Program-made: the position numbers and the translations under genes
Notes under the pieces: model-generated
The model's input: only the letters and a program-made list of their open reading frames with translations
Told to the model about the DNA's origin: nothing
Database searches by the model: none
Shown: in pieces, positions 1 to 64,000 of the stretch
How the letters are laid out: each line of letters starts with the position of its first letter
Position numbering within the stretch: the stretch's first letter is position 1
NCBI RefSeq assembly: GCF_017815515.1
Contig: NZ_CP072611.1
Location: forward strand, 3,596,001-3,660,000
Length of the DNA: 64,000 nucleotides
From: Aureimonas populi
GTDB lineage: Bacteria > Pseudomonadota > Alphaproteobacteria > Rhizobiales > Rhizobiaceae
Reading direction: 5' to 3'

Positions 1-1179
1 GATGAAGTTGACGAAGGCGGTTGGCGGCAGATGCGTCGAGGAATGGCCGACCTTCCTGGATCTATGCGAGGATTCGAGCCCCTGATAAACGAAGCCGCCG
101 GCCAGCGCCGTGGCCATCTGCTCGGCAGTCGCCGGGTCGAAATCGCGGTAGTAGCCTTCCCGCTCATTGGTGGCGAGCACGTGGGCGGTGTGGTGGAAGT
201 CGTCGTTCCACTCGCCCGAGACGAGCGGGATGGAGCCGTCCTCGTTCCGCTCGATATGCCAGGTGATGTTGCGGTCGTCCTCTGTGGTGATATGCACGTG
301 GCGATCGGGGAAGCGCGCCCGCACCCGCTGCGCCAGCTCCTTTACCAGAGGCGTGTCGGTGGTGTCCTTGATGGAATCGATAGCGTCCAGCCGCAGTCCG
401 TCTATGCGATATTCTTCCAGCCAGTAGAGCGCGTTCTCGATCATGAAGTCGCGTACGGGGGTCTCGCCATAGGCGATGGCCGGCCCCCAGGCGGTGCTCA
501 CCTCGGCATGGAAGAAGTCCGGCAGATAGGAGGGGATGTAGTTCCCGTCCGGCCCGAAATGATTGTAGACGACGTCGAGGAAGACCATGAGCCCGCGCTC
601 GTGCGCCGCGTCCACGAGGCGCTTGAGCCCCTCCGCGCCGCCATAGATCTCATGCGGGCAATAGAGCAGCACGCCGTCATATCCCCAGCCGCGCCGCCCG
701 CCGAACTGCGCCACGGGCAGAAGCTCGATGGCGGTGATGCCGGTCGCCTGCAGATGCTCGAGCTTTTCCACGATGCCGTCGAAGCTGCCCTGCGGCGAGA
801 AGGTGCCGGTGTGCAGCTCGTAGAAGACGCATTCGTGCCAGGGCCGACCCTGCCACTCTGTCGTCCGCCAATTGTAGGCGCGCGGATCCACCAGCCGCGA
901 GAGGCCGTGCACGTCCGAGAGCTGGGCGCGCGCGGCCGGGTCCGGCACGATGTCGCCGTCATCGACGCGAAAGCCGTAGCCGGCGCCGACGGGCACGTGC
1001 GTCGTGACGATCTCCCACCATCCGCCCTCGCCCTTCGCCATCGGCAGTTGCGAGCGCTGGCCCACTCCCTCATGCACCAGCGCCACACGCCGCGCATGCG
1101 GCGCCCACAGCCGGAAGCGCGTGCCGGCGGCATCGTAGCGCGTGCCCCAGGAGGTCTCGAACGCGAAACCATTGCCCAT
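1..1179 (-). CDS. treZ: Malto-oligosyltrehalose trehalohydrolase, 3' end outside window
   Basis: Cytoplasmic GH13 enzyme that cuts trehalose from the maltooligosyl-trehalose made by TreY. The reading frame starts at ATG 1179 and runs open to the window edge, giving 393 residues of a family that is usually near 590. The N-terminus (MGNGFAFETSWGTRYD, then FRLWAPHARRV) is the carbohydrate-binding beta-sandwich. The GH13 barrel follows: VVYNHFGPDGNY, GLRLDAIDS (nucleophile Asp near residue 264) and TTEDDRN (acid/base Glu near 301). The third catalytic Asp lies beyond the edge. The TEDDRN segment and the short N-terminal domain favour TreZ over GlgB. treY and glgX would be expected just outside the window. 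Gene identity is firm; completeness is unknown. Confidence 0.88.
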   Translation of the reverse strand, partial: MGNGFAFETSWGTRYDAAGTRFRLWAPHARRVALVHEGVGQRSQLPMAKGEGGWWEIVTTHVPVGAGYGFRVDDGDIVPDPAARAQLSDVHGLSRLVDPRAYNWRTTEWQGRPWHECVFYELHTGTFSPQGSFDGIVEKLEHLQATGITAIELLPVAQFGGRRGWGYDGVLLYCPHEIYGGAEGLKRLVDAAHERGLMVFLDVVYNHFGPDGNYIPSYLPDFFHAEVSTAWGPAIAYGETPVRDFMIENALYWLEEYRIDGLRLDAIDSIKDTTDTPLVKELAQRVRARFPDRHVHITTEDDRNITWHIERNEDGSIPLVSGEWNDDFHHTAHVLATNEREGYYRDFDPATAEQMATALAGGFVYQGLESSHRSRKVGHSSTHLPPTAFVNFI

Positions 1180-1333
1180 TGTCAGATTGTCCCTTCGCGG
1201 CCGTGGCCGCCATGGCCCGTGCCTTTCCGTCTCTCGCCCCGCTGCTGCGGCGCGAACCCCTCATGTCCACATGGAGCACCGGCCGCCCTTGGGCAGGGGG
1301 AGGCTTCGGCCCTTCATCCTCGCCCGGCCAGCG

Positions 1334-2473
1334 TCAGGCCGGCAGCGCCGTGGAGGGCTGCTGGTCCTTGGCTAGGTCCTCGCTCACCCCCTGCTTGGCC
1401 GCATGGCCGACGCGCCCGTGGACGAGGTCGTGGATGAAGGCGAGCTTGCCGACGACGATGGGCGAGAGGACGAACGGATAGACGTCCTGCAACCCCATCG
1501 AGCGGTTCAGAGAGTTGAGCGCGCCCGACAGGGCGGTCCAGGCTTCCGCGATCTCCTCGATCCGGGTGGAGTCGTCGTAGACCTTGAAGTCGAGATCGGT
1601 GGTGAGGATGCCCTCGCGGTCGAGGCGCGGTTGCAGGGTGATGCCCCAGGCGCCGCCCGTTTCCAGCGAATCGACGATGTGCAGGTAGTGCGCCCATGTC
1701 TCGGCGAAATCCTCCCATGCATGGGCGCCGGAATAGGCGGAGACGTATTCCTCCTGCCAGTTGGGCCTGGGTCCGTTGGCGTAATGGCGCTGGAGCGCCT
1801 CGCCGTAATCCTCCTCGTCATTGCCGAACACGGCGCGGCATTCCTCCAACGCCCCGCCGTCGCGCACCAGCCGGTCCCAGTACCAGTGGCCGATCTCGTG
1901 GCGGAAATGGCCGAGCAGCGTGCGATAGGGCTCGCCCATGGAGGTGCGGCGCTTCTCGCGCTCGGCGTCGTCCGCCTCCACCAGCGCGATGGTGATGTGG
2001 CCCAGATCGTGGCCCGTCATCACGTTGCCGCCCGTTTGCGGATCGCTCGTCAGGAAGTCGAAGGACAGCCCCTCCTGCGCCTCGTCCGCCGTCATCAGGG
2101 GCAGGCGAAGGCGCAGCAGCGTATAGATGAGCTGCTGCTTGGCGAACTCCATCCGGCGCCAGAGCGTCACGTTCTCCGGGTTGGAGAGGTCGGGTATCGT
2201 CTTGTTGAATCGCGAGGCGAGCGAGAGCGTCTCGGGGCTGTCGGCCGCCAGCAGCCAGTTGCACACGCCGTACTGATAGTTCTCGCAATACTTCCAGCGC
2301 TCGCCCCGCGCGCCCCGGCCGACCGAAACCCAGAAGCCGCTCTCCGGGTCCGGCTCCAGCGCCAGCATGCGGTTCGACAATGGCTCGTAGCCGAGCGCAT
2401 GGCCGCAGCGTTCGCACAGCGTGTTGTGGAAAAACACGATCTGGTCACAGGAGGGGCAGGAGAAGAGTTTCAT
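1334..2473 (-). CDS. Zinc-ribbon putative zinc-binding metallopeptidase
   Basis: 379 residues. The N-terminus carries a zinc ribbon with Cys pairs CPSC (6-9) and CERC (20-23). A HEIGHWYW motif at 192-199 is an HExxH zinc-peptidase site, and a later EDFAETWAHYLH segment could supply the third ligand. This matches the family of putative zinc-binding metallopeptidases with an N-terminal zinc ribbon (DUF2248/Peptidase_Mx type). There is no signal peptide, so it is cytoplasmic. It is divergent from the transglutaminase/ATP-grasp operon starting at 2682, across 208 bases. Relatives are often found beside such clusters, so it may process their product; that is inference, and the substrate is unknown. 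It is followed on the same strand by treZ after 154 bases. Confidence 0.8.
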   Translation of the reverse strand: MKLFSCPSCDQIVFFHNTLCERCGHALGYEPLSNRMLALEPDPESGFWVSVGRGARGERWKYCENYQYGVCNWLLAADSPETLSLASRFNKTIPDLSNPENVTLWRRMEFAKQQLIYTLLRLRLPLMTADEAQEGLSFDFLTSDPQTGGNVMTGHDLGHITIALVEADDAEREKRRTSMGEPYRTLLGHFRHEIGHWYWDRLVRDGGALEECRAVFGNDEEDYGEALQRHYANGPRPNWQEEYVSAYSGAHAWEDFAETWAHYLHIVDSLETGGAWGITLQPRLDREGILTTDLDFKVYDDSTRIEEIAEAWTALSGALNSLNRSMGLQDVYPFVLSPIVVGKLAFIHDLVHGRVGHAAKQGVSEDLAKDQQPSTALPA

Positions 2474-2563
2474 GGGAAGCGATCCGCCAAGAGCCGGCCG
2501 GCATGGGTTGCGTCCCGCTGAAAGAGCTTCAGCACCCTCGCGGTTCCGGGCAAATCCCGCAGG

Positions 2564-2579
2564 CGCGAAATAATTCGCG
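2564..2579. promoter_or_regulatory. Inverted repeat in the divergent peptidase / transglutaminase promoter region
   Basis: CGCGAA-ATAA-TTCGCG is a perfect 6-bp inverted repeat with a 4-bp AT spacer. It sits in the 208-base gap (2474-2681) between divergent genes and is the only clear AT-rich dyad there. An operator for a dimeric regulator is the natural guess, but no regulator gene is adjacent. I see no convincing sigma-70 boxes in the rest of the gap. Confidence 0.35.
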
Positions 2580-2681
2580 GCCTCCCCGCGCGGCCCCGCC
2601 GAATGCCCGTTTCCCCATGGGGCCGGTTCCGTTAGTCTGCCTCTCGTTCCAGGCCCCTGCGTAAAGGCGAAATCCCAGCCG

Positions 2682-5600
2682 ATGTCGATCCTCGCCGCCT
2701 TGCATCACGTCACGCACTACCGCTACGATCGCCCCGTCCGGCTCGGCCCGCAGACCATCCGCCTGCGCCCCGCCCCCCATTCCAGGACACGCGTTCCCTC
2801 CTACGCGCTGAAGATCCTGCCGGAAAACCACTTCATCAACTGGCAGCAGGACGCCTTCGGCAACTATCTCGCCCGGCTGGTCTTTCCAGAACCCGCGACC
2901 GAGTTCCGCGTGGAGGTCGATCTCCTCGCCGACATGACGGTCTACAACCCGTTCGACTTCTTCGTGGAGGATTACGCCACCGCCTGGCCCTTCCACTACG
3001 AGCCGGCGCTTGAAACCGACCTCAGGGCCTATCTCGGCCCCGAAGCGGCCGGGCCCGCCTTGCAGGAATTCCTCGCCACGCTCGACCGGAGCGAGACGCA
3101 CACGGTGGACTTCCTCGTCGGGCTGAACCGCCTGCTCGCGCAGCGCGTGGCCTACACCATCCGCATGGAGCCAGGCGTGCAGACGCCCCAGGAGACGCTG
3201 GCGAAGGCCTCCGGCTCGTGCCGCGACTCCTCCTGGCTGCTCGTCCAGATCCTGCGGCATCTCGGCTTCGCCGCCCGCTTCGTCTCCGGCTACCTCATCC
3301 AGTTGAAGCCAGACCGGCAGGCGCTGGACGGGCCGAGCGGCACGGACCGCGACTTCACGGATCTGCACGCCTGGGCCGAGGTCTACCTGCCGGGCGCGGG
3401 CTGGATCGGCTTCGACCCGACCTCGGGCCTGATGACGGGCGAGAGCCACGTGCCGCTCGCCGCGACGCCCCACTACCGTTCGGCCTCGCCCATTTCCGGC
3501 GCGGTGGACTATGCGGAGGTGGACTTTCATTTCGAGATGACGGTGGACCGCATCTCCGAGCGCCCGCGCGTCTCCGCCCCCTTCTCCGAGGAGAGCTGGC
3601 AGGCGCTCGACGCGCTGGGCCACGCGGTGGACGCGCAGTTGCTGGCGGGCGACGTGCGCCTGACCATGGGCGGCGAGCCGACCTTCGTCTCCATCGACGA
3701 TTTCGAATCCGGCCAGTGGAACGCGGATGCGACCGGGCCTCAGAAGGCCGGGTTGGCCGACGACCTCATCCGCCGCCTCCAGCACCGCTTCGCGCCGGGC
3801 GGCTTCCTGCATCACGGCCAGGGCAAGTGGTATCCCGGCGAGACCCTGCCGCGCTGGACCTATTCGCTCTACTGGCGCAAGGACGGCAAGCCCATCTGGA
3901 AGAACCCCGCGCTCTTCGTGCGAGAGGACGGCGCGCAAGGAGCCACGATCGAGAACGCGGAGCGCCTCGTGCGCCGCGTGGCATCCAGCCTCGGCGTCGA
4001 TCCCGACAATGCCGCGCCGGCCTTCGAGGATCCCGCCTACTGGCTGGCGCGCGAGGCGAAGCTGCCGGTCAATGTCGATCCGCTCGATTCCAGGCTGGAG
4101 GACGCGGAGGAGCGCGCCCGGCTGGCGCGGGTCTTCGACAGGGGTCTCGACAAGCCCTCGGGCGTCGTGCTGCCGGTGCAGGAATGGCAGGGCCGCGCCT
4201 CGCGCTTCCGCTCCGAGCGCTGGAAGACGCGGCGCGGCAAGCTCTTCCTCGTGCCGGGCGATTCGGCGGTGGGCTACCGCCTCCCGCTCTCCTCCCTGCC
4301 GCACCTGCCCCCGGCGCAATATCCCTACACCCACCCGGCCGACCCGATGCAGGACTTCCCGCCCCTGCCCGAGGCCGCGCCCGAGGCGCTGGGCCACGCG
4401 CAGCGCCGGATCGAGGCGCAGGACCCGGCCGTCTGGCAGCCGCCCGAGGAAGTGGCGGGCGAGATCGAAAGCGCGGTGCGCACCGCGCTCACCATCGAGC
4501 CGCGCGAGGGCAAGCTGTGCGCCTTCATGCCGCCGGTGGAAACGATGGAAGCCTATCTGGAGCTTCTCGCCGCCGTGGAAACGGCCGCCGAGGCGCTCGA
4601 CCTGCCGGTGCGCATCGAGGGCTACGCGCCGCCCTTCGACCCGCGCATCAACGTGGTGCGCGTCGCGCCGGACCCCGGCGTCATCGAGGTGAACGTCCAC
4701 CCCGCCGCCTCGTGGGAGGAGGCGGTGGAGATCACCACCACCGTCTACGAGGAGGCGCGGCTCTCGCGGCTGGGCACCGACAAGTTCATGATCGACGGCA
4801 AGCACGCAGGCACCGGGGGCGGCAACCATGTCGTGGTCGGCGGCGCGACACCGGCCGACTCGCCCTTCCTGCGGCGGCCGGACCTGCTCAAGTCCCTCAT
4901 CCTGCACTGGCAGCGCCACCCCTCCCTCTCCTACCTTTTCTCCGGCCTCTTCATCGGCCCCACCAGCCAGGCGCCGCGCGTCGATGAGGCCCGCCACGAT
5001 CAGCTCTACGAGCTGGAAATCGCCATGAGCCACGTGCCGTCACCCGGCACGGGCGAGGCGCCGCCGCCCTGGCTGGTGGACCGCCTCTTCCGCAACCTGC
5101 TCGTGGACGTGACCGGCAACACGCACCGTTCCGAGATCTGCATCGACAAGCTCTATTCGCCGGACGGGCCGACCGGCCGGCTGGGGCTCGTGGAGTTCCG
5201 CGGCTTCGAGATGCCGCCGGACGCGAAAATGAGCCTTGCCCAGCAGCTTCTCATCCGCGCGCTCATCGCCAAGTTCTGGAACGAGCCGCAGGACGGGCGC
5301 TTCGCCCGCTGGGGCACAGCGCTGGCCGACCGCTTCATGCTGCCCGAATTCGTCTGGGCCGACTTCCTCGACGTTCTCTCCGACCTGGAGCGTTCCGGCT
5401 TCCCCGTGCGGCCCGAATGGTTCGAGGCGCAGGCCGAGTTCCGCTTCCCCTTCTGCGGGCGCATCGAGCGCGAGGGCGTCTCGCTGGAACTGAGGCAGGC
5501 GCTGGAGCCGTGGCACGTGATGGGCGAGACCGGCGCCATCGGCGGCACGGTGCGCTTCGTCGATTCCTCGGTCGAGCGGCTTCAGGTGAAGCTCACCGGC

Positions 5601-5999
5601 TTCGACGCCTCCCGCCATGCCGTCACCTGCAACGGCCGCTTCGTGCCGCTCACCCCCACGCAGACGCCCGGCGAGGCGGTGGCCGGCGTGCGTTTCAAGG
5701 CATGGCAGCCGGCCTCGGGCCTGCACCCGACCATCCCCGTCCACGCCCCCCTCACCTTCGACATCTACGACAAATGGTCCCGGCGCTCGCTCGGCGGCTG
5801 CACCTATCATGTCGCCCATCCGGGCGGGCGCAACTACGATACCTTCCCCGTCAACGCCTATGAGGCGGAAGCGCGCCGCCTCGCGCGGTTCGAGCCCATC
5901 GGCCACACGGGCGGGGTGTTCGAGCCGATGGCGGAAATCCCGGACCCTTCCTTCCCCATGACGCTCGACCTTCGCCGGCCGGCGCGGCTCGCGATCTGA
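2682..5999 (+). CDS. Transglutaminase-like domain fused to DUF2126
   Basis: 1105 residues. Residues 1-300 form a bacterial transglutaminase-like (papain-fold) domain with its N-terminal beta domain ([18 protein letters not shown]). The triad is visible: Cys180 in GSCRDSSW, His229 in [11 protein letters not shown] and Asp245 in GFDPTSG. The remaining ~800 residues match DUF2126 (COG4196), starting near [14 protein letters not shown]. The family is known from genomes next to circularly permuted ATP-grasp and alpha-E proteins, and a role in forming or remodelling amide bonds has been predicted. No signal peptide is visible, so it is probably cytoplasmic. One base separates its stop from the next ATG, implying translational coupling. 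The domain call is firm; the reaction is unknown. Confidence 0.9.
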
Positions 6000-6000
6000 C

Positions 6001-8367
6001 ATGGGCCATGCGCAACCGGCGGGCGCCGGCGGGGTGGAGACGCTGCTGGCCGGTTACCGGCCGGCCCTGCGCGACGAGATGGTGGACGCGCGCGGTGCGC
6101 TCCGCCCCCATTACCGGCCGCTCATCGAGGCGCTGGCGGGATTCGGAGAGGCCGAGCGGCAGGCCCGCTTCGGCTCCGCCGCGCAATATCTGCGCGAGGC
6201 CGGCGTCTTCTATCGCGTCTACGATCCGGGCGAGGGCGAGGACGAGACGAGGGCCTGGCCCCTCTCCCACCCGCCGCTGATCCTGGAACAGGGCGAGTGG
6301 CAGGCGCTGGAAACGGGTCTGAAGCAGCGCGCGGCCTATCTCGAACGCCTCCTCGCCGATCTCTACGGCGAGCGGCGCGTGGTGCGCGAGGGGCTCCTGC
6401 CGAGCACGATCCTGGGCCGCAACCCGGAGTTCCTGCGGCCGCTCGCCCGCCAGGGCCTGCCTGGCGAACCGCTCATCCGCTTCATCGGCGTGGATCTCGG
6501 GCGCGGCGCGGACGGGCGCTGGTGGGTGCTGGGCGACAGGACGCAGGCACCCTCGGGCGCGGGCTTCGCGCTGGAAAACCGCGTGGCGACGGCCAAGGCC
6601 TTTCCCGAACTCTCCGGCGAGATGAAGGTGCGCCGCCTCGCCGGCTTCTTCGACGGGTTCCGCCGCTCGCTCCTGGCCCTGAACGGCGCCCATCCCACCA
6701 AGGTCGGCCTGCTCTCGCCCGGCCCGCACAACGAGACCTATTTCGAGCACGCCTATCTCGCCCGCTATCTCGGCTTCCAGCTTTTGGAGGGCGGCGATCT
6801 GGCCGTGACCGGCGACGAGGTGGCGTTGCGCACGGTGGAGGGGCCGGCGCCCCTCTCGGTGCTCTGGCGGCGCCTCGACGCCGACTTCGCCGACCCGCTG
6901 GAGCTGTTCTCCGGCTCGGCCATCGGCACGCCCGGCCTTGCGCGCGCGGTGCGCGCGGGCAAGCTCCACCTCGTCAACGCGCTCGGCTCGGGGCTTCTGG
7001 AAACCCGTGCCCTTCTTGCCTATGAGGGCGCTCTCGCCCGCCGGCTGACCGGCGAGGCGCTGGCGCTTCCCACCATCGCCACATGGTGGTGCGGCACGCC
7101 CGAGGCGCTGGCCCATGTGGGCCGGGCGCCGGGGCTGACGCTGCGCGCGGCCTTTCCGGGCCTCAGCGCGGACGATCCGGTCCCGGCCGGCCGCCTCGCG
7201 GACGACCCCGCCGCGCTGGTGGCGCAGGAGAGCGCGCCCCTGTCCACCGCGCCGGTCTTCGTGGAAGGGCGGCTGGAGCCCCGCGCGGTCTCGCTGCGCG
7301 TCTTCCTGGCGCGCGGCGAGGCGGGCTGGGAGGTGATGCCGGGCGGCTTCGCGCGCCTTTCGGACGACGCGGGCGGCAGCTCCGTCTCCATGCAGGGCGG
7401 CGGGCGCACGGCCGATGTCTGGGTCGTGTCCGACAAGCCGGAAGCGCCGCTCACCCTCCTGGCCTCGAAGGATCGCTTCCACCGCCGCCTGCCGGGAGCC
7501 CTGCCCGCGCGCGCGGCCGACAATCTCTACTGGCTCGGCCGGCAGACGGAGCGAACGGAGATCGCCGTGCGGCTGGCGCGCCTGGCCGCCGCGCGCCGCA
7601 CGGGCGAAACGGGCGAGACGGCGCTCGACCGGCGGCTGGACGAGCTTCTGGGCGGCCTTCTCGGCGCGGGCGAGGACCGCCGGCCCGGCCTTCTCGTGCT
7701 GGCGCGCACCGCGCTCGACATCGCCGCCCGCATCCGTGACCGCTTCTCGCCCGATGGCTGGCGGGCGCTGTCCGAGATCGTCGAGCTTCTTCAGGACGCG
7801 TCCCTTGGCGAGGCGGAGCTGCATTCGCGCCTCCTGATGCAGCTTGCCGGCTTCACCGGCCTCGTGCGGGAGAACATGTACCAGTTTACCGGCTGGCGCT
7901 TCCTGGAGATCGGCCGGCAACTGGAGCGAGGGCTGATGACGGCCCATGTGGGCTCGCGCCTGCTCGACCCCGCGTTGGGCGAAGAGGGCGTCTGCGAGGC
8001 GCTTCTGGAGTTCGCCGACAGCCGCATGACCTATCGCCGCCGCTTCTCCGTGGACCTTCACCGGCAGGCGGTGATCGACCTTGCGATCCTCGATCCGCTC
8101 AACCCGCGCTCGCTCGCCTTCCTGGCCAACGGGGTGGAGGACATCCACGCCCGCCTGCCGGGCACGGCGCGCGGGCAGAGCGTGGAACCGGCCGGCCGGC
8201 GCCTTGCGCGCCTGTGCGTGCGCCTGCGCACGGCAGAGCCGGCGGAGATCGACGCAGCCTTCCTCGCACGCGTCGTGGGCGACTTCGCCGACATCTCCGA
8301 CCATCTGGCCGAGCGTTATTTCGGCCTCGCGCGGCCCATGGCCGCTCCTTCGGGCGAGGGCGAATGA
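6001..8367 (+). CDS. Circularly permuted ATP-grasp + alpha-E domain protein
   Basis: 788 residues in two parts. Residues 1 to about 490 are a circularly permuted ATP-grasp (COG2308 type) recognised by blocks such as LPSTILGRNPEFLRPL, GVDLGRGADGRWWVLGDRT and LLSPGPHNETYFEHAYLARY. From about 500 to the end is the helical alpha-E domain (COG2307/DUF403), opening with ADNLYWLGRQTERTE. In many bacteria these are separate adjacent genes; here they are one polypeptide. ATP-grasp enzymes join a carboxylate to an amine through an acyl-phosphate, so a peptide or amide ligase is expected. Substrate and product are unknown. The gene is the middle of a tight operon and its stop overlaps the next start (ATGA, 8364-8367). 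Confidence 0.9.
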   Translation: MGHAQPAGAGGVETLLAGYRPALRDEMVDARGALRPHYRPLIEALAGFGEAERQARFGSAAQYLREAGVFYRVYDPGEGEDETRAWPLSHPPLILEQGEWQALETGLKQRAAYLERLLADLYGERRVVREGLLPSTILGRNPEFLRPLARQGLPGEPLIRFIGVDLGRGADGRWWVLGDRTQAPSGAGFALENRVATAKAFPELSGEMKVRRLAGFFDGFRRSLLALNGAHPTKVGLLSPGPHNETYFEHAYLARYLGFQLLEGGDLAVTGDEVALRTVEGPAPLSVLWRRLDADFADPLELFSGSAIGTPGLARAVRAGKLHLVNALGSGLLETRALLAYEGALARRLTGEALALPTIATWWCGTPEALAHVGRAPGLTLRAAFPGLSADDPVPAGRLADDPAALVAQESAPLSTAPVFVEGRLEPRAVSLRVFLARGEAGWEVMPGGFARLSDDAGGSSVSMQGGGRTADVWVVSDKPEAPLTLLASKDRFHRRLPGALPARAADNLYWLGRQTERTEIAVRLARLAAARRTGETGETALDRRLDELLGGLLGAGEDRRPGLLVLARTALDIAARIRDRFSPDGWRALSEIVELLQDASLGEAELHSRLLMQLAGFTGLVRENMYQFTGWRFLEIGRQLERGLMTAHVGSRLLDPALGEEGVCEALLEFADSRMTYRRRFSVDLHRQAVIDLAILDPLNPRSLAFLANGVEDIHARLPGTARGQSVEPAGRRLARLCVRLRTAEPAEIDAAFLARVVGDFADISDHLAERYFGLARPMAAPSGEGE

Positions 8368-9248
8368 GATACGATCTGCGCCTGCGCATCGGCTACCGCT
8401 ATGCCTTCCCGGTCAAGGAGGCGCGGCACGCCCTGCGCATCTGCCCGCGCACCGACCGGGGCCAGAGCGTGGAGCGGCTGGCGCTGGAGCTGCGCCCCAC
8501 CCCCGCCGAGCTGGCGGCGGACACGGACTTCTTCGGCAACGCAACCCGCCATCTGCGCCTGGAGGGCGCGCATGGCGAATTCGCGGTGGAGATGCGCGCC
8601 CGTGCCCGCGTTTCGCGCGGCCCCCCGCCCGCCCATACCCCGACGCTGCGGCAGATCGCGCAAGCGGCAGAGCGCTGCCGCGAGCCGGAGGGCGGCAGCC
8701 CCATCCACCATCTCGGCCCCAGCCGCCTCGTGAGCCTGCCACGCGCGGCGCGCGACTTCGCCGCAGGCGCCATCGGCGCGCCGGACACGCCCGCCCTCAA
8801 GGCCGTGCTGGCGCTCGCCCGCGCCATCCAGCGCGATTTCCTCTACGAATCGGGCTCCACCGGCATCCAGACACGGGTGGAGGAAACGCTGCGCGACCGG
8901 CGCGGCGTCTGCCAGGATTTCGCCCATCTGATGATCGCCGCCCTGCGTGGCCTTGGCGTACCTGCCGCCTACGTCTCCGGCTTTATCCGCACCGAACCGC
9001 CGCCGGGCCTGCCGCGCCTCGAAGGCGCCGATTCCATGCACGCCTGGGTCGATGTCTGGCTGGGGGAGGAAGCGGGATGGGTCGGGTTCGACCCCACCAA
9101 TGGCTGCCTTGCCCTGGACGGCCACATCATCGTCGCTCTCGGGCGGGATTATGCCGATGTCGCGCCGGTGGACGGCGTCCTGATCACGGCCGGGCCGCAA
9201 AGCGCATGGCACAATGTGGACGTGATCCCGCTGGAGAACGAAGAATGA
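8364..9248 (+). CDS. Transglutaminase-family protein
   Basis: 294 residues starting at the ATG that overlaps the previous stop. The N-terminal beta domain (MRYDLRLRIGYRYAFPVKEA) is followed by the transglutaminase core: Cys183 in RRGVCQDFAH, His226 in MHAWVDVWLG and Asp243 in GFDPTNGC. The order and spacing are those of the COG1305 proteins that accompany COG2308/COG2307 genes. It lacks a signal peptide. Having two transglutaminase-fold proteins, one short and one fused to DUF2126, is typical of this system. One may hydrolyse or transfer the amide made by the ATP-grasp partner; this is inference. Its stop overlaps the start of the DUF1176 gene (9245-9248). Confidence 0.88.
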   Translation: MRYDLRLRIGYRYAFPVKEARHALRICPRTDRGQSVERLALELRPTPAELAADTDFFGNATRHLRLEGAHGEFAVEMRARARVSRGPPPAHTPTLRQIAQAAERCREPEGGSPIHHLGPSRLVSLPRAARDFAAGAIGAPDTPALKAVLALARAIQRDFLYESGSTGIQTRVEETLRDRRGVCQDFAHLMIAALRGLGVPAAYVSGFIRTEPPPGLPRLEGADSMHAWVDVWLGEEAGWVGFDPTNGCLALDGHIIVALGRDYADVAPVDGVLITAGPQSAWHNVDVIPLENEE

Positions 9249-10282
9249 AGTTGACCGACCTGGCGCGCGCCACGCCCCTCCTGCCGCTGCTCCTCGCCGC
9301 GCCGGCCGCAGCCGGGGAGCCGGGCGAGATGCGCAGCTTCGGTGACTGGATCGCCGGCTGCGACAACCGCCTCTCTTGTACCGCCATCGGCCTCTCGCCC
9401 GAGGCCGCCCCGGTCTTCGCCTATCTGAAGGTGGCGCGGGAGGCGGGCGCGCAGGCGGAGCCCACGGTCTCCGTCTCGATCCTCGACCAGTTGGAAACCG
9501 GCGGGCCGATCGGCCTCGCGCTGCCGGACGGCACGCTGCCCGTCACCTCGCTCGACGTGCCGGAGGGCGCGGATACGAGCTTTGCCGCCGCCGAACTCGG
9601 CGACGTCGATCACGGCGCCTTCCTCGACGCACTCCTGCCCGCTTCCGTGCTCGACGTCTCCCTCGGCGGGGATACGGTGCCGGTCTCGCTGGAGGGCCTT
9701 TCCGCCGCGCTCCGCTACATGGATGATGTGCAGGGCCGGGCCGGCGGCCTCACCGCGCTCGTCGCCAAGGGCGAGGCGGCGGCCGACAGCGTGACGCCCG
9801 CCCCGCCGCCCGTCACCGTGACGGCCCAGCCGCTGAGCGAGATCGCCGAGCCGGGCGAGCGCCCCGCCGCCCTCGGCGCACCGGAGGAATACTGCCCCGA
9901 CAACCTCGACGACCTCGTGTTCGAGGCGGCGGATGGCACACGCCTCTGGGGCGTCTGCAGCTCGGCCGGCGCCTACAACCTCTCCTATGACTTCTGGATC
10001 GTGCGCGACGGCACCGCCGAGCCGGCCGATTTCGGCGCCTTCGGCCAGGGTTTCAGCGGGGACGGCACCTCCACGCTCGTCAATCCGACGCTGATGGAGG
10101 ACGGGCTCACCATCACCGCCTTCGCGCGCGGACGGGGCCTCGGCGATTGCGGCGCCATCGCAAGCTGGGCGATGGACGCCGGCGCGCCGACCCTTGTCGA
10201 GAGTGCCGTGATGGGCGAGTGCCGGGGCGTGATGCCCGACGACTGGCCGGTGCTCTACCGGGCCGAGCTTTCCACCGAATAG
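9245..10282 (+). CDS. DUF1176 domain-containing secreted protein
   Basis: 345 residues. A signal peptide ([24 protein letters not shown]) is followed by [19 protein letters not shown], the hallmark of DUF1176. These are periplasmic or envelope proteins with paired cysteines and no known activity. Its ATG overlaps the stop of the transglutaminase gene, so it is co-transcribed with the ATP-grasp cluster, though it acts in another compartment if the signal peptide works. The gene converges on allA, and the last 28 bases (10255-10282) are coding on both strands. The family call is firm; the role is unknown. Confidence 0.82.
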
Positions 10283-10752
10283 GGCTCGTCGAAGACGAAC
10301 TCCTCGAGGTTCACCCCCTCCCCGCCACGGTCCACCACGAGGAAATCGGAGCGCTCCCCGAGCGCCACCAGCGGGTGGTGCCAGACATTGCGCGCGTAGG
10401 AGACGCCCTTGTCGCCCTCGCAGAGGAAGGCGCGCGGCGCGCCGGGCCGCCCGCCATCGTCCGGCGCCACCACAACGAGATAGGGCCTGCCCTCGATCGG
10501 CATGAAGGCTTGGGAGCCGAGCGGGTGCCGCTCCAGCATCCTCACCTGCAGCGGCAGGGCGAAGGGCTTGCCCCGGAAGATGGAGATGAGCGCGCGGCCC
10601 TCCCCCACCTCCACCGGCGCGATGTCATGGAAGCGCGTCGTCGTTCCGTTGTTGATCAGCTTGATCTCGGAGGCGTTGTCCGGCTCGATCACCTCACCGA
10701 AGGGGCGAAAGGCATCCGCCGTCAGCGGCTCGGGGAAGAGAACGCCGCTCAC
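10255..10752 (-). CDS. allA: Ureidoglycolate lyase
   Basis: 165 residues; converts ureidoglycolate to glyoxylate plus urea, the last step of the allantoate branch. Family-typical segments are [17 protein letters not shown] at the N-terminus, [22 protein letters not shown] and [11 protein letters not shown], the cupin-like core holding the active site. The start is a GTG at 10752 overlapping the allantoicase stop (GTGA), which fits the expected N-terminus; no ATG is available there. It is third in the minus-strand unit puuE-uraD / alc / allA. The 3' end overlaps the convergent DUF1176 gene by 28 bases. Urea from this step would feed the urease at 33.9-41.4 kb. Confidence 0.93.
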
Positions 10753-11768
10753 GCCTCCTTCCTTCCGAAGAGACGAAGGCGCGAGACGCCGCCATCGGGA
10801 AAGATGTCGAGCCGTACATGGGTGACGGGCCCCAGCGCCTCCACCTGCGATATCTCGAGCTGGTCGTGGGCGGCGAGCTTCGTCTCGGTCACGAGCAGCG
10901 GCCAGTCGGCCGAGGCCTCCTCGATCACGTCCGGGGCCGGGTCCGAGCCGAGGCGCTTGGCGCGCAGGGTAAAGCGGTCCGGGAAGTTGCCCTTGAAATG
11001 GCGCGTGTCGATATGGACACGCCCGATGGTGCCCGCCGTGCCGAGCTTGAGCACGCACCAGTCGTTCCCCGGCCTGCGGCGGCGCGCGGTTTCCCACCCG
11101 TCCGCCATCACCGGCGCGGTGCCCGGCGCCAGCATGTTGGCGGGGGAGCCGTAATGGGCGTCGTTCCAGGCGATCGCGGTGCCGCCGTTCACCTGCGCGG
11201 CGAGGTCGATCTCCTCATCCGCCGCCACCTGCGACCAGTCCTTGGCGATGGTGCCGTAGACGCGCAGGCGCGCCACGCCGCCATCGGGGTGGATATGCAG
11301 GCGCAGCCAGCGCCACGGCCCCTCGGCCGTCACGGAAAAGAGGTTATGAGAATCGCCCTTCAGCGCGGCCCTGGGCACGATGACCGTCCAGTCCCCTTCG
11401 CCCGGCTCGCCCGGCGTGTCGGCCGCCTCGATCTCGGCCTCCGGCGGGAAATTGCCGGTGAAGAAGGAGGTGTCCACGTCGATCGTGTCGATCGTGCCGC
11501 GCTGGCCGAGGCGGATCACCGCGTGGTCGTGGCCGGGCACGCGCTTGCGCCGCGATTCCCAGCCGTCCATCCACTTGCCGTTGTCGTCGAAGCGGTCCGG
11601 GTAGAACACGGCCGGCTCCGGCTGGATCATGCGCGACTTGTCGGCGAAGAAGTCGTCCGTGGCGAATGTCACCTCCGTGCCGAGGCGCGGATGCGCCAGG
11701 TCCACGAAGCGCTTGAGAAGCTCCTCGGCTTCCGGCGCCGGGGCGGCGGTCAGGAATCGTTCGCTCAA
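10749..11768 (-). CDS. alc: Allantoicase
   Basis: 339 residues; hydrolyses allantoate to ureidoglycolate and urea. The protein shows the family's internal duplication: [15 protein letters not shown] followed by [13 protein letters not shown] in the first half, and [15 protein letters not shown] followed by [13 protein letters not shown] in the second. Length is normal. It lies between the PuuE-UraD fusion and allA with 4-base overlaps at both ends, so all three are translationally coupled. Cytoplasmic. The choice of allantoicase over an allantoate amidohydrolase means nitrogen leaves as urea rather than ammonia, consistent with the nearby urease. Confidence 0.95.
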
Positions 11769-13189
11769 GTCGTCCCTCCGAGAATCGCGTCGATGCGTAG
11801 TCGGGCGATCTTTTCGACCTCGCGGGCGGCGGTTGCAAGCTCTTCGTCCGGCGTGTTGGACATGCGGCTCTCGAAAGCGTCGAGGATGTCCTGCTTGCCC
11901 AGCCCGCGCACGGCGATGATGAAGGGATGGCCGAAACGCGCCTGATAGCGCGTGTTGAGGCTGGTGAAGCGCGCCAGTTCCTCCGCGCTCAAGGCGTCGA
12001 GGCCGGCCGATTTCTGCTCCGCCGTCGATTCCGCCGTCAGGCCCCCGGCCAGCGCCAGCTTGCCGGCCAGGTCCGGATGCGCCTTCAGGACGGCGAGCCG
12101 CTCCTCGCGGCTGGCGGTGCGGAACACCGCGTTCAGCGCGGCGGAAAGGCCCACCGCGCTGTCATGCGCATCGTGCAGCCCCTTGTCGAAGGCCCGCTCG
12201 GCGATGAAGGGCGAATGCTCGAAGACCCCGTCGAACATGCGCAGGAAGACCGGCTTCTCCAGCCAGCTCGGGCGGATGCCGGGCCGGTGCGGGAAGTGCT
12301 CGCGCCAATGCCGCGCGATATCGACGCGCCGCGCCACCCACACATCCTCATGCCCCTGCACATAGTCGAGGAAGCGGGCCAGGGCGGCGGCGCGCCCGGG
12401 GCGGCCGACAAGCCGGCAGTGCAGCCCGACATTCAGCATCTTCGGCGCCCCCGCCCGGCCCTCCTCGTAGAGCACGTCGAAGGAATCCTTCAGATAGGCG
12501 AAGAACTGGTCGCCCGAATTGAACCCCTGCGGCGTGGCGAAGCGCATGTCGTTGGTGTCGAGCGTGTAGGGCAGGACGAGCAGCGGGCCCGAGCGCGTCT
12601 CCTGCCAGTAAGGCAGGTCGTCGGCATAGGCATCCGAAGCGTAGAGGAAGCCCTTCTCGGCGGCGAGTTCCAGGCTGTGGCCGGAGGAACGGCCCGTGTA
12701 CCAGCCCTGCGGCTTCTCGCCCGTCACCGCCTCGTGCAGGCGGCAGGCCTCCTCCATGTCGGCCCGCTCGGCCTCGATGGAATGGTCCTTGTAGTCGATC
12801 CATTTGAGCCCGTGCGAGGCGATCTCCCAGTCGGCCTCCAGCATGGCGGCCACCTGCTCGGGCGAGCGCTCGAGCGCGGTGGCCACGCCATAGACGGTGA
12901 CGGGCATGGCCCGCTCGGTGAACAGGCGCCAGAGCCGCCAGAAGCCGGCGCGCGCGCCGTATTCATAGATGGATTCCATGTTCATGTGGCGCTGGCCCGG
13001 CCAGGGCTGCGCGCCCACGATCTCCGACAGGAACGCTTCCGACGCCTTGTCCCCATGGAGGATCGCGTTCTCGCCGCCCTCCTCGTAATTGACCACGAAC
13101 TGGACGCAGATCCTGGCGCCGCCCGGCCATTTCGGGTCGGGCGTGGTGCGGCCGTAGCCGCGCATGTCGCGGGGGTAGCGATTGGGCAT
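11765..13189 (-). CDS. puuE: Fused allantoinase (PuuE) and OHCU decarboxylase (UraD)
   Basis: 474 residues carrying two non-consecutive activities of urate breakdown. Residues 1 to about 310 are the cofactor-independent polysaccharide-deacetylase-type allantoinase PuuE ([51 protein letters not shown]). The rest is UraD, which decarboxylates 2-oxo-4-hydroxy-4-carboxy-5-ureidoimidazoline to S-allantoin, with [10 protein letters not shown], the STAEQ acidic residue and [11 protein letters not shown]. The linker is near [15 protein letters not shown]. Fusion could hand allantoin from the C-terminal to the N-terminal site. It is first in the minus-strand unit and divergent from uraH across 156 bases. 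Similar fusions occur in other alphaproteobacteria. Confidence 0.94.
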
Positions 13190-13345
13190 GAGGCGGTCTC
13201 CTTCGGCTTACCGATACGACGAAGCGGCCCGCCGATCCAAGCGCCGTCATGCGTTTCGAACGGTTCCAGAGGGGCTGGACGCACGCGCGGGACGAGGGCA
13301 CACTCCCCGGCTGGACGGATAAATCGCAGACGGAATCATCGCCAG

Positions 13346-13717
13346 ATGGCGCAGAACGAAACGGGCGCCGGGCGCCTCACGACTCATGTTCTCGACACCG
13401 CGACCGGCCGGCCCGCCGCCGGGCTGGCGATCGAGCTTTTCCGCGTGACCGGCGCCGCGCGCGAGGCTGTCGCCTCCGTCGTGACCAATGCGGACGGCCG
13501 CTGCGACGCGCCGCTGCTCTCGGGCGCGGCGTTCGAGGCCGGCGTCTACGAGCTCGTCTTCCAGGCCGGGGCCTATCTGGATGCATCGGGCGCCGCGCTG
13601 CCCGAGCCGAAGTTCCTGGACGAGGTGGTGATCCGCTTCGGCATGGCCGAGGAGCGGCACTACCATGTGCCCCTGCTGCTTTCGCCCTTCGGCTACTCAA
13701 CCTACAGGGGAAGCTGA
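13346..13717 (+). CDS. uraH: 5-Hydroxyisourate hydrolase
   Basis: 123 residues of the transthyretin-like family; hydrolyses 5-hydroxyisourate to OHCU. The N-terminal [17 protein letters not shown] holds the active-site His, and the C-terminal [19 protein letters not shown] is the conserved HY(H/T)xPLLLSPxxYSTYRGS signature. There is no signal peptide beyond a short leader [10 protein letters not shown]. It is the first gene of the plus-strand unit and is separated by 3 bases from xdhA. The 156-base divergent gap (13190-13345) with puuE should hold both promoters, but I see no clear boxes or operator there. Confidence 0.95.
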
Positions 13718-13720
13718 CGC

Positions 13721-15151
13721 ATGGCGCCGATCCGCTTTCTCCTGAACGGCGAGGAACGGGCGGTGGAGGGGCTGCACCCCACCACCACGGTCCTGAACCA
13801 TCTGCGCTACAGCGAGCGGCTGACCGGCACCAAGGAAGGCTGCGCGGAGGGCGATTGCGGGGCCTGCACGGTTGTTCTGGCCGAGCCGGACGGGGCCGGC
13901 GGGCTGAAGCGCCGGGCGGTGAACGCCTGCATCCTGTTCCTGCCCGCGCTGCACGGGCGCGCCGTGGAGACGGTGGAGGCGCTGGGCGGTGCGCATCCCG
14001 TCCAGACGGCGATGGTGGAGAAGCACGCCAGCCAATGCGGCTTCTGCACGCCCGGCTTCGTGATGCAGCTCTATTCGGGCTGGCTGAACGAGACGCTGAC
14101 GGACCGGCAGGCGGTCAAGGACCTCGTCTCGGGCAATCTGTGCCGCTGCACGGGCTACGGCCCCATCGTGGAGGCCGGGCTGGAGGCGGGCCGGCACGAG
14201 CATGTGGCGGACGGGCCGGCGGAGGCGCGGCTCGCAAGCCGGCTCGAAGCGCTGCGCGGGGCCGGCGTCTTCTCCTACGAGGGCGAAGGCGGGCTCTGGC
14301 TCTCGCCCCCAGATGTGGATGCCCTCGCCGACACCTATGCCGCGCACCCGGATGCGCGGCTGGTGGCGGGCGCGACCGATGTCGGCCTGTGGGTGACGAA
14401 GCAGCACCGCGACCTTCCCGTGCTGATCGATGTCAGCCGCGTCGCCGACCTGATGCATGTCGAGGAAGCGCCCGGCCGGCTCTATGTCGGGGCGGCCGTC
14501 ACCCACAGCGAGGCGGCGGCGAAGCTGGCCGGCATCCATCCCGATCTCGGAGAGCTGATGCGCCGCTTTGCCGGCCATCAGGTGCGCAATGCGGGAACGG
14601 TGGGCGGCAACATCGCCAACGGCTCGCCCATCGGCGACCTGCCCCCCGCGCTGATCGCGCTCGGCGCCACGCTGCATCTGCGCAAGGGCGACGAGGCGCG
14701 CTCCCTGCCGCTGGAGGACTTCTTTATCGACTACGGCCGGCAGGACCGGACTCCGGGCGAGTTCGTGGCCGCCGTGGAGGTGCCGCTTCTCCAGCCTTTC
14801 GAGCGCTTCCACGCCTCGAAGATCGCCAAGCGCATGGATTCCGACATCTCGGCGGTGATGGCCGCCTTCAAGCTCGGCTTCGCCGGCGAGACGGTGGCCG
14901 AGGCCCGCCTTGCCTTCGGCGGCATGGCCGGCATACCGAAGCGCGCGGCCCATGCGGAAGCCGCCCTCATCGGCAAGCCCTTCGACGAGGTCGCCTGCCG
15001 CGCCGCGATGGCGGCGATGGAGGCGGATTTCCAGCCCATCACCGACATGCGCGCCACGAGCGACTATCGCCTGAAGGCCGCGCAGAACGCGCTCCTGCGC
15101 TTCTGCCTGTCGCTTCGGGGCGTGCGGACCCGCGTGGCGGAGGTCGCCTGA
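13721..15151 (+). CDS. xdhA: Xanthine dehydrogenase small subunit (FeS/FAD)
   Basis: 476 residues. The N-terminal 2Fe-2S domain has Cys41, 46, 49 and 70 (GCAEGDCGACTV). The second 2Fe-2S domain has Cys106, 109, 141 and 143 (CGFCTPGFVMQLYSG, CRCTGYGPI). The FAD-binding domain follows from about 185 (LVAGATDVGLW, GNIANGSPIGDLPP). Electrons from the molybdenum subunit pass through these centres to NAD. The stop TGA shares a base with the ATG of xdhB at 15151, so translation is coupled. Oxidises hypoxanthine and xanthine to urate together with XdhB. Confidence 0.96.
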   Translation: MAPIRFLLNGEERAVEGLHPTTTVLNHLRYSERLTGTKEGCAEGDCGACTVVLAEPDGAGGLKRRAVNACILFLPALHGRAVETVEALGGAHPVQTAMVEKHASQCGFCTPGFVMQLYSGWLNETLTDRQAVKDLVSGNLCRCTGYGPIVEAGLEAGRHEHVADGPAEARLASRLEALRGAGVFSYEGEGGLWLSPPDVDALADTYAAHPDARLVAGATDVGLWVTKQHRDLPVLIDVSRVADLMHVEEAPGRLYVGAAVTHSEAAAKLAGIHPDLGELMRRFAGHQVRNAGTVGGNIANGSPIGDLPPALIALGATLHLRKGDEARSLPLEDFFIDYGRQDRTPGEFVAAVEVPLLQPFERFHASKIAKRMDSDISAVMAAFKLGFAGETVAEARLAFGGMAGIPKRAAHAEAALIGKPFDEVACRAAMAAMEADFQPITDMRATSDYRLKAAQNALLRFCLSLRGVRTRVAEVA

Positions 15152-17547
15152 TGGACGAGACCCGCATCCAGGACCGGGGCGAGGCCGGCACGATCGACCC
15201 GGCCACGCTCCACGAGAAGGCGCCGCCCCATCCGCGTTTCATCGAGGGCGGCGTCGGCACGAGCCTGCGCCACGACAGCGGCGCCAAGCATGTGAGCGGA
15301 CAGGCGCGCTATGTCGATGACGACCCCGAACTGCCGGGCACGCTCCACATCTACCTTGCCATGGCGCAAAAGGCCCATGCGCGCATCGTGTCGATGGACC
15401 TTGCGGCGGTGCGCGCCGCGCCGGGTGTCGTCGCGGTCCTGACGGCCGCCGACATTCCCGGCAGGAACGACTATTCGCCCGTCTTCGGCGACGACCCGAT
15501 CTTCGCGGAGGAGAGCGTGTCCTTTCTCGGCCAGCCGCTCTTTGCCGTGGCCGGCGAGACGCTGAAGGCCGCGCGCGCCGCGGCCGGGCTCGCCCGCGTC
15601 GCCTATGAGGAGAAGCCCGCCGCCATCACGCTGGACGAGGCCCTGGCGCTGGGCGGCGAGGACCTTCTGCCCCCGCACACGATGCGGCTCGGCGAGCCGG
15701 AGGCCGTGCTCGCCGCCGCCCCCCACCGGATCGCCGGGCGCGTGGAGACTGGCGGGCAGGACCATTTCTACCTCGAGGGCCAGATCGCCACCGCCGTTCC
15801 GCTGGAAGACGGAGACGTCCTCGTGCGCTCCTCCACCCAGCACCCCTCGGAGGTGCAGCACAATGTGGCCAAGGCGCTGGGCGTGCCCGACCACGCGGTG
15901 ACGGTGGAGGTGCGGCGCATGGGTGGGGGCTTCGGCGGCAAGGAAAGCCAGCCCGCGCTCTTCGCCGCCGTCTGCGCCCTGGTGGCGGTGAAGACCGGGC
16001 GCCCGGCCAAATGCCGGCTCGACCGCGACGACGACATGGAGATGACCGGCAAGCGCCACGAGATGCGCGCCGACTACGATTTCGGCTTCGACGAGGAGGG
16101 CCGCATCCTCGCTGCCGACCTGAAGCACTTCGTGCGCTGCGGCTATTCGCGCGACCTTTCGGGCGCCATCGCGGACCGGGCGATGTTCCACGCCGACAAC
16201 GCCTATGCGCTCCACAACGCGCGGATCCATTCGCGGCGGCTGAAGACGCACACCGCCTCCAACACCGCCTTTCGCGGCTTCGGCGGGCCCCAGGGCATGG
16301 TCGCGGTGGAGCGCGCGCTCGACCGCATCGCCCATGAGAAAGGGCTCGACCCGCTGGACGTGCGCAAGCGCAATTTCTACCCGGCCATGGGCTCGGGCGT
16401 GGAGGCCCGGACACCCTACCACATGGCCGTCACCGACTGCGTCATCGCCGAGATCGTGGAGGAGCTGGAGGACTCGAGCGACTATCGCGCGAGGCGCCGG
16501 GCGGTGCGGGCCTTCAACGCGCAAAGCCCTGTCCTGAAGAAGGGGCTGGCGCTTACGCCGGTGAAGTTCGGCATCTCCTTCACCACCACCCATCTCAACC
16601 AGGCCGGCGCCCTCGTCCATCTCTACAAGGACGGTTCGGTCCAGTTGAACCACGGCGGCACGGAGATGGGACAGGGCCTCTTCACCAAGGTCGCGCAGGT
16701 GGTGGCCGAGGAGTTCCAGATCGACGTCTCCCGCATCAGGATCACCGCCACCACCACGGCCAAGGTGCCCAACACCTCCGCCACCGCCGCCTCCTCCGGC
16801 TCGGACCTGAACGGCATGGCCGCGCGCGAAGCCGCGCGCACCATCAAGGAGCGCCTCGCCGACTACGCCGTGCGGCGCTACCGCGTGCCCCGGGAAGAGG
16901 TGGAGTTCCTGCCCGGCCGCGTGCGCATCGGCGAGACAGAGCTTTCCTTCGACGATCTCGTTGGAGAGGCCTATCTTGCCCGTGTCTCGCTGTCCTCCAC
17001 CGGCTTCTACGCGACGCCCGGCATCTCCTACGACCGCGACACGGCCTCCGGCACGCCCTTCTACTATTTCGCCTATGGCGCGGCCTGTTCCGAGGTGGTG
17101 ATCGACACGCTCACCGGCGAGAACCGCGTGATCCGCGCCGATATCCTGCACGATGTCGGCCGCTCGCTGAACCCGGCGCTCGATCTCGGCCAGATCGAGG
17201 GCGGCTTCATCCAGGGGATGGGCTGGCTGACCATGGAGGAGCTGTGGTGGGACAAGGCCGGCCGGCTGCGCACCCACGCACCCTCCACCTACAAGATCCC
17301 CACCGCCAACGACCGGCCGGACGATCTGCGCATCGCGCTCTGGGACAAGGGCCGCAACCCAGCCGCCACGATCTACCGTTCCAAAGCGGTCGGCGAGCCG
17401 CCCTTCATGCTGGCGCTGTCGGTCTTCTCCGCGCTCGGCGACGCCGTTCTGGCGGCGGGGGATCATCGCGCTTTCCCCGATCTCGACGCCCCCGCCACGC
17501 CCGAGCGCATCCTGGCGGCCGTGGACATGGTGCGGGCCGCGCGATGA
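15151..17547 (+). CDS. xdhB: Xanthine dehydrogenase large subunit (molybdopterin)
   Basis: 798 residues; binds the molybdenum cofactor and purine. Typical blocks are GTLHIYLAMAQKAHARI in the first hammerhead domain, MGGGFGGKESQ, FRGFGGPQGM, the long segment with GTEMGQGLFTKVAQV, and near the C-terminus AVGEPPFMLALSV with the catalytic Glu. Length is normal for a two-subunit bacterial enzyme. The start at 15151 gives MDETRIQDRGEAG; about 35 N-terminal residues before the conserved region are variable. Its stop overlaps xdhC (ATGA, 17544-17547). Confidence 0.96.
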   Translation: MDETRIQDRGEAGTIDPATLHEKAPPHPRFIEGGVGTSLRHDSGAKHVSGQARYVDDDPELPGTLHIYLAMAQKAHARIVSMDLAAVRAAPGVVAVLTAADIPGRNDYSPVFGDDPIFAEESVSFLGQPLFAVAGETLKAARAAAGLARVAYEEKPAAITLDEALALGGEDLLPPHTMRLGEPEAVLAAAPHRIAGRVETGGQDHFYLEGQIATAVPLEDGDVLVRSSTQHPSEVQHNVAKALGVPDHAVTVEVRRMGGGFGGKESQPALFAAVCALVAVKTGRPAKCRLDRDDDMEMTGKRHEMRADYDFGFDEEGRILAADLKHFVRCGYSRDLSGAIADRAMFHADNAYALHNARIHSRRLKTHTASNTAFRGFGGPQGMVAVERALDRIAHEKGLDPLDVRKRNFYPAMGSGVEARTPYHMAVTDCVIAEIVEELEDSSDYRARRRAVRAFNAQSPVLKKGLALTPVKFGISFTTTHLNQAGALVHLYKDGSVQLNHGGTEMGQGLFTKVAQVVAEEFQIDVSRIRITATTTAKVPNTSATAASSGSDLNGMAAREAARTIKERLADYAVRRYRVPREEVEFLPGRVRIGETELSFDDLVGEAYLARVSLSSTGFYATPGISYDRDTASGTPFYYFAYGAACSEVVIDTLTGENRVIRADILHDVGRSLNPALDLGQIEGGFIQGMGWLTMEELWWDKAGRLRTHAPSTYKIPTANDRPDDLRIALWDKGRNPAATIYRSKAVGEPPFMLALSVFSALGDAVLAAGDHRAFPDLDAPATPERILAAVDMVRAAR

Positions 17548-18452
17548 GCCCGCTCGCCGCCCTTCGCAAAGCGCTTTCGGCGGGCGAGGCGGCCGTCCTC
17601 GTCACGGTGGCGCGCGCGCAGGGCTCCACCCCCCGCGAGGCCGGCGCCGCCATGCTGGTGACGGCGGGCGGGCAGACGGGCACGGTGGGCGGCGGCGCGC
17701 TGGAGATGGAGGCCATCCTGGAGGCGCGCCGGATGCTGGCGGCGGGAGAGAGCGCCAGCGCCCTCGACATCCCGCTCGGCCCGGCCATCGGCCAATGCTG
17801 CGGCGGGCGCGTCGCCCTCGCGCTCGAACGCGCCGGGCCCGCCCTGCTACGCCGGATGGAAGCCGGGGCGCAGGCCGAGCGCGCGGGCCGGCCCGTCATC
17901 CTCCTCTTCGGCGCGGGGCACACCGGGCAGGCGCTGGCCCGCGCGCTCGCCCCCCTGCCCTTCAACCTCACGGTGATCGACACCCGCCCCGAGCGGCTGG
18001 CCGAGTTGCCCGCCGGCATCGCCCGCCGCGCCACGCCCCTGCCCGAGGCAGAGATCGACAAGGCCCCGCCCGGCTCCGGTTTCGTGGTGATGACCCACGA
18101 CCACGCGCTCGACTTCCTCCTCACGGCCAGAGCCCTCGAACGCGCCGACCCCGCCTATGTCGGCATGATCGGCTCGGCCACCAAGCGCGAGAAGTTCCGC
18201 CGGCATCTGGCGCGGACGGGGTCCAGCGCCTCCATCGACGCGCTGACCCTGCCCATCGGCGGCCACACGCTGCGCGACAAGCGGCCGGAGGTGATCGCGG
18301 CCCTCACCGCCGCCGAACTCCTCGTCAGGCTCGCGCCTCTGGAAAACCGTTGCACAGCCTTTGCGCGTGTTGAAATGCAGTGCGATAAAGACTCCTCGGA
18401 CGGACAGAATCCTCTGGTCCGGGAAACGGAGCGCCATGCCGCCACGTCTTGA
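17544..18452 (+). CDS. xdhC: Xanthine dehydrogenase accessory protein XdhC
   Basis: 302 residues; binds molybdopterin and inserts the sulfurated cofactor into XdhB. The N-terminal domain shows LVTVARAQGSTPREAGAAM and GTVGGGALE. The Rossmann-like C-terminal domain shows ILLFGAGHTGQALARAL, VIDTRPERLAELP, VMTHDHALDFLL and YVGMIGSATKREKF. The last 25 or so residues (from CTAFARVEMQCDK) are a non-conserved tail. The stop at 18452 lies 17 bases inside the following ABC gene, and the DNA coding the tail is unusually AT-rich, with a promoter-like pair at 18361-18389. Confidence 0.94.
   Translation: MSPLAALRKALSAGEAAVLVTVARAQGSTPREAGAAMLVTAGGQTGTVGGGALEMEAILEARRMLAAGESASALDIPLGPAIGQCCGGRVALALERAGPALLRRMEAGAQAERAGRPVILLFGAGHTGQALARALAPLPFNLTVIDTRPERLAELPAGIARRATPLPEAEIDKAPPGSGFVVMTHDHALDFLLTARALERADPAYVGMIGSATKREKFRRHLARTGSSASIDALTLPIGGHTLRDKRPEVIAALTAAELLVRLAPLENRCTAFARVEMQCDKDSSDGQNPLVRETERHAATS
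18361..18389 (+). promoter_or_regulatory. Candidate promoter inside the xdhC 3' end
   Basis: TTGCGC (18361-18366), a 17-base spacer, then GATAAA (18384-18389), in a locally AT-rich patch of otherwise GC-rich sequence. It would place transcription start about 40 bases before the ATG of the ABC ATPase gene at 18436. This could let the transporter be expressed apart from xdhABC. The match to sigma-70 consensus is partial, so the call is tentative. Confidence 0.35.
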
Positions 18453-19986
18453 GCTCTTGTCGATCTCGAAGCGCTATCCGGGCGTCGTTGCCAACGATTC
18501 CATTTCCTTTTCCGTGGCCCCGGGCGCCATCCATGCCCTGCTGGGCGAGAACGGCGCTGGCAAGTCGACGCTGGTGAAGATCATCTACGGCGTGCAGAAG
18601 GCCGACGAGGGCGCCATCCTGTTCGACGGGCGCGAGGTGGAGATCGCCTCCCCGCGCCAGGCGCGCTCCCTCGGGCTGGCCATGGTGTTCCAGCACTTCT
18701 GCCTCTTCGAGGCCATGACGGTGCTGGAGAACATTGCGCTGGGCATGGACGAGCCGCCGCCCGGCCGCGAGCTGGAGGCGCGGGTGCGCGAAGTGCTGGC
18801 GCACTACAAGCTGGCGCTCGATCCGCATCGCATCGTGCACACCCTCTCCGTCGGCGAACGCCAGCGCATCGAGATCGTGCGCGCGCTTCTGGTCAGCCCC
18901 AAACTCCTGATCATGGACGAGCCGACCTCCGTCCTCACCCCGCAGGAGGTGGAGGAGTTGTTCGCCACGCTGCGCCAGCTCGCGGCCGAGGGCTGCTCCA
19001 TCCTCTACATCTCGCACAAGCTGGACGAGATCAAAGCGCTCTGCTCCACCGCCACCATCCTGCGCGGCGGGCGCGTGGTGGCCACCTGCGATCCGGCGCG
19101 GGAAACGGCGCGCTCCATGGCCGAGATGATGATCGGCGGCAATCTGAAGGACGTGCAGAGGCGCGGCTGGCGCGCCTTCGGCGAACCGCGCCTCACGGTC
19201 GAGGGCTTGAGCGCCCCGGGCGAGCCGCCCTTCGGCACGAGCCTGAAGGACATCGCCCTTCAGGTCCGCTCGGGCGAGATCTTCGGCATTGCGGGCGTGG
19301 CCGGCAACGGGCAGGGCGAGCTGTTCGAGGTCCTGTCGGGAGAGAAGATGCAAGGGGTCGCGGGCTCGATCCGCATCGGGGAAGAGGAGACCGTGTCGCA
19401 GGGCGTCTCCGCCCGCCGGCGCCTCGGCCTTGCCAGCGTGCCGGAGGAGCGCAACGGCCATGCCGCGGTGCCGGCCATGTCCCTGGCCGAGAACGCCATT
19501 CTTTCGGCGCGCGGCCGCGCGCGCCTTTCCTCCGGCGGCCTCCTGCGCACGGGCGCGGCGCGCGATTTCGCCGCCTCCGTCATCTCCGCCTTCTCGGTGA
19601 AGGCCACCGGGCCGAACGCCGCCGCAGGCTCCCTCTCGGGCGGAAACCTGCAAAAGTTCATCATGGGCCGCGAGATCGGACAGGACCCGGCGGTGCTCAT
19701 CGTCTCGCAGCCGACATGGGGGGTGGACGCGGGCGCGGCCGCCTTCATCCGGCAGGCGATGGCCGACCTTGCCGAGAAAGGTGCGGCAATCCTCGTGATC
19801 AGCCAGGACCTCGACGAGCTTCTGTCGATCTGCGACCGCATCGCCGTGATCAACGAGGGGCGCCTGTCGAAGGCGATGGATGTGGGCGCCGTGTCCATCG
19901 AGGAGCTGGGCCTCTTGATGGGCGGCATCCACGGCAGCCCCTTGGCGCCCGCGCGAGAGGAGGCCGTCCATGTCGCTCAGGCTTGA
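18436..19986 (+). CDS. Purine/nucleoside-type ABC transporter ATPase (duplicated)
   Basis: 516 residues with two ATPase domains. The first has Walker A GENGAGKST (37-45), signature LSVGERQRIEIVRAL and Walker B LLIMDEPTSVL. The second, from about 255, has a degenerate Walker A (GVAGNGQGELFEVL) and signature LSGGNLQKFIMGREI. This is the layout of ATPases of Bmp-family nucleoside and purine importers. The ATG at 18436 is preceded by a GGAAACGGAG stretch; an in-frame start at 18361 would add 25 unconserved residues inside xdhC. The 17-base overlaps with xdhC and with the permease at 19970 indicate coupling. Purine uptake is inferred from family and location. Confidence 0.92.
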   Translation: MPPRLELLSISKRYPGVVANDSISFSVAPGAIHALLGENGAGKSTLVKIIYGVQKADEGAILFDGREVEIASPRQARSLGLAMVFQHFCLFEAMTVLENIALGMDEPPPGRELEARVREVLAHYKLALDPHRIVHTLSVGERQRIEIVRALLVSPKLLIMDEPTSVLTPQEVEELFATLRQLAAEGCSILYISHKLDEIKALCSTATILRGGRVVATCDPARETARSMAEMMIGGNLKDVQRRGWRAFGEPRLTVEGLSAPGEPPFGTSLKDIALQVRSGEIFGIAGVAGNGQGELFEVLSGEKMQGVAGSIRIGEEETVSQGVSARRRLGLASVPEERNGHAAVPAMSLAENAILSARGRARLSSGGLLRTGAARDFAASVISAFSVKATGPNAAAGSLSGGNLQKFIMGREIGQDPAVLIVSQPTWGVDAGAAAFIRQAMADLAEKGAAILVISQDLDELLSICDRIAVINEGRLSKAMDVGAVSIEELGLLMGGIHGSPLAPAREEAVHVAQA

Positions 19987-21088
19987 GCCGCGCCTTCAGC
20001 CCAGCCGCCTCATGCTGTTCGCCTCGCCGCTGGCGGCGGTGGTGGCGACGCTCATCGTCGGGGGCGTCGTCTTCACGCTTCTGGGCTATGACGGCTTCGG
20101 GGCCGTGCGGCAGATCTTCCTCGCGCCGCTCACCAACATCAACCGCTGGCAGGACCTTCTGGTGAAGGCGGCGCCGCTGGCCATCATCGCCATCGGCCTG
20201 TCCATCGGCTTCCGCGCCAATGTCTGGAACATCGGGGCCGAGGGCCAGTATGTCGTGGGCGGCCTTGCCGGCACCGGCATCGCGCTGGCCACGCTCGACC
20301 TGTCGGGCGCCTGGATCCTGCCGGCCATGGTGCTCGGCGGGATCGTGGGCGGCATGGCCTATGCGGCGGTTCCCGCCTTCCTGCGCGTGAAGCTGGGGGT
20401 CAACGAGATTCTCTCCAGCCTGATGCTGAACTACGTGGCCATCCAGCTTCTCTACTACCTGATGCGCGGCCCCTGGCGGGACCCGATGGGCTTCGGCTTC
20501 CCGCAGACGGCGATGTTCTCACTCGACCAGACGCTGCCCATCATCGTGCCGCGCACGCTCATCCATCTGGGCATTCCCCTCGCGCTGGCGCTGGCGCTGG
20601 CCGTGTGGTTCGTGATGGCGCGCACCGTGGCGGGCTTCCAGGTGCGGCTCATGGGCCTTTCCCCGCAGGCCGCGCGCTACGGCGGCTTTTCCGAGAACCG
20701 CATCGTCTGGCTCTGCCTTCTGGCGGGCGGCGGCCTGGCCGGCCTGGCCGGCATTCTGGAAGCGGCCGGCCCGTTCGGCCAGATGGTGCCCAGCTTTCCC
20801 ACCGGCTACGGCTTCACCGCCATCATCGTCGCCTTCCTGGGGCGCCTGCACCCCGTCGGCATCGTGCTGGCCAGCCTCGTCCTCGCCCTCACCTATGTGG
20901 GCGGGGAAAGCGCGCAGACCGCCATCGGCCTGCCCTCGGCGGCCATCGGCGTGTTCCAGGCCATGCTGCTCTTCTTCCTCCTCGCCTCCGACATCCTCAT
21001 CCGCTACCGCCTTGCCCGCGGCGGGCGGGATGCGGGCGGGGCGAAGGCCGGCGCCGGGGCTTCGCGCTCCGGGGAGGCAGCGGTATGA
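19970..21088 (+). CDS. Bmp-type ABC transporter permease 1
   Basis: 372 residues with about ten hydrophobic segments, of the BPD_transp_2 (ribose/nucleoside-type) permease family. Recognisable parts are the TM region ending KAAPLAIIAIGLSIGFRANVWNIGAEGQY, the VKLGVNEILSSLMLNYVA block that is typical of nucleoside permeases, and GFTAIIVAFLGRLHPVGI. It starts 17 bases inside the ATPase gene and its stop overlaps the second permease (ATGA). The C-terminal tail (GGRDAGGAKAGAGASRSGE) is low-complexity and cytoplasmic. Inner-membrane partner of the ATPase and second permease. Confidence 0.92.
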   Translation: MSLRLEPRLQPSRLMLFASPLAAVVATLIVGGVVFTLLGYDGFGAVRQIFLAPLTNINRWQDLLVKAAPLAIIAIGLSIGFRANVWNIGAEGQYVVGGLAGTGIALATLDLSGAWILPAMVLGGIVGGMAYAAVPAFLRVKLGVNEILSSLMLNYVAIQLLYYLMRGPWRDPMGFGFPQTAMFSLDQTLPIIVPRTLIHLGIPLALALALAVWFVMARTVAGFQVRLMGLSPQAARYGGFSENRIVWLCLLAGGGLAGLAGILEAAGPFGQMVPSFPTGYGFTAIIVAFLGRLHPVGIVLASLVLALTYVGGESAQTAIGLPSAAIGVFQAMLLFFLLASDILIRYRLARGGRDAGGAKAGAGASRSGEAAV

Positions 21089-22011
21089 GCCCCGAATTCG
21101 CCGTCGCCATCATCTTCGCGGTGGTCATGTCCTCCACCCCCATCCTCATCGCCGCGCTGGGCGAGCTGGTGGTGGAGAAGTCCGGCGTCCTCAACCTGGG
21201 CGTCGAGGGCATGATGCTGATCGGCGCGGTGACGGGCTTCATCGTCACCGTCTCGACCGGCTCGCCATGGCTCGGCGCGCTGGCGGCGCTGGCAGCGGGC
21301 GCGGCCGTTTCCATGATCTTCGGCTATCTGACGCTGACGCTGACGGCCAACCAGGTGGCCACGGGCCTTGCGCTCACCATTTTCGGCACCGGCGTCTCGG
21401 CGCTTCTGGGCGCGTCCTTCGTCGGGGTCACGACCTCCACGCTCGGGCCCGTCTTCCCGCGCGCGCTCGCGGCTGATCCGATATGGCGCGTTCTGTTCGG
21501 CTATTCGCCGCTCGTCTACCTGTCCTTCGCCCTGACGCTGGCGGTCTGGTGGTTCCTGAAGCACAGCCGCGCCGGGCTGGTGCTGCGCGCGGTGGGCGAA
21601 AGCGATAGCTCAGCCTATTCCATCGGTTATCCGGTTCTCTTCGTGCGTTACATGGCCGTGCTCTTCGGCGGTGCGCTGGCGGGGCTGGCGGGTGCCTTCT
21701 ACTCGCTGGTGCTCACCCCCATGTGGGCCGAGCGGCTGACGTCGGGGCGCGGCTGGATCGCCATCGCGCTGGTGGTCTTCGCAGCGTGGCGGCCGGGCCG
21801 CCTGCTGCTCGGCGCCTATCTGTTCGGCGCCGTCATCACGCTGGAGTTGCAGGCCAAGGCCGCCGGCTGGTCCGGGCTCGCGCCCGAATTCCTGACCAGC
21901 CTGCCCTATCTGGCCACCATCCTCGTCCTCGCCCTCATTTCCGGCCGCCGGCTCAGCGCCCGCACCGCCGCCCCCGCCTGCCTGGGCAAGCCCTTCCGGG
22001 CCGCTGCCTGA
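21085..22011 (+). CDS. Bmp-type ABC transporter permease 2
   Basis: 308 residues, highly hydrophobic, with the GELVVEKSGVLNLGVEGMMLIGAV motif that marks the shorter permease of nucleoside/purine ABC importers, and LTLTANQVATGLALTIFGTGVSAL in the middle. It forms the heterodimeric channel with the product of 19970-21088. The start is the ATG overlapping the upstream stop. It is followed after 28 bases by the substrate-binding protein gene, which has its own strong AAGGAG site. Confidence 0.92.
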   Translation: MSPEFAVAIIFAVVMSSTPILIAALGELVVEKSGVLNLGVEGMMLIGAVTGFIVTVSTGSPWLGALAALAAGAAVSMIFGYLTLTLTANQVATGLALTIFGTGVSALLGASFVGVTTSTLGPVFPRALAADPIWRVLFGYSPLVYLSFALTLAVWWFLKHSRAGLVLRAVGESDSSAYSIGYPVLFVRYMAVLFGGALAGLAGAFYSLVLTPMWAERLTSGRGWIAIALVVFAAWRPGRLLLGAYLFGAVITLELQAKAAGWSGLAPEFLTSLPYLATILVLALISGRRLSARTAAPACLGKPFRAAA

Positions 22012-22039
22012 TCCCGTTCCATCCCAAGGAGATCGTTCG

Positions 22040-23122
22040 ATGAGCTTCCTCAACCGCCGCATGCTGATGGCCGGCGCCGCCGCCATCCTCACCTTCACGG
22101 TCGCCGCGCCCGCCGCCGCGCAGGTCACGGACCGCCCCGTGAAGGCGGCCTTCATCTATGTCGGCCCGATCGGCGATTTCGGCTGGTCCTACGCCCACGA
22201 CCAGGCGCGCCTCTACCTGGAGGAGCAGCTCGGCGACCAGGTGGAGACGACCTATGTGGAGAGCGTGGCCGAGGGGCCGGACGCCGAGCGCGTGCTGCGC
22301 CAGCTCGCGCAGGACGGCAATGACATCATCTTCGCCACCTCCTTCGGCTTCATGAACCCGACGCTCCGTGTGGCTCAGCAGTTCCCGGACGTGAAGTTCG
22401 AGCACGCCACCGGCTACCAGACCGCCGAGAACATGGCCGCCTACAACGCGCGCTTCTACGAGGGCCGCGCGGTGCTGGGCACCATCGCCGGCATGATGTC
22501 GGAAACCGGCAAGGCCGGCTATGTCGCCTCCTTCCCGATCCCGGAAGTGGTGATGGGCATCAACGCGTTCACCCAGGCCGCCCGCGCGGTGAACCCGGAC
22601 TTCGAGACGCAGGTCGTGTGGGTGAACTCCTGGTACGACCCCGCGCGCGAGGCGCAGGCCGCCAACGCGCTGTTCGACCAGGGCGCCGACGTGATCACCC
22701 AGCACACCGATTCGCCCGGCCCGCTCCAGGCGGCCGAGGAGCGCGGCGCCATCGCCTTCGGCCAGGCCTGGGACATGCAGAGCTTCGCGCCCAACGCGCA
22801 CATGACCGCCATCGTGGACCGCTGGGGCCCCTATTACGTGCAGCGCGTGCAGGCGGTGATCGACGGCACCTGGGAGACGGGCAGCGTCTGGCTGGGCATG
22901 AAGGAGGGCGAGGTGGAGATGGCGCCCTTCAACGAGGCCATGCCGGAGGATGTGCGGGCCGCCGCCCAGAAGATCGTGGACGACACCGTCGCCGGCACCT
23001 ATCACGTCTTCACCGGACCGATCCGCGACCAGGCCGGAGAGGAGCGCGTGGCCGATGGAGAGGTCATCCCCGACGAGGAGCTGCTTTCCATGGAGTGGTA
23101 TGTGGAAGGCGTGCGCAACTAG
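22040..23122 (+). CDS. BMP-family ABC substrate-binding protein
   Basis: 360 residues. A signal peptide of about 28 residues (MSFLNRRMLMAGAAAILTF..., ending APAAAQ) precedes the Bmp/PnrA-like fold: VKAAFIYVGPIGDFGWSYAHDQ, IIFATSFGFMNPTL, KFEHATGYQTAENMA and GADVITQHTDSPGPLQAAEE. It is periplasmic, or a lipid-free secreted form since no lipobox is seen. The family binds nucleosides and purines; adjacency to xdhABC, puuD and guaD supports a purine or its breakdown product. The ribosome site AAGGAG at 22026-22031 is ideally spaced. The gene is last in the transporter unit and is followed by two hairpins. Confidence 0.93.
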   Translation: MSFLNRRMLMAGAAAILTFTVAAPAAAQVTDRPVKAAFIYVGPIGDFGWSYAHDQARLYLEEQLGDQVETTYVESVAEGPDAERVLRQLAQDGNDIIFATSFGFMNPTLRVAQQFPDVKFEHATGYQTAENMAAYNARFYEGRAVLGTIAGMMSETGKAGYVASFPIPEVVMGINAFTQAARAVNPDFETQVVWVNSWYDPAREAQAANALFDQGADVITQHTDSPGPLQAAEERGAIAFGQAWDMQSFAPNAHMTAIVDRWGPYYVQRVQAVIDGTWETGSVWLGMKEGEVEMAPFNEAMPEDVRAAAQKIVDDTVAGTYHVFTGPIRDQAGEERVADGEVIPDEELLSMEWYVEGVRN

Positions 23123-23154
23123 CCGGCCCGCGCCGGCGATTTGGCTCGACCGTG

Positions 23155-23181
23155 GTCGTCCCGGGCTCGGCCCGGGATGAC
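23155..23181. repeat. Inverted repeat of the dispersed TCCCGGG type, possible terminator
   Basis: GTCGTCCCGGG, loop CTCGG, CCCGGGATGAC: an 11-bp stem with one G-T wobble, 33 bases after the stop of the substrate-binding gene. Similar GTCATCCCGGG...CCCGGGATGAC units are scattered in many alphaproteobacterial genomes. A related stem (TCCCGGC-CTTGA-GCCGGGA) occurs at 33799-33817. It may work as an mRNA 3'-end structure. Confidence 0.6.
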
Positions 23182-23194
23182 CGGCACAAGAAAC

Positions 23195-23211
23195 GGCGCC
23201 CTTGCGGCGCC
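23195..23211 (+). terminator. Hairpin in the Bmp operon / puuD gap
   Basis: GGCGCC-CTTGC-GGCGCC, a 6-bp GC stem with a 5-base loop, 14 bases after the larger inverted repeat. No run of T follows, so it is at best a weak intrinsic terminator or a stability element. The rest of the 204-base gap (23123-23326) shows no other clear element; puuD needs its own promoter in this gap if transcription stops here. Confidence 0.4.
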
Positions 23212-23326
23212 TTGCAGGAACGCCTGCCCTCCTCACCGTCTCCTGAACGACGGAGGGCCATGACGGCACATCGGATCAACAACGGAAACGTCCGCGACAA
23301 GGGGGCGGCGTTTCGAGGCTCATCCC

Positions 23327-24580
23327 ATGTGGACCTATTTCTCCGAATGGCTTTCCTTCGGCGTGCGCTGGCTGCACGTCGTCACCGCCATCGCCTGGAT
23401 CGGCTCGTCCTTCTATTTCATCGCGCTCGATCTCGGCCTGCGCAAACCGCACGGCACCCCTCCCGAGGGCGTGGGCGGAGAGGCGTGGCAGGTGCATGGC
23501 GGGGGCTTCTACCACATCCAGAAATACATGGTCGCCCCGGCCCACATGCCCGAGGATCTGACCTGGTTCAAATGGGAGAGCTACGCGACGTGGATGTCGG
23601 GCTTCGCCCTGCTCTTCCTCGTCTATTATGTCGGCGCGGACCTTTACCTCATCGACCGCTCGGTGGCCGATTTGCCGGTCTGGGGCGCGAGCCTGATCGG
23701 CATAGGCGGCCTCGCGCTCGGCTGGGTGGTCTACGACTTCATCTGCAAGTCTCCGCTGAAGGGCAACGACACCGCTCTCCTCGCCGTCCTCTTCGTCTAT
23801 GTCGTGGCGGCAAGCTTCATCTTCTCCCAGCTCTTCTCCGGGCGCGGCGCGATGCTGCACACGGGCGCGATGATCGCGACGCTGATGACGGCCAACGTCT
23901 TCTTCATCATCATCCCCAACCAGAAGATCGTGGTGGCGGACCTGAAGGCGGGCCGCACGCCCGAGGCCCGGCTGGGGGCGGAGGCCAAGCAGCGCTCGCT
24001 GCACAACAACTACCTGACCCTGCCCGTCATCTTCCTCATGCTGTCCAACCACTACCCGCTCGCCTTCGCTACCCAATGGAACTGGGCGATCGCCGGCCTC
24101 GTACTGCTGATGGGCGCGGTGATCCGGCACTTCTTCAACACCATGCACAAGACGCACCGGAAGCTGTGGTGGTGCTGGGCCGTGGCCGGGGCGCTGTTCG
24201 CGGCCGTCATCACGCTCTCCGGCGCGCCGGGCTGGCGCGCCTCGGCGCAGAAAGAGGAAGCCGTCGTCCTCCCGCGCATCGAAGGCGACCCCGGCCGCGC
24301 GCTGATGGCCTCCACCCATTTTCCCGAGGCGGAGGGCATCGTGCTGGCCCGCTGCTCCATGTGCCACGCGCGCGCGCCGCTCTGGCCGGGCATCGGCCAC
24401 GCGCCCAAGGCCATCTTCCTCGAAACGCCGCAGGACATCGTCCACAATGCCCGGCTCATCGACGCGCAATCCGTGCGCAGCCACGCCATGCCGCCCGGCA
24501 ACATTACCGGCCTGGAGGCGCAGGAGCGGCTGACGCTCTCGCGCTGGATCGCCTCCGGCGACGGGCTCTACCGGCCATGA
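23327..24580 (+). CDS. puuD: Membrane-bound urate hydroxylase PuuD
   Basis: 417 residues. About eight membrane segments make up the DUF989 urate oxidase part (VRWLHVVTAIAWIGSSFYF, FYHIQKYMVAPAHMPEDL, WFKWESYATWMSGF). A C-terminal cytochrome c domain has the haem motif CSMCH at about 343-347 and a later MPP segment (SHAMPPGNITGLE) with the likely Met ligand. It oxidises urate to 5-hydroxyisourate in the inner membrane and passes electrons to the respiratory chain instead of making peroxide. The stop overlaps the guaD start (ATGA). It supplies the UraH substrate, and no soluble uricase is present in the window. Confidence 0.95.
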   Translation: MWTYFSEWLSFGVRWLHVVTAIAWIGSSFYFIALDLGLRKPHGTPPEGVGGEAWQVHGGGFYHIQKYMVAPAHMPEDLTWFKWESYATWMSGFALLFLVYYVGADLYLIDRSVADLPVWGASLIGIGGLALGWVVYDFICKSPLKGNDTALLAVLFVYVVAASFIFSQLFSGRGAMLHTGAMIATLMTANVFFIIIPNQKIVVADLKAGRTPEARLGAEAKQRSLHNNYLTLPVIFLMLSNHYPLAFATQWNWAIAGLVLLMGAVIRHFFNTMHKTHRKLWWCWAVAGALFAAVITLSGAPGWRASAQKEEAVVLPRIEGDPGRALMASTHFPEAEGIVLARCSMCHARAPLWPGIGHAPKAIFLETPQDIVHNARLIDAQSVRSHAMPPGNITGLEAQERLTLSRWIASGDGLYRP

Positions 24581-25956
24581 ACGGCGGCACCCTGGCCATC
24601 CGGGCGCGCATCCTCACCTTCGATGGCGACCCCCGGCTCGACCCGGCCGCCACGACCTATATCGAGGACGGGCTCGTCATCGTCCGCGAGGGCGTGGTGG
24701 AGGCGCTCGGCGAGGCGCGGGACCTCGTGCCCGCCCTGCCGCACGACTGCCGCGTGGTGGACCACCGCCCGCATCTGCTCATGCCCGGCTTCATCGACCC
24801 GCACCTGCACATGCCGCAGACGCAGGTCATCGCCTCCTACGGCACGGAACTGCTCGAATGGCTCTCGCGCTACACCTTCCCGGAGGAAAGCCGCTACGGT
24901 GACAAGTCCGTGTCGGACGCGGCGGCGCGGTTCGTCCTGTCCGAGCTTCTGGCCAACGGCACCACGACGGCGGTGTTCTTCTGCACCTCGCATCCGCAAT
25001 CCGTCGACAGCCTGATGACGGAGGCCGAGCGGCGGGGTCTTCGCATCCTGGCCGGCAAGGTGATGATGGACCGCGGCGCGCCGCCATCGCTTCTCGACAC
25101 GCCCCGGCGCGGCTATGACGAATCGAAGGCCCTGATCGAGCGCTGGCACGGGCGCGGCCGCCTGTCCTATGCCATATCGCCCCGCTTCGCCCCCACCTCC
25201 ACCGAGGCGCAGCTGGAGGCGACCGGCGCACTGGCGGCCGAATTCCCGGACATGGCGATCCAGACGCATCTCTCGGAGAACCTCGCCGAGATCGCCTATG
25301 TCCGGGAGCTTTTCCCCTGGGCGCAGGACTATCTGGCCGTCTACGAGCGCTACGGCCTGGTGCGCGAGAAGGCCCTGTTCGGCCACTGCATCCACCTGAC
25401 GGAGCGCGAGAAGGCCAGCCTTGCCGAAGCGGGCGCCAGCGCGATCTTCTGCCCCACCTCCAACCTCTTCCTGGGCTCCGGCCTGTTCGACCGCGCGGGG
25501 CTTCTGGCCGCCGGCATCCGCACCGGCATCGCCACCGATATCGGCGGCGGCACGTCCTATTCCATGCTGGCGACGGCGGGCGAGGGCTACAAGGCGCTGG
25601 CGCTGCGCCACCAGAAGCTGCCGGCCCTGCAGGCGTTTCACTGGATGACGGCCGGCAATGCCGCCGCCATCGGCCTCGGCAAGCGGATCGGCCGCATCGC
25701 GCCCGGCTTCGAGGCCGATTTCGCGCTTCTGGATTCCTCCGCCACACCCGCCATGCGCCGGCGCATGGAACGGGTGGAAACGCTGGGGGAGGAGCTGTTC
25801 CTGCTGATGACGATGGGCGACGACCGGGCTGTGGCGGCGACCTACGCCAACGGCCGGCGGGTCCATGCGCGAGGCGGCGCGGCCGCGTTGCCGCCCGTCG
25901 AGGCGCCCCCTGCCCTTGCCTCCGGCGGCGCGAACGAGAGTCCGTCCCAGCAATAG
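24577..25956 (+). CDS. guaD: Guanine deaminase
   Basis: 459 residues of the amidohydrolase superfamily. DPHLHMPQT (about residues 73-81) gives the HxH zinc ligands. TEAQLEATGALAAEFPD, QTHLSENLAEI and FGHCIHLTEREKASLAE carry further metal-binding His residues, and GTDIGGGTS-like IATDIGGGTSYSML carries the catalytic Asp. It converts guanine to xanthine, feeding XdhABC. It overlaps puuD by 4 bases, so the pair is one unit. The last 30 residues (PPVEAPPALASGGANESPSQQ region) are a disordered tail. Cytoplasmic. Confidence 0.95.
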   Translation: MNGGTLAIRARILTFDGDPRLDPAATTYIEDGLVIVREGVVEALGEARDLVPALPHDCRVVDHRPHLLMPGFIDPHLHMPQTQVIASYGTELLEWLSRYTFPEESRYGDKSVSDAAARFVLSELLANGTTTAVFFCTSHPQSVDSLMTEAERRGLRILAGKVMMDRGAPPSLLDTPRRGYDESKALIERWHGRGRLSYAISPRFAPTSTEAQLEATGALAAEFPDMAIQTHLSENLAEIAYVRELFPWAQDYLAVYERYGLVREKALFGHCIHLTEREKASLAEAGASAIFCPTSNLFLGSGLFDRAGLLAAGIRTGIATDIGGGTSYSMLATAGEGYKALALRHQKLPALQAFHWMTAGNAAAIGLGKRIGRIAPGFEADFALLDSSATPAMRRRMERVETLGEELFLLMTMGDDRAVAATYANGRRVHARGGAAALPPVEAPPALASGGANESPSQQ

Positions 25957-26091
25957 GCTGTCGAAACCTTTTCCGGCGGATGCAACTGGACAGACGCCAC
26001 GGGATTCCTATCCCTAGAGCGGGTGTGGCGACGGGCGGGAGGGACTGCTTGCGGCACAGCCGGGCCGAGAGACGAAGACGAGAGGGCATCC

Positions 26092-28125
<2,034 letters not shown>

Positions 28126-28198
28126 CCCCATTCCCCGCCGTGCCGGCCGCGCTTTTCCGCGCCGTCCGAAACCGCCGACATTTTCGAAAAGAGCCGTC

Positions 28199-31524
<3,326 letters not shown>

Positions 31525-31525
<1 letters not shown>

Positions 31526-33732
31526 TGCAAAATGCCAGCGAGGCCACGGCCGCCGCCCATCGCCCCAGCCCGCATGAGGTTCGCGAGATCGAAAGCGGGG
31601 CGCATGGCGATCCGTTCTCCCTGCTCGGCCCCCACCATCTCGGCGGGGGGATGGCCCTGCGCGTCTTCCGCCCCGGCGCGCAGAGCGCGGCGGCCATCGA
31701 CGCGGCGGGCACGGTGATCGCCAAGCTGGAGCCGCTTGGCGATCAGGGCTTCTTCTCCGGCGCGCTGCCGCAGGGCACAAGCGAATATCGCCTGCGCTAC
31801 ACCCATGATTCGGTGACATGGGAGGAGGAGGATCCCTACCGCTTCGGCTGGATCCTCTCCGATCTCGACGCCTATCTCCTGGCGGAAGGAAAGCACTACA
31901 AGCTTTATGAAAAGCTGGGCGCCCATCCGAGGACCATGGAGGGGGTGGAGGGCGTCGCCTTCGCCGTCTGGGCGCCGAACGCCCGGCGCGTTTCGGTGGT
32001 CGGCAATTTCAACGCCTGGGACGGCCGCCGCCACGTGATGCGCAAGCGGCACGAAACAGGCATGTTCGAGCTGTTCGTGCCCGGCATCGGGCGCGGGGAG
32101 GTCTACAAATTCGAGGTGGTCGGCCCGCATGGCGACGTGCAGCCGCTCAAGCAGGACCCGGTCGGCCTGCGCCAGGAGCTGGCGCCTTCCACCGCCTCCG
32201 TCGTGGACGGGCTCGTCTCCCACGAATGGGGCGACGAGGCCTTCCGTGCCAAGGGGCAGGGCTGGCAGGATACGTCCAGCCCTGTGACGATCTACGAAGT
32301 GCATCTCGGTTCATGGCGGCGCGGGCAGGACAACGCCTTCCTCACCTACGACGAGATCGCCGCCGAGCTGGTCCCCTATGTCAAGGAAATGGGCTTCACC
32401 CATGTGGAGCTTCTGCCGGTGTCCGAGCACCCGTTCTACGGCTCCTGGGGCTACCAGCCCATCGGCCTTTTCGCGCCCACGGCGCGGCATGGCGACCCGG
32501 CCGGTTTCGCGCGCCTCGTGGATGCGCTCCATCAGGCCGATATCGGCGTGATCCTGGATTGGGTGCCGGGCCATTTCCCGACGGACGTCCATGGCCTCGG
32601 CCGTTTCGACGGAACCGCGCTGTACGAGCACCCGGACCCCCGGCGCGGCTTCCACAAGGACTGGAACACGCTGATCTACGATTACGGGCGCACGGAGGTG
32701 AGGAACTTCCTCGTCGCCAACGGTCTCTACTGGCTCGACCGTTTCCATGTGGACGCGCTGCGCGTGGATGCGGTCGCCTCCATGCTCTATCTCGACTATT
32801 CGCGAAACCACGGCGAATGGGAGCCCAACATCCACGGGGGCCGCGAGAATCTGGAGGCCATCGCCTTCCTGAAGGAGACGAACGAGCGCGCTGGCGAATA
32901 CTACCCGGCCGCCTCCACCCACGCCGAGGAATCCACCTCCTTCCCCAACGTCTCGCGCCCCACCTATGCCGGCGGGCTGGGGTTCCATTTCAAGTGGAAC
33001 ATGGGCTGGATGCACGACACGCTGCACTTCATGCAGGAGGACCCGATCAACCGGAAATACCACCTGCACCACATGACCTTCGGCATGGTCTATGCCTATT
33101 CGGAAAACTTCATCCTGCCGCTTTCCCACGACGAGGTCGTCTACGGAAAGGGCTCGATCCTCGGCAAGATGCCGGGCGACTGGTGGCAGAAATTCGCCAA
33201 TCTGCGCGCCTATTACGGGTTCATGTGGACCCATCCCGGCAAAAAGCTGCTCTTCATGGGCGGCGAGTTCGGGCAGAGCGCGGAGTGGAACCACGACCAG
33301 TCGCTCGACTGGCATCTGCTCGACCATGCCGAGCACAAGGGCGCGCAGCGCCTCGTGCGCGACCTCAACACGCTCTATCGCGGCACGCCCGCGTTGCACC
33401 AGCTCGACTGCGACCCGAACGGCTTCGAATGGGTGGACACCTCCGATGCCGACCAGTCGATCCTCTCCTTCCTGCGCAAGGATGCGGACGGCAACCCGGT
33501 GCTGGTCGTCAGCAACTTCACGCCCAACGTCCATCACGGCTACCGCGTCGGCGTTCCGCGCGGTGGTTTCTGGCGCGAGGCGATGAATACGGACGCGGAT
33601 ATCTACGGCGGCTCGAATGTGGGGAACATGGGCGGACGCGAGGCCGAGGAGACCCATGCGAACGGCCGGCCCTACTCCCTGCCCCTCACCATCCCGCCTC
33701 TGGCGACCATGGTGTTCGTGCCGGAGGGCTGA
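31525..33732 (+). CDS. glgB: 1,4-alpha-glucan branching enzyme
   Basis: 735 residues, the long form with two N-terminal beta-sandwich domains ([21 protein letters not shown], then [22 protein letters not shown] at 140-165). The barrel carries [16 protein letters not shown] (nucleophile Asp near 412), AEESTSFP (acid/base Glu near 467) and [11 protein letters not shown] (near 533). It adds alpha-1,6 branches to the glucan made by GlgE. The ATG at 31525 overlaps the stop of treS-mak. It is convergent with ureG; the 141-base gap holds a dyad repeat. Confidence 0.96.
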
Positions 33733-33798
33733 GAGCGCTCCCGGAACGGCTCGATTGGGGCGGAGCCGCTTCCTTCCCGAACCTTCCTGACGGCGCAA

Positions 33799-33817
33799 TC
33801 CCGGCCTTGAGCCGGGA
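33799..33817. terminator. Hairpin between convergent glgB and ureG
   Basis: TCCCGGC-CTTGA-GCCGGGA, a perfect 7-bp stem with a 5-base loop, in the 141-base gap between the glgB and ureG stops. A second, imperfect GGCC-rich dyad follows at about 33841-33860. Symmetry would let it serve both transcripts. No T-run follows on either strand. It is related in sequence to the dyad at 23155-23181, so it may instead be a dispersed repeat. Confidence 0.45.
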
Positions 33818-33873
33818 CGGCTGCTGAGCCGGCGTGCGGGCGGCCCTGGCTCGAGGCCGGGAGCCCGCTTCGC

Positions 33874-34506
33874 TCAAGCGGCCCGGTCGAACGACGGCAA
33901 CCCGCCCGTTTCCAGCAGGAACCGCAGCACCACGTCGAGGCCCTGGCTGCGCGAAAGGTCGGTGAAGACGGTCGGGCGACCTTGCCGGCCCTTTTCGGCA
34001 TCCCGCTCCATGCGCGTCAGGTCGGCCCCGACATAGGGCGCAAGGTCCGTCTTGTTGACGATGAGAAGGTCCGAGCGGGTGATGGCCGGCCCGCCCTTGC
34101 GCGGGATATCGTCACCCTGGCAGACCGAGATCACGTAGAGGGACAGGTCGACGAGGTCCGGCGAGAAGGTTGCGGCCAGATTGTCGCCGCCCGATTCCAC
34201 CAGCACGAGGTCGAGCCCGGGATGGCGCGCGTTCAGCCGCGCTATGGCCGACAGGTTGATGGAAGCGTCTTCCCGGATCGCCGTGTGCGGGCAGCCACCC
34301 GTCTCCACGCCCTCGATGCGGTCGGCCGGCAGGGCCTGCCGGCGCACCAGCGCCTCGGCGTCCTCCACCGTATAGATATCGTTGGTCACGACGCCGATGG
34401 ACCAGCGCTCGCGCGCCGCCACGCAAAGCTTTTCCACAAGCGTCGTCTTGCCGGAGCCGACGGGGCCGCCGATGCCGACGCGAAGGGGACCGTGCCTGTT
34501 CGTCAT
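33874..34506 (-). CDS. ureG: Urease accessory GTPase UreG
   Basis: 210 residues; SIMIBI-class GTPase that delivers nickel to apo-urease with UreE, UreF and UreD. The P-loop GPVGSGKT is at 14-21, [13 protein letters not shown] follows, [11 protein letters not shown] carries the nickel-binding CPH, and [15 protein letters not shown] and [15 protein letters not shown] complete the G motifs. It is the last gene of the minus-strand unit ureC-mliC-ureE-ureF-ureG and overlaps ureF by 4 bases. It has no His-rich N-terminal extension; the histidine store is on UreE instead. Confidence 0.96.
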
Positions 34507-35168
34507 GTGCGGAAAAGCCTCACCGGAAGGGATTCGTGCCGCATGGCGGCGATGTCGGACAGGATCGCCGATGAGCCGAGATCGTCAAGGGTGCTCATGC
34601 CGGCGCGGTGCGCCGCCCCGGCAATAACGGGCTCCAGCCGCTTCATCACCGCCACCGCCTCGCTCTGGCCGAGCGGCACGAGGCGCACCGCCGCCGAGAC
34701 GAGATTGGCCGCGAACGCATGGGCGTAAGCGGCGAGGATGTCGCCCTCACGCGCGCCGGACGCCGCCGCCCGCTCGGCCACCGCCAGCGGATAGGGCCTC
34801 GGCGCACCCGCCGCGCCCCAGGGCAGGCTCGCGCGGCCGAAGGCCTCGCCCAGCGCGCGCGTCTCCTCCCGCCGCTCCGCCGAGCCGGAAAGGGCCAGCG
34901 CCAGTTCCGCCAGTTCATCCAGCCCGGCTGCGTCCCGCGCCTCGGCCCGGCGCATCCCTTCGGCGAGAAGCACGAGATCGTTCCAGCCGCTGCCCTCGAG
35001 AACGAGCGTCTCGACCCAGTCGAACAGCGCCCCGGCGCTCGTTACCCGCCCTTGCGCGACGGCCGCTTCCAAACCGTGAGAATAGGCGAAGGCGCCGACC
35101 GGAAAGGCTGGGGAGAACCATGTGAGCAAGGTGAGAAGGCCGGGCGCGCCCTCCCCCTCAATGGTCAT
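34503..35168 (-). CDS. ureF: Urease accessory protein UreF
   Basis: 221 residues; all-helical protein that, with UreD and UreG, forms the activation complex on apo-urease. The N-terminal [21 protein letters not shown] is the family signature and [14 protein letters not shown] follows. Two in-frame ATGs are possible: 35168 ([10 protein letters not shown], used here, overlapping the ureE stop by 11 bases) and 35183 (five residues longer). Neither has a clearly better ribosome site. The stop overlaps the ureG start. Confidence 0.93.
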
Positions 35169-35655
35169 GCGAATGGGCGCCATGCCCGTGGGGATGGTGC
35201 CCCGCCTCGCCCTCGTGCACGTGGGCGGAAGCATAGGCTCCTCCGGCCGGATCGAAGGCGGCCTCCACCTCCTTCACCGTCCCGCCGAGGCCCTCCACCA
35301 TCTCGCGGATCACCCGGTCCTGGCGGATGAGAATGCGGGTCTCCTCGATGGCGGCGGCCAGGTGCCGGTTGCCCAGGTGCCAGGCGAGGTTCAGGAGGTG
35401 CACCGCATCGCGCCCGCGCACCTCGTAGAGCGCCTCCGGCTTCGCCTTCACCTCGATCACCCGCCCGTCATCGAGAAGGATGCCGTCGCCCTCGCGCAGG
35501 AGCCGGGCCTCCGGCAGATTCAGCAGGAAGGCGATACCCCCATCGGACACCATCGCCATGCGCCGGCGATGGCGCTGCCCCTCATCCAGCGTGATCGTAT
35601 CGGCGAAGTCCCCTGTGTGCCGGCCGCGCTCGACGACGTTCTCCGCGGCGATCAC
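35158..35655 (-). CDS. ureE: Urease nickel metallochaperone UreE
   Basis: 165 residues. The N-terminal peptide-binding domain includes DTITLDEGQRHRRRM and LLNLPEARLLREGDGILLDDG. The metal-binding domain has LLNLAWHLGNRHLAA with the conserved His. The tail [21 protein letters not shown] is a histidine-rich nickel store, as in Klebsiella UreE. The start is GTG at 35655, overlapping the mliC stop (GTGA); no nearby ATG gives the expected N-terminus. It sits between the lysozyme-inhibitor gene and ureF. Confidence 0.94.
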   Translation of the reverse strand: MIAAENVVERGRHTGDFADTITLDEGQRHRRRMAMVSDGGIAFLLNLPEARLLREGDGILLDDGRVIEVKAKPEALYEVRGRDAVHLLNLAWHLGNRHLAAAIEETRILIRQDRVIREMVEGLGGTVKEVEAAFDPAGGAYASAHVHEGEAGHHPHGHGAHSHDH

Positions 35656-36002
35656 GACGCGCTCTCCCGGCAGGTGACGGCCTGGGTGCCGGCCGTCTCG
35701 TCCTCCAGCGTCGCCTCCGCGCCCTTGGTCCACCACACCGAGGAGCCGGAGACATATTTCGCGCCGGACGCCGCGACCACGTTGACGAAGAGGCGGGCGC
35801 CGTCGCCCGGGTTCAGAAGCGCCAAGGAATTGTCTCCGATATTGATATATTCGGCCGTGCGCCGAACCTCGTCCGAGCACGCATAGCCTATCGTTTCGCG
35901 CTGCGCCTCGCCCGGAAGGTCGAGATCGAGCGCAAGCGCGCCTGTCGCAAACGCGGCAAGCGCCGTGCCGGCCAGCGCCGGCCTGATCCATAGAGCAGCC
36001 AT
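35652..36002 (-). CDS. MliC-type C-type lysozyme inhibitor
   Basis: 116 residues. A signal peptide (MAALWIRPALAGTALAAFATGALA) leads to the MliC domain: IGYACSDEVRRTAEYINIGD, ALLNPGDGARLFVN, SASGAKYVSG-like AASGAKYVSGSSVWWTKG, then ATLED and a final Cys. The WWTKGxEATLED block is the family's inhibitory loop region. Two cysteines would form the conserved disulfide in the periplasm. No lipobox is seen, so it resembles the soluble periplasmic form. It lies between ureC (62 bases) and ureE (4-base overlap), so it is translated from the urease transcript although it has no known part in nickel or urea chemistry. Confidence 0.82.
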   Translation of the reverse strand: MAALWIRPALAGTALAAFATGALALDLDLPGEAQRETIGYACSDEVRRTAEYINIGDNSLALLNPGDGARLFVNVVAASGAKYVSGSSVWWTKGAEATLEDETAGTQAVTCRESAS

Positions 36003-36064
36003 GAGGCGTTTCTCCCTGCGTTCCGCTCCTGCTAATCTAGCGCATTCGCGGCCGGAAAGAGGCG

Positions 36065-37777
36065 TCAGAACAGGAAGTAGCGCTGCGCCATCGGCAGCAC
36101 CTTCGCCGGCTCGCAGGTCAGGAGTTCGCCGTCGGCCCGCACCTCGTAGGTTTCCGGGTTCACCTCGATTTGCGGCGTGGCGTCGTTCAGCAGCATGGAG
36201 GCCTTGGAGATGCCGCCGCGCGTGTTGTGGACGGGCAGGAAGGCCTTCTCGCAGCCCAGCCGCTCGCGCAGCCCATCGTCCGCCGCCACCTGCGAGACGA
36301 AGGAGACGCCGCTCGCGCCCACCGCCTTGCCGAAGGCGCCGAACATGGGGCGGTAGTGCACCGGCTGGGGCGTGGGGATCGAGGCGTTGGGGTCGCCCAT
36401 GGGCGCGGCGACGATGGTGCCGCCGATGAGAACCATCATCGGCTTGACCGCGAAGAAGGCCGGGTCCCACAAGACGAGGTCGGCGCGCTTGCCGACCTCC
36501 ACCGAGCCGACCTCCCGCGAAAGCCCCTGCGCGATGGCGGGATTGATCGTCACCTTGGCAATGTAGCGCCGCACACGGAAATTGTCGTTCTCGCCGGTTT
36601 CCTGCGCCAGCCGGCCCCGCTGGCGCTTCATCTTGTCCGCCGTCTGGAAGGTGCGGATCAGAACCTCGCCGACGCGGCCCATGGCCTGCGAGTCCGAGGC
36701 GACGATGGAGAAGGCGCCGATGTCGTGGAGGATGTCCTCGGCCGCGATCGTCTCCTTGCGGATGCGGCTTTCGGCGAAGGCGATGTCCTCCGGGATGGAG
36801 GAGTCTAGGTGGTGGCACACCATGAGCATGTCGAGATGCTCCTCCAGCGTGTTCACCGTGTAGGGCCGCGTCGGATTGGTGGAGCCGGGCAGGACGTTGG
36901 GCAGGCCGCAGACCTTGATGATGTCCGGCGCATGGCCCCCGCCCGCCCCTTCCGTATGGAAGGCATGGATGGTGCGGCCCTTGAAGGCGCCGACCGTGTC
37001 CTCCACGAAGCCCGATTCGTTGAGCGTGTCGGTGTGGATCATCACCTGCACGTCGAAGGCGTCTGCCACCGAAAGGCAGCAGTCGATGGCAGCCGGCGTC
37101 GTGCCCCAGTCCTCGTGCAGCTTCAGCGCGCCCGCCCCGCCCTTGATCATCTCCTCCAGCGCCTGCGGCTGCGAGGCGTTGCCCTTGCCGGAGAGCACGA
37201 AGTTCATGGGGAAGGCGTCCAGCGCCTGGAGCATCCGCGCCATGTGCCAGGGGCCGGGCGTGCAGGTGGTGGCCAGCGTGCCGTGCGCCGGCCCCGTGCC
37301 CCCGCCCACCATGCAGGTGACGCCGGAAAACAGCGCCTCTTCGATCTGCTGCGGGCAGATGAAGTGTATGTGGCTGTCCACCCCGCCGGCAGTAAGAATC
37401 TTGCCCTCCCCGGCAATGGCTTCGGTCCCCGGCCCCACGATGATGGTGACGCCGGGCTGCGTGTCGGGGTTGCCGGCCTTGCCGATGGCGGCGATTCGCC
37501 CATCCTTCAGCCCCACATCGGCCTTGTAGATGCCGGTATGGTCCACGATCAGCGCGTTGGTGATGACGGTATCGACGGCGCCCTCCGCGCGGCTGGCCTG
37601 GGACTGCCCCATGCCGTCGCGGATGACCTTGCCGCCTCCGAACTTCACCTCCTCGCCATAGGTGGTGAGGTCCTTCTCCACCTCGATGAACAGCTCGGTG
37701 TCGGCAAGCCGCACCCGGTCGCCGACCGTCGGCCCGTACATGGCGGCATAGGTCGAGCGGGCAATTCTGGCGGGCAT
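36065..37777 (-). CDS. ureC: Urease alpha subunit
   Basis: 570 residues, full length. The dinickel site is complete: His136 and His138 (DSHIHFICP), the carbamylated Lys219 (GALKLHEDW), His248 (VMIHTD), His274 (AFHTEG) and the Asp in [12 protein letters not shown]. The active-site flap MVCHHLD holds Cys321 and His322. It hydrolyses urea to ammonia and carbamate. The start [17 protein letters not shown] fits the family. It begins the third urease block; the 134 bases upstream (37778-37911) are shared with a divergent small gene and should hold its promoter, since no urease gene lies directly upstream on the same strand. Confidence 0.97.
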
Positions 37778-37911
37778 GGGCAGATCTCCGGTGAACCGGG
37801 CGAGACAATAGGAAGATCGCAAAAGCTTGTCTTCCCCCAAGCGCACAACCATTTCACATTCAGGCGCAACGCCGCGACATGCCGTCTCGCGCCGCAGGAG
37901 AGCATCGGCCG

Positions 37912-38322
37912 ATGACACGAAAATGGGCAATCGCGGGAGCGCTCGCGCTGCTGGCCGCCGGCGGCTCGCACGCCTGGGCCCAGCCCTTCGAATCGGGCCC
38001 GCCGGGCACGGTGGTGGGAACCTCCCAGTCGGGCGCCCGGGTGGGGGGGGCGGTGCGGCTGAACACGCCGCGCGTTCCGAACGCAAGGGTCTTCGGCGAC
38101 ACGGTGGAGGAGCGGGCCTGGGGCCGGGACTATGACGACAGCCATCTGCGCCCCCGCGTGCCCCGGGCCACGGCCGATACGCCCATCGAGCTGCGCGCCC
38201 GCGAAGGCAGCTCGCGCCTCGATTCAGGCCGCGCCGGCTCCTTCGCGCGCGAGGGGCCGCGAGCCATCGGCGGCAGCTCCGTCACGCGCCCGGCGCTCGG
38301 CGCGCGGCGGATCGGGCGGTAG
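37912..38322 (+). CDS. Small secreted protein of unknown function
   Basis: 136 residues. A clear signal peptide ([23 protein letters not shown], cleavage before QPFES) precedes a basic, Arg/Gly/Pro-rich chain without recognised domain and without cysteines. ATG 37912 is chosen because the signal peptide starts there; an in-frame ATG at 37879 would add 11 residues. It runs against the urease genes, divergent from ureC across 134 bases. I do not recognise the family. Frame use (G/C at third positions) and the signal peptide support it being a real gene. Confidence 0.6.
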
Positions 38323-38401
38323 CGGAACGCTGCCCGTCGGGGTACGTTTCTCCCCCGACGCCCTCGCGTGGGGACCGATGATCTTCGAAGGAACCGTATC
38401 C

Positions 38402-38902
38402 ATGAAACCGCTTCTGGCACCCGCCGCCGCCGTCATCGTGAGCCTTGCCCTGGCGGCCCCGGCCGCAGCCCAGTTGTCCGGAAGCCCGGGCGGCACGTCC
38501 GCCGGCGGTGGAAGCAGCGTCGGCTCATCGGGCGGCCTGGGAACATCGACCGGCACCGGCGCCACGACCACGCCGGGCGCTTCGGGAACCGGTATTTCGC
38601 CCTCGCAAGGTGCAGGCGGAACTGGAGAGGGCGGGCTCTCCACGCAGGAGCGGGCGACGGAAGGCTCCACCAGCATCAACTCGATCAACGCCGATGCGGT
38701 GGCGCGCACGGGCAATGTCGGGGCGGCCACTTCGATCGGCGGCTCGGGCGGAACGGAGGCGGGTCAGGCTGCGGCCGGCGGTGCGCCGGCAGGCCGGGAG
38801 AAGGTCAACATTCCCCGCGCCTCCGTCGCCGTGGATCTGGGTGGGATTCGCGACGCGTTGGAAGCCGGCCCCAGCGCCACGCCGAAGGCCGACGGGCGCT
38901 AG
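38402..38902 (+). CDS. Gly/Ser/Thr-rich secreted protein of unknown function
   Basis: 166 residues. A signal peptide ([24 protein letters not shown]) is followed by about 60 residues of Gly/Ser/Thr repeats ([20 protein letters not shown] and similar), then [20 protein letters not shown] and a C-terminal [17 protein letters not shown]. No cysteines and no known domain. It is probably a periplasmic or surface linker-like protein. It lies 79 bases after the previous plus-strand gene, so the two may be co-transcribed. Its TAG stop shares the four bases CTAG (38899-38902) with the ureB stop on the other strand. Confidence 0.6.
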
Positions 38903-39204
38903 AGCGCGCCCATGATCTTGGCATTGAAGCCGTAGATCTTCCGTTCGCCCCCGATCGGCACGAGAGCGACCTCCCTCGCCTGCCCCGGCTCGAAGCGCAC
39001 CGCCGTGCCGGCGGGGATGTCGAGCCGCATTCCCCGCGCGCTGCCGCGGTCGAAGGACAGAGCGGGGTTGGTCTCCGCGAAATGATAGTGCGAACCGACC
39101 TGGATCGGCCGGTCGCCGGTATTGGCCACCGTCAACCGCGTGACCGGCGCGCCCTCGTTGAGAACGAGTTCGCCTTCCTTCGGCAGGACTTCGCCGGGAA
39201 TCAT
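38899..39204 (-). CDS. ureB: Urease beta subunit
   Basis: 101 residues. [18 protein letters not shown] is the standard N-terminus, and [16 protein letters not shown] and [21 protein letters not shown] are conserved blocks. It forms the trimer-of-trimers with UreA and UreC. Its ATG overlaps the stop of the ureJ-type gene (39201-39204). It is separated from ureC by two genes on the opposite strand and from ureA by ureJ plus another, which is unusual because ureABC are normally contiguous. Confidence 0.96.
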
Positions 39205-39773
39205 GCCTGCACCATCAGGACGAGTCCCGCCGCCGCCGTCGCGGCGCCCAGCCAGCGCGCGGGCGCTGCGCCGAACCGGGCCAGCCCGAGGCCCAGCGCG
39301 ATGCCCGAGCCATGGAGCATGGCGGTGGCGAGAACGAAGCCCGCACCATAGCCGAAGACGTCCGCGCCCCCGATCTCGCCGCCATGGGCATGGCCGTGGA
39401 ACAGCGCGAAACCGCCCACGATGAGCGCGCAGCCGGCCGCCGGCACGCGGGCGGCCATCGCCACGAGCAGGCCGAGCGCGACGACAGAGGCCAGGATCGC
39501 AGGCTCGACGAAGGGCAGCGGCACGCCGGCGAGCGCAAGGGCGAAGCCGGCCGCCATGGTTCCGACGAAGACCGCCGGCACGCGCCAGCGCGACCGCCCG
39601 CCCAGCATCGCCGCCCAGAGCCCGACGGCGACCATTGCGAGGATATGGTCGAGCCCGAAGAGCGGATGGGTAAAGCCGGCCATGAAGGAGCCATGCCCGG
39701 CCGGGTCGAGATGCGCATAGGCCGGAGCCGTTGCCGCCAGAAGCGCGATTGCGGCCGTCAAGGCACGTTTCAT
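39201..39773 (-). CDS. ureJ: HupE/UreJ-family nickel transporter
   Basis: 190 residues with a signal-like first segment ([20 protein letters not shown]) and six further hydrophobic segments. The family motif [19 protein letters not shown] (about 36-54) carries the metal-binding His/Asp, and [11 protein letters not shown] a second histidine cluster. It probably imports nickel for urease, acting in the inner or outer membrane. AGGAAAAGGGA precedes the ATG at 39773. It is paired with ureB through a 4-base overlap. The 257 bases upstream (39774-40030) separate it from a plus-strand gene and probably hold its own promoter. Confidence 0.9.
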
Positions 39774-40030
39774 GGTCTGTCCCTTTTCCTGCGCGCGGTG
39801 GCGCCGGTGCTTCGTCGCGGGCCGGTCCGGCGAAATGCCCGATTCCCGTCCCCACCAGGCGGTCATGATGGGCGGTGGCCCAACGCCTTGTCAAAAGGAA
39901 ACGAGCGCCCCGGATGCACCAGAAGCCGGCAGTTTTAAGCAAATGCTAACCAAGATGAACCGCAGGCCGCCTGCGGCGTTCTGTGCCCGACCGGGAGGAC
40001 GATGGATTGTGTCTCGCAAGGAGTGATTCG
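39774..40030. other. Intergenic region between divergent ureJ and a small secreted-protein gene
   Basis: 257 bases, the largest gap in the window. The part from about 39935 to 39965 is notably AT-rich for this genome (AGTTTTAAGCAAATGCTAAC), as expected for a promoter, but I cannot fit good -35/-10 boxes. AAGGAG at 40019-40024 serves the plus-strand gene starting at 40031. No open frame with a signal or known motif is seen. Confidence 0.5.
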
Positions 40031-40243
40031 ATGAGGAAGCCGATGGCCTTCGCGCTCGCCTTCGCCTCGGCCTTGATCGCCCTGTCGGCGGCCCCCGCCC
40101 CCGCCGGGCCGGGCGAGCCGCCGATCGTGCGTGTCGTGACTATCGACGGCGTCACCGGCCCCGCCTACTATTCCGTGGTCGAGAAGCGCTTCCGCTTCAT
40201 CGCGCCAGATGGCGCCGATCTGGCGTCCCTGCCGCAGGACTAA
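40031..40243 (+). CDS. Very small secreted protein of unknown function
   Basis: 70 residues: a signal peptide ([25 protein letters not shown]) and a mature part of about 45 residues ([23 protein letters not shown]...). No cysteines and no known family. The ATG is preceded by a strong AAGGAG 7 bases away, which supports expression. Its TAA stop (40241-40243) overlaps the ureA TAG stop of the other strand within CTAA at 40240-40243. It interrupts the minus-strand urease genes between ureA and ureJ. Confidence 0.6.
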
Positions 40244-40542
40244 CGGATCGGCTCGTGAACCGTCACGAGCTTGGTGCCGTCCGGGAAGGTGGCCTCCACC
40301 TGGACGTCGTGGATCATCTCGGCCACCCCCTCCATCACCTGCTCGCGCGTGATGACGTGCGCCCCGGCCTCCATCAAATCGGCGACGCTCCGACCGTCGC
40401 GCGCGCCTTCCACCACGAAGTCGGTGATGAGGGCGATGGCCTCGGGATGGTTGAGCAGGACGCCGCGCTCCAGCCGCCGCCGGGCCACGCTGGCGGCCAT
40501 GGAGACGAGGAGCTTGTCCTTCTCGCGCGGGGTCAGTTGCAT
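40240..40542 (-). CDS. ureA: Urease gamma subunit
   Basis: 100 residues. [23 protein letters not shown] is the family N-terminus, [20 protein letters not shown] and the C-terminal [18 protein letters not shown] complete it. It forms the urease trimer with UreB and UreC. It lies 25 bases after ureD on the same strand. Unlike most urease operons, ureB does not follow; a plus-strand gene begins where ureA ends. Confidence 0.97.
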
Positions 40543-40567
40543 GCGCCGGGGTCCTTTCCGTTGAGCC

Positions 40568-41392
40568 TCATAGCGACCATAGACGCGGAAGGGGCCCGTT
40601 TTCCAGAAGCGCGAGCGCAGGAACCAGCCGCCGCCGCAGTTCGATGCCCGAAGGCGCGACGAGGCGCGCGACGAGGAGGCCCTCCTCCAGCCGGCTCGCG
40701 CCGCCCGAGGGACCGAGCAGAGCGCGCAGGGCCGAAAGATCGCATCCGCTCCCGGTGGCCAGAACGGTGGCGAAGGCGCGATGGCCGGCCAGGCCGGCCG
40801 CCCGCGCGGTCTGGCCCGCGAGATCGCCATGAAGGCGCAGATTGTCCGCGAAGACGAGGCGCCCGGCGAGACGAACGCGCCAGCGCTCCTCCAGAAGCCC
40901 CTCCGCCACCGATTCGCCCATCGCCTCGCGGCCGAGAATGACGCTTTCGCAAAGCAGCAGGCGGCTTCCCGCCTCCGCGTCGACATCGAGCCGCCGCGAC
41001 AGGCGCCCTCCGTCGAACAGGATGGTTTCCTGCGGCAGCCAGGAGAATCCGGCCCCGGCCGCTACCGATACGCCCGTGCGGACCGTGGCCGCCGCGCCCA
41101 GGGACCGGTAGACGCGCTCGGCGGCCTGCGTCGTCACGCAAAGATGGCCCGCCTCCTCCACCGCGAAGGACTGGTCGAGCCTGTCCCCGCCCGCGAGGCC
41201 GCCGGCCGTGTTCACGAGCACGGCTTGGGCCGGCCCGGCCCCCACCTTGGGAAAGCGCAGCTTCAGGCAGCCCTCCTGGCGCAGGCGGGAGAGGCGCGTT
41301 CGCCCCTCGCGCTGGCGCATCGTGGCTTGCACGGCCCCACGCGCGCGCTGCAAGGAGGGAGCGCCGCCGATCTGCGGCAGGGAATGTTCCAA
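40568..41392 (-). CDS. ureD: Urease accessory protein UreD
   Basis: 274 residues; scaffold of the UreDFG activation complex. Family blocks are [66 protein letters not shown] and [14 protein letters not shown]. No ATG exists at the expected N-terminus. I choose TTG at 41392 because the conserved [12 protein letters not shown] stretch must be included. An ATG at 41320 (250 residues) would cut it off. It starts 9 bases after the kinase stop, so it is probably coupled to that gene. Confidence 0.92.
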
Positions 41393-41400
41393 GATGGGGT

Positions 41401-42054
41401 TTACTGCGCCGCCTCGAAGAGGTCGCACTCCTCGGGCCGGTGCGCGGGGGTCACCTCCCGGCCCGGCACCGTGCCGCCCGCCAGCCGGCGGCCGGCCATG
41501 GCGAGGTCCGAGGGACCGGCGATGAAGACGCGCGTTGCCGGATGGAGCTGGCGCACGAAGGACGGGTCGACCACGCCCGCGGCCGAAACGGCATCGAGGT
41601 CGCGCCCCTCCGGCAGGTCGATCTGCTTGATGAGACAGAGGCTGGCGCCGGGATAACGGCCCGCAAGCCAAGCGGCCAGGCTGTCGGAGGTGGTGCTCCA
41701 GTCATGGTGGATTTCACCGGCCTGCAGCACCAGCTTGGCAGGCATCCAGACCGGGACCAGCCCGTCGTCCAGAGCCTTGCCGATGGCCTCCTGCGTGGCG
41801 ACGGGCACCAGCTTCTCGCCCAGGCTCACCAGCGCGCGGCCGAACTGCTCCATGGCCAGGATCGCCATGTGATGCGCGGCATCGTCGTCATAGCCCACCT
41901 GTGCCTGATAATCGCGCACGACATCGGCGAACGGCCCCCCGCCGGGCACGAGGATCAGCGGGCGCTGGCTTTCTTCCATCGCCCGCACCCAGCGGACGAG
42001 GTCTGGCGGGGAAATCGAACTTCCACCGAATTTGACGATCAGAATATCGTCCAT
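41401..42054 (-). CDS. Amino-acid-kinase-fold protein, MfnE-like (methanofuran-type cofactor kinase)
   Basis: 217 residues of the amino acid kinase superfamily, closest in pattern to the archaeal COG2054/MfnE group: ILIVKFGGSSISPP, LVPGGGPFADVVRDYQ, HHMAILAMEQFG and HHDWSTTSDSLAAWLAG. Archaeal MfnE phosphorylates 5-(aminomethyl)furan-3-yl methyl phosphate in methanofuran synthesis. Bacterial homologues occur in methylotrophs with the tetrahydromethanopterin/methylofuran C1 pathway. It follows the MfnB-like/FolB fusion after 126 bases and is followed 9 bases later by ureD. Family placement is good; the exact bacterial reaction is inferred. Confidence 0.8.
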   Translation of the reverse strand: MDDILIVKFGGSSISPPDLVRWVRAMEESQRPLILVPGGGPFADVVRDYQAQVGYDDDAAHHMAILAMEQFGRALVSLGEKLVPVATQEAIGKALDDGLVPVWMPAKLVLQAGEIHHDWSTTSDSLAAWLAGRYPGASLCLIKQIDLPEGRDLDAVSAAGVVDPSFVRQLHPATRVFIAGPSDLAMAGRRLAGGTVPGREVTPAHRPEECDLFEAAQ

Positions 42055-42180
42055 CTCTGAACCTCTCCGCGTTACGCGATGCGACAGGCAGGCGATGTCA
42101 TTCTGCCATTATTCAGACACGTTTGACCAGCCTGCGGTTCCTTCAATTCGTCGTTGCGCCGCAAAAGCGCGGTGCGGCGT

Positions 42181-43005
42181 TCAGGTCGGAAGCCGCCGCC
42201 GCACGATCTCCACGCCGGCAATCAGCGGTCCGAGATCGAGCTTCTCCACCTTGACCGTCACCGAGTCCAGGCGCGGGTCCCGCAGGAGGTCCGCGGCCAG
42301 TTCCTCAGCCAGCGTCTCCACCAGATCGGTATGGCCCCGGGCCGCCAGCTCGCGCACCGCGTCCATCATCCGGTCGTAGGAATAGACCTCGCCGAGGCCA
42401 GCCACTCCCCCGCCGGCCGGCGCGACCTGCGCCTCCAGCGAGAAGCGCACGCGTTGCAATCGCCCGCGCTCTCCGCCATAGGCGCCCACCGCCATCTCCT
42501 GCACGAAATCGCGCACGAAGACGCGGTCGGGCACCGTCCCCGGCTCCACTGGCCGCACCCGAGGCGGGTCCATGAGCGCCAGCAGGGCCCGGCAGGCCCC
42601 GGCATCGAATGCCCCCTCCCGGCGCAGCGCTTCCCCGAAGCCCAGAAGGTCCGGGCGCAGCGGCAGGAGGCGGGGCACGTCGGCCGGCTCCAGCGCCCCG
42701 GCAAAGCCGAAAGGGAGGCCCCGCGCGCGGCAGAGCGCCGCAAAGCGCGAGGCTTCCGCGAAGCTGTGCCGCGCGAAGAAGGGCCCGCCCCGCTCCGTCA
42801 GGATCGCCAGATTCCCGCCTCGATCCGCCGCCGCGTCGAGCGCGGCGGGCCACTCGCTCTCGTCCGCTTCGACGAAGGCGGCCGGCACACGATTCCCGCC
42901 AGCGTCCAGAACCGCGCCGGCCGGCATCTCCACCAGCACCGCCCCGGCCGCGAAGGCCGCGCCGGCCTCGTCCTCCCGCGCAAGCGAGGCCAGAAGCTTC
43001 GTCAT
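42181..43005 (-). CDS. Fusion: degenerate MfnB-like domain + FolB-type dihydroneopterin aldolase
   Basis: 274 residues. Residues 60-150 resemble the C-terminal part of (5-formylfuran-3-yl)methyl phosphate synthase (MfnB/DUF556): GLPFGFAGALEPADVPRL and LRPDLLGFGEAL match the ALAGSL...IPKL...GVRGA pattern. The lysines used by MfnB are not seen, since the equivalent of VKNP reads VEMP, and the domain is about 150 instead of 235 residues. Residues 158-274 are FolB-like: DRVFVRDFVQEMAVGAYGGER, VYSYDRMMDAV, HTDLVETLAEELA and VTVKVEKLD. It sits in a minus-strand run with a stand-alone Lrp-type domain upstream and the MfnE-like kinase downstream, suggesting C1-cofactor synthesis. FolB is confident; the MfnB link is moderate. 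Confidence 0.72.
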   Translation of the reverse strand: MTKLLASLAREDEAGAAFAAGAVLVEMPAGAVLDAGGNRVPAAFVEADESEWPAALDAAADRGGNLAILTERGGPFFARHSFAEASRFAALCRARGLPFGFAGALEPADVPRLLPLRPDLLGFGEALRREGAFDAGACRALLALMDPPRVRPVEPGTVPDRVFVRDFVQEMAVGAYGGERGRLQRVRFSLEAQVAPAGGGVAGLGEVYSYDRMMDAVRELAARGHTDLVETLAEELAADLLRDPRLDSVTVKVEKLDLGPLIAGVEIVRRRLPT

Positions 43006-43042
43006 CCGGCCGCCCGGCCCCGGCCGTCGGCGAGGCTCCGGC

Positions 43043-43288
43043 TCAACGGCCGAAGGCCTTGAACGCGACGGTGGTGAAGGTATCGGACACGCCGTCCACG
43101 GTCTGGAGCCGCTCGGTGACGAAATGGCCGATATCGGCCTCCTCGCCCAGATAGAATTTGGCGATCAGGTCGAACTGGCCGGAGGTGGAATGAACCTCCG
43201 AGAGCTCCTCCACCGTCTCGGCGATGGTGTCCGCCACCTTGTAGGCGCGGCCGGGACGACATTTGAACTGAACGAAAATGGTCTTCAC
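43043..43288 (-). CDS. Stand-alone Lrp/AsnC ligand-binding domain protein
   Basis: 81 residues: KTIFVQFKCRPGRAYKVADTI, VEELSEVHSTSGQFDLIAKF and DGVSDTFTTVAFKAF are the RAM/AsnC effector domain, without the helix-turn-helix. Such proteins form rings that bind amino acids or other small ligands and may modulate full-length Lrp proteins. The start is GTG at 43288, which begins the conserved domain; an upstream ATG would add 13 unrelated residues. It lies 37 bases before the MfnB-like/FolB fusion on the same strand and may share its transcript. Confidence 0.8.
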   Translation of the reverse strand: MKTIFVQFKCRPGRAYKVADTIAETVEELSEVHSTSGQFDLIAKFYLGEEADIGHFVTERLQTVDGVSDTFTTVAFKAFGR

Positions 43289-43396
43289 CGGCCGGCTCCC
43301 ATGCGATGCGTCGCCGTCTCGTATCAAAGCGCCGCCATCCCCGTCAAAGGCGCGAGGCGGACGGAGAGGCCGGCCCGGCGCGCTCTTCGGCGGGCA

Positions 43397-44215
43397 TCAA
43401 TCCACGAAGGCGCGTTCCACCACGTAGGTGGCGGGCTTGGAGTTGGCGCCCTCCTCCAGCCTGTTGGCCTCCAGCAGTGCCGCCGTGTCCTTGAGCATGG
43501 CCATGGATCCGCAGATCATCGCGCGGTCGGTGGCCGGGTCGAGCCTCGGCACGCCCAGTTCGTCGAACAGCTTGCCGTTCTCGATCAGCGTCGTGATGCG
43601 CTCGCCACGGGTCTCCCCGTCCCGCGTGGCCGAGCCGAAATAGCGCAGCTTGTCGCCCACCACCTCGGACAGGATCTCGTCGGTGCGCGTCGCCTCCACC
43701 AGGTCGCGGCCATAGGTCAGCTCCTCCCGCGTGCGGCAGGTGTGGGTGAGGATGACCTCCTCGAACTTCTCGTAGGTCTCCGGGTCGCGCACGATGCCGG
43801 CGAAGGGCGCGATGCCCGTGCCGGTGGAGAAGAGATAGAGCCGCTTGCCGGGGATCAGCGCGTCCAGCACGAGCGTCCCGGTCGGCTTCTTGCGCATCAG
43901 CACCGTGTCGCCGACCTTGATCTTCTGAAGATGCTCCGTCAGCGGGCCGCCCGGCACCTTGATGGAGAAGAACTCCAGCTCCTCGTCCCAGGCGGGGCTG
44001 GCGATGGAATAGGCGCGGAAGACCGGCTTCTCGGCATTGGGCAGGCCGATCATGGCGAACTCGCCCGTGCGGAAGCGGAAGCTGGCGGGCCGCGTCATGC
44101 GGAACATGAAGAGGCTGTCGGTGTAGTGCCGCACCTGCGTCACCGTTTCGGCGAACACGTTGGCGGGGATCGGGAAGGCGGTCTCGGTCTGTTTCGCTTC
44201 GACGACGGCGTTCAT
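43397..44215 (-). CDS. fpr: Ferredoxin/flavodoxin--NADP+ reductase
   Basis: 272 residues of the bacterial plant-type FNR family. FAD domain: FRFRTGEFAMIGL, RAYSIASPAWDEELEF and GPLTEHLQKIKVGD. NADP domain: LFSTGTGIAPFAGIVRDPE, LTHTCRTREELTY and MICGSMAML. The C-terminus ends VVERAFVD, typical of subclass I bacterial FPRs with an aromatic residue near the end. It exchanges electrons between NADPH and ferredoxin or flavodoxin in the cytoplasm. It appears to be a single-gene unit, with 108 bases to the Lrp-type gene and 183 bases upstream. Confidence 0.94.
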   Translation of the reverse strand: MNAVVEAKQTETAFPIPANVFAETVTQVRHYTDSLFMFRMTRPASFRFRTGEFAMIGLPNAEKPVFRAYSIASPAWDEELEFFSIKVPGGPLTEHLQKIKVGDTVLMRKKPTGTLVLDALIPGKRLYLFSTGTGIAPFAGIVRDPETYEKFEEVILTHTCRTREELTYGRDLVEATRTDEILSEVVGDKLRYFGSATRDGETRGERITTLIENGKLFDELGVPRLDPATDRAMICGSMAMLKDTAALLEANRLEEGANSKPATYVVERAFVD

Positions 44216-44398
44216 GAGTGGCGGACCTTCGGATGTTCGTCGGATCGGGCGCGGCACGACGTGCCGTTCATGGCATGGCGCCGGCGCACGAAAGGGCGCG
44301 CGGGCACGGGATCGCGCGAGCGTTTTGCCGCAGAACGGCCCGTAACGCCAGAACGGATTTTGCTCCATGCCGCCGCGAAGGCGAAAAAGCATGCGCCC

Positions 44399-45613
44399 TC
44401 ACCCGCGCCGCAGGGACGGCTCCGGCGGCAGCAGGATCGTCAGAAGGCCGAGCAAGGGCAGGAAGGAGCAGATCACGAACACCGTCTCGATCCCGCGCGC
44501 ATCGGCCACGGCCCCGAGCACCGCCGCCCCGATCCCGCCCATGCCGAAGGCGAAGCCGAAGAAGATGCCCGCCACGAGCCCGACGCGCCCGGGCATCAGC
44601 TCCTGCGCAAAGACCACGATGGCCGAGAAGGCGGAGGAGAGGATCAGCCCGATCGCCACCGTCAGCACCGCCGTCCAGAACAGGTCCGCATAGGGCAGCG
44701 CCAGCGTGAAGGGCAGGACGCCCAGGATGGAGAACCAGATCACCGCCTTGCGGCCGATCCTGTCCCCCAGCGGGCCGCCCAGCAGCGTGCCGAGCGCGGC
44801 CGAGGCCAGGAACAGGAAGAGCAGGATCTGGCTCTGGCGGATGGACACGCCGAAGACCTCGATCAGGTAGAAGGTGTAGTAGCTCGACAGGCTGACCGTG
44901 TAGATCTGCTTGGAAAAGACCAGCAGCGCCAGGATGAGGACGGCGAACGCCACCCGCCCGCGCGAGAGGCCCGGCGAGACCAGCGGCGCGAGCTTGGCTC
45001 CCGCGCGCGCCAGATGCTGCGCCTTCGCCCATGTCCCCACCTTCCACAGCACGATCATGCCCAGAAGCGCGAGCGCGCCGAACCAGGCGACGGACGGCTG
45101 GCCGAGCGGCAGGACGACATAGGCCGCCAGCAGCGGCCCCATCGCCGTGCCGGTGTTGCCCCCCACCTGGAAGATCGACTGCGCGAACCCGTAGCGCCCC
45201 CCGGAGGCGGCCCGCGCGACGCGCGAGGCGTCGGGATGGAAGATCGAGGAGCCGATTCCGATGGCGGCCGCGGCGATGAGAAGCACGGCGTAGCTGTGCG
45301 CGCCGGCAAGGATGAGCAGCCCCACCAGGCTGAAGCCCATGCCGAGCGTCAGCAGGCGGAAGCGCGGGCGCCTGTCGGTCCAGAAGCCGACGGCCGGCTG
45401 CAGCAGCGAGGCGGTGACCTGGAAGGTGAAGTGCAGGATCCCGATCTGCGTGAAGGTCAGCGCATAGTTCGCCTGCAGCACGGGGTAGAGCGCGGGCAGG
45501 AGCGACTGGATCGTGTCGTTCAGAAGATGGCAGAGGCTCAAGGCGAACAGGACGGCGAAGGTCGTCCGGTTCGCGGCCTGGCCCTGCGGTGCGCGCGTGG
45601 CAGCCACACTCAT
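44399..45613 (-). CDS. MFS transporter, fosmidomycin-resistance (Fsr) type
   Basis: 404 residues with twelve hydrophobic segments. SLCHLLNDTIQSLLPALYPVL near the N-terminus and IFHPDASRVARAASGGRYGFAQSIFQVGGNTGTAMGPL are characteristic of Fsr-like exporters, and TDRRPRFRLL is the loop 2-3 motif. The start at 45613 (MSVAATRAPQG) gives a short cytoplasmic lead; upstream in-frame codons are unconserved. Members export fosmidomycin and other compounds, but the natural substrate here is unknown. It is flanked by 183 and 101 bases of non-coding DNA and is probably monocistronic. Confidence 0.88.
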   Translation of the reverse strand: MSVAATRAPQGQAANRTTFAVLFALSLCHLLNDTIQSLLPALYPVLQANYALTFTQIGILHFTFQVTASLLQPAVGFWTDRRPRFRLLTLGMGFSLVGLLILAGAHSYAVLLIAAAAIGIGSSIFHPDASRVARAASGGRYGFAQSIFQVGGNTGTAMGPLLAAYVVLPLGQPSVAWFGALALLGMIVLWKVGTWAKAQHLARAGAKLAPLVSPGLSRGRVAFAVLILALLVFSKQIYTVSLSSYYTFYLIEVFGVSIRQSQILLFLFLASAALGTLLGGPLGDRIGRKAVIWFSILGVLPFTLALPYADLFWTAVLTVAIGLILSSAFSAIVVFAQELMPGRVGLVAGIFFGFAFGMGGIGAAVLGAVADARGIETVFVICSFLPLLGLLTILLPPEPSLRRG

Positions 45614-45714
45614 GTCCTCACCCCCCGCCTTCCTCCCGCCCGGCACGGCGCATGCTCCCCGGGTGCCGGCCCGCCTACGAAGCGCGGCCATAAGCTCCCC
45701 TTAGCGCTTTCCCG

Positions 45715-47136
45715 TCAAGAGGGAATGCGCCCGCGCAGGACCTTGCCGGGGTTGAACAGCCCTTGCGGGTCGAGCGTCGCCTTGATGGTCTCCATCAGCC
45801 TGAGCTTGCCCGCGTCGCCCGTCGCATAGAGCGGGTCGATGCGCTTGGCGCCGATGCCGTGCTCGGCCGAGAAGCAGCCCCCCGAAGCCTTCAACGTCCG
45901 GTAGAGCACGTCCTCCACCCGCGCCACGAGTCCAGCGTCCAGCGGGCCGGCACGGTTCAGGAGAAGGTGGATGTTGCCATCCGCCAGATGGCCGAAGATA
46001 TAGGGCTCGAATTGCGGGTCGATGGCCTTCAGTTCCGCCTCGATCCGCGCCACGTAAGCGGCGATCTCCGATTGCGGCAGCGACACGTCGAAGGCGGGTG
46101 AGCCCGGATAGCGCCGGAACACCGCCTCGGTGTCCTCGCGCAGGCGCCACAGCTCGGCCTCCTGCCGGGACGAGCTGGCGATGAGGCCGGTGATGTCCGG
46201 GTAGCGCTCGGCCACCGTCTCGAACAAGGCCTCGAAGGCGCCTTTCAGGGCATCCTCGTCCCGCCCGCCGAGCGACAGGAGAAGGTAGAGCGGCGCGTCG
46301 AGCGGCACGGCGGGGTCCGACCAGCCGTGCTCGTCGGCCGTGAAGCGGATATAGGAGTTCCACATCGCCTCGGCGGCGCGCAGTTCGCCCGCCTGCGGCT
46401 CCAGCGCCAGCCGGATCGTGTCCAGCAGCGCCGACACGTCCGGCATGGAGAACAGCGCCGTCGCGCTGGCGGCGGGCTTGGGATAGAGCTTGATGGACGC
46501 GGCGGTCACGACGCCGAGCGTGCCTTCCGCGCCGATCAGGAGGTGCTTGACGTCGTAGCCCGCCGAGGTCTTCACCACACGCGTCAGGTCCGACAGCACC
46601 GTGCCGTCCGCCACCACGGCCTCCATGCCGAAGACCTGATGGCGCATCACTCCGTTGCGGAAGGCCAGAAGGCCGCCCGCATTGGTGGAGATCATGCCGC
46701 CGATGGTGGCCGAGCCGCGGGCGGGAATGTCGATGCCGGGCTCCAGCCCGTGCGCGGCGGCGGCCTCCTGCAAGGCCTCCAGCGTGACGCCGGCCTCCAC
46801 CACGGCCACGCGCTCCACCGGATCCAGCCGCAGGATGCGGTTCATGCGCGCGGTGGAGAGGACGATCTGCCCGCCGCGCGAGATGCCCCCACCCACGAGC
46901 CCCGTGCGCCCGCCATGCGATACGATGGGTACACCCGCCTGAAGGCACGCCCGCACGACGCGCGCCGTCTCGTCCGTCGAGCCGGGCGAGACCACGAGGC
47001 CGGCGGCGAGATTGTCCTCGTGCTGGCCGGGATGGATGAGGCCCACCGCCTCCCCTCCCCGCAGCCCCTGCGGGCCGACGATATCGGCAAGCGCCTCGGC
47101 AAAGCCGGCAGGCAGGGTGGAGATGGGCGTATCCAT
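45715..47136 (-). CDS. FAD-binding 2-hydroxyacid oxidoreductase (GlcD/D2HGDH-like)
   Basis: 473 residues. The PCMH-type FAD domain shows GLVVSPGSTDETARVVRACL, PIVSHGGRTGLVGGG, EAGVTLEALQEAAAAHGL, RGSATIGGMISTNAGG and IGAEGTLGVVTAASIKL. The C-terminal FAD-oxidase domain ends in CFSAEHGIGAKRIDPLY, where the His binds substrate and flavin. Homologues oxidise D-2-hydroxyglutarate, D-lactate or glycolate. The substrate cannot be fixed from sequence; glyoxylate/glycolate metabolism downstream of AllA is a possible but unproven link. No glcE or glcF follows, so the single-protein dehydrogenase type is favoured. Confidence 0.88.
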   Translation of the reverse strand: MDTPISTLPAGFAEALADIVGPQGLRGGEAVGLIHPGQHEDNLAAGLVVSPGSTDETARVVRACLQAGVPIVSHGGRTGLVGGGISRGGQIVLSTARMNRILRLDPVERVAVVEAGVTLEALQEAAAAHGLEPGIDIPARGSATIGGMISTNAGGLLAFRNGVMRHQVFGMEAVVADGTVLSDLTRVVKTSAGYDVKHLLIGAEGTLGVVTAASIKLYPKPAASATALFSMPDVSALLDTIRLALEPQAGELRAAEAMWNSYIRFTADEHGWSDPAVPLDAPLYLLLSLGGRDEDALKGAFEALFETVAERYPDITGLIASSSRQEAELWRLREDTEAVFRRYPGSPAFDVSLPQSEIAAYVARIEAELKAIDPQFEPYIFGHLADGNIHLLLNRAGPLDAGLVARVEDVLYRTLKASGGCFSAEHGIGAKRIDPLYATGDAGKLRLMETIKATLDPQGLFNPGKVLRGRIPS

Positions 47137-47194
47137 GGTCGGGCTCCTTCACGCGCGAGGCTTTAAGCCCCCGGCCGAGCTGCGAAAAGCCCTA

Positions 47195-48864
<1,670 letters not shown>

Positions 48865-48868
<4 letters not shown>

Positions 48869-49668
48869 CGGTCAAGCCCTTTCAGTTCGGTGGCGAGCGC
48901 CGCGAGGCGCTGGAGAATCATGGCCAGGGGCGCGCGCAGGCGCTCGCCCTTCGCCTCGTCATAGGCGAAGGGCGGAGCCTCGCTCGCCAGATGCGTCGCC
49001 TGCGCCAGCTCCATCTGGATCGTGTGGACGCCCTCCTGCGGGCGGGCGTAATGGCGCACCGTCCAGCCGCCCCTGAAGCGGCCGTTGAGGACGCTGGTGT
49101 AGCCTTTCGCCGCCTCGCAGACCTCCCGCGCCGCCGCTTCGATGCGCGGGTCGCAGCTACGCCCGCCATCCGTGCCGATGTTGAAGTCGGGCAGCCGCCC
49201 CTCGAACAGGAAGGGAATGGTCGAGCGGATCGAATGGCAGTCATAGAGGATGACGACGCCGTGCAGCGCCCTCACCCTCTCGATCTCGGCCGCGAGCGCC
49301 GCGTGGTAGGGCGCGTGGAACGCGGCCAGCCGGCGCGCGACCTCGGCCTCGTCCGGCTCCCGCGCCCAGATCGGCGCCCCGTCGAAATCCGTCGTCGGCA
49401 CGAGGCCGGTGGTGTTCTGTCCCGGATAGAGGCTGGCGCCGGACGGGTCGCGATTGGCGTCGATCACATAGCGGTGGAAGGTCGCGCGCACGCTCGTCGC
49501 GTCTTCCGGCAATCCGTCATAGAGGCGGTGAATATGCCAGTCCGTGTCGCGCAGCCGCCGCCCCTCCTCGTTGAGGTGCTCGAAGACCTCGGGCGGGACA
49601 TGCGTTCCCGTATGCGGCAGGCCGAGGATGACGGGCGATGAGCCCCGGCGGACTTCGACGACGCTCAC
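48865..49668 (-). CDS. hutG: N-formylglutamate deformylase
   Basis: 267 residues; hydrolyses N-formyl-glutamate to glutamate and formate. Blocks [72 protein letters not shown] and [12 protein letters not shown] are typical of the FGase family. Start GTG 49668 overlaps the hutH stop (GTGA). No hutF (formiminoglutamate deiminase) is seen in the window, yet HutG implies the five-step route that needs it; hutF may lie elsewhere. The formate released could link to C1 metabolism. Confidence 0.93.
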
Positions 49669-51206
49669 GACGTTTCCTCCAGGGCGGGCAGGATGCCGGG
49701 GGAGATGGAGGCGGCCAGCGCGCCGGAGGAGACGAGTTCGGCCGCGCGCGCCAGGTCGCCGGCCATGTAGCGGTCCTCCTCCAGCGTCGGCACCACGGCG
49801 CGGATCGCCGCATGGGCCTGCAAGAGTTCGGCGCCGGTCTTCAGCGGCGCGCGGAACTCCACCCCCTGCGCGGCCGTCAGCGCCTCGATGCCGATGATGC
49901 CGGCCAGATTGTCGGTCATCAGAAGCAGCCGCCGCGCGCCGTGGCAGGCCATGGAGACGTGGTCTTCCTGGTTGGCGGAGGTGGGCGTGGAATCGACGCT
50001 CGCCGGATGCGCCATCTGCTTGTTCTCGCTCATGAGCGCGGCGGAGGTGACTTCCGCGATCATCAGCCCGGAATTGAGGCCGGGGTTCTTCGCCAGGAAC
50101 GCCGGCAGGCCGAAGGACAGCGCCGGGTCCACGAGCAGCGCCACGCGCCGCTGCGCGATGGCCCCGATCTCGCAGATGGCGAGCGCGATCTGGTCGGCGG
50201 CCAGCGCCACCGGCTCGGCATGGAAATTGCCGCCCGAAACGACCGAGCCGTCCGAGAGCACCAGCGGGTTGTCCGTCACCGCATTGGCCTCCACCACCAG
50301 CGTGCGCGCCGCCTGCCGCAGAAGGTCGAGGCAGGCCCCGTCCACCTGCGGCTGGCAGCGGATGCAGTAGGGGTCCTGCACCCGCTCGTCGCCGGTGAGA
50401 TGGCTTTCGCGGATCTGCGAGCCGTCCAGCAGAGCGCGCAGCGCCCGCGCCGTGTCGATCTGGCCGCGATGACCGCGAAGCGTGTGGATATCCGGGTGGA
50501 AGGGGGCCGAGGAGCCCATCGCCGCGTCCGTGGAGAGCGCGCCGGTGATCAACGCCGCCTCTCCCGCGCGGTGGGCGCGGAACAGGCCCGCGAGCGCGAG
50601 CGAGGTGGAGACCTGCGTGCCGTTGATGAGGGCCAGCCCCTCCTTGGCCGCGAGAGTGACCGGCCGGAGGCCCGCCTCGCGCAGCGCCTCGCCGGCGGGG
50701 CGGCGCACGCCCTCCACCGTCACCTCGCCCTCGCCGATCATCGCGGCGGCCATGTGGGCGAGCGGAGCGAGGTCGCCGGAGGCGCCGACCGAGCCCTGCC
50801 CCGGGATGACGGGCAGGATGCCCTTTTCCAGCATCGCCTCGATCAACGCGACGATGACGGGCCGCACGCCCGAGGCCCCGCGCCCCAGCGAGATGAGTTT
50901 CGTCGCCATGACCAGCCGCACGATCTCCGGCGCCAGCGGCGCGCCGACGCCGCAGCAATGCGACAGGATGAGATTGCGCTGGAGCGTTTCGACATCCCCC
51001 GGCGCGATGCGCACGCTGGCGAGCTTCCCGAAGCCGGTGTTGATGCCGTAGACGGCCGCATCCCCGGCCGCGATCTCCGCGATGCGCCCGGCGGCGGCCT
51101 TTACGGCCGGGCCGCAGGCGGGATCGAGCCGCACGGCCTCGTCTCCCCGATAGATGCGCTCCAGCGTCGCGAGCGACACCGCTCCGGGCTTGAGAAGAAT
51201 GGTCAT
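49665..51206 (-). CDS. hutH: Histidine ammonia-lyase
   Basis: 513 residues; removes ammonia from L-histidine to form urocanate. The MIO cofactor triad Ala-Ser-Gly is at 142-144 ([14 protein letters not shown]). Tyr53 in [22 protein letters not shown], and the C-terminal [21 protein letters not shown] are conserved active-site regions. Length matches the family. It overlaps hutI and hutG by 4 bases each. Cytoplasmic tetramer. First committed enzyme of the hut pathway. Confidence 0.97.
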
Positions 51207-52411
51207 GCGGCCTCGTCCTTGATGAGCCGGTGAAGCGGGTTGAAGCCGATGCGGTAGGCAAGCTCGGCGGGGTGTTCCACGTTCCAGACGGCGAGTTCCG
51301 CCCGGCGGCCGGGCGCGATCGTGCCGATCTCGCCCTGGAGCCCCAGCGCGCGCGCCGCCTCGCGCGTGACGCCCGCCAGCGCCTCTTCGGGCGTCAGGCG
51401 AAACAGCGTCGCGCCCATGTTCATGGTGAGCAGCAGCGAGGTGAGCGGCGAGGTGCCGGGGTTGCAGTCCGTGGCGAGCGCGATGGGAACGCCGGCCTCG
51501 CGCAGGGCCGCCACGGGCGGTGCCTGGCGTTCGCGCAGCGTGTAGAAGGCGCCCGGCAGGAGCACGGCGACGGTGCCGGCCCCGGCCATCGCCTCGATGC
51601 CGGCCGGCGAGAGATATTCCAGATGATCGGCCGAAAGCGCGCCGAACTCGGCCGCCAGCGCCGCGCCGCCCAGATCCGAGAGCTGCTCGGCGTGAAGCTT
51701 GACCGGCAGGCCGAGGCTTCGTGCGCGCTCGAACACGCGGCGCGTCTCCTCCACCGAAAAGGCGATGCCCTCGCAGAAGGCGTCCACCGCGTCGATCAGC
51801 CCCTCGGCGGCGCCCCGCTCCATGCCGGGCAGCACCACCTCGTCGAGATAGTCTCTCGCCCGGCCCTTGTATTCCGGCGGCAGGGCATGGGCGGCCAGCC
51901 AGCTCGTGCGCACGCGCACGCCGCGCGCCGCGCCCAGCCGGCGCGCCACGCGCAGCATCTTCAATTCGTCCTCGACCGTCAGCCCGTAGCCGGACTTGAT
52001 CTCGACGCTCGCCACGCCCTCCGCCAGAAGCGCGTCCAGGCGCGGCAGGGCGCCCTGGAACAGGGCCTCCTCGCTTGCCGCGCGCGTGGCCGAGACGGTG
52101 GAGACGATGCCCCCGCCCGCCCGCGCGATCTCCTCGTAGCTCGCGCCCTCGAGGCGCATCTCGAACTCGCGCGCGCGATTGCCGCCGAAGACGAGATGGG
52201 TATGGCAATCCACAAGGGCCGGCGTGACGAGCCGCCCGTCGAGGCCCTCGGCCGCCATGCCCCGCCATTCCCCCGGCAGGCCGGCGCGCGGCCCGGCCCA
52301 GGCGACGCGCCCGCCCTCCAGCGCGACCGCCGCGTCCTCCACGAGGCCGTAGGGCGCGCGCCCCGGCTCCATCGTGGCGAGCGTCAAATCGAGAAGGAGG
52401 CGCTTGGTCAT
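51203..52411 (-). CDS. hutI: Imidazolonepropionase
   Basis: 402 residues of the amidohydrolase superfamily; opens imidazolonepropionate to N-formimino-glutamate. [28 protein letters not shown] holds the HxH metal ligands, [11 protein letters not shown] and [13 protein letters not shown] follow, and [12 protein letters not shown] holds the catalytic Asp region. The start is taken at ATG 52411 (MTKRLLLD); an ATG six codons earlier (52429) is also possible and neither has a strong ribosome site. It is the first gene of the hut unit, divergent from hutC, behind a HutC-like operator. Confidence 0.96.
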
Positions 52412-52451
52412 GGTGCACACACCGATCATTCCGTTTGAGTCCGGACGCTAT

Positions 52452-52473
52452 TATGTATAGACATATACGTCAA
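52452..52473 (-). promoter_or_regulatory. HutC-like operator and candidate hutI promoter
   Basis: On the plus strand TATGT-ATAG-ACATA (52452-52465) is a perfect 5-bp inverted repeat, overlapping a second dyad GTATA-GACA-TATAC (52455-52468). Immediately upstream for hutI, TTGACG (52473-52468, minus strand) resembles a -35 box, so a bound repressor would cover the promoter spacer. The site is also in the hutC leader, allowing autoregulation. TGT-rich dyads of this kind are typical targets of HutC/GntR repressors, which leave DNA when urocanate binds. Confidence 0.65.
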
Positions 52474-52541
52474 CGCCGCGCGGCGCTGCGAGGCCGGCGC
52501 CGCGCTGGCCTTCCCCCCTCGCAAACGGTAAGGCGACGCGG

Positions 52542-53243
52542 ATGAAGCCCCCTGCCCGTTCCTCCTTTCGAGCCATCAAGGACGAGATCGCCCGGCGCAT
52601 CGGCGAGCGTGTCTGGAAGCCGGGCAGCCTCATTCCCGGCGAGGAGGCCCTGGCGGCCGAATTCGGCGCCGCGCGCGCCACGGTGAACCGCGCGCTTCAG
52701 GAACTGGCAAGGGCCGGCCTGATCGAGCGCAAGCGCAAGGTAGGCACGCGCGTGGCGCTGCACCCGGTGCGGGAGGCGCGCTTCGCCATCCCCATCGTGG
52801 CGCAGGAGATCGTGGCATTGGGCGCGGCCTACGAGTACCGGCTTCTCGCCCGGCAGGCGCGCGAGGCCAGCGAGGCGGACGCCGCCCGCCTGGGGGTGGC
52901 GCCGGGCAAGATCGTCCTCCACCTGCAATGCCTGCATTTCGCCGACGGCCGGCCCTATCAGTTCGAGGACCGCCTCATCAATCCGGCGGCCGCGCCGAAG
53001 GCGCTGGAGGAGGGCTTCGAGCATCAGGGGCCGAATGAATGGCTGGTGGCCGCCGCCCCCTTCTCGCGCGCCGAGTTCACCTTCCTCGCCGCCCTTCCGG
53101 CCGAAGAGGAAGCGCGCTTTCTCGGCGTCGAGACGCACGAGCCCGTCTTCATCGGCGAACGCCGCACCTGGCTCCTCGCCAGCCCCATCACCGCCGTGCG
53201 CATGGTCCACCCCCAGAGCCACCGCCTGACGACAGTGATGTGA
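52542..53243 (+). CDS. hutC: HutC-type histidine utilization repressor (GntR/UTRA)
   Basis: 233 residues. The winged helix lies at about 10-75 ([40 protein letters not shown] split by the recognition helix). The UTRA effector domain follows from about 85 (IPIVAQEIVALGAAYEYRLL, EDRLINPAAAPKALEEGF). The C-terminal IGERRTWLLASPITAVRMVHPQSHRL is characteristic of HutC, which binds urocanate. It is divergent from hutI across 130 bases with the shared operator, and a hairpin follows the stop. Confidence 0.93.
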   Translation: MKPPARSSFRAIKDEIARRIGERVWKPGSLIPGEEALAAEFGAARATVNRALQELARAGLIERKRKVGTRVALHPVREARFAIPIVAQEIVALGAAYEYRLLARQAREASEADAARLGVAPGKIVLHLQCLHFADGRPYQFEDRLINPAAAPKALEEGFEHQGPNEWLVAAAPFSRAEFTFLAALPAEEEARFLGVETHEPVFIGERRTWLLASPITAVRMVHPQSHRLTTVM

Positions 53244-53260
53244 GCCGGCTGAGGGCCGGC
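53244..53260 (+). terminator. Hairpin directly after hutC
   Basis: GCCGGC-TGAGG-GCCGGC, a perfect 6-bp stem with a 5-base loop beginning at the base after the hutC stop. There is no T-run. A further inverted pair, CCGTTGCG (53267-53274) and CGCAACGG (53310-53317), encloses 35 bases with the AT-rich CATAAAT, which might be the -10 region of the tautomerase gene. Confidence 0.45.
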
Positions 53261-53406
53261 GGCGACCCGTTGCGGCCATCGGCGCCGCCTGCATAAATGG
53301 CCGGTGCGTCGCAACGGCCGGATGCCGAGGCCTCTCTTTCATCGCGATTTTGGAAAGAGCTGCTGATGAGCCGCGATGCGAGAAGAAGCGCACGGAAGGG
53401 AAACTC

Positions 53407-53793
53407 ATGCCTGCCACCAGAATGGAAACGAGGCGAGGTTGGATCGGCAACCGTCGTCTGGAGGTCATCGAGGCGGTGCAACGAGCACTTCTGACCGGTT
53501 TGCAGATACCGGACCACGACCGTTGCATAAGCCTGGTGGAATACGAAGCCGACGCGATGATCACGCCCCCGAGCAAGGGGCCTTCCTACTCCGTGATCGA
53601 GATCAAGCTTTTCTCCGGCCGATCTCTCGATGCCAAGCGAAAATTGTATGCCGCCCTTGCCGAGGAACTGTCGGCATTCGGCGTGCCGGCGAGCGACATC
53701 AAAATCGTGCTCGTCGAAATCGATCCCGTGAACTGGGGGCTCGGGGGACTGCCCGCCAGCGAGATCGACCTCGGCTTCAAGATCGACGTGTGA
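53407..53793 (+). CDS. Tautomerase-superfamily protein (Tautomerase_2 type)
   Basis: 128 residues. The chosen ATG gives MPATRMETRRGW, leaving Pro as the first residue after Met removal, the catalytic base of the superfamily; GGAAGGGA precedes it well spaced. An earlier in-frame ATG (53350) would bury the proline. LISLVEYEADAM-like CISLVEYEADAMITPP, IEIKLFSGRSLDAKRKLYAALAE and VLVEIDPVNWGLGG match the family. The DNA (for example AAGCGAAAATTGTATG) is less GC-rich than its neighbours, a weak sign of different origin. It is convergent with the ABC ATPase gene. Substrate unknown. Confidence 0.85.
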   Translation: MPATRMETRRGWIGNRRLEVIEAVQRALLTGLQIPDHDRCISLVEYEADAMITPPSKGPSYSVIEIKLFSGRSLDAKRKLYAALAEELSAFGVPASDIKIVLVEIDPVNWGLGGLPASEIDLGFKIDV

Positions 53794-53888
53794 TCGCCGC
53801 AACGATCCGCCCCGGCGGCCGCGGCTCCCCACGAACCGAACACGGCCACATGCCACACGATCCCCGTCGCCTGCCGGCTCCGGGCGGC

Positions 53889-54674
53889 TCAATGCCCCTG
53901 GTCGGCGCGGATGGCCTCCGAGCGGATTTCCTCCGTCAGGCGCGCGCGCATTTCGCTGAACTCGGGGCTGGACTTCACCGTGTAGTGACGCGGGTGGGGA
54001 AGCTCGACGGGCAGGATGGACTTGATGCGGCCGGGGCGCGCGGACATGGTGACGACGCGCGAGCCGACGAAGATCGCCTCCTCGATGTCGTGGGTCACGA
54101 ACAGCACCATCTTGTGCTCGCGCTCCCATATGCCGAGCAGGAGTTCCTGCATCAGGCCGCGCGTCTGGTTGTCGAGCGCGCCGAAGGGCTCGTCGAGAAG
54201 CAGGATCTTGGGGTCGTTGGCCAGCGCGCGGGCAATCGCCGTGCGCTGCTGCATCCCGCCGGAGAGCTGCTTGGGCCAGTGCTTCTCGAAGCCCTTCAGC
54301 CCCACCTGCTCCACATAGAAGGAGACGATATCGCGCTTCTCGGCCTCGCCCATGCGCTTCTCGCGCAGGCCGAAGGCGATGTTGTCCTCCACCGTCAGCC
54401 ACGGAAACAGGGTGTAGGACTGGAACACCATGCCCCTGTCCGGCCCGGGCCCGGAGATGGCCTGCCCGTCCAGCGTGACGGTGCCGCTGGTCGGCTTGTC
54501 CAGCCCGGCGACGATCCGCAGGAGCGTGGACTTGCCGCAGCCGGAGGGGCCGAGGATCGTGACGAAGTCGTTGGAGGGCACCGTGAGGTCGGTGGGCTGG
54601 AGGGCAGTGACGGGCTGGCCGCCCTTCACACCGGGAAAGATGCGGCCGACGCCGGAGATGACGAGCTCGCTCAT
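53889..54674 (-). CDS. ABC transporter ATPase, SsuB/TauB type
   Basis: 261 residues. Walker A GPSGCGKST near 43-51, Q-loop VFQSYTLFPWLTVEDN, signature LSGGMQQRTAIARAL, Walker B ILLLDEPFGALD and switch His in VTHDIEEA. The sequence pattern is that of nitrate/sulfonate/taurine and hydroxymethylpyrimidine importers. It is the last gene of the unit substrate-binding protein / permease / ATPase and overlaps the permease by 4 bases. The substrate is not fixed by sequence; an upstream HutC-like site suggests histidine, urocanate or a related compound. Confidence 0.92.
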   Translation of the reverse strand: MSELVISGVGRIFPGVKGGQPVTALQPTDLTVPSNDFVTILGPSGCGKSTLLRIVAGLDKPTSGTVTLDGQAISGPGPDRGMVFQSYTLFPWLTVEDNIAFGLREKRMGEAEKRDIVSFYVEQVGLKGFEKHWPKQLSGGMQQRTAIARALANDPKILLLDEPFGALDNQTRGLMQELLLGIWEREHKMVLFVTHDIEEAIFVGSRVVTMSARPGRIKSILPVELPHPRHYTVKSSPEFSEMRARLTEEIRSEAIRADQGH

Positions 54675-55447
54675 GCGAACCTCCAGGCGAAGAGCCAGCG
54701 GTTGAGCGACTTGAAGAGGAAGTCGGAGACGAGGCCGATGACGCCGATCACGATGATGCCGAAGATGATCTGGCCCGTCGCCATCAAGGCCTGGCTGTTG
54801 ATGATCATGTAGCCGATGCCGGAGGATGCGCCGATCAGCTCGGCGACGATGACGTAGGTCCAGGCCCACCCCAGGACGAGGCGAAGGATTTCCGCGATGT
54901 CCGGCGCGTTGGCGGGCATCAGCACGCGGGCGACGACGCCCCTGTCCCTGGCGCCCAGCGTATAGGCCGCCTCCACGAGGTCCTGGCGGGTGGAGCCCAC
55001 GGCCCCGGCCACCATCAGGACGATCTGGAAGAAGGCGCCGATGAAGATGACGAGGAGCTTCTGCGTCTCGCCGATGCCCGCCCACAGGATGAGAAGCGGC
55101 ACGAAGGCCGAGGCGGGCAGATAGCGCGCGAAGGAGACGAAGGGCTCCAGCAGCGCCTCCACCGGCTTGTAGGTGCCCATGGCGATGCCGATGGGAACCG
55201 CCAGCGCCGCCGCCACCGTGAAGCCGCCGACGACGCGCCACACCGTCATGCCGATGTCGTACAGGAAGCCCCGCTGCGACAGGAGATACCAGCCGTCGGC
55301 CAGCATCGTCAGCGGATCGGCCAGGAAGGTTCGCGAAACGAAGCCGCCGAAGGTGGCGAGCGACCACACGGCGACGAAGAGCACGAAGAACGAGACGCCG
55401 AGGAGGACGCGCGTGCCCGTGCCCACCGGTTGGAAGGGTCGGATCAT
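54671..55447 (-). CDS. ABC transporter permease, SsuC/TauC type
   Basis: 258 residues with six hydrophobic segments. TVWRVVGGFTVAAALAVPIG starts the BPD_transp_1 domain and the EAA loop is EAAYTLGARDRGVVARVLMPANAPD. ASSGIGYMIINSQ and the C-terminal FLFKSLNRWLFAW are typical of this subfamily. Its ATG at 55447 follows a strong hairpin that separates it from the binding-protein gene, and its stop overlaps the ATPase start. Confidence 0.92.
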   Translation of the reverse strand: MIRPFQPVGTGTRVLLGVSFFVLFVAVWSLATFGGFVSRTFLADPLTMLADGWYLLSQRGFLYDIGMTVWRVVGGFTVAAALAVPIGIAMGTYKPVEALLEPFVSFARYLPASAFVPLLILWAGIGETQKLLVIFIGAFFQIVLMVAGAVGSTRQDLVEAAYTLGARDRGVVARVLMPANAPDIAEILRLVLGWAWTYVIVAELIGASSGIGYMIINSQALMATGQIIFGIIVIGVIGLVSDFLFKSLNRWLFAWRFA

Positions 55448-55474
55448 GAAAACCGGCTCATGGAATGCGTGGGC

Positions 55475-55502
55475 GCGCCCCGGCGAGCGACCGCCGGGGC
55501 GC
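55475..55502 (-). terminator. Strong intercistronic hairpin after the NMT1-type binding-protein gene
   Basis: GCGCCCCGGCG, loop AGCGAC, CGCCGGGGCGC: a perfect 11-bp stem located 16 bases beyond the stop of the binding-protein gene and 27 bases before the permease start. There is no T-run, so it more likely protects or partly terminates the transcript, giving excess binding protein over membrane parts. The polyamine-type operon at 61016-61040 has the same arrangement. Confidence 0.6.
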
Positions 55503-55518
55503 CTTGAGGGCGAAAAGC

Positions 55519-56469
55519 CTACTCGATGAAGCTGGGATCGGCGAGGCCGGCGATCTCGGGCTTCTGGCGGATGACGCCGACTTCCAGAAGCAGATCGGCC
55601 GCCGCCTCGGAGAACTCCTGCCACTCGCCCGCGAAGAAGGCCTTGTTGGCCTCGCGGTCCTGCCAGCGCAGATGCGAGGCCGAGGCCGCGAACTGCTCGG
55701 CGGTCTGGTTCACGTCCGCGCCCATGATCTCGAAGGCGCGCGCCTCGTCGCTCTCGATCAGCTCCAGCGCCTCGAAATAGCTGTCCGCCAGCGCCTTGGC
55801 CGCTTCCGGGTTCTCTTCCAGGAAGGCCGGCGTGCAACCCACCGTGTCCATCACCGCCGGGTAATCCAGCGTCGTGGCCAGGATCTTGCCGGAATCGGGC
55901 GCCTCGCGCACGGTGGAGAGATAGGGCTCATAGGTCATCGCCGCGTCGTTCTGCCCGGCGACGAAAGCCTGCGCGGCGGGGCCGGGCTCCATGTTGACGA
56001 CGGAGACGTCGCGCATCGTCATGCCGTTCTCGTGTAGCATCCAGGCGAGGAAGAAATAGGGCGAGGTGCCCGGCGCGGAGGCCGCGATGGTCTTGCCGCG
56101 AAGGTCCTCGAAGCTCTCCACATCGGCGCGCACGGCGATGCCGTCCGCGCCGTAGCTCTTGTCCATCTGGAAGATCTGCGTGGTTTCCACGCCGTTGGCG
56201 TTCCAGGCGATCCAGGTTTCCACGGTCGTCGCCGCGCACTGGATGTCGCCGGAGGCGATGGCCAGATGCCGGCTCGCCTGCGGGATTTTCGAAAGCGTCA
56301 CGTCAAGCCCGTGCTTCTCGAAGATGCCCGCCTCCTTGGCGAGCGTCAGCGGCGCGAAGCCCGTCCAGCCCGAAAGGCCCAGATTGATGCTGGTGGCCTG
56401 CGCGCTCGCGCCGGTCATCCCCGCGAGGAGAAGGCCGGCCGCACATCCCGTCTTCAGAAGAAATCTCAT
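55519..56469 (-). CDS. ABC substrate-binding protein, NMT1/SsuA-like
   Basis: 316 residues. A signal peptide (MRFLLKTGCAAGLLLAGMTGASAQ) leads to a type-2 periplasmic fold: INLGLSGWTGFAPLTLAKEAGIFEKHGLDV, KTIAASAPGTSPYFFLAWML, AAMTYEPYLSTVREA and ESYFEALELI-like DSYFEALELIESD. The family includes proteins for sulfonates, nitrate, pyrimidine precursors and others. An operator matching the hutI one lies 22-35 bases upstream of the start, so control by HutC and uptake of histidine, urocanate or another imidazole is a reasonable hypothesis. Confidence 0.9.
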   Translation of the reverse strand: MRFLLKTGCAAGLLLAGMTGASAQATSINLGLSGWTGFAPLTLAKEAGIFEKHGLDVTLSKIPQASRHLAIASGDIQCAATTVETWIAWNANGVETTQIFQMDKSYGADGIAVRADVESFEDLRGKTIAASAPGTSPYFFLAWMLHENGMTMRDVSVVNMEPGPAAQAFVAGQNDAAMTYEPYLSTVREAPDSGKILATTLDYPAVMDTVGCTPAFLEENPEAAKALADSYFEALELIESDEARAFEIMGADVNQTAEQFAASASHLRWQDREANKAFFAGEWQEFSEAAADLLLEVGVIRQKPEIAGLADPSFIE

Positions 56470-56490
56470 GCCAACGCCCCGTGGTCGCTA

Positions 56491-56504
56491 TTTGTCTACA
56501 CAAA
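56491..56504 (-). promoter_or_regulatory. Second HutC-like operator, upstream of the NMT1-type ABC unit
   Basis: Plus strand TTTGT-CTAC-ACAAA is a perfect 5-bp inverted repeat. Read on the minus strand, TTTGT-GTAG-ACAAA matches the hutI site TATGT-ATAG-ACATA in the shared core TGT-RTAG-ACA. It ends 22 bases before the ATG at 56469, a position suited to repression. A TTGACC lies upstream, but spacing to a good -10 is not convincing. Confidence 0.6.
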
Positions 56505-56587
56505 AGGAGAGTGACTCGCGGCCCCTCGCCCGGTCAAGGGAGGCAACGCCCATTCGGTGCGCAGGTAAAGCCCTTACGGAAGGCAAT

Positions 56588-56603
56588 ATGCCCGATAGGG
56601 CAT
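56588..56603 (-). terminator. Hairpin after the LysR gene
   Basis: ATGCCC-GATA-GGGCAT, a perfect 6-bp stem with a 4-base loop, beginning at the last base of the LysR stop codon when read on the minus strand. No T-run follows. It would separate the LysR transcript from the ABC unit further along the same strand. The intervening 133 bases (56470-56602) otherwise hold the operator described above. Confidence 0.45.
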
Positions 56604-57499
56604 CACCCGACCTGCCAGACCTGGCGAACCGTCTGGGCGAAGGCCGCCGAGATATCGCTATGTCGCCCGCGCGAGGGCGTGATGAGCTCGAACGGGCAGG
56701 AATGCGTCAGGAGGTCCGGCAGAAGTGCCCGCAACTCGCCCGCCGCCTCCAGCCGCGCCGCGTAGTGGTGTGGCAGATAGCCGATATAGCGGCCGGAGCG
56801 GATGAGCAGGAGCTGCGGCTCGATCTGGAAGACCGTCGCGGCCACGCGCCATGCGACGTGGCGGAAGGCGTCCTCGTCGCGCCAGTAGCCGCGATGCACG
56901 AAGGCCGCCTCGCCGAGCGCCTCCACCGTCACCTCCCCGGGCGGGTCGAAGAGCGGATGGCCCCGGCCGCAATAGCAGCCGTGCCACTCGTCATAGAGCC
57001 ATTCGTGGTCCAGCCCATCGATCCGCTTCTGGAAGGAGCCGATGGCGCAATGATACTGCCCGTCCGCGACCTTCTGCTGGAGGTCGAGCGGACGCTCCTG
57101 GACGAGGGTGATCTTCACCTCGGGCGCGATCCTCCCGTAGGCCGCGAGGGCCTGTGGCAGGAGGTTGCGCGGATCGTCCGCGATGGCGTCCAGGATGCCG
57201 ACGCGAAGCTCGCCCTTCAGCTCGCCGCGCACGGAAGCGACATCGCTGGAGAAATCCTCCAGCGCCTTGCCGAGGCGGCGCGAGGCCTCGTAGACGGCGC
57301 GGCCCTTCTCCGTCAGCCGAAATCCGCCGCGCCCGCGCTGGCAAAGCACGAAGCCGAGGCGCTCCTCCAGCGCCGTCATATGGTTGGAGATGGTGGACTG
57401 GCCGATGTTCAGCTCGTGCTCGGCAGCCGCGAACCCGTTGTTGCGCACCACGCTTTCGAAGACCTGGAGCAGGCGCAGGTCACTCCCCGAAACACGCAT
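56603..57499 (-). CDS. LysR-family transcriptional regulator
   Basis: 298 residues. The winged helix is at 1-65 (SDLRLLQVFESVVRNNGFAAAEHELNIGQSTISNHMTALEERLG region), and the effector domain begins near 95 (LRVGILDAIADDPRNLLPQAL). The start is ATG 57499 (MRVSGSDLR); an ATG 19 codons upstream is unsupported. It is divergent from the aminotransferase gene across 101 bases holding two dyads, so it most likely controls the aminotransferase / ureohydrolase / ABC genes and itself. The effector is unknown. Confidence 0.92.
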   Translation of the reverse strand: MRVSGSDLRLLQVFESVVRNNGFAAAEHELNIGQSTISNHMTALEERLGFVLCQRGRGGFRLTEKGRAVYEASRRLGKALEDFSSDVASVRGELKGELRVGILDAIADDPRNLLPQALAAYGRIAPEVKITLVQERPLDLQQKVADGQYHCAIGSFQKRIDGLDHEWLYDEWHGCYCGRGHPLFDPPGEVTVEALGEAAFVHRGYWRDEDAFRHVAWRVAATVFQIEPQLLLIRSGRYIGYLPHHYAARLEAAGELRALLPDLLTHSCPFELITPSRGRHSDISAAFAQTVRQVWQVG

Positions 57500-57515
57500 G
57501 AAAACGCCACTTTCT

Positions 57516-57557
57516 TTGAGATCTATCAAGGTTGGGATTGATAACGCGTTATTCAAA
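57516..57557. promoter_or_regulatory. Paired dyads in the LysR / aminotransferase divergent region
   Basis: Two elements: TTGA-GATCTA-TCAA (57516-57529) and TTGATAACGCGTTATTCAA (57538-57556), whose core ATAACGCGTTAT (57541-57552) is a perfect 12-bp palindrome. The two TTGA...TCAA dyads lie about two helical turns apart, as expected for recognition and activation sites of a LysR tetramer. They fall between start 57499 of the regulator and start 57601 of the aminotransferase. Confidence 0.55.
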
Positions 57558-57600
57558 CCAGGGTCCAGCCTGCCTCATCTGCCCATCAGGTCAGCAACGG

Positions 57601-58830
57601 ATGCGCATGGTGAACTTGGCGGCAACTTCTCCTCTCGGCCGGGCGCCGCTCGGCGCCAACCCGCTGGTGAACCGGGTCTCCGCACCGCCGATACCCCAGG
57701 CGCAGGGCTGGCTGAAGGCCTATGACGGCCGGCTCGGTCCCGCCGTCGATCTCAGCCAGGCCGTGCCGGGCCATGGGCCGGCGGCCTCGTTCCTGGAGCG
57801 CTTCGCGCGGGCGGCGCTCGATCCAGCGAGCGCCCGATACGGGCCGATCCTGGGTGACGAGGCGCTGCGCGAAGCCTATGCCCGGCACGTCTCGCCGCTC
57901 TATGGCGCAAGCGTGGAGGCGGACGACATCGCCGTCACGGCCGGTTGCAACCAGGCCTTCTTCGTGGCCGCGCTCGCCGTCGCGGGCCCCGACTCCTCCG
58001 TGCTCCTGCCCACGCCCTGGTACTTCAATCACGAGATGACGTTGCGCATGCTCGGCATCGAGCCGGTCGCCCTGCCGACCAACGCGGCCCGGGGCTTCGT
58101 GCCCGACCCGGCCGAGGCCGAGGCGCTGGTCGACGAGACGACGCGCGCGCTGGTGCTCGTCTCGCCGAACAACCCCACCGGCGCGGTCTACCCGCCCGCC
58201 GCCATCGAGGCGCTGCACGACATGTGCCGGCAGCGCGGGCTCTTCCTGATCCTGGACGAGACCTATCGCGACTTCCTGCCCGCCGAGGCCGGCCCGCCGC
58301 ACGCGCTGTTCGGCCGGCCGGACTGGCGCGATGGGCTGATCGCGCTCTATTCCTTCTCCAAATCCTACGCGATTCCCGGCCACCGGCTCGGCGCGATGGC
58401 GGCGGGCCCGGCGGTGCTGGACGCGGCCGGCAAGATCCTCGACTGCGTGGAGATCTGCGCCTCGCGCCCCAGCCAGGCCGCGCTCGCCCCCTCCATCGCG
58501 GAGACGGGCGACTGGCGCGCGGCGCGCACGGCGGAAATCCTTGCCCGCACCCGCGCCTTCGAAGCCGCGATGGCGGCCCTGCCGCAGTGGCGGGTGGAGA
58601 GCTGCGGGGCCTATTTCGCCTATCTCGCCCACCCCTTCCCCGGCCGCTCGGCCGAGGAGGTGGCGACCGCGCTGGCGGGGCGCCTCGGCCTTCTCGTCCT
58701 GCCGGGCTCCTTCTTCGGCCCCGGCCAGGATGGCCACCTGCGCGTCGCCTTCGCCAATGTGGACGAGGCGGGCATCGCCCGCTTCGCCCAGCGGCTGGCG
58801 CTGGCCGGCAATCTCTTCGAACACGGGTAG
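57601..58830 (+). CDS. Pyridoxal-phosphate aminotransferase, class I/II
   Basis: 409 residues. Conserved parts are the substrate loop RYGPILGDEALREAYARHV, AGCNQAFFVAALAVA, VLVSPNNPTGAVYPP (Asn-Pro), LILDETYRDFLP (Asp) and the PLP lysine in YSFSKSYAIPGHRLG near residue 254. The start is uncertain: ATG 57601 and 57607 precede the conserved region, while an earlier in-frame ATG (57532) falls in the regulatory dyads. It is followed 7 bases later by the ureohydrolase. The neighbourhood suggests transamination of arginine or a guanidino amino acid, but the substrate is not evident from sequence. Confidence 0.88.
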   Translation: MRMVNLAATSPLGRAPLGANPLVNRVSAPPIPQAQGWLKAYDGRLGPAVDLSQAVPGHGPAASFLERFARAALDPASARYGPILGDEALREAYARHVSPLYGASVEADDIAVTAGCNQAFFVAALAVAGPDSSVLLPTPWYFNHEMTLRMLGIEPVALPTNAARGFVPDPAEAEALVDETTRALVLVSPNNPTGAVYPPAAIEALHDMCRQRGLFLILDETYRDFLPAEAGPPHALFGRPDWRDGLIALYSFSKSYAIPGHRLGAMAAGPAVLDAAGKILDCVEICASRPSQAALAPSIAETGDWRAARTAEILARTRAFEAAMAALPQWRVESCGAYFAYLAHPFPGRSAEEVATALAGRLGLLVLPGSFFGPGQDGHLRVAFANVDEAGIARFAQRLALAGNLFEHG

Positions 58831-58837
58831 GACGATC

Positions 58838-59914
58838 ATGGCGAACGATACATTGGAGACCCTGCGGGCCCGCTTTTCCGGCGAGAACGAGACGCGCATT
58901 CACGATCCGCACTTCTCGGCCATCGCCGCCATGACCATAGACCCGAAGGGCACGCGCCAGGCGCCCTATGCGGGCCTGCCGACGCTGCTCGACGCTCCCT
59001 ACCGCGCGGTGGACTGGCGTGCGCCGGACCTTTCCGGCCTCGACGTCGCGCTCCTCGGGGTGCCGATGGACCTGGGCATCACCAACCGCAACGGCTGCCG
59101 GTTCGGCCCCCGCGCCCTGCGCGCCATCGAGCGCATCGGGCCCTACAATCACGTTCTGAAAACCATGCCGGGGCGCGAGCTGGCCGTCGCCGATATCGGC
59201 GACGTGCCCTTCCGCTCGCGCTTCGAGCTGGAGACCTCGCATCGCGACATCGAGGCGGCGGTGGCGGGCATCGTCGCGGCGGGCGTCGTGCCGCTCAGCG
59301 TGGGCGGCGACCATTCCATCACGCTGCCCATCCTGCGCGCCGTCGGCGCGAAGCGTCCCGTCGGCATGATCCATATCGACGCCCATTGCGACACGTCCGG
59401 CCCCTTCGACAATTGCCGCTTCCACCATGGCGGGCCGTTCCGCCACGCGGTGCTGGAGGGCGTGCTCGACCCCGCGCGCACCATCCAGATCGGCATTCGC
59501 GGCGCCTCGGAATATCTCTGGGAGTTCTCCTATGCCTCCGGCATGACGGTGATCCACGCCGAGGAGATATCGGGTCTCGGCATCGAGGCGGTGATCGCGA
59601 AGGCGCGCGAGATCGTGGGCGACGGGCCGACCTACCTGTCCTTCGACATCGACAGCCTCGACCCCGCCTTCGCGCCCGGCACCGGCACGCCGGAGATCGG
59701 CGGGCTCACCACGCGCGAGGCGCAGGCGCTCCTGCGCGGGCTCAAGGGCCTGAACCTCGTCGGCAGCGATGTGGTGGAGGTCGCGCCGCAATACGACGCC
59801 ACGACCAACACCGCCCATGCGGGCGCGCAGATGCTGTTCGAAATCCTGAGCCTGCTTCCCTTCGCGCCCTCGCTGGCGCAAAATTCGCCGAGAGCCAACG
59901 GAGACCCTCGATGA
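58838..59914 (+). CDS. Agmatinase-family ureohydrolase
   Basis: 358 residues of the arginase/agmatinase family; cleaves a guanidino group to release urea. The dimanganese site is complete: GGDHSITL near 155, DAHCDTSGP near 181 and SFDIDSLDPAFAPGTGTPE near 267. The N-terminal extension (MANDTLETLRARFSGENETR) is longer than in E. coli SpeB and resembles guanidinobutyrase and guanidinopropionase-type enzymes, so agmatine is not certain. Its stop overlaps the start of a polyamine-type binding-protein gene. The urea product fits the urease cluster. Confidence 0.92.
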   Translation: MANDTLETLRARFSGENETRIHDPHFSAIAAMTIDPKGTRQAPYAGLPTLLDAPYRAVDWRAPDLSGLDVALLGVPMDLGITNRNGCRFGPRALRAIERIGPYNHVLKTMPGRELAVADIGDVPFRSRFELETSHRDIEAAVAGIVAAGVVPLSVGGDHSITLPILRAVGAKRPVGMIHIDAHCDTSGPFDNCRFHHGGPFRHAVLEGVLDPARTIQIGIRGASEYLWEFSYASGMTVIHAEEISGLGIEAVIAKAREIVGDGPTYLSFDIDSLDPAFAPGTGTPEIGGLTTREAQALLRGLKGLNLVGSDVVEVAPQYDATTNTAHAGAQMLFEILSLLPFAPSLAQNSPRANGDPR

Positions 59915-60993
59915 CCGGATCGTTTCGCCTCAACCGCCGGCAGATTCTCGCCGGCTCCGCCGCCGCGGCCGCCGGCCTGTCCATGCCCACCCTTCTGCGC
60001 GCGCAGGAGCGCTCGCTGAAGGTCGGCGTCTATGGCGGCTACTTCAAGGACTCTTTCGACGAGCACATCTTCCCCCGCTTCACGGAGGCCACGGGCATCG
60101 CGGTGGAATCCATCGCCGAGCCCACGGGCGAGGCGTGGCTGGTGCAGCTGGAGCAGGCCGCGCGCGCCGGCGTCGCGCCGGCCGACGTCTCGATGATGAG
60201 CCAGGTCGCGATGCGCAAGGGTCTGTCGACGGAGCTGTGGGCGCCCATCGACACGGCCCGCGTGGAGCGCTTCGACGACATCCTGCCGCCCTTCGTGGTG
60301 GCCTATCCGGACGAGCGCTTCGCCGGCGTCGGCGCCGTCGCCTGGTACATCACCCTCGTCACCAACACCGACAGCTACGCCGAGGCGCCGACCTCCTGGC
60401 AGGCGCTGTGGGACCCGGCCAACGCCAACCGCCTCGGCCTTTTGGCGCTCGTGTCCAACTCCTTCCTTCTCGAAGTGACGGCCAAGACCTTCTTCGGCGG
60501 CACCGACAAGCTGGACACCGAGGAAGGCATCCTGGAGGTGATGGAGAAGCTCGCCGAGCTGAAGCCCAACGTGCAGCTCTGGTATCGCGACGAGGCCCAG
60601 TTCGAGCAGGCGCTGAAGTCGGGCGAGATCCCGATGGGCCAGTATTACCACGACGTGACGGGCCTTGCGGCGGCCGACGGCTTCCCCGTGCGCTCCACCT
60701 TCCCCACGGAGGGCGGCATCTCCGATTCAGGCTGTTGGGCCATCTCGCGCGCTTCCGACAAGTCCGAGGAAGCGCACGAGTTCCTCAACTTCGCCTCCCA
60801 GCCCGAGATCCAGGCGCTGATGGCCCGCCAGATCGGCACCGCGCCGACGCTGCGCCGCGATCTCCTGGATCTGACCGACGAGGAGTTCGCCGCCGTCTCC
60901 TCCGACATCGACCCCGTGGTGCCGCGCTACGACCTTTATGTGGAGAAGGCCGACTGGCTGAACCAGAAGTGGACGGAACTCATCGTCGGCTGA
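59911..60993 (+). CDS. ABC substrate-binding protein, polyamine (PotD/PotF) type
   Basis: 360 residues. The N-terminus NRRQILAGSAAAAAGLSMPTLLRAQ is a twin-arginine-like signal. The mature part has the extracellular-binding family 1 fold: KVGVYGGYFKDSFDEHIFPRF, WYITLVTNTDSYAEAPTSWQALWDP and GQYYHDVTGLAA. Such proteins bind spermidine, putrescine or related cations. Placement after the ureohydrolase and aminotransferase points to a guanidino or polyamine compound. A hairpin follows the stop before the ATPase gene. Confidence 0.9.
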   Translation: MTGSFRLNRRQILAGSAAAAAGLSMPTLLRAQERSLKVGVYGGYFKDSFDEHIFPRFTEATGIAVESIAEPTGEAWLVQLEQAARAGVAPADVSMMSQVAMRKGLSTELWAPIDTARVERFDDILPPFVVAYPDERFAGVGAVAWYITLVTNTDSYAEAPTSWQALWDPANANRLGLLALVSNSFLLEVTAKTFFGGTDKLDTEEGILEVMEKLAELKPNVQLWYRDEAQFEQALKSGEIPMGQYYHDVTGLAAADGFPVRSTFPTEGGISDSGCWAISRASDKSEEAHEFLNFASQPEIQALMARQIGTAPTLRRDLLDLTDEEFAAVSSDIDPVVPRYDLYVEKADWLNQKWTELIVG

Positions 60994-61015
60994 TATCGCC
61001 TCTTTCCCAAAGACA

Positions 61016-61040
61016 GGCCTCGCCCTCAAGGGGCGGGGCC
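61016..61040 (+). terminator. Intercistronic hairpin after the polyamine-type binding-protein gene
   Basis: GGCCTCGCCC, loop TCAAG, GGGCGGGGCC: a 10-bp stem with one T-G wobble, starting 22 bases after the binding-protein stop and ending 26 bases before the ATPase start. GTTCCTTCTCC follows, slightly T-rich. It probably attenuates or stabilises the message so that more binding protein than membrane components is made. Confidence 0.55.
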
Positions 61041-61066
61041 GTTCCTTCTCCGGCGCAAGAGCGGGC

Positions 61067-62083
61067 ATGAGCGGACTGACACTCTCTTCCATCTCCAAGC
61101 GCTTCGGCGAGGTGAACGCGGTCGAGGCTCTCGACCTGCATGTCGAGCCGGGCAGCTTCGTGTGCCTGCTCGGCCCTTCCGGCTGCGGCAAGACCACGCT
61201 TCTGCGCATGATCGCGGGCCTCGACGAGCCGACGAGCGGGACCATCCGCTTCGACGGAGAGGACATCACCGCCCGGCCGGTGCACCGGCGGGAGATCGGC
61301 ATGGTCTTCCAGTCCCTGGCCCTGTTCCCGCATCTGTCGGTCGGCGACAACATCGCCTATCCGCTCGCCATTCGCGGGGTGGACAGGAAGGCGCGCGCGG
61401 CCCGGGTGGAGGAGCTTCTGGACCTCGTGCGGCTGCCGGGTGTGGCGGGGCGCGCCATCACGCAGCTCTCCGGCGGGCAGCGCCAGCGCGTGGCCATCGC
61501 CCGCGCCCTCTCCGTCTCGCCCCGGCTCTTCCTGCTCGACGAGCCGCTTTCCGCGCTCGACGCCAAGCTGCGCGAGGCCATGCAGGTGGAGCTGCGCCAG
61601 CTCCAGCAGCGGCTCGGCATCACCACCATCGTCGTCACCCACGACCAGCGCGAGGCCATGACCATGGCCGACCGCATCGTCGTCATGCGGTCCGGCCGCA
61701 TCCAGCAGGAGGCCCCGCCGGTGGAGATCTACCGCCGCCCGGCCAACGCCTTCGTCGCCGACTTCATCGGCCAGACCAACCTGTTGCCCGTCGAAGGCAA
61801 CGCCCTTCTCGGCATGGCGCTGCCAGCCGCCGGGCCGCTGGGCCCCCTCGCCTCGGTGCGGCCGGAGGATGTCTCGATCCGCCCGGCGGGCGAGGCGCCC
61901 ATCGAGGCGCGCGTCGCCTTCGTGCGAGACATAGGCTCCAGCGTGGAGATCCATCTCGACGCCGGCGGCACGCGCGTGGTGGCCCTGGCGCCGGCCGGCG
62001 CCCGCCTCACGGTCGGCGAAACCGTGTCGCTCGCCATCGAGGCCGGGGCGGTCACGGTGTTTGCGCAGGGCGCCGCCGCATGA
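61067..62083 (+). CDS. ABC transporter ATPase, PotA type
   Basis: 338 residues. Walker A GPSGCGKTT near 38-46, Q-loop VFQSLALFPHLSVGDN, signature LSGGQRQRVAIARAL, Walker B LFLLDEPLSALDAKLREAM and switch VTHDQREA. The C-terminal TOBE region (VRPEDVSIRPAGEAPIEARV) is typical of polyamine and iron-type ATPases. Its stop overlaps the first permease (ATGA). Confidence 0.93.
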   Translation: MSGLTLSSISKRFGEVNAVEALDLHVEPGSFVCLLGPSGCGKTTLLRMIAGLDEPTSGTIRFDGEDITARPVHRREIGMVFQSLALFPHLSVGDNIAYPLAIRGVDRKARAARVEELLDLVRLPGVAGRAITQLSGGQRQRVAIARALSVSPRLFLLDEPLSALDAKLREAMQVELRQLQQRLGITTIVVTHDQREAMTMADRIVVMRSGRIQQEAPPVEIYRRPANAFVADFIGQTNLLPVEGNALLGMALPAAGPLGPLASVRPEDVSIRPAGEAPIEARVAFVRDIGSSVEIHLDAGGTRVVALAPAGARLTVGETVSLAIEAGAVTVFAQGAAA

Positions 62084-62937
62084 GCGCCGCCATGGCGCGG
62101 GCCGCGTGGCGGGAGCAATGGCCCATCCTGTTTCCGGCCGCCATGCTCCTCGCCTTCTTCGTGGTGCCCTTCGGCACCATGATCGCGGTGTCCTTCTTCG
62201 AGCGCGTGCCGGGCGGTTTCTACCAGCCGGCCTTCACGCTCGACAATTACGCCCGCTTCTGGAGCCTGTTCTTCGGGCGCGTCCTGGGCTTCTCGCTCTG
62301 GCTCTCGGCGCTTGTCTCGGCGATCTGTCTCCTCGTCGGCGTGCCCTTCACGCGCGCGCTGACGCGACTGCCCCGCCGCGCGCAGGTGCCCTGGCTGATC
62401 GCGCTCCTGTGCGTGCTCTCGCTTTCCGAGGTGATCATCGGCTTCGCCTGGTCCACGCTGCTCTCGCGCACCGCCGGCATCGGCAACATCCTGTTCGCGC
62501 TGGGGCTGCTCGGCGAGCCCATGTCCTTCACGCCGGGCTTCGCCGCCGTGCTTCTCGGCATGGTCTACCAGGCCTTTCCCTACGCCGTGCTCGTGCTCTA
62601 CCCAGCCTTCTCCCGGCTCGACCCGTCGCTGGCCGAGGCCAGCCGCACGCTCGGCGCCACGCCGGTCCGGGCCTTCTTCACCGTCGTCCTGCCGGCGCTG
62701 CGCCCGGCGCTGGTCGCCACCTTCATCGTGGTCTTCGTCTTCGCGCTCGGCTGCTATCTGCTGCCGCAGCTTCTGGGCCGCCCGCAGCACTGGACGCTCT
62801 CGGTCCTCGTCACCGACCAGGCGATCTACCAGTCGAACATGCCGTTCGCCGCCGCCATGGCCGTGTTCCTCGTCATCGCCAGCGTGCTGCTCGTGCTCCT
62901 CACCGCCGCCATCGGCCGCAACAGGGCGCCGCAATGA
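62080..62937 (+). CDS. ABC transporter permease, PotB type
   Basis: 285 residues with six hydrophobic segments. ILFPAAMLLAFFVVPFGTMIAVSFFE starts the family pattern and EASRTLGATPVRAFFTVVLPALRPALV is the EAA loop that contacts the ATPase. It pairs with the PotC-type permease that follows, with 4-base overlaps on both sides. Inner membrane. Confidence 0.92.
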   Translation: MSAAMARAAWREQWPILFPAAMLLAFFVVPFGTMIAVSFFERVPGGFYQPAFTLDNYARFWSLFFGRVLGFSLWLSALVSAICLLVGVPFTRALTRLPRRAQVPWLIALLCVLSLSEVIIGFAWSTLLSRTAGIGNILFALGLLGEPMSFTPGFAAVLLGMVYQAFPYAVLVLYPAFSRLDPSLAEASRTLGATPVRAFFTVVLPALRPALVATFIVVFVFALGCYLLPQLLGRPQHWTLSVLVTDQAIYQSNMPFAAAMAVFLVIASVLLVLLTAAIGRNRAPQ

Positions 62938-63731
62938 CCGGCCGGCTCCTTGAACGCCTGCTCTTCGGGCTGGTCGCGCTGTTCCTCGCCGGCCCGCTGG
63001 TGGTGATCCTGGGCGTCTCGCTCAACGAGCAGCGGTCGCTGTCCTTCCCGCCGCAGGGCTTCTCGCTCGACTGGTATGCGCAGATCTTCACCGACGCCTC
63101 CTGGCGCGCGGCGCTCACGGCCTCCGTCACGGTGGCCGCGCTGGCGGCCCTCCTCTCGCTGCTGATCGCCCTGCCCATCGCTTACGCGCTGTGGCGGCGC
63201 GTCACCGCCTTCGGGCGGCTTGTCCAGCTTCTGGGCGTCTCGCCCTTCGTGCTGCCGCCGGTCATCACCGCGCTCGGCGCGCTTTCCTTCTGGGCGACGG
63301 CGGGCTTCTACGGCCAGCACTTCACCGTGGTCATCTCGCACGCGATCTTCTTCACCTCGCTGCCGCTGGTCACGCTCGTCCTCGGCTTCTCCGCCATCGA
63401 CAAGGAGATGGTGGAGGCCGCGCGCACCATGGGCGCGGATGAGCGGCGCGTCTTCTCCACCATCGTCCTGCCGATGATCCTTCCCTACATGGTCTCGGGC
63501 TTCGCCTTCGCCTTCGTCCTGTCGCTCAACGAGTACATCGTCGCCTACATGACGGTCGGCTTCACGCTGGAGACGATCCCGATCAAGATCTTCAACGCGC
63601 TGCGCTACGGCTACACACCCACCATGGCGAGCGTGACGATCCTCTTCGTCGCGGTGGCTGGCGTCGTCTTCTCGGCGGTCGCGCGGTTCGGCGACCTGCC
63701 GAAGCTGCTGGGGGCCTGGGGAGGCCGGTGA
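62934..63731 (+). CDS. ABC transporter permease, PotC type
   Basis: 265 residues with six hydrophobic segments. SLNEQRSLSFPPQGFSLDWYAQIF is the typical PotC N-terminal loop, EAARTMGADERRVFSTIVLPMILPYMV the EAA loop, and FVLSLNEYIVAYMTVGFTLETIPIKIF a conserved late segment. Second half of the channel. Its stop overlaps a GTG start of the following hydrolase gene. Confidence 0.93.
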   Translation: MTGRLLERLLFGLVALFLAGPLVVILGVSLNEQRSLSFPPQGFSLDWYAQIFTDASWRAALTASVTVAALAALLSLLIALPIAYALWRRVTAFGRLVQLLGVSPFVLPPVITALGALSFWATAGFYGQHFTVVISHAIFFTSLPLVTLVLGFSAIDKEMVEAARTMGADERRVFSTIVLPMILPYMVSGFAFAFVLSLNEYIVAYMTVGFTLETIPIKIFNALRYGYTPTMASVTILFVAVAGVVFSAVARFGDLPKLLGAWGGR

Positions 63732-64000
63732 AGCTCTCGCTCTTCCAGATGGACGCGGCGCTGGAGGGCCCGGCGCGCCGGGCCGCCATCGAGGAAGGCG
63801 TGCGCGAGGCCGCGAGCGCCGGCAGCGCGCTGGCGCTCTTTCCCGAACTGGCGGTGGAAGGCTACGGCACGGGCGAGGCGATGGGAGCCGCAGCGCCAGC
63901 GCCGGAGGAGCTTGCCACATCCCCGTTGCAGCACCTTGCCGGCGAAACGGGGATGGCGATCTGCGCAGGGATGGCGCTCCGCCGGCACGATGGCGCGCTC
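63728..64000 (+). CDS. Carbon-nitrogen hydrolase (nitrilase superfamily), 5' part
   Basis: 91 residues before the window edge. The GTG at 63728 overlaps the permease stop (GTGA) and gives MKLSLFQMDAALEGPARRAA, then ALALFPELAVEGYG, where the Glu of FPELAVEGY is the first residue of the Glu-Lys-Cys triad. Lys and Cys lie beyond the edge. Members hydrolyse amides or nitriles, including N-carbamoylputrescine. In this operon an amide produced after guanidino-group or polyamine breakdown is a plausible substrate, but this is inference. Confidence 0.82.
   Translation, partial: MKLSLFQMDAALEGPARRAAIEEGVREAASAGSALALFPELAVEGYGTGEAMGAAAPAPEELATSPLQHLAGETGMAICAGMALRRHDGAL

Follow-up and report, generated by a model that had tools for sequence, protein, structure and literature searches.

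What becomes of a bifunctional enzyme once one of its two pathways disappears? The question is raised by a gene of Aureimonas populi, at 42181..43005 on the minus strand of the 64,000-nucleotide window (the whole stretch of DNA analysed here), which fuses an MfnB-derived pseudoenzyme domain (residues 1 to about 150) to a FolB-type dihydroneopterin aldolase (residues about 158-274). Together with its relatives, the gene provides a natural replicate experiment on this fate. We consider it probable that the protein descends from a bifunctional MfnB-FolB fusion whose MfnB half died after pathway loss and has been kept as a scaffold against FolB. Passages of published work give Orf22, Orf21 and Orf9 of Methylorubrum extorquens as homologues of MfnB, MfnE and MfnF (PMC8141765), and H4MPT/methanofuran gene loss in bacterial lineages is discussed in excerpts of another source (PMC5020050).

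Domain composition of the fusion protein

The open reading frame begins with ATG and encodes 274 amino acids. Its rear domain, residues 158-274 (42184..42534, minus strand), has the dihydroneopterin aldolase fold, conserves the catalytic-type residues E179, Y210, E230 and K255, and matches the Pfam FolB family over residues 162-258 with 52.2 bits against a gathering cut-off of 31.8, which bears out the FolB-like character given to this region in a preliminary description of the DNA. The protein is FolB-family by fold, residues and Pfam, though its 45.3 bits fall under the equivalog cut-off of 72.15 for NCBIfam folB (TIGR00525).

The front domain, residues 1-150 (42556..43005, minus strand), matches Pfam 4HFCP_synth (PF04476, MfnB) over residues 72-128, corresponding to profile positions 154-210 of 228, with 30.1 bits against a gathering cut-off of 22.4. 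The protein carries the motifs VEMP (residues 25-28), FAGALEPADVPRL (101-113) and DLLGFGEAL (119-127), the latter two of which, with the Pfam match, agree with the earlier reading of a C-terminal MfnB pattern in residues 60-150. Profile-profile comparison links the domain to MfnB at 96.4-99.6%, and its best barrel match is MfnB itself; the derivation from MfnB proposed at the outset holds on all three counts. At about 150 residues this front part falls short of a full TIM barrel (about 235 residues), and its alignment covers 145 of the 236 residues of 4rc1. About 85-90 barrel residues are missing, close to the shortfall of about 85 first estimated. Matches to urate oxidase and GTP cyclohydrolase were not accepted as kinship.

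An independent origin, in which FolB joined an unrelated small alpha/beta domain that resembles MfnB, could appeal to the Pfam threshold being passed by residues 72-128 only. It is extremely improbable in view of the profile-profile and barrel matches and of the homologous fusions, with the same kinase alongside, that grade from intact to decayed within one genus. The MfnB origin of the front half and the FolB identity of the rear are confirmed. The name MfnB is still unsuitable for the window protein because MfnB's catalytic residues fail despite the descent, and the annotation of short proteins such as P0040 and P0048 as '(5-formylfuran-3-yl)methyl phosphate synthase', which would wrongly imply methylofuran synthesis, is corrected here.

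Catalytic positions of MfnB

Besides three residues described in print, we take Lys85 and Asp151 to be active-site positions of MfnB. Passages of the published work name Lys27 as the Schiff-base former (PMC6604932) and Lys155 as a catalytic or substrate-binding residue, and discuss Arg217 as a possible phosphate contact (PMC11365854). None of the five (K27, K85, D151, K155 and R217) is matched in the window protein. The preliminary description had placed the loss of the catalytic lysine in a change from VKNP to VEMP; VEMP does stand at residues 25-28, but ungapped alignment puts the column of Lys27 on P28 and not on the glutamate of VEMP. Its remark that the other expected lysines are also missing was right for K85 and K155.

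When the intact fusion P0013 is aligned to 4rc1, lysines and an aspartate occupy MfnB's catalytic places. Across 72 fused proteins, read at five columns of one MAFFT alignment, all five residues are kept by each of the 37 main copies that come from FTR-positive genomes (a non-random set made up of five from the genus, G035 and G040, plus the 30 loci with the best scores). None of the 32 copies from FTR-negative genomes has the full set, nor does any of three second copies. The 32 FTR-negative fusions have all lost K155 and R217; position 151 is aspartate in 20 of them, and K27 and K85 are lysine in two each. The family sample described below has 64 full-length members, of which 33 were read, and 23 reduced ones, of which 22 were read, G651 being excluded as a contig-end fragment. 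Judged by these residues, the front half of the window protein is almost certainly non-catalytic.

Co-occurrence with pathway partners

The A. populi genome (G000), one contig of 3,822,311 bases, contains a single PF04476 match. A PF04476 search of the whole contig returned no second full-length mfnB, settling a point that the preliminary description had raised, and the idea of a full MfnB elsewhere in the genome was dropped. Searches of the same genome gave no matches for FTR, MCH or MfnF. Among 61 genomes (A. populi and 60 relatives), nine have full-length MfnB, exactly those nine have MCH and MfnF, and FTR occurs in the nine plus G036. The FTR of G036 (L058, G036:C21:57383-57805) lies at the end of a contig; that genome has no matches for MfnB, MCH or MfnF, and the FTR possibly represents a stray contig or a partial pathway. 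The genus divides into five intact and 16 decayed genomes (n = 21), and the decayed form is present in G025 and G026, from other genera, as well.

A family sample of 394 genomes, overlapping with the 61 (G000, G004, G006-G010, G013, G025, G026, G035 and others), includes 66 that are FTR-positive. Of these, 64 have an MfnB match of at least 180 bits, divided across two frames in G469; the exceptions are G777, which is 65% complete and has MfnB in pieces, and G036, which has none. The 328 FTR-negative genomes include none with MfnB at 180 bits or more and 23 with reduced matches; a further six (G432, G654, G668, G696, G731 and G741) score below the Pfam cut-off, and their matches were treated as chance. 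Separately, in a sample of the order, genus g119 (e.g. G279 and G342) has full-span but very divergent PF04476 proteins of 53-70 bits, alongside a normal member, G239, at 189 bits.

The FolB half and folate synthesis

E179, Y210, E230 and K255 presumably correspond to the FolB catalytic residues Glu22, Tyr54, Glu74 and Lys100, and they are invariant in all 72 rows of the fused-protein alignment. The titles of Yersinia DHNA structure entries record mutation of Tyr53 and Lys98. One FolB match was found in the A. populi genome and one per genome in 21 of 21 in the genus. FolK is matched in all 21 too, and on that ground a substitution of FolK by the retained kinase, discussed below, was dropped as a candidate.

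Outside the window, folP and folK of A. populi lie adjacent with an overlap of a few bases and no folB between them (L145:5105-6462, G000:C1). All 21 genus genomes have an approximate folP-folK gap of -7 to 23 nt, compared with 366-566 nt in six family relatives in which a standalone folB sits there; G026 and G035, both outside the genus, also have short gaps. The fused FolB is of the E-K-L-D/E sequence type found beside unfused MfnB, the folate-operon type being R-K-P-N/S-A. This gap and this FolB type suggest that folate synthesis in the genus most likely depends on an aldolase brought with, and inherited from, the C1 pathway. The FolB half, as the only FolB found, most likely has this role in the window's organism. 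The tie to C1-cofactor synthesis proposed in the preliminary description is therefore unsupported, there being no FTR, MCH or MfnF match and the sole FolB most likely serving folate.

A conserved segment in the MfnB-derived domain

The best-kept front columns in the decayed lineages correspond to window residues 103-114, where 9 of 12 are conserved at 0.87-1.0 with lineage weighting. They include residues 106-114 (EPADVPRLL; 42664..42690, minus strand), the window's form of a fusion-associated E-x-P-D-x-P-R-L-L in which Ala108 replaces the first proline. The string E-x-P-D-x-x-R is present in 42 of the 44 intact fused proteins and in 32 of the 35 decayed ones, and none of the 23 unfused bacterial MfnBs has it; for the stricter E-x-P-D-[IVL]-P-R the counts in these three groups are 40, 30 and 0. 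The window segment fails both strings because of Ala108, with E, D, P and R kept, and is one of five FTR-negative rows, out of 32, without the strict form. The aspartate and arginine (D109 and R112 of the window protein) are found in 35 of 35 decayed fusions. As single letters, the 23 unfused proteins have the aspartate in seven, the second proline in seven and the arginine in one. The two 'fused' intact rows that lack the segment, G110 and G320, come from one genus or near kin. Their linker is long, and they may have arisen by separate joinings or be read-through open frames.

These counts indicate that the segment accompanies fusion and outlives catalysis. An interface with FolB is the simplest reading that we infer from them. 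The fused proteins may all belong to a single clade, in which case the segment could be an inherited mark unrelated to fusion.

Constraint on the decayed half

Simple pairwise NG86 counts give the decayed front domain a dN/dS of 0.05-0.57 wherever dS could be estimated (dS is saturated in three of 13 decayed pairs, which yield no ratio), and the front domain of intact pairs 0.05-0.43. Within this range, decayed Aureimonas other than A. populi and its partner G006 have 0.05-0.34, and the other measurable decayed pairs 0.11-0.33. The pair G000/G006 stands at 0.55-0.57, with dS about 1.1 and a FolB ratio of 0.31, and thus constraint is weakest in the window's own lineage.

The front domain could be a neutral relic, persisting only as an in-frame leftover on an essential FolB and having no role. 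The ratio of 0.55 in G000/G006 is what such a relic might have; so are the loss of about 85-90 residues, the broken catalytic set of every FTR-negative fusion read, and a front dN that exceeds FolB dN by a median ratio of 2.1 in decayed pairs versus 1.6 in intact pairs. We nevertheless regard this explanation as unlikely. The low ratios of the other measurable decayed pairs and the conserved columns at 103-114 speak against it, as do two confident predicted models with compact domains. Not one of the 35 decayed rows has lost its front domain entirely, a count to be read with FolB-only descendants outside the reach of this search.

A further explanation is that the shrunken barrel acquired a binding role, holding a pterin, a phosphate or a protein ligand and so regulating FolB. 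Conserved front stretches near GADYVLAP and LLLDPxRxLLR, which most of the 14 decayed Aureimonas besides G000/G006 have in common, would fit such a role; G000/G006 do not share these stretches, and few front columns besides 103-114 are common to the decayed lineages. We judge the binding role quite unlikely. The preliminary description had offered a non-catalytic remnant and a new role as alternatives: decay where the pathway was lost agrees with the former, but the two are not exclusive, with constraint in most lineages measured and one segment kept. Our preferred reading, a dead half retained as a scaffold, draws on the same decay having occurred several times in relatives.

Number of decay events

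The FolB-domain tree contains eight changes between the intact and decayed states (6-9 in bootstraps); its well-supported branches alone force two, and several branches are long. Both states, assigned by score, are present within each of genera g1, g189, g197, g201 and g223, which points to several decay events across the family. Within Aureimonas, a tree of the folP-folK block (1750 columns) places G000 and G006 beside the five intact genomes (89/91), splitting them from the other decayed genomes, and a single decay event in the genus was dropped as a clear-cut account. A single decayed clade has a p-AU of 0.091, above rejection, with G035 covering just 40% of the columns, and all decayed rows of the genus come together in a quick kinase tree. 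The block tree suggests two losses in the genus as the better-supported option.

Decay need not always follow pathway loss, since three genomes that keep FTR and a full-length copy carry decayed second MfnB-FolB copies beside them (L261, G707b; L262, G770b; L263, G555b). These probably arose by gene duplication, after which one MfnB half decayed. All three second copies belong to g201, where G475 groups with G707b, and in that genus decay may have followed duplication and not pathway loss.

Neighbourhood and the MfnE-like kinase

The next gene downstream, at 41401..42054 (minus strand), encodes an MfnE-like kinase of the amino-acid-kinase family, with 217 residues, 43.4 bits to Pfam AA_kinase and 69.5 bits to NCBIfam MfnE (NF040622), below the equivalog cut-off of 300. 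It is followed by a UreD region (urease accessory gene; 40568..41422, minus strand, by Pfam, with a provisional start codon), a place occupied in the intact relatives read by a C1 gene cluster and not by UreD. Upstream of the fusion lies a small Lrp/AsnC-like protein (43043..43327, minus strand, family name judged from sequence), a conserved neighbour among the decayed Aureimonas loci compared. In the wider region, 33874-52418, the fusion stands between urease genes and histidine-utilisation-like genes, the names again being judged from sequence, with UreD by Pfam. In G006, about 3.3 kb separate the fusion from the kinase (L131:9129-12305) and hold three genes, one of them for a LysR-like regulator, all judged from sequence; this insert is absent from the other decayed genus loci compared.

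The kinase was matched in all 21 genus genomes searched, though 16 of them are without intact MfnB, MfnF, MCH and FTR. Identity to the window's kinase is 57-78% among the 20 other genus genomes, 15 decayed ones included, and kinase dN/dS is 0.01-0.17 in decayed pairs and 0.03-0.15 in intact pairs. Of 33 columns conserved to at least 95% in 39 kinases from intact-MfnB genomes, 22 (including K8, the GGS and PGGG motifs, D124 and K143) are kept to at least 95% in 18 kinases from decayed loci, and 11 drift in some rows. G025 and G026 gave no kinase match, and among the other decayed loci read, only G677 and G465 have a kinase within about 2 kb. G465 (L266/L267; L256:3-1049) also has an MfnF homologue, 54% identical to the G004 protein, beside its decayed MfnB-FolB and kinase; no FTR was found in this genome.

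Both the conserved adjoining kinase and the MfnF homologue of G465 might suggest that the window protein still makes the furan or acts in C1-cofactor synthesis. With three lysines missing, and with no FTR, MCH or MfnF match in the genome, this is very improbable. The orphan kinase is itself a clear target for study, as a cofactor-pathway enzyme conserved where the remaining pathway is not found. We tentatively entertain, as a possibility short of an even chance, a broader account in which repeated pathway loss left an MfnB pseudoenzyme, shortened in Aureimonas, on which selection acts as a scaffold where the cell's sole FolB docks via the segment that arrived with the fusion, and the kinase (with MfnF in one lineage) selected for a second substrate outside methylofuran synthesis.

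A proposed history of the fusion

We infer the following order of events. In the ancestral fusion, the front half would have made the furan of methylofuran, and the rear half would have cleaved 7,8-dihydroneopterin to 6-hydroxymethyl-7,8-dihydropterin. Loss of a standalone folB from the folP-folK operon is proposed to have left the fused FolB as the sole one. When the H4MPT/methylofuran formaldehyde pathway was subsequently lost, the MfnB half would have become dispensable and the FolB half would have stayed indispensable. The MfnB half may then have lost its catalytic residues and, in Aureimonas, part of its barrel. What is left would serve FolB as a folded scaffold, with the segment around E106-D109-P111-R112 as the probable point of contact. 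The trapped partner domain would thus die catalytically, might shrink, and would retain mainly one segment.

Comparison with known systems

Full-length fusions are already in databases under mixed names, either dihydroneopterin aldolase or (5-formylfuran-3-yl)methyl phosphate synthase. In the open PMC literature, a scope that leaves most subscription papers outside, we found no publication on the MfnB-FolB fusion or its decay, and no paper joining dihydroneopterin aldolase with methanofuran or Aureimonas with tetrahydromethanopterin.

The front domain resembles MfnB, (5-formylfuran-3-yl)methyl phosphate synthase (PF04476; archaeal MJ1099, bacterial Orf22), in fold and in the C-terminal third of its sequence. 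Unlike MfnB, the window protein lacks K27, K85 and K155 and is about 85-90 residues shorter, in a genome with no FTR, MCH or MfnF match. The bacterial full-length MfnB-FolB fusions, for example those of Jiella, Aurantimonas and five Aureimonas genomes, share its domain order, segment and, at the loci read, neighbouring kinase; those read differ in having all five MfnB residues (37 of 37) and in coming from FTR-positive genomes. Compared with FolB, 7,8-dihydroneopterin aldolase (PF02152), the window protein carries an extra front domain, and its sequence is of the type neighbouring unfused MfnB. A bifunctional folate enzyme of Streptococcus pneumoniae (2cg8, by title) likewise has FolB within a two-domain protein. 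In that protein the partner is a folate enzyme, whereas in the window protein it is the dead enzyme of another pathway.
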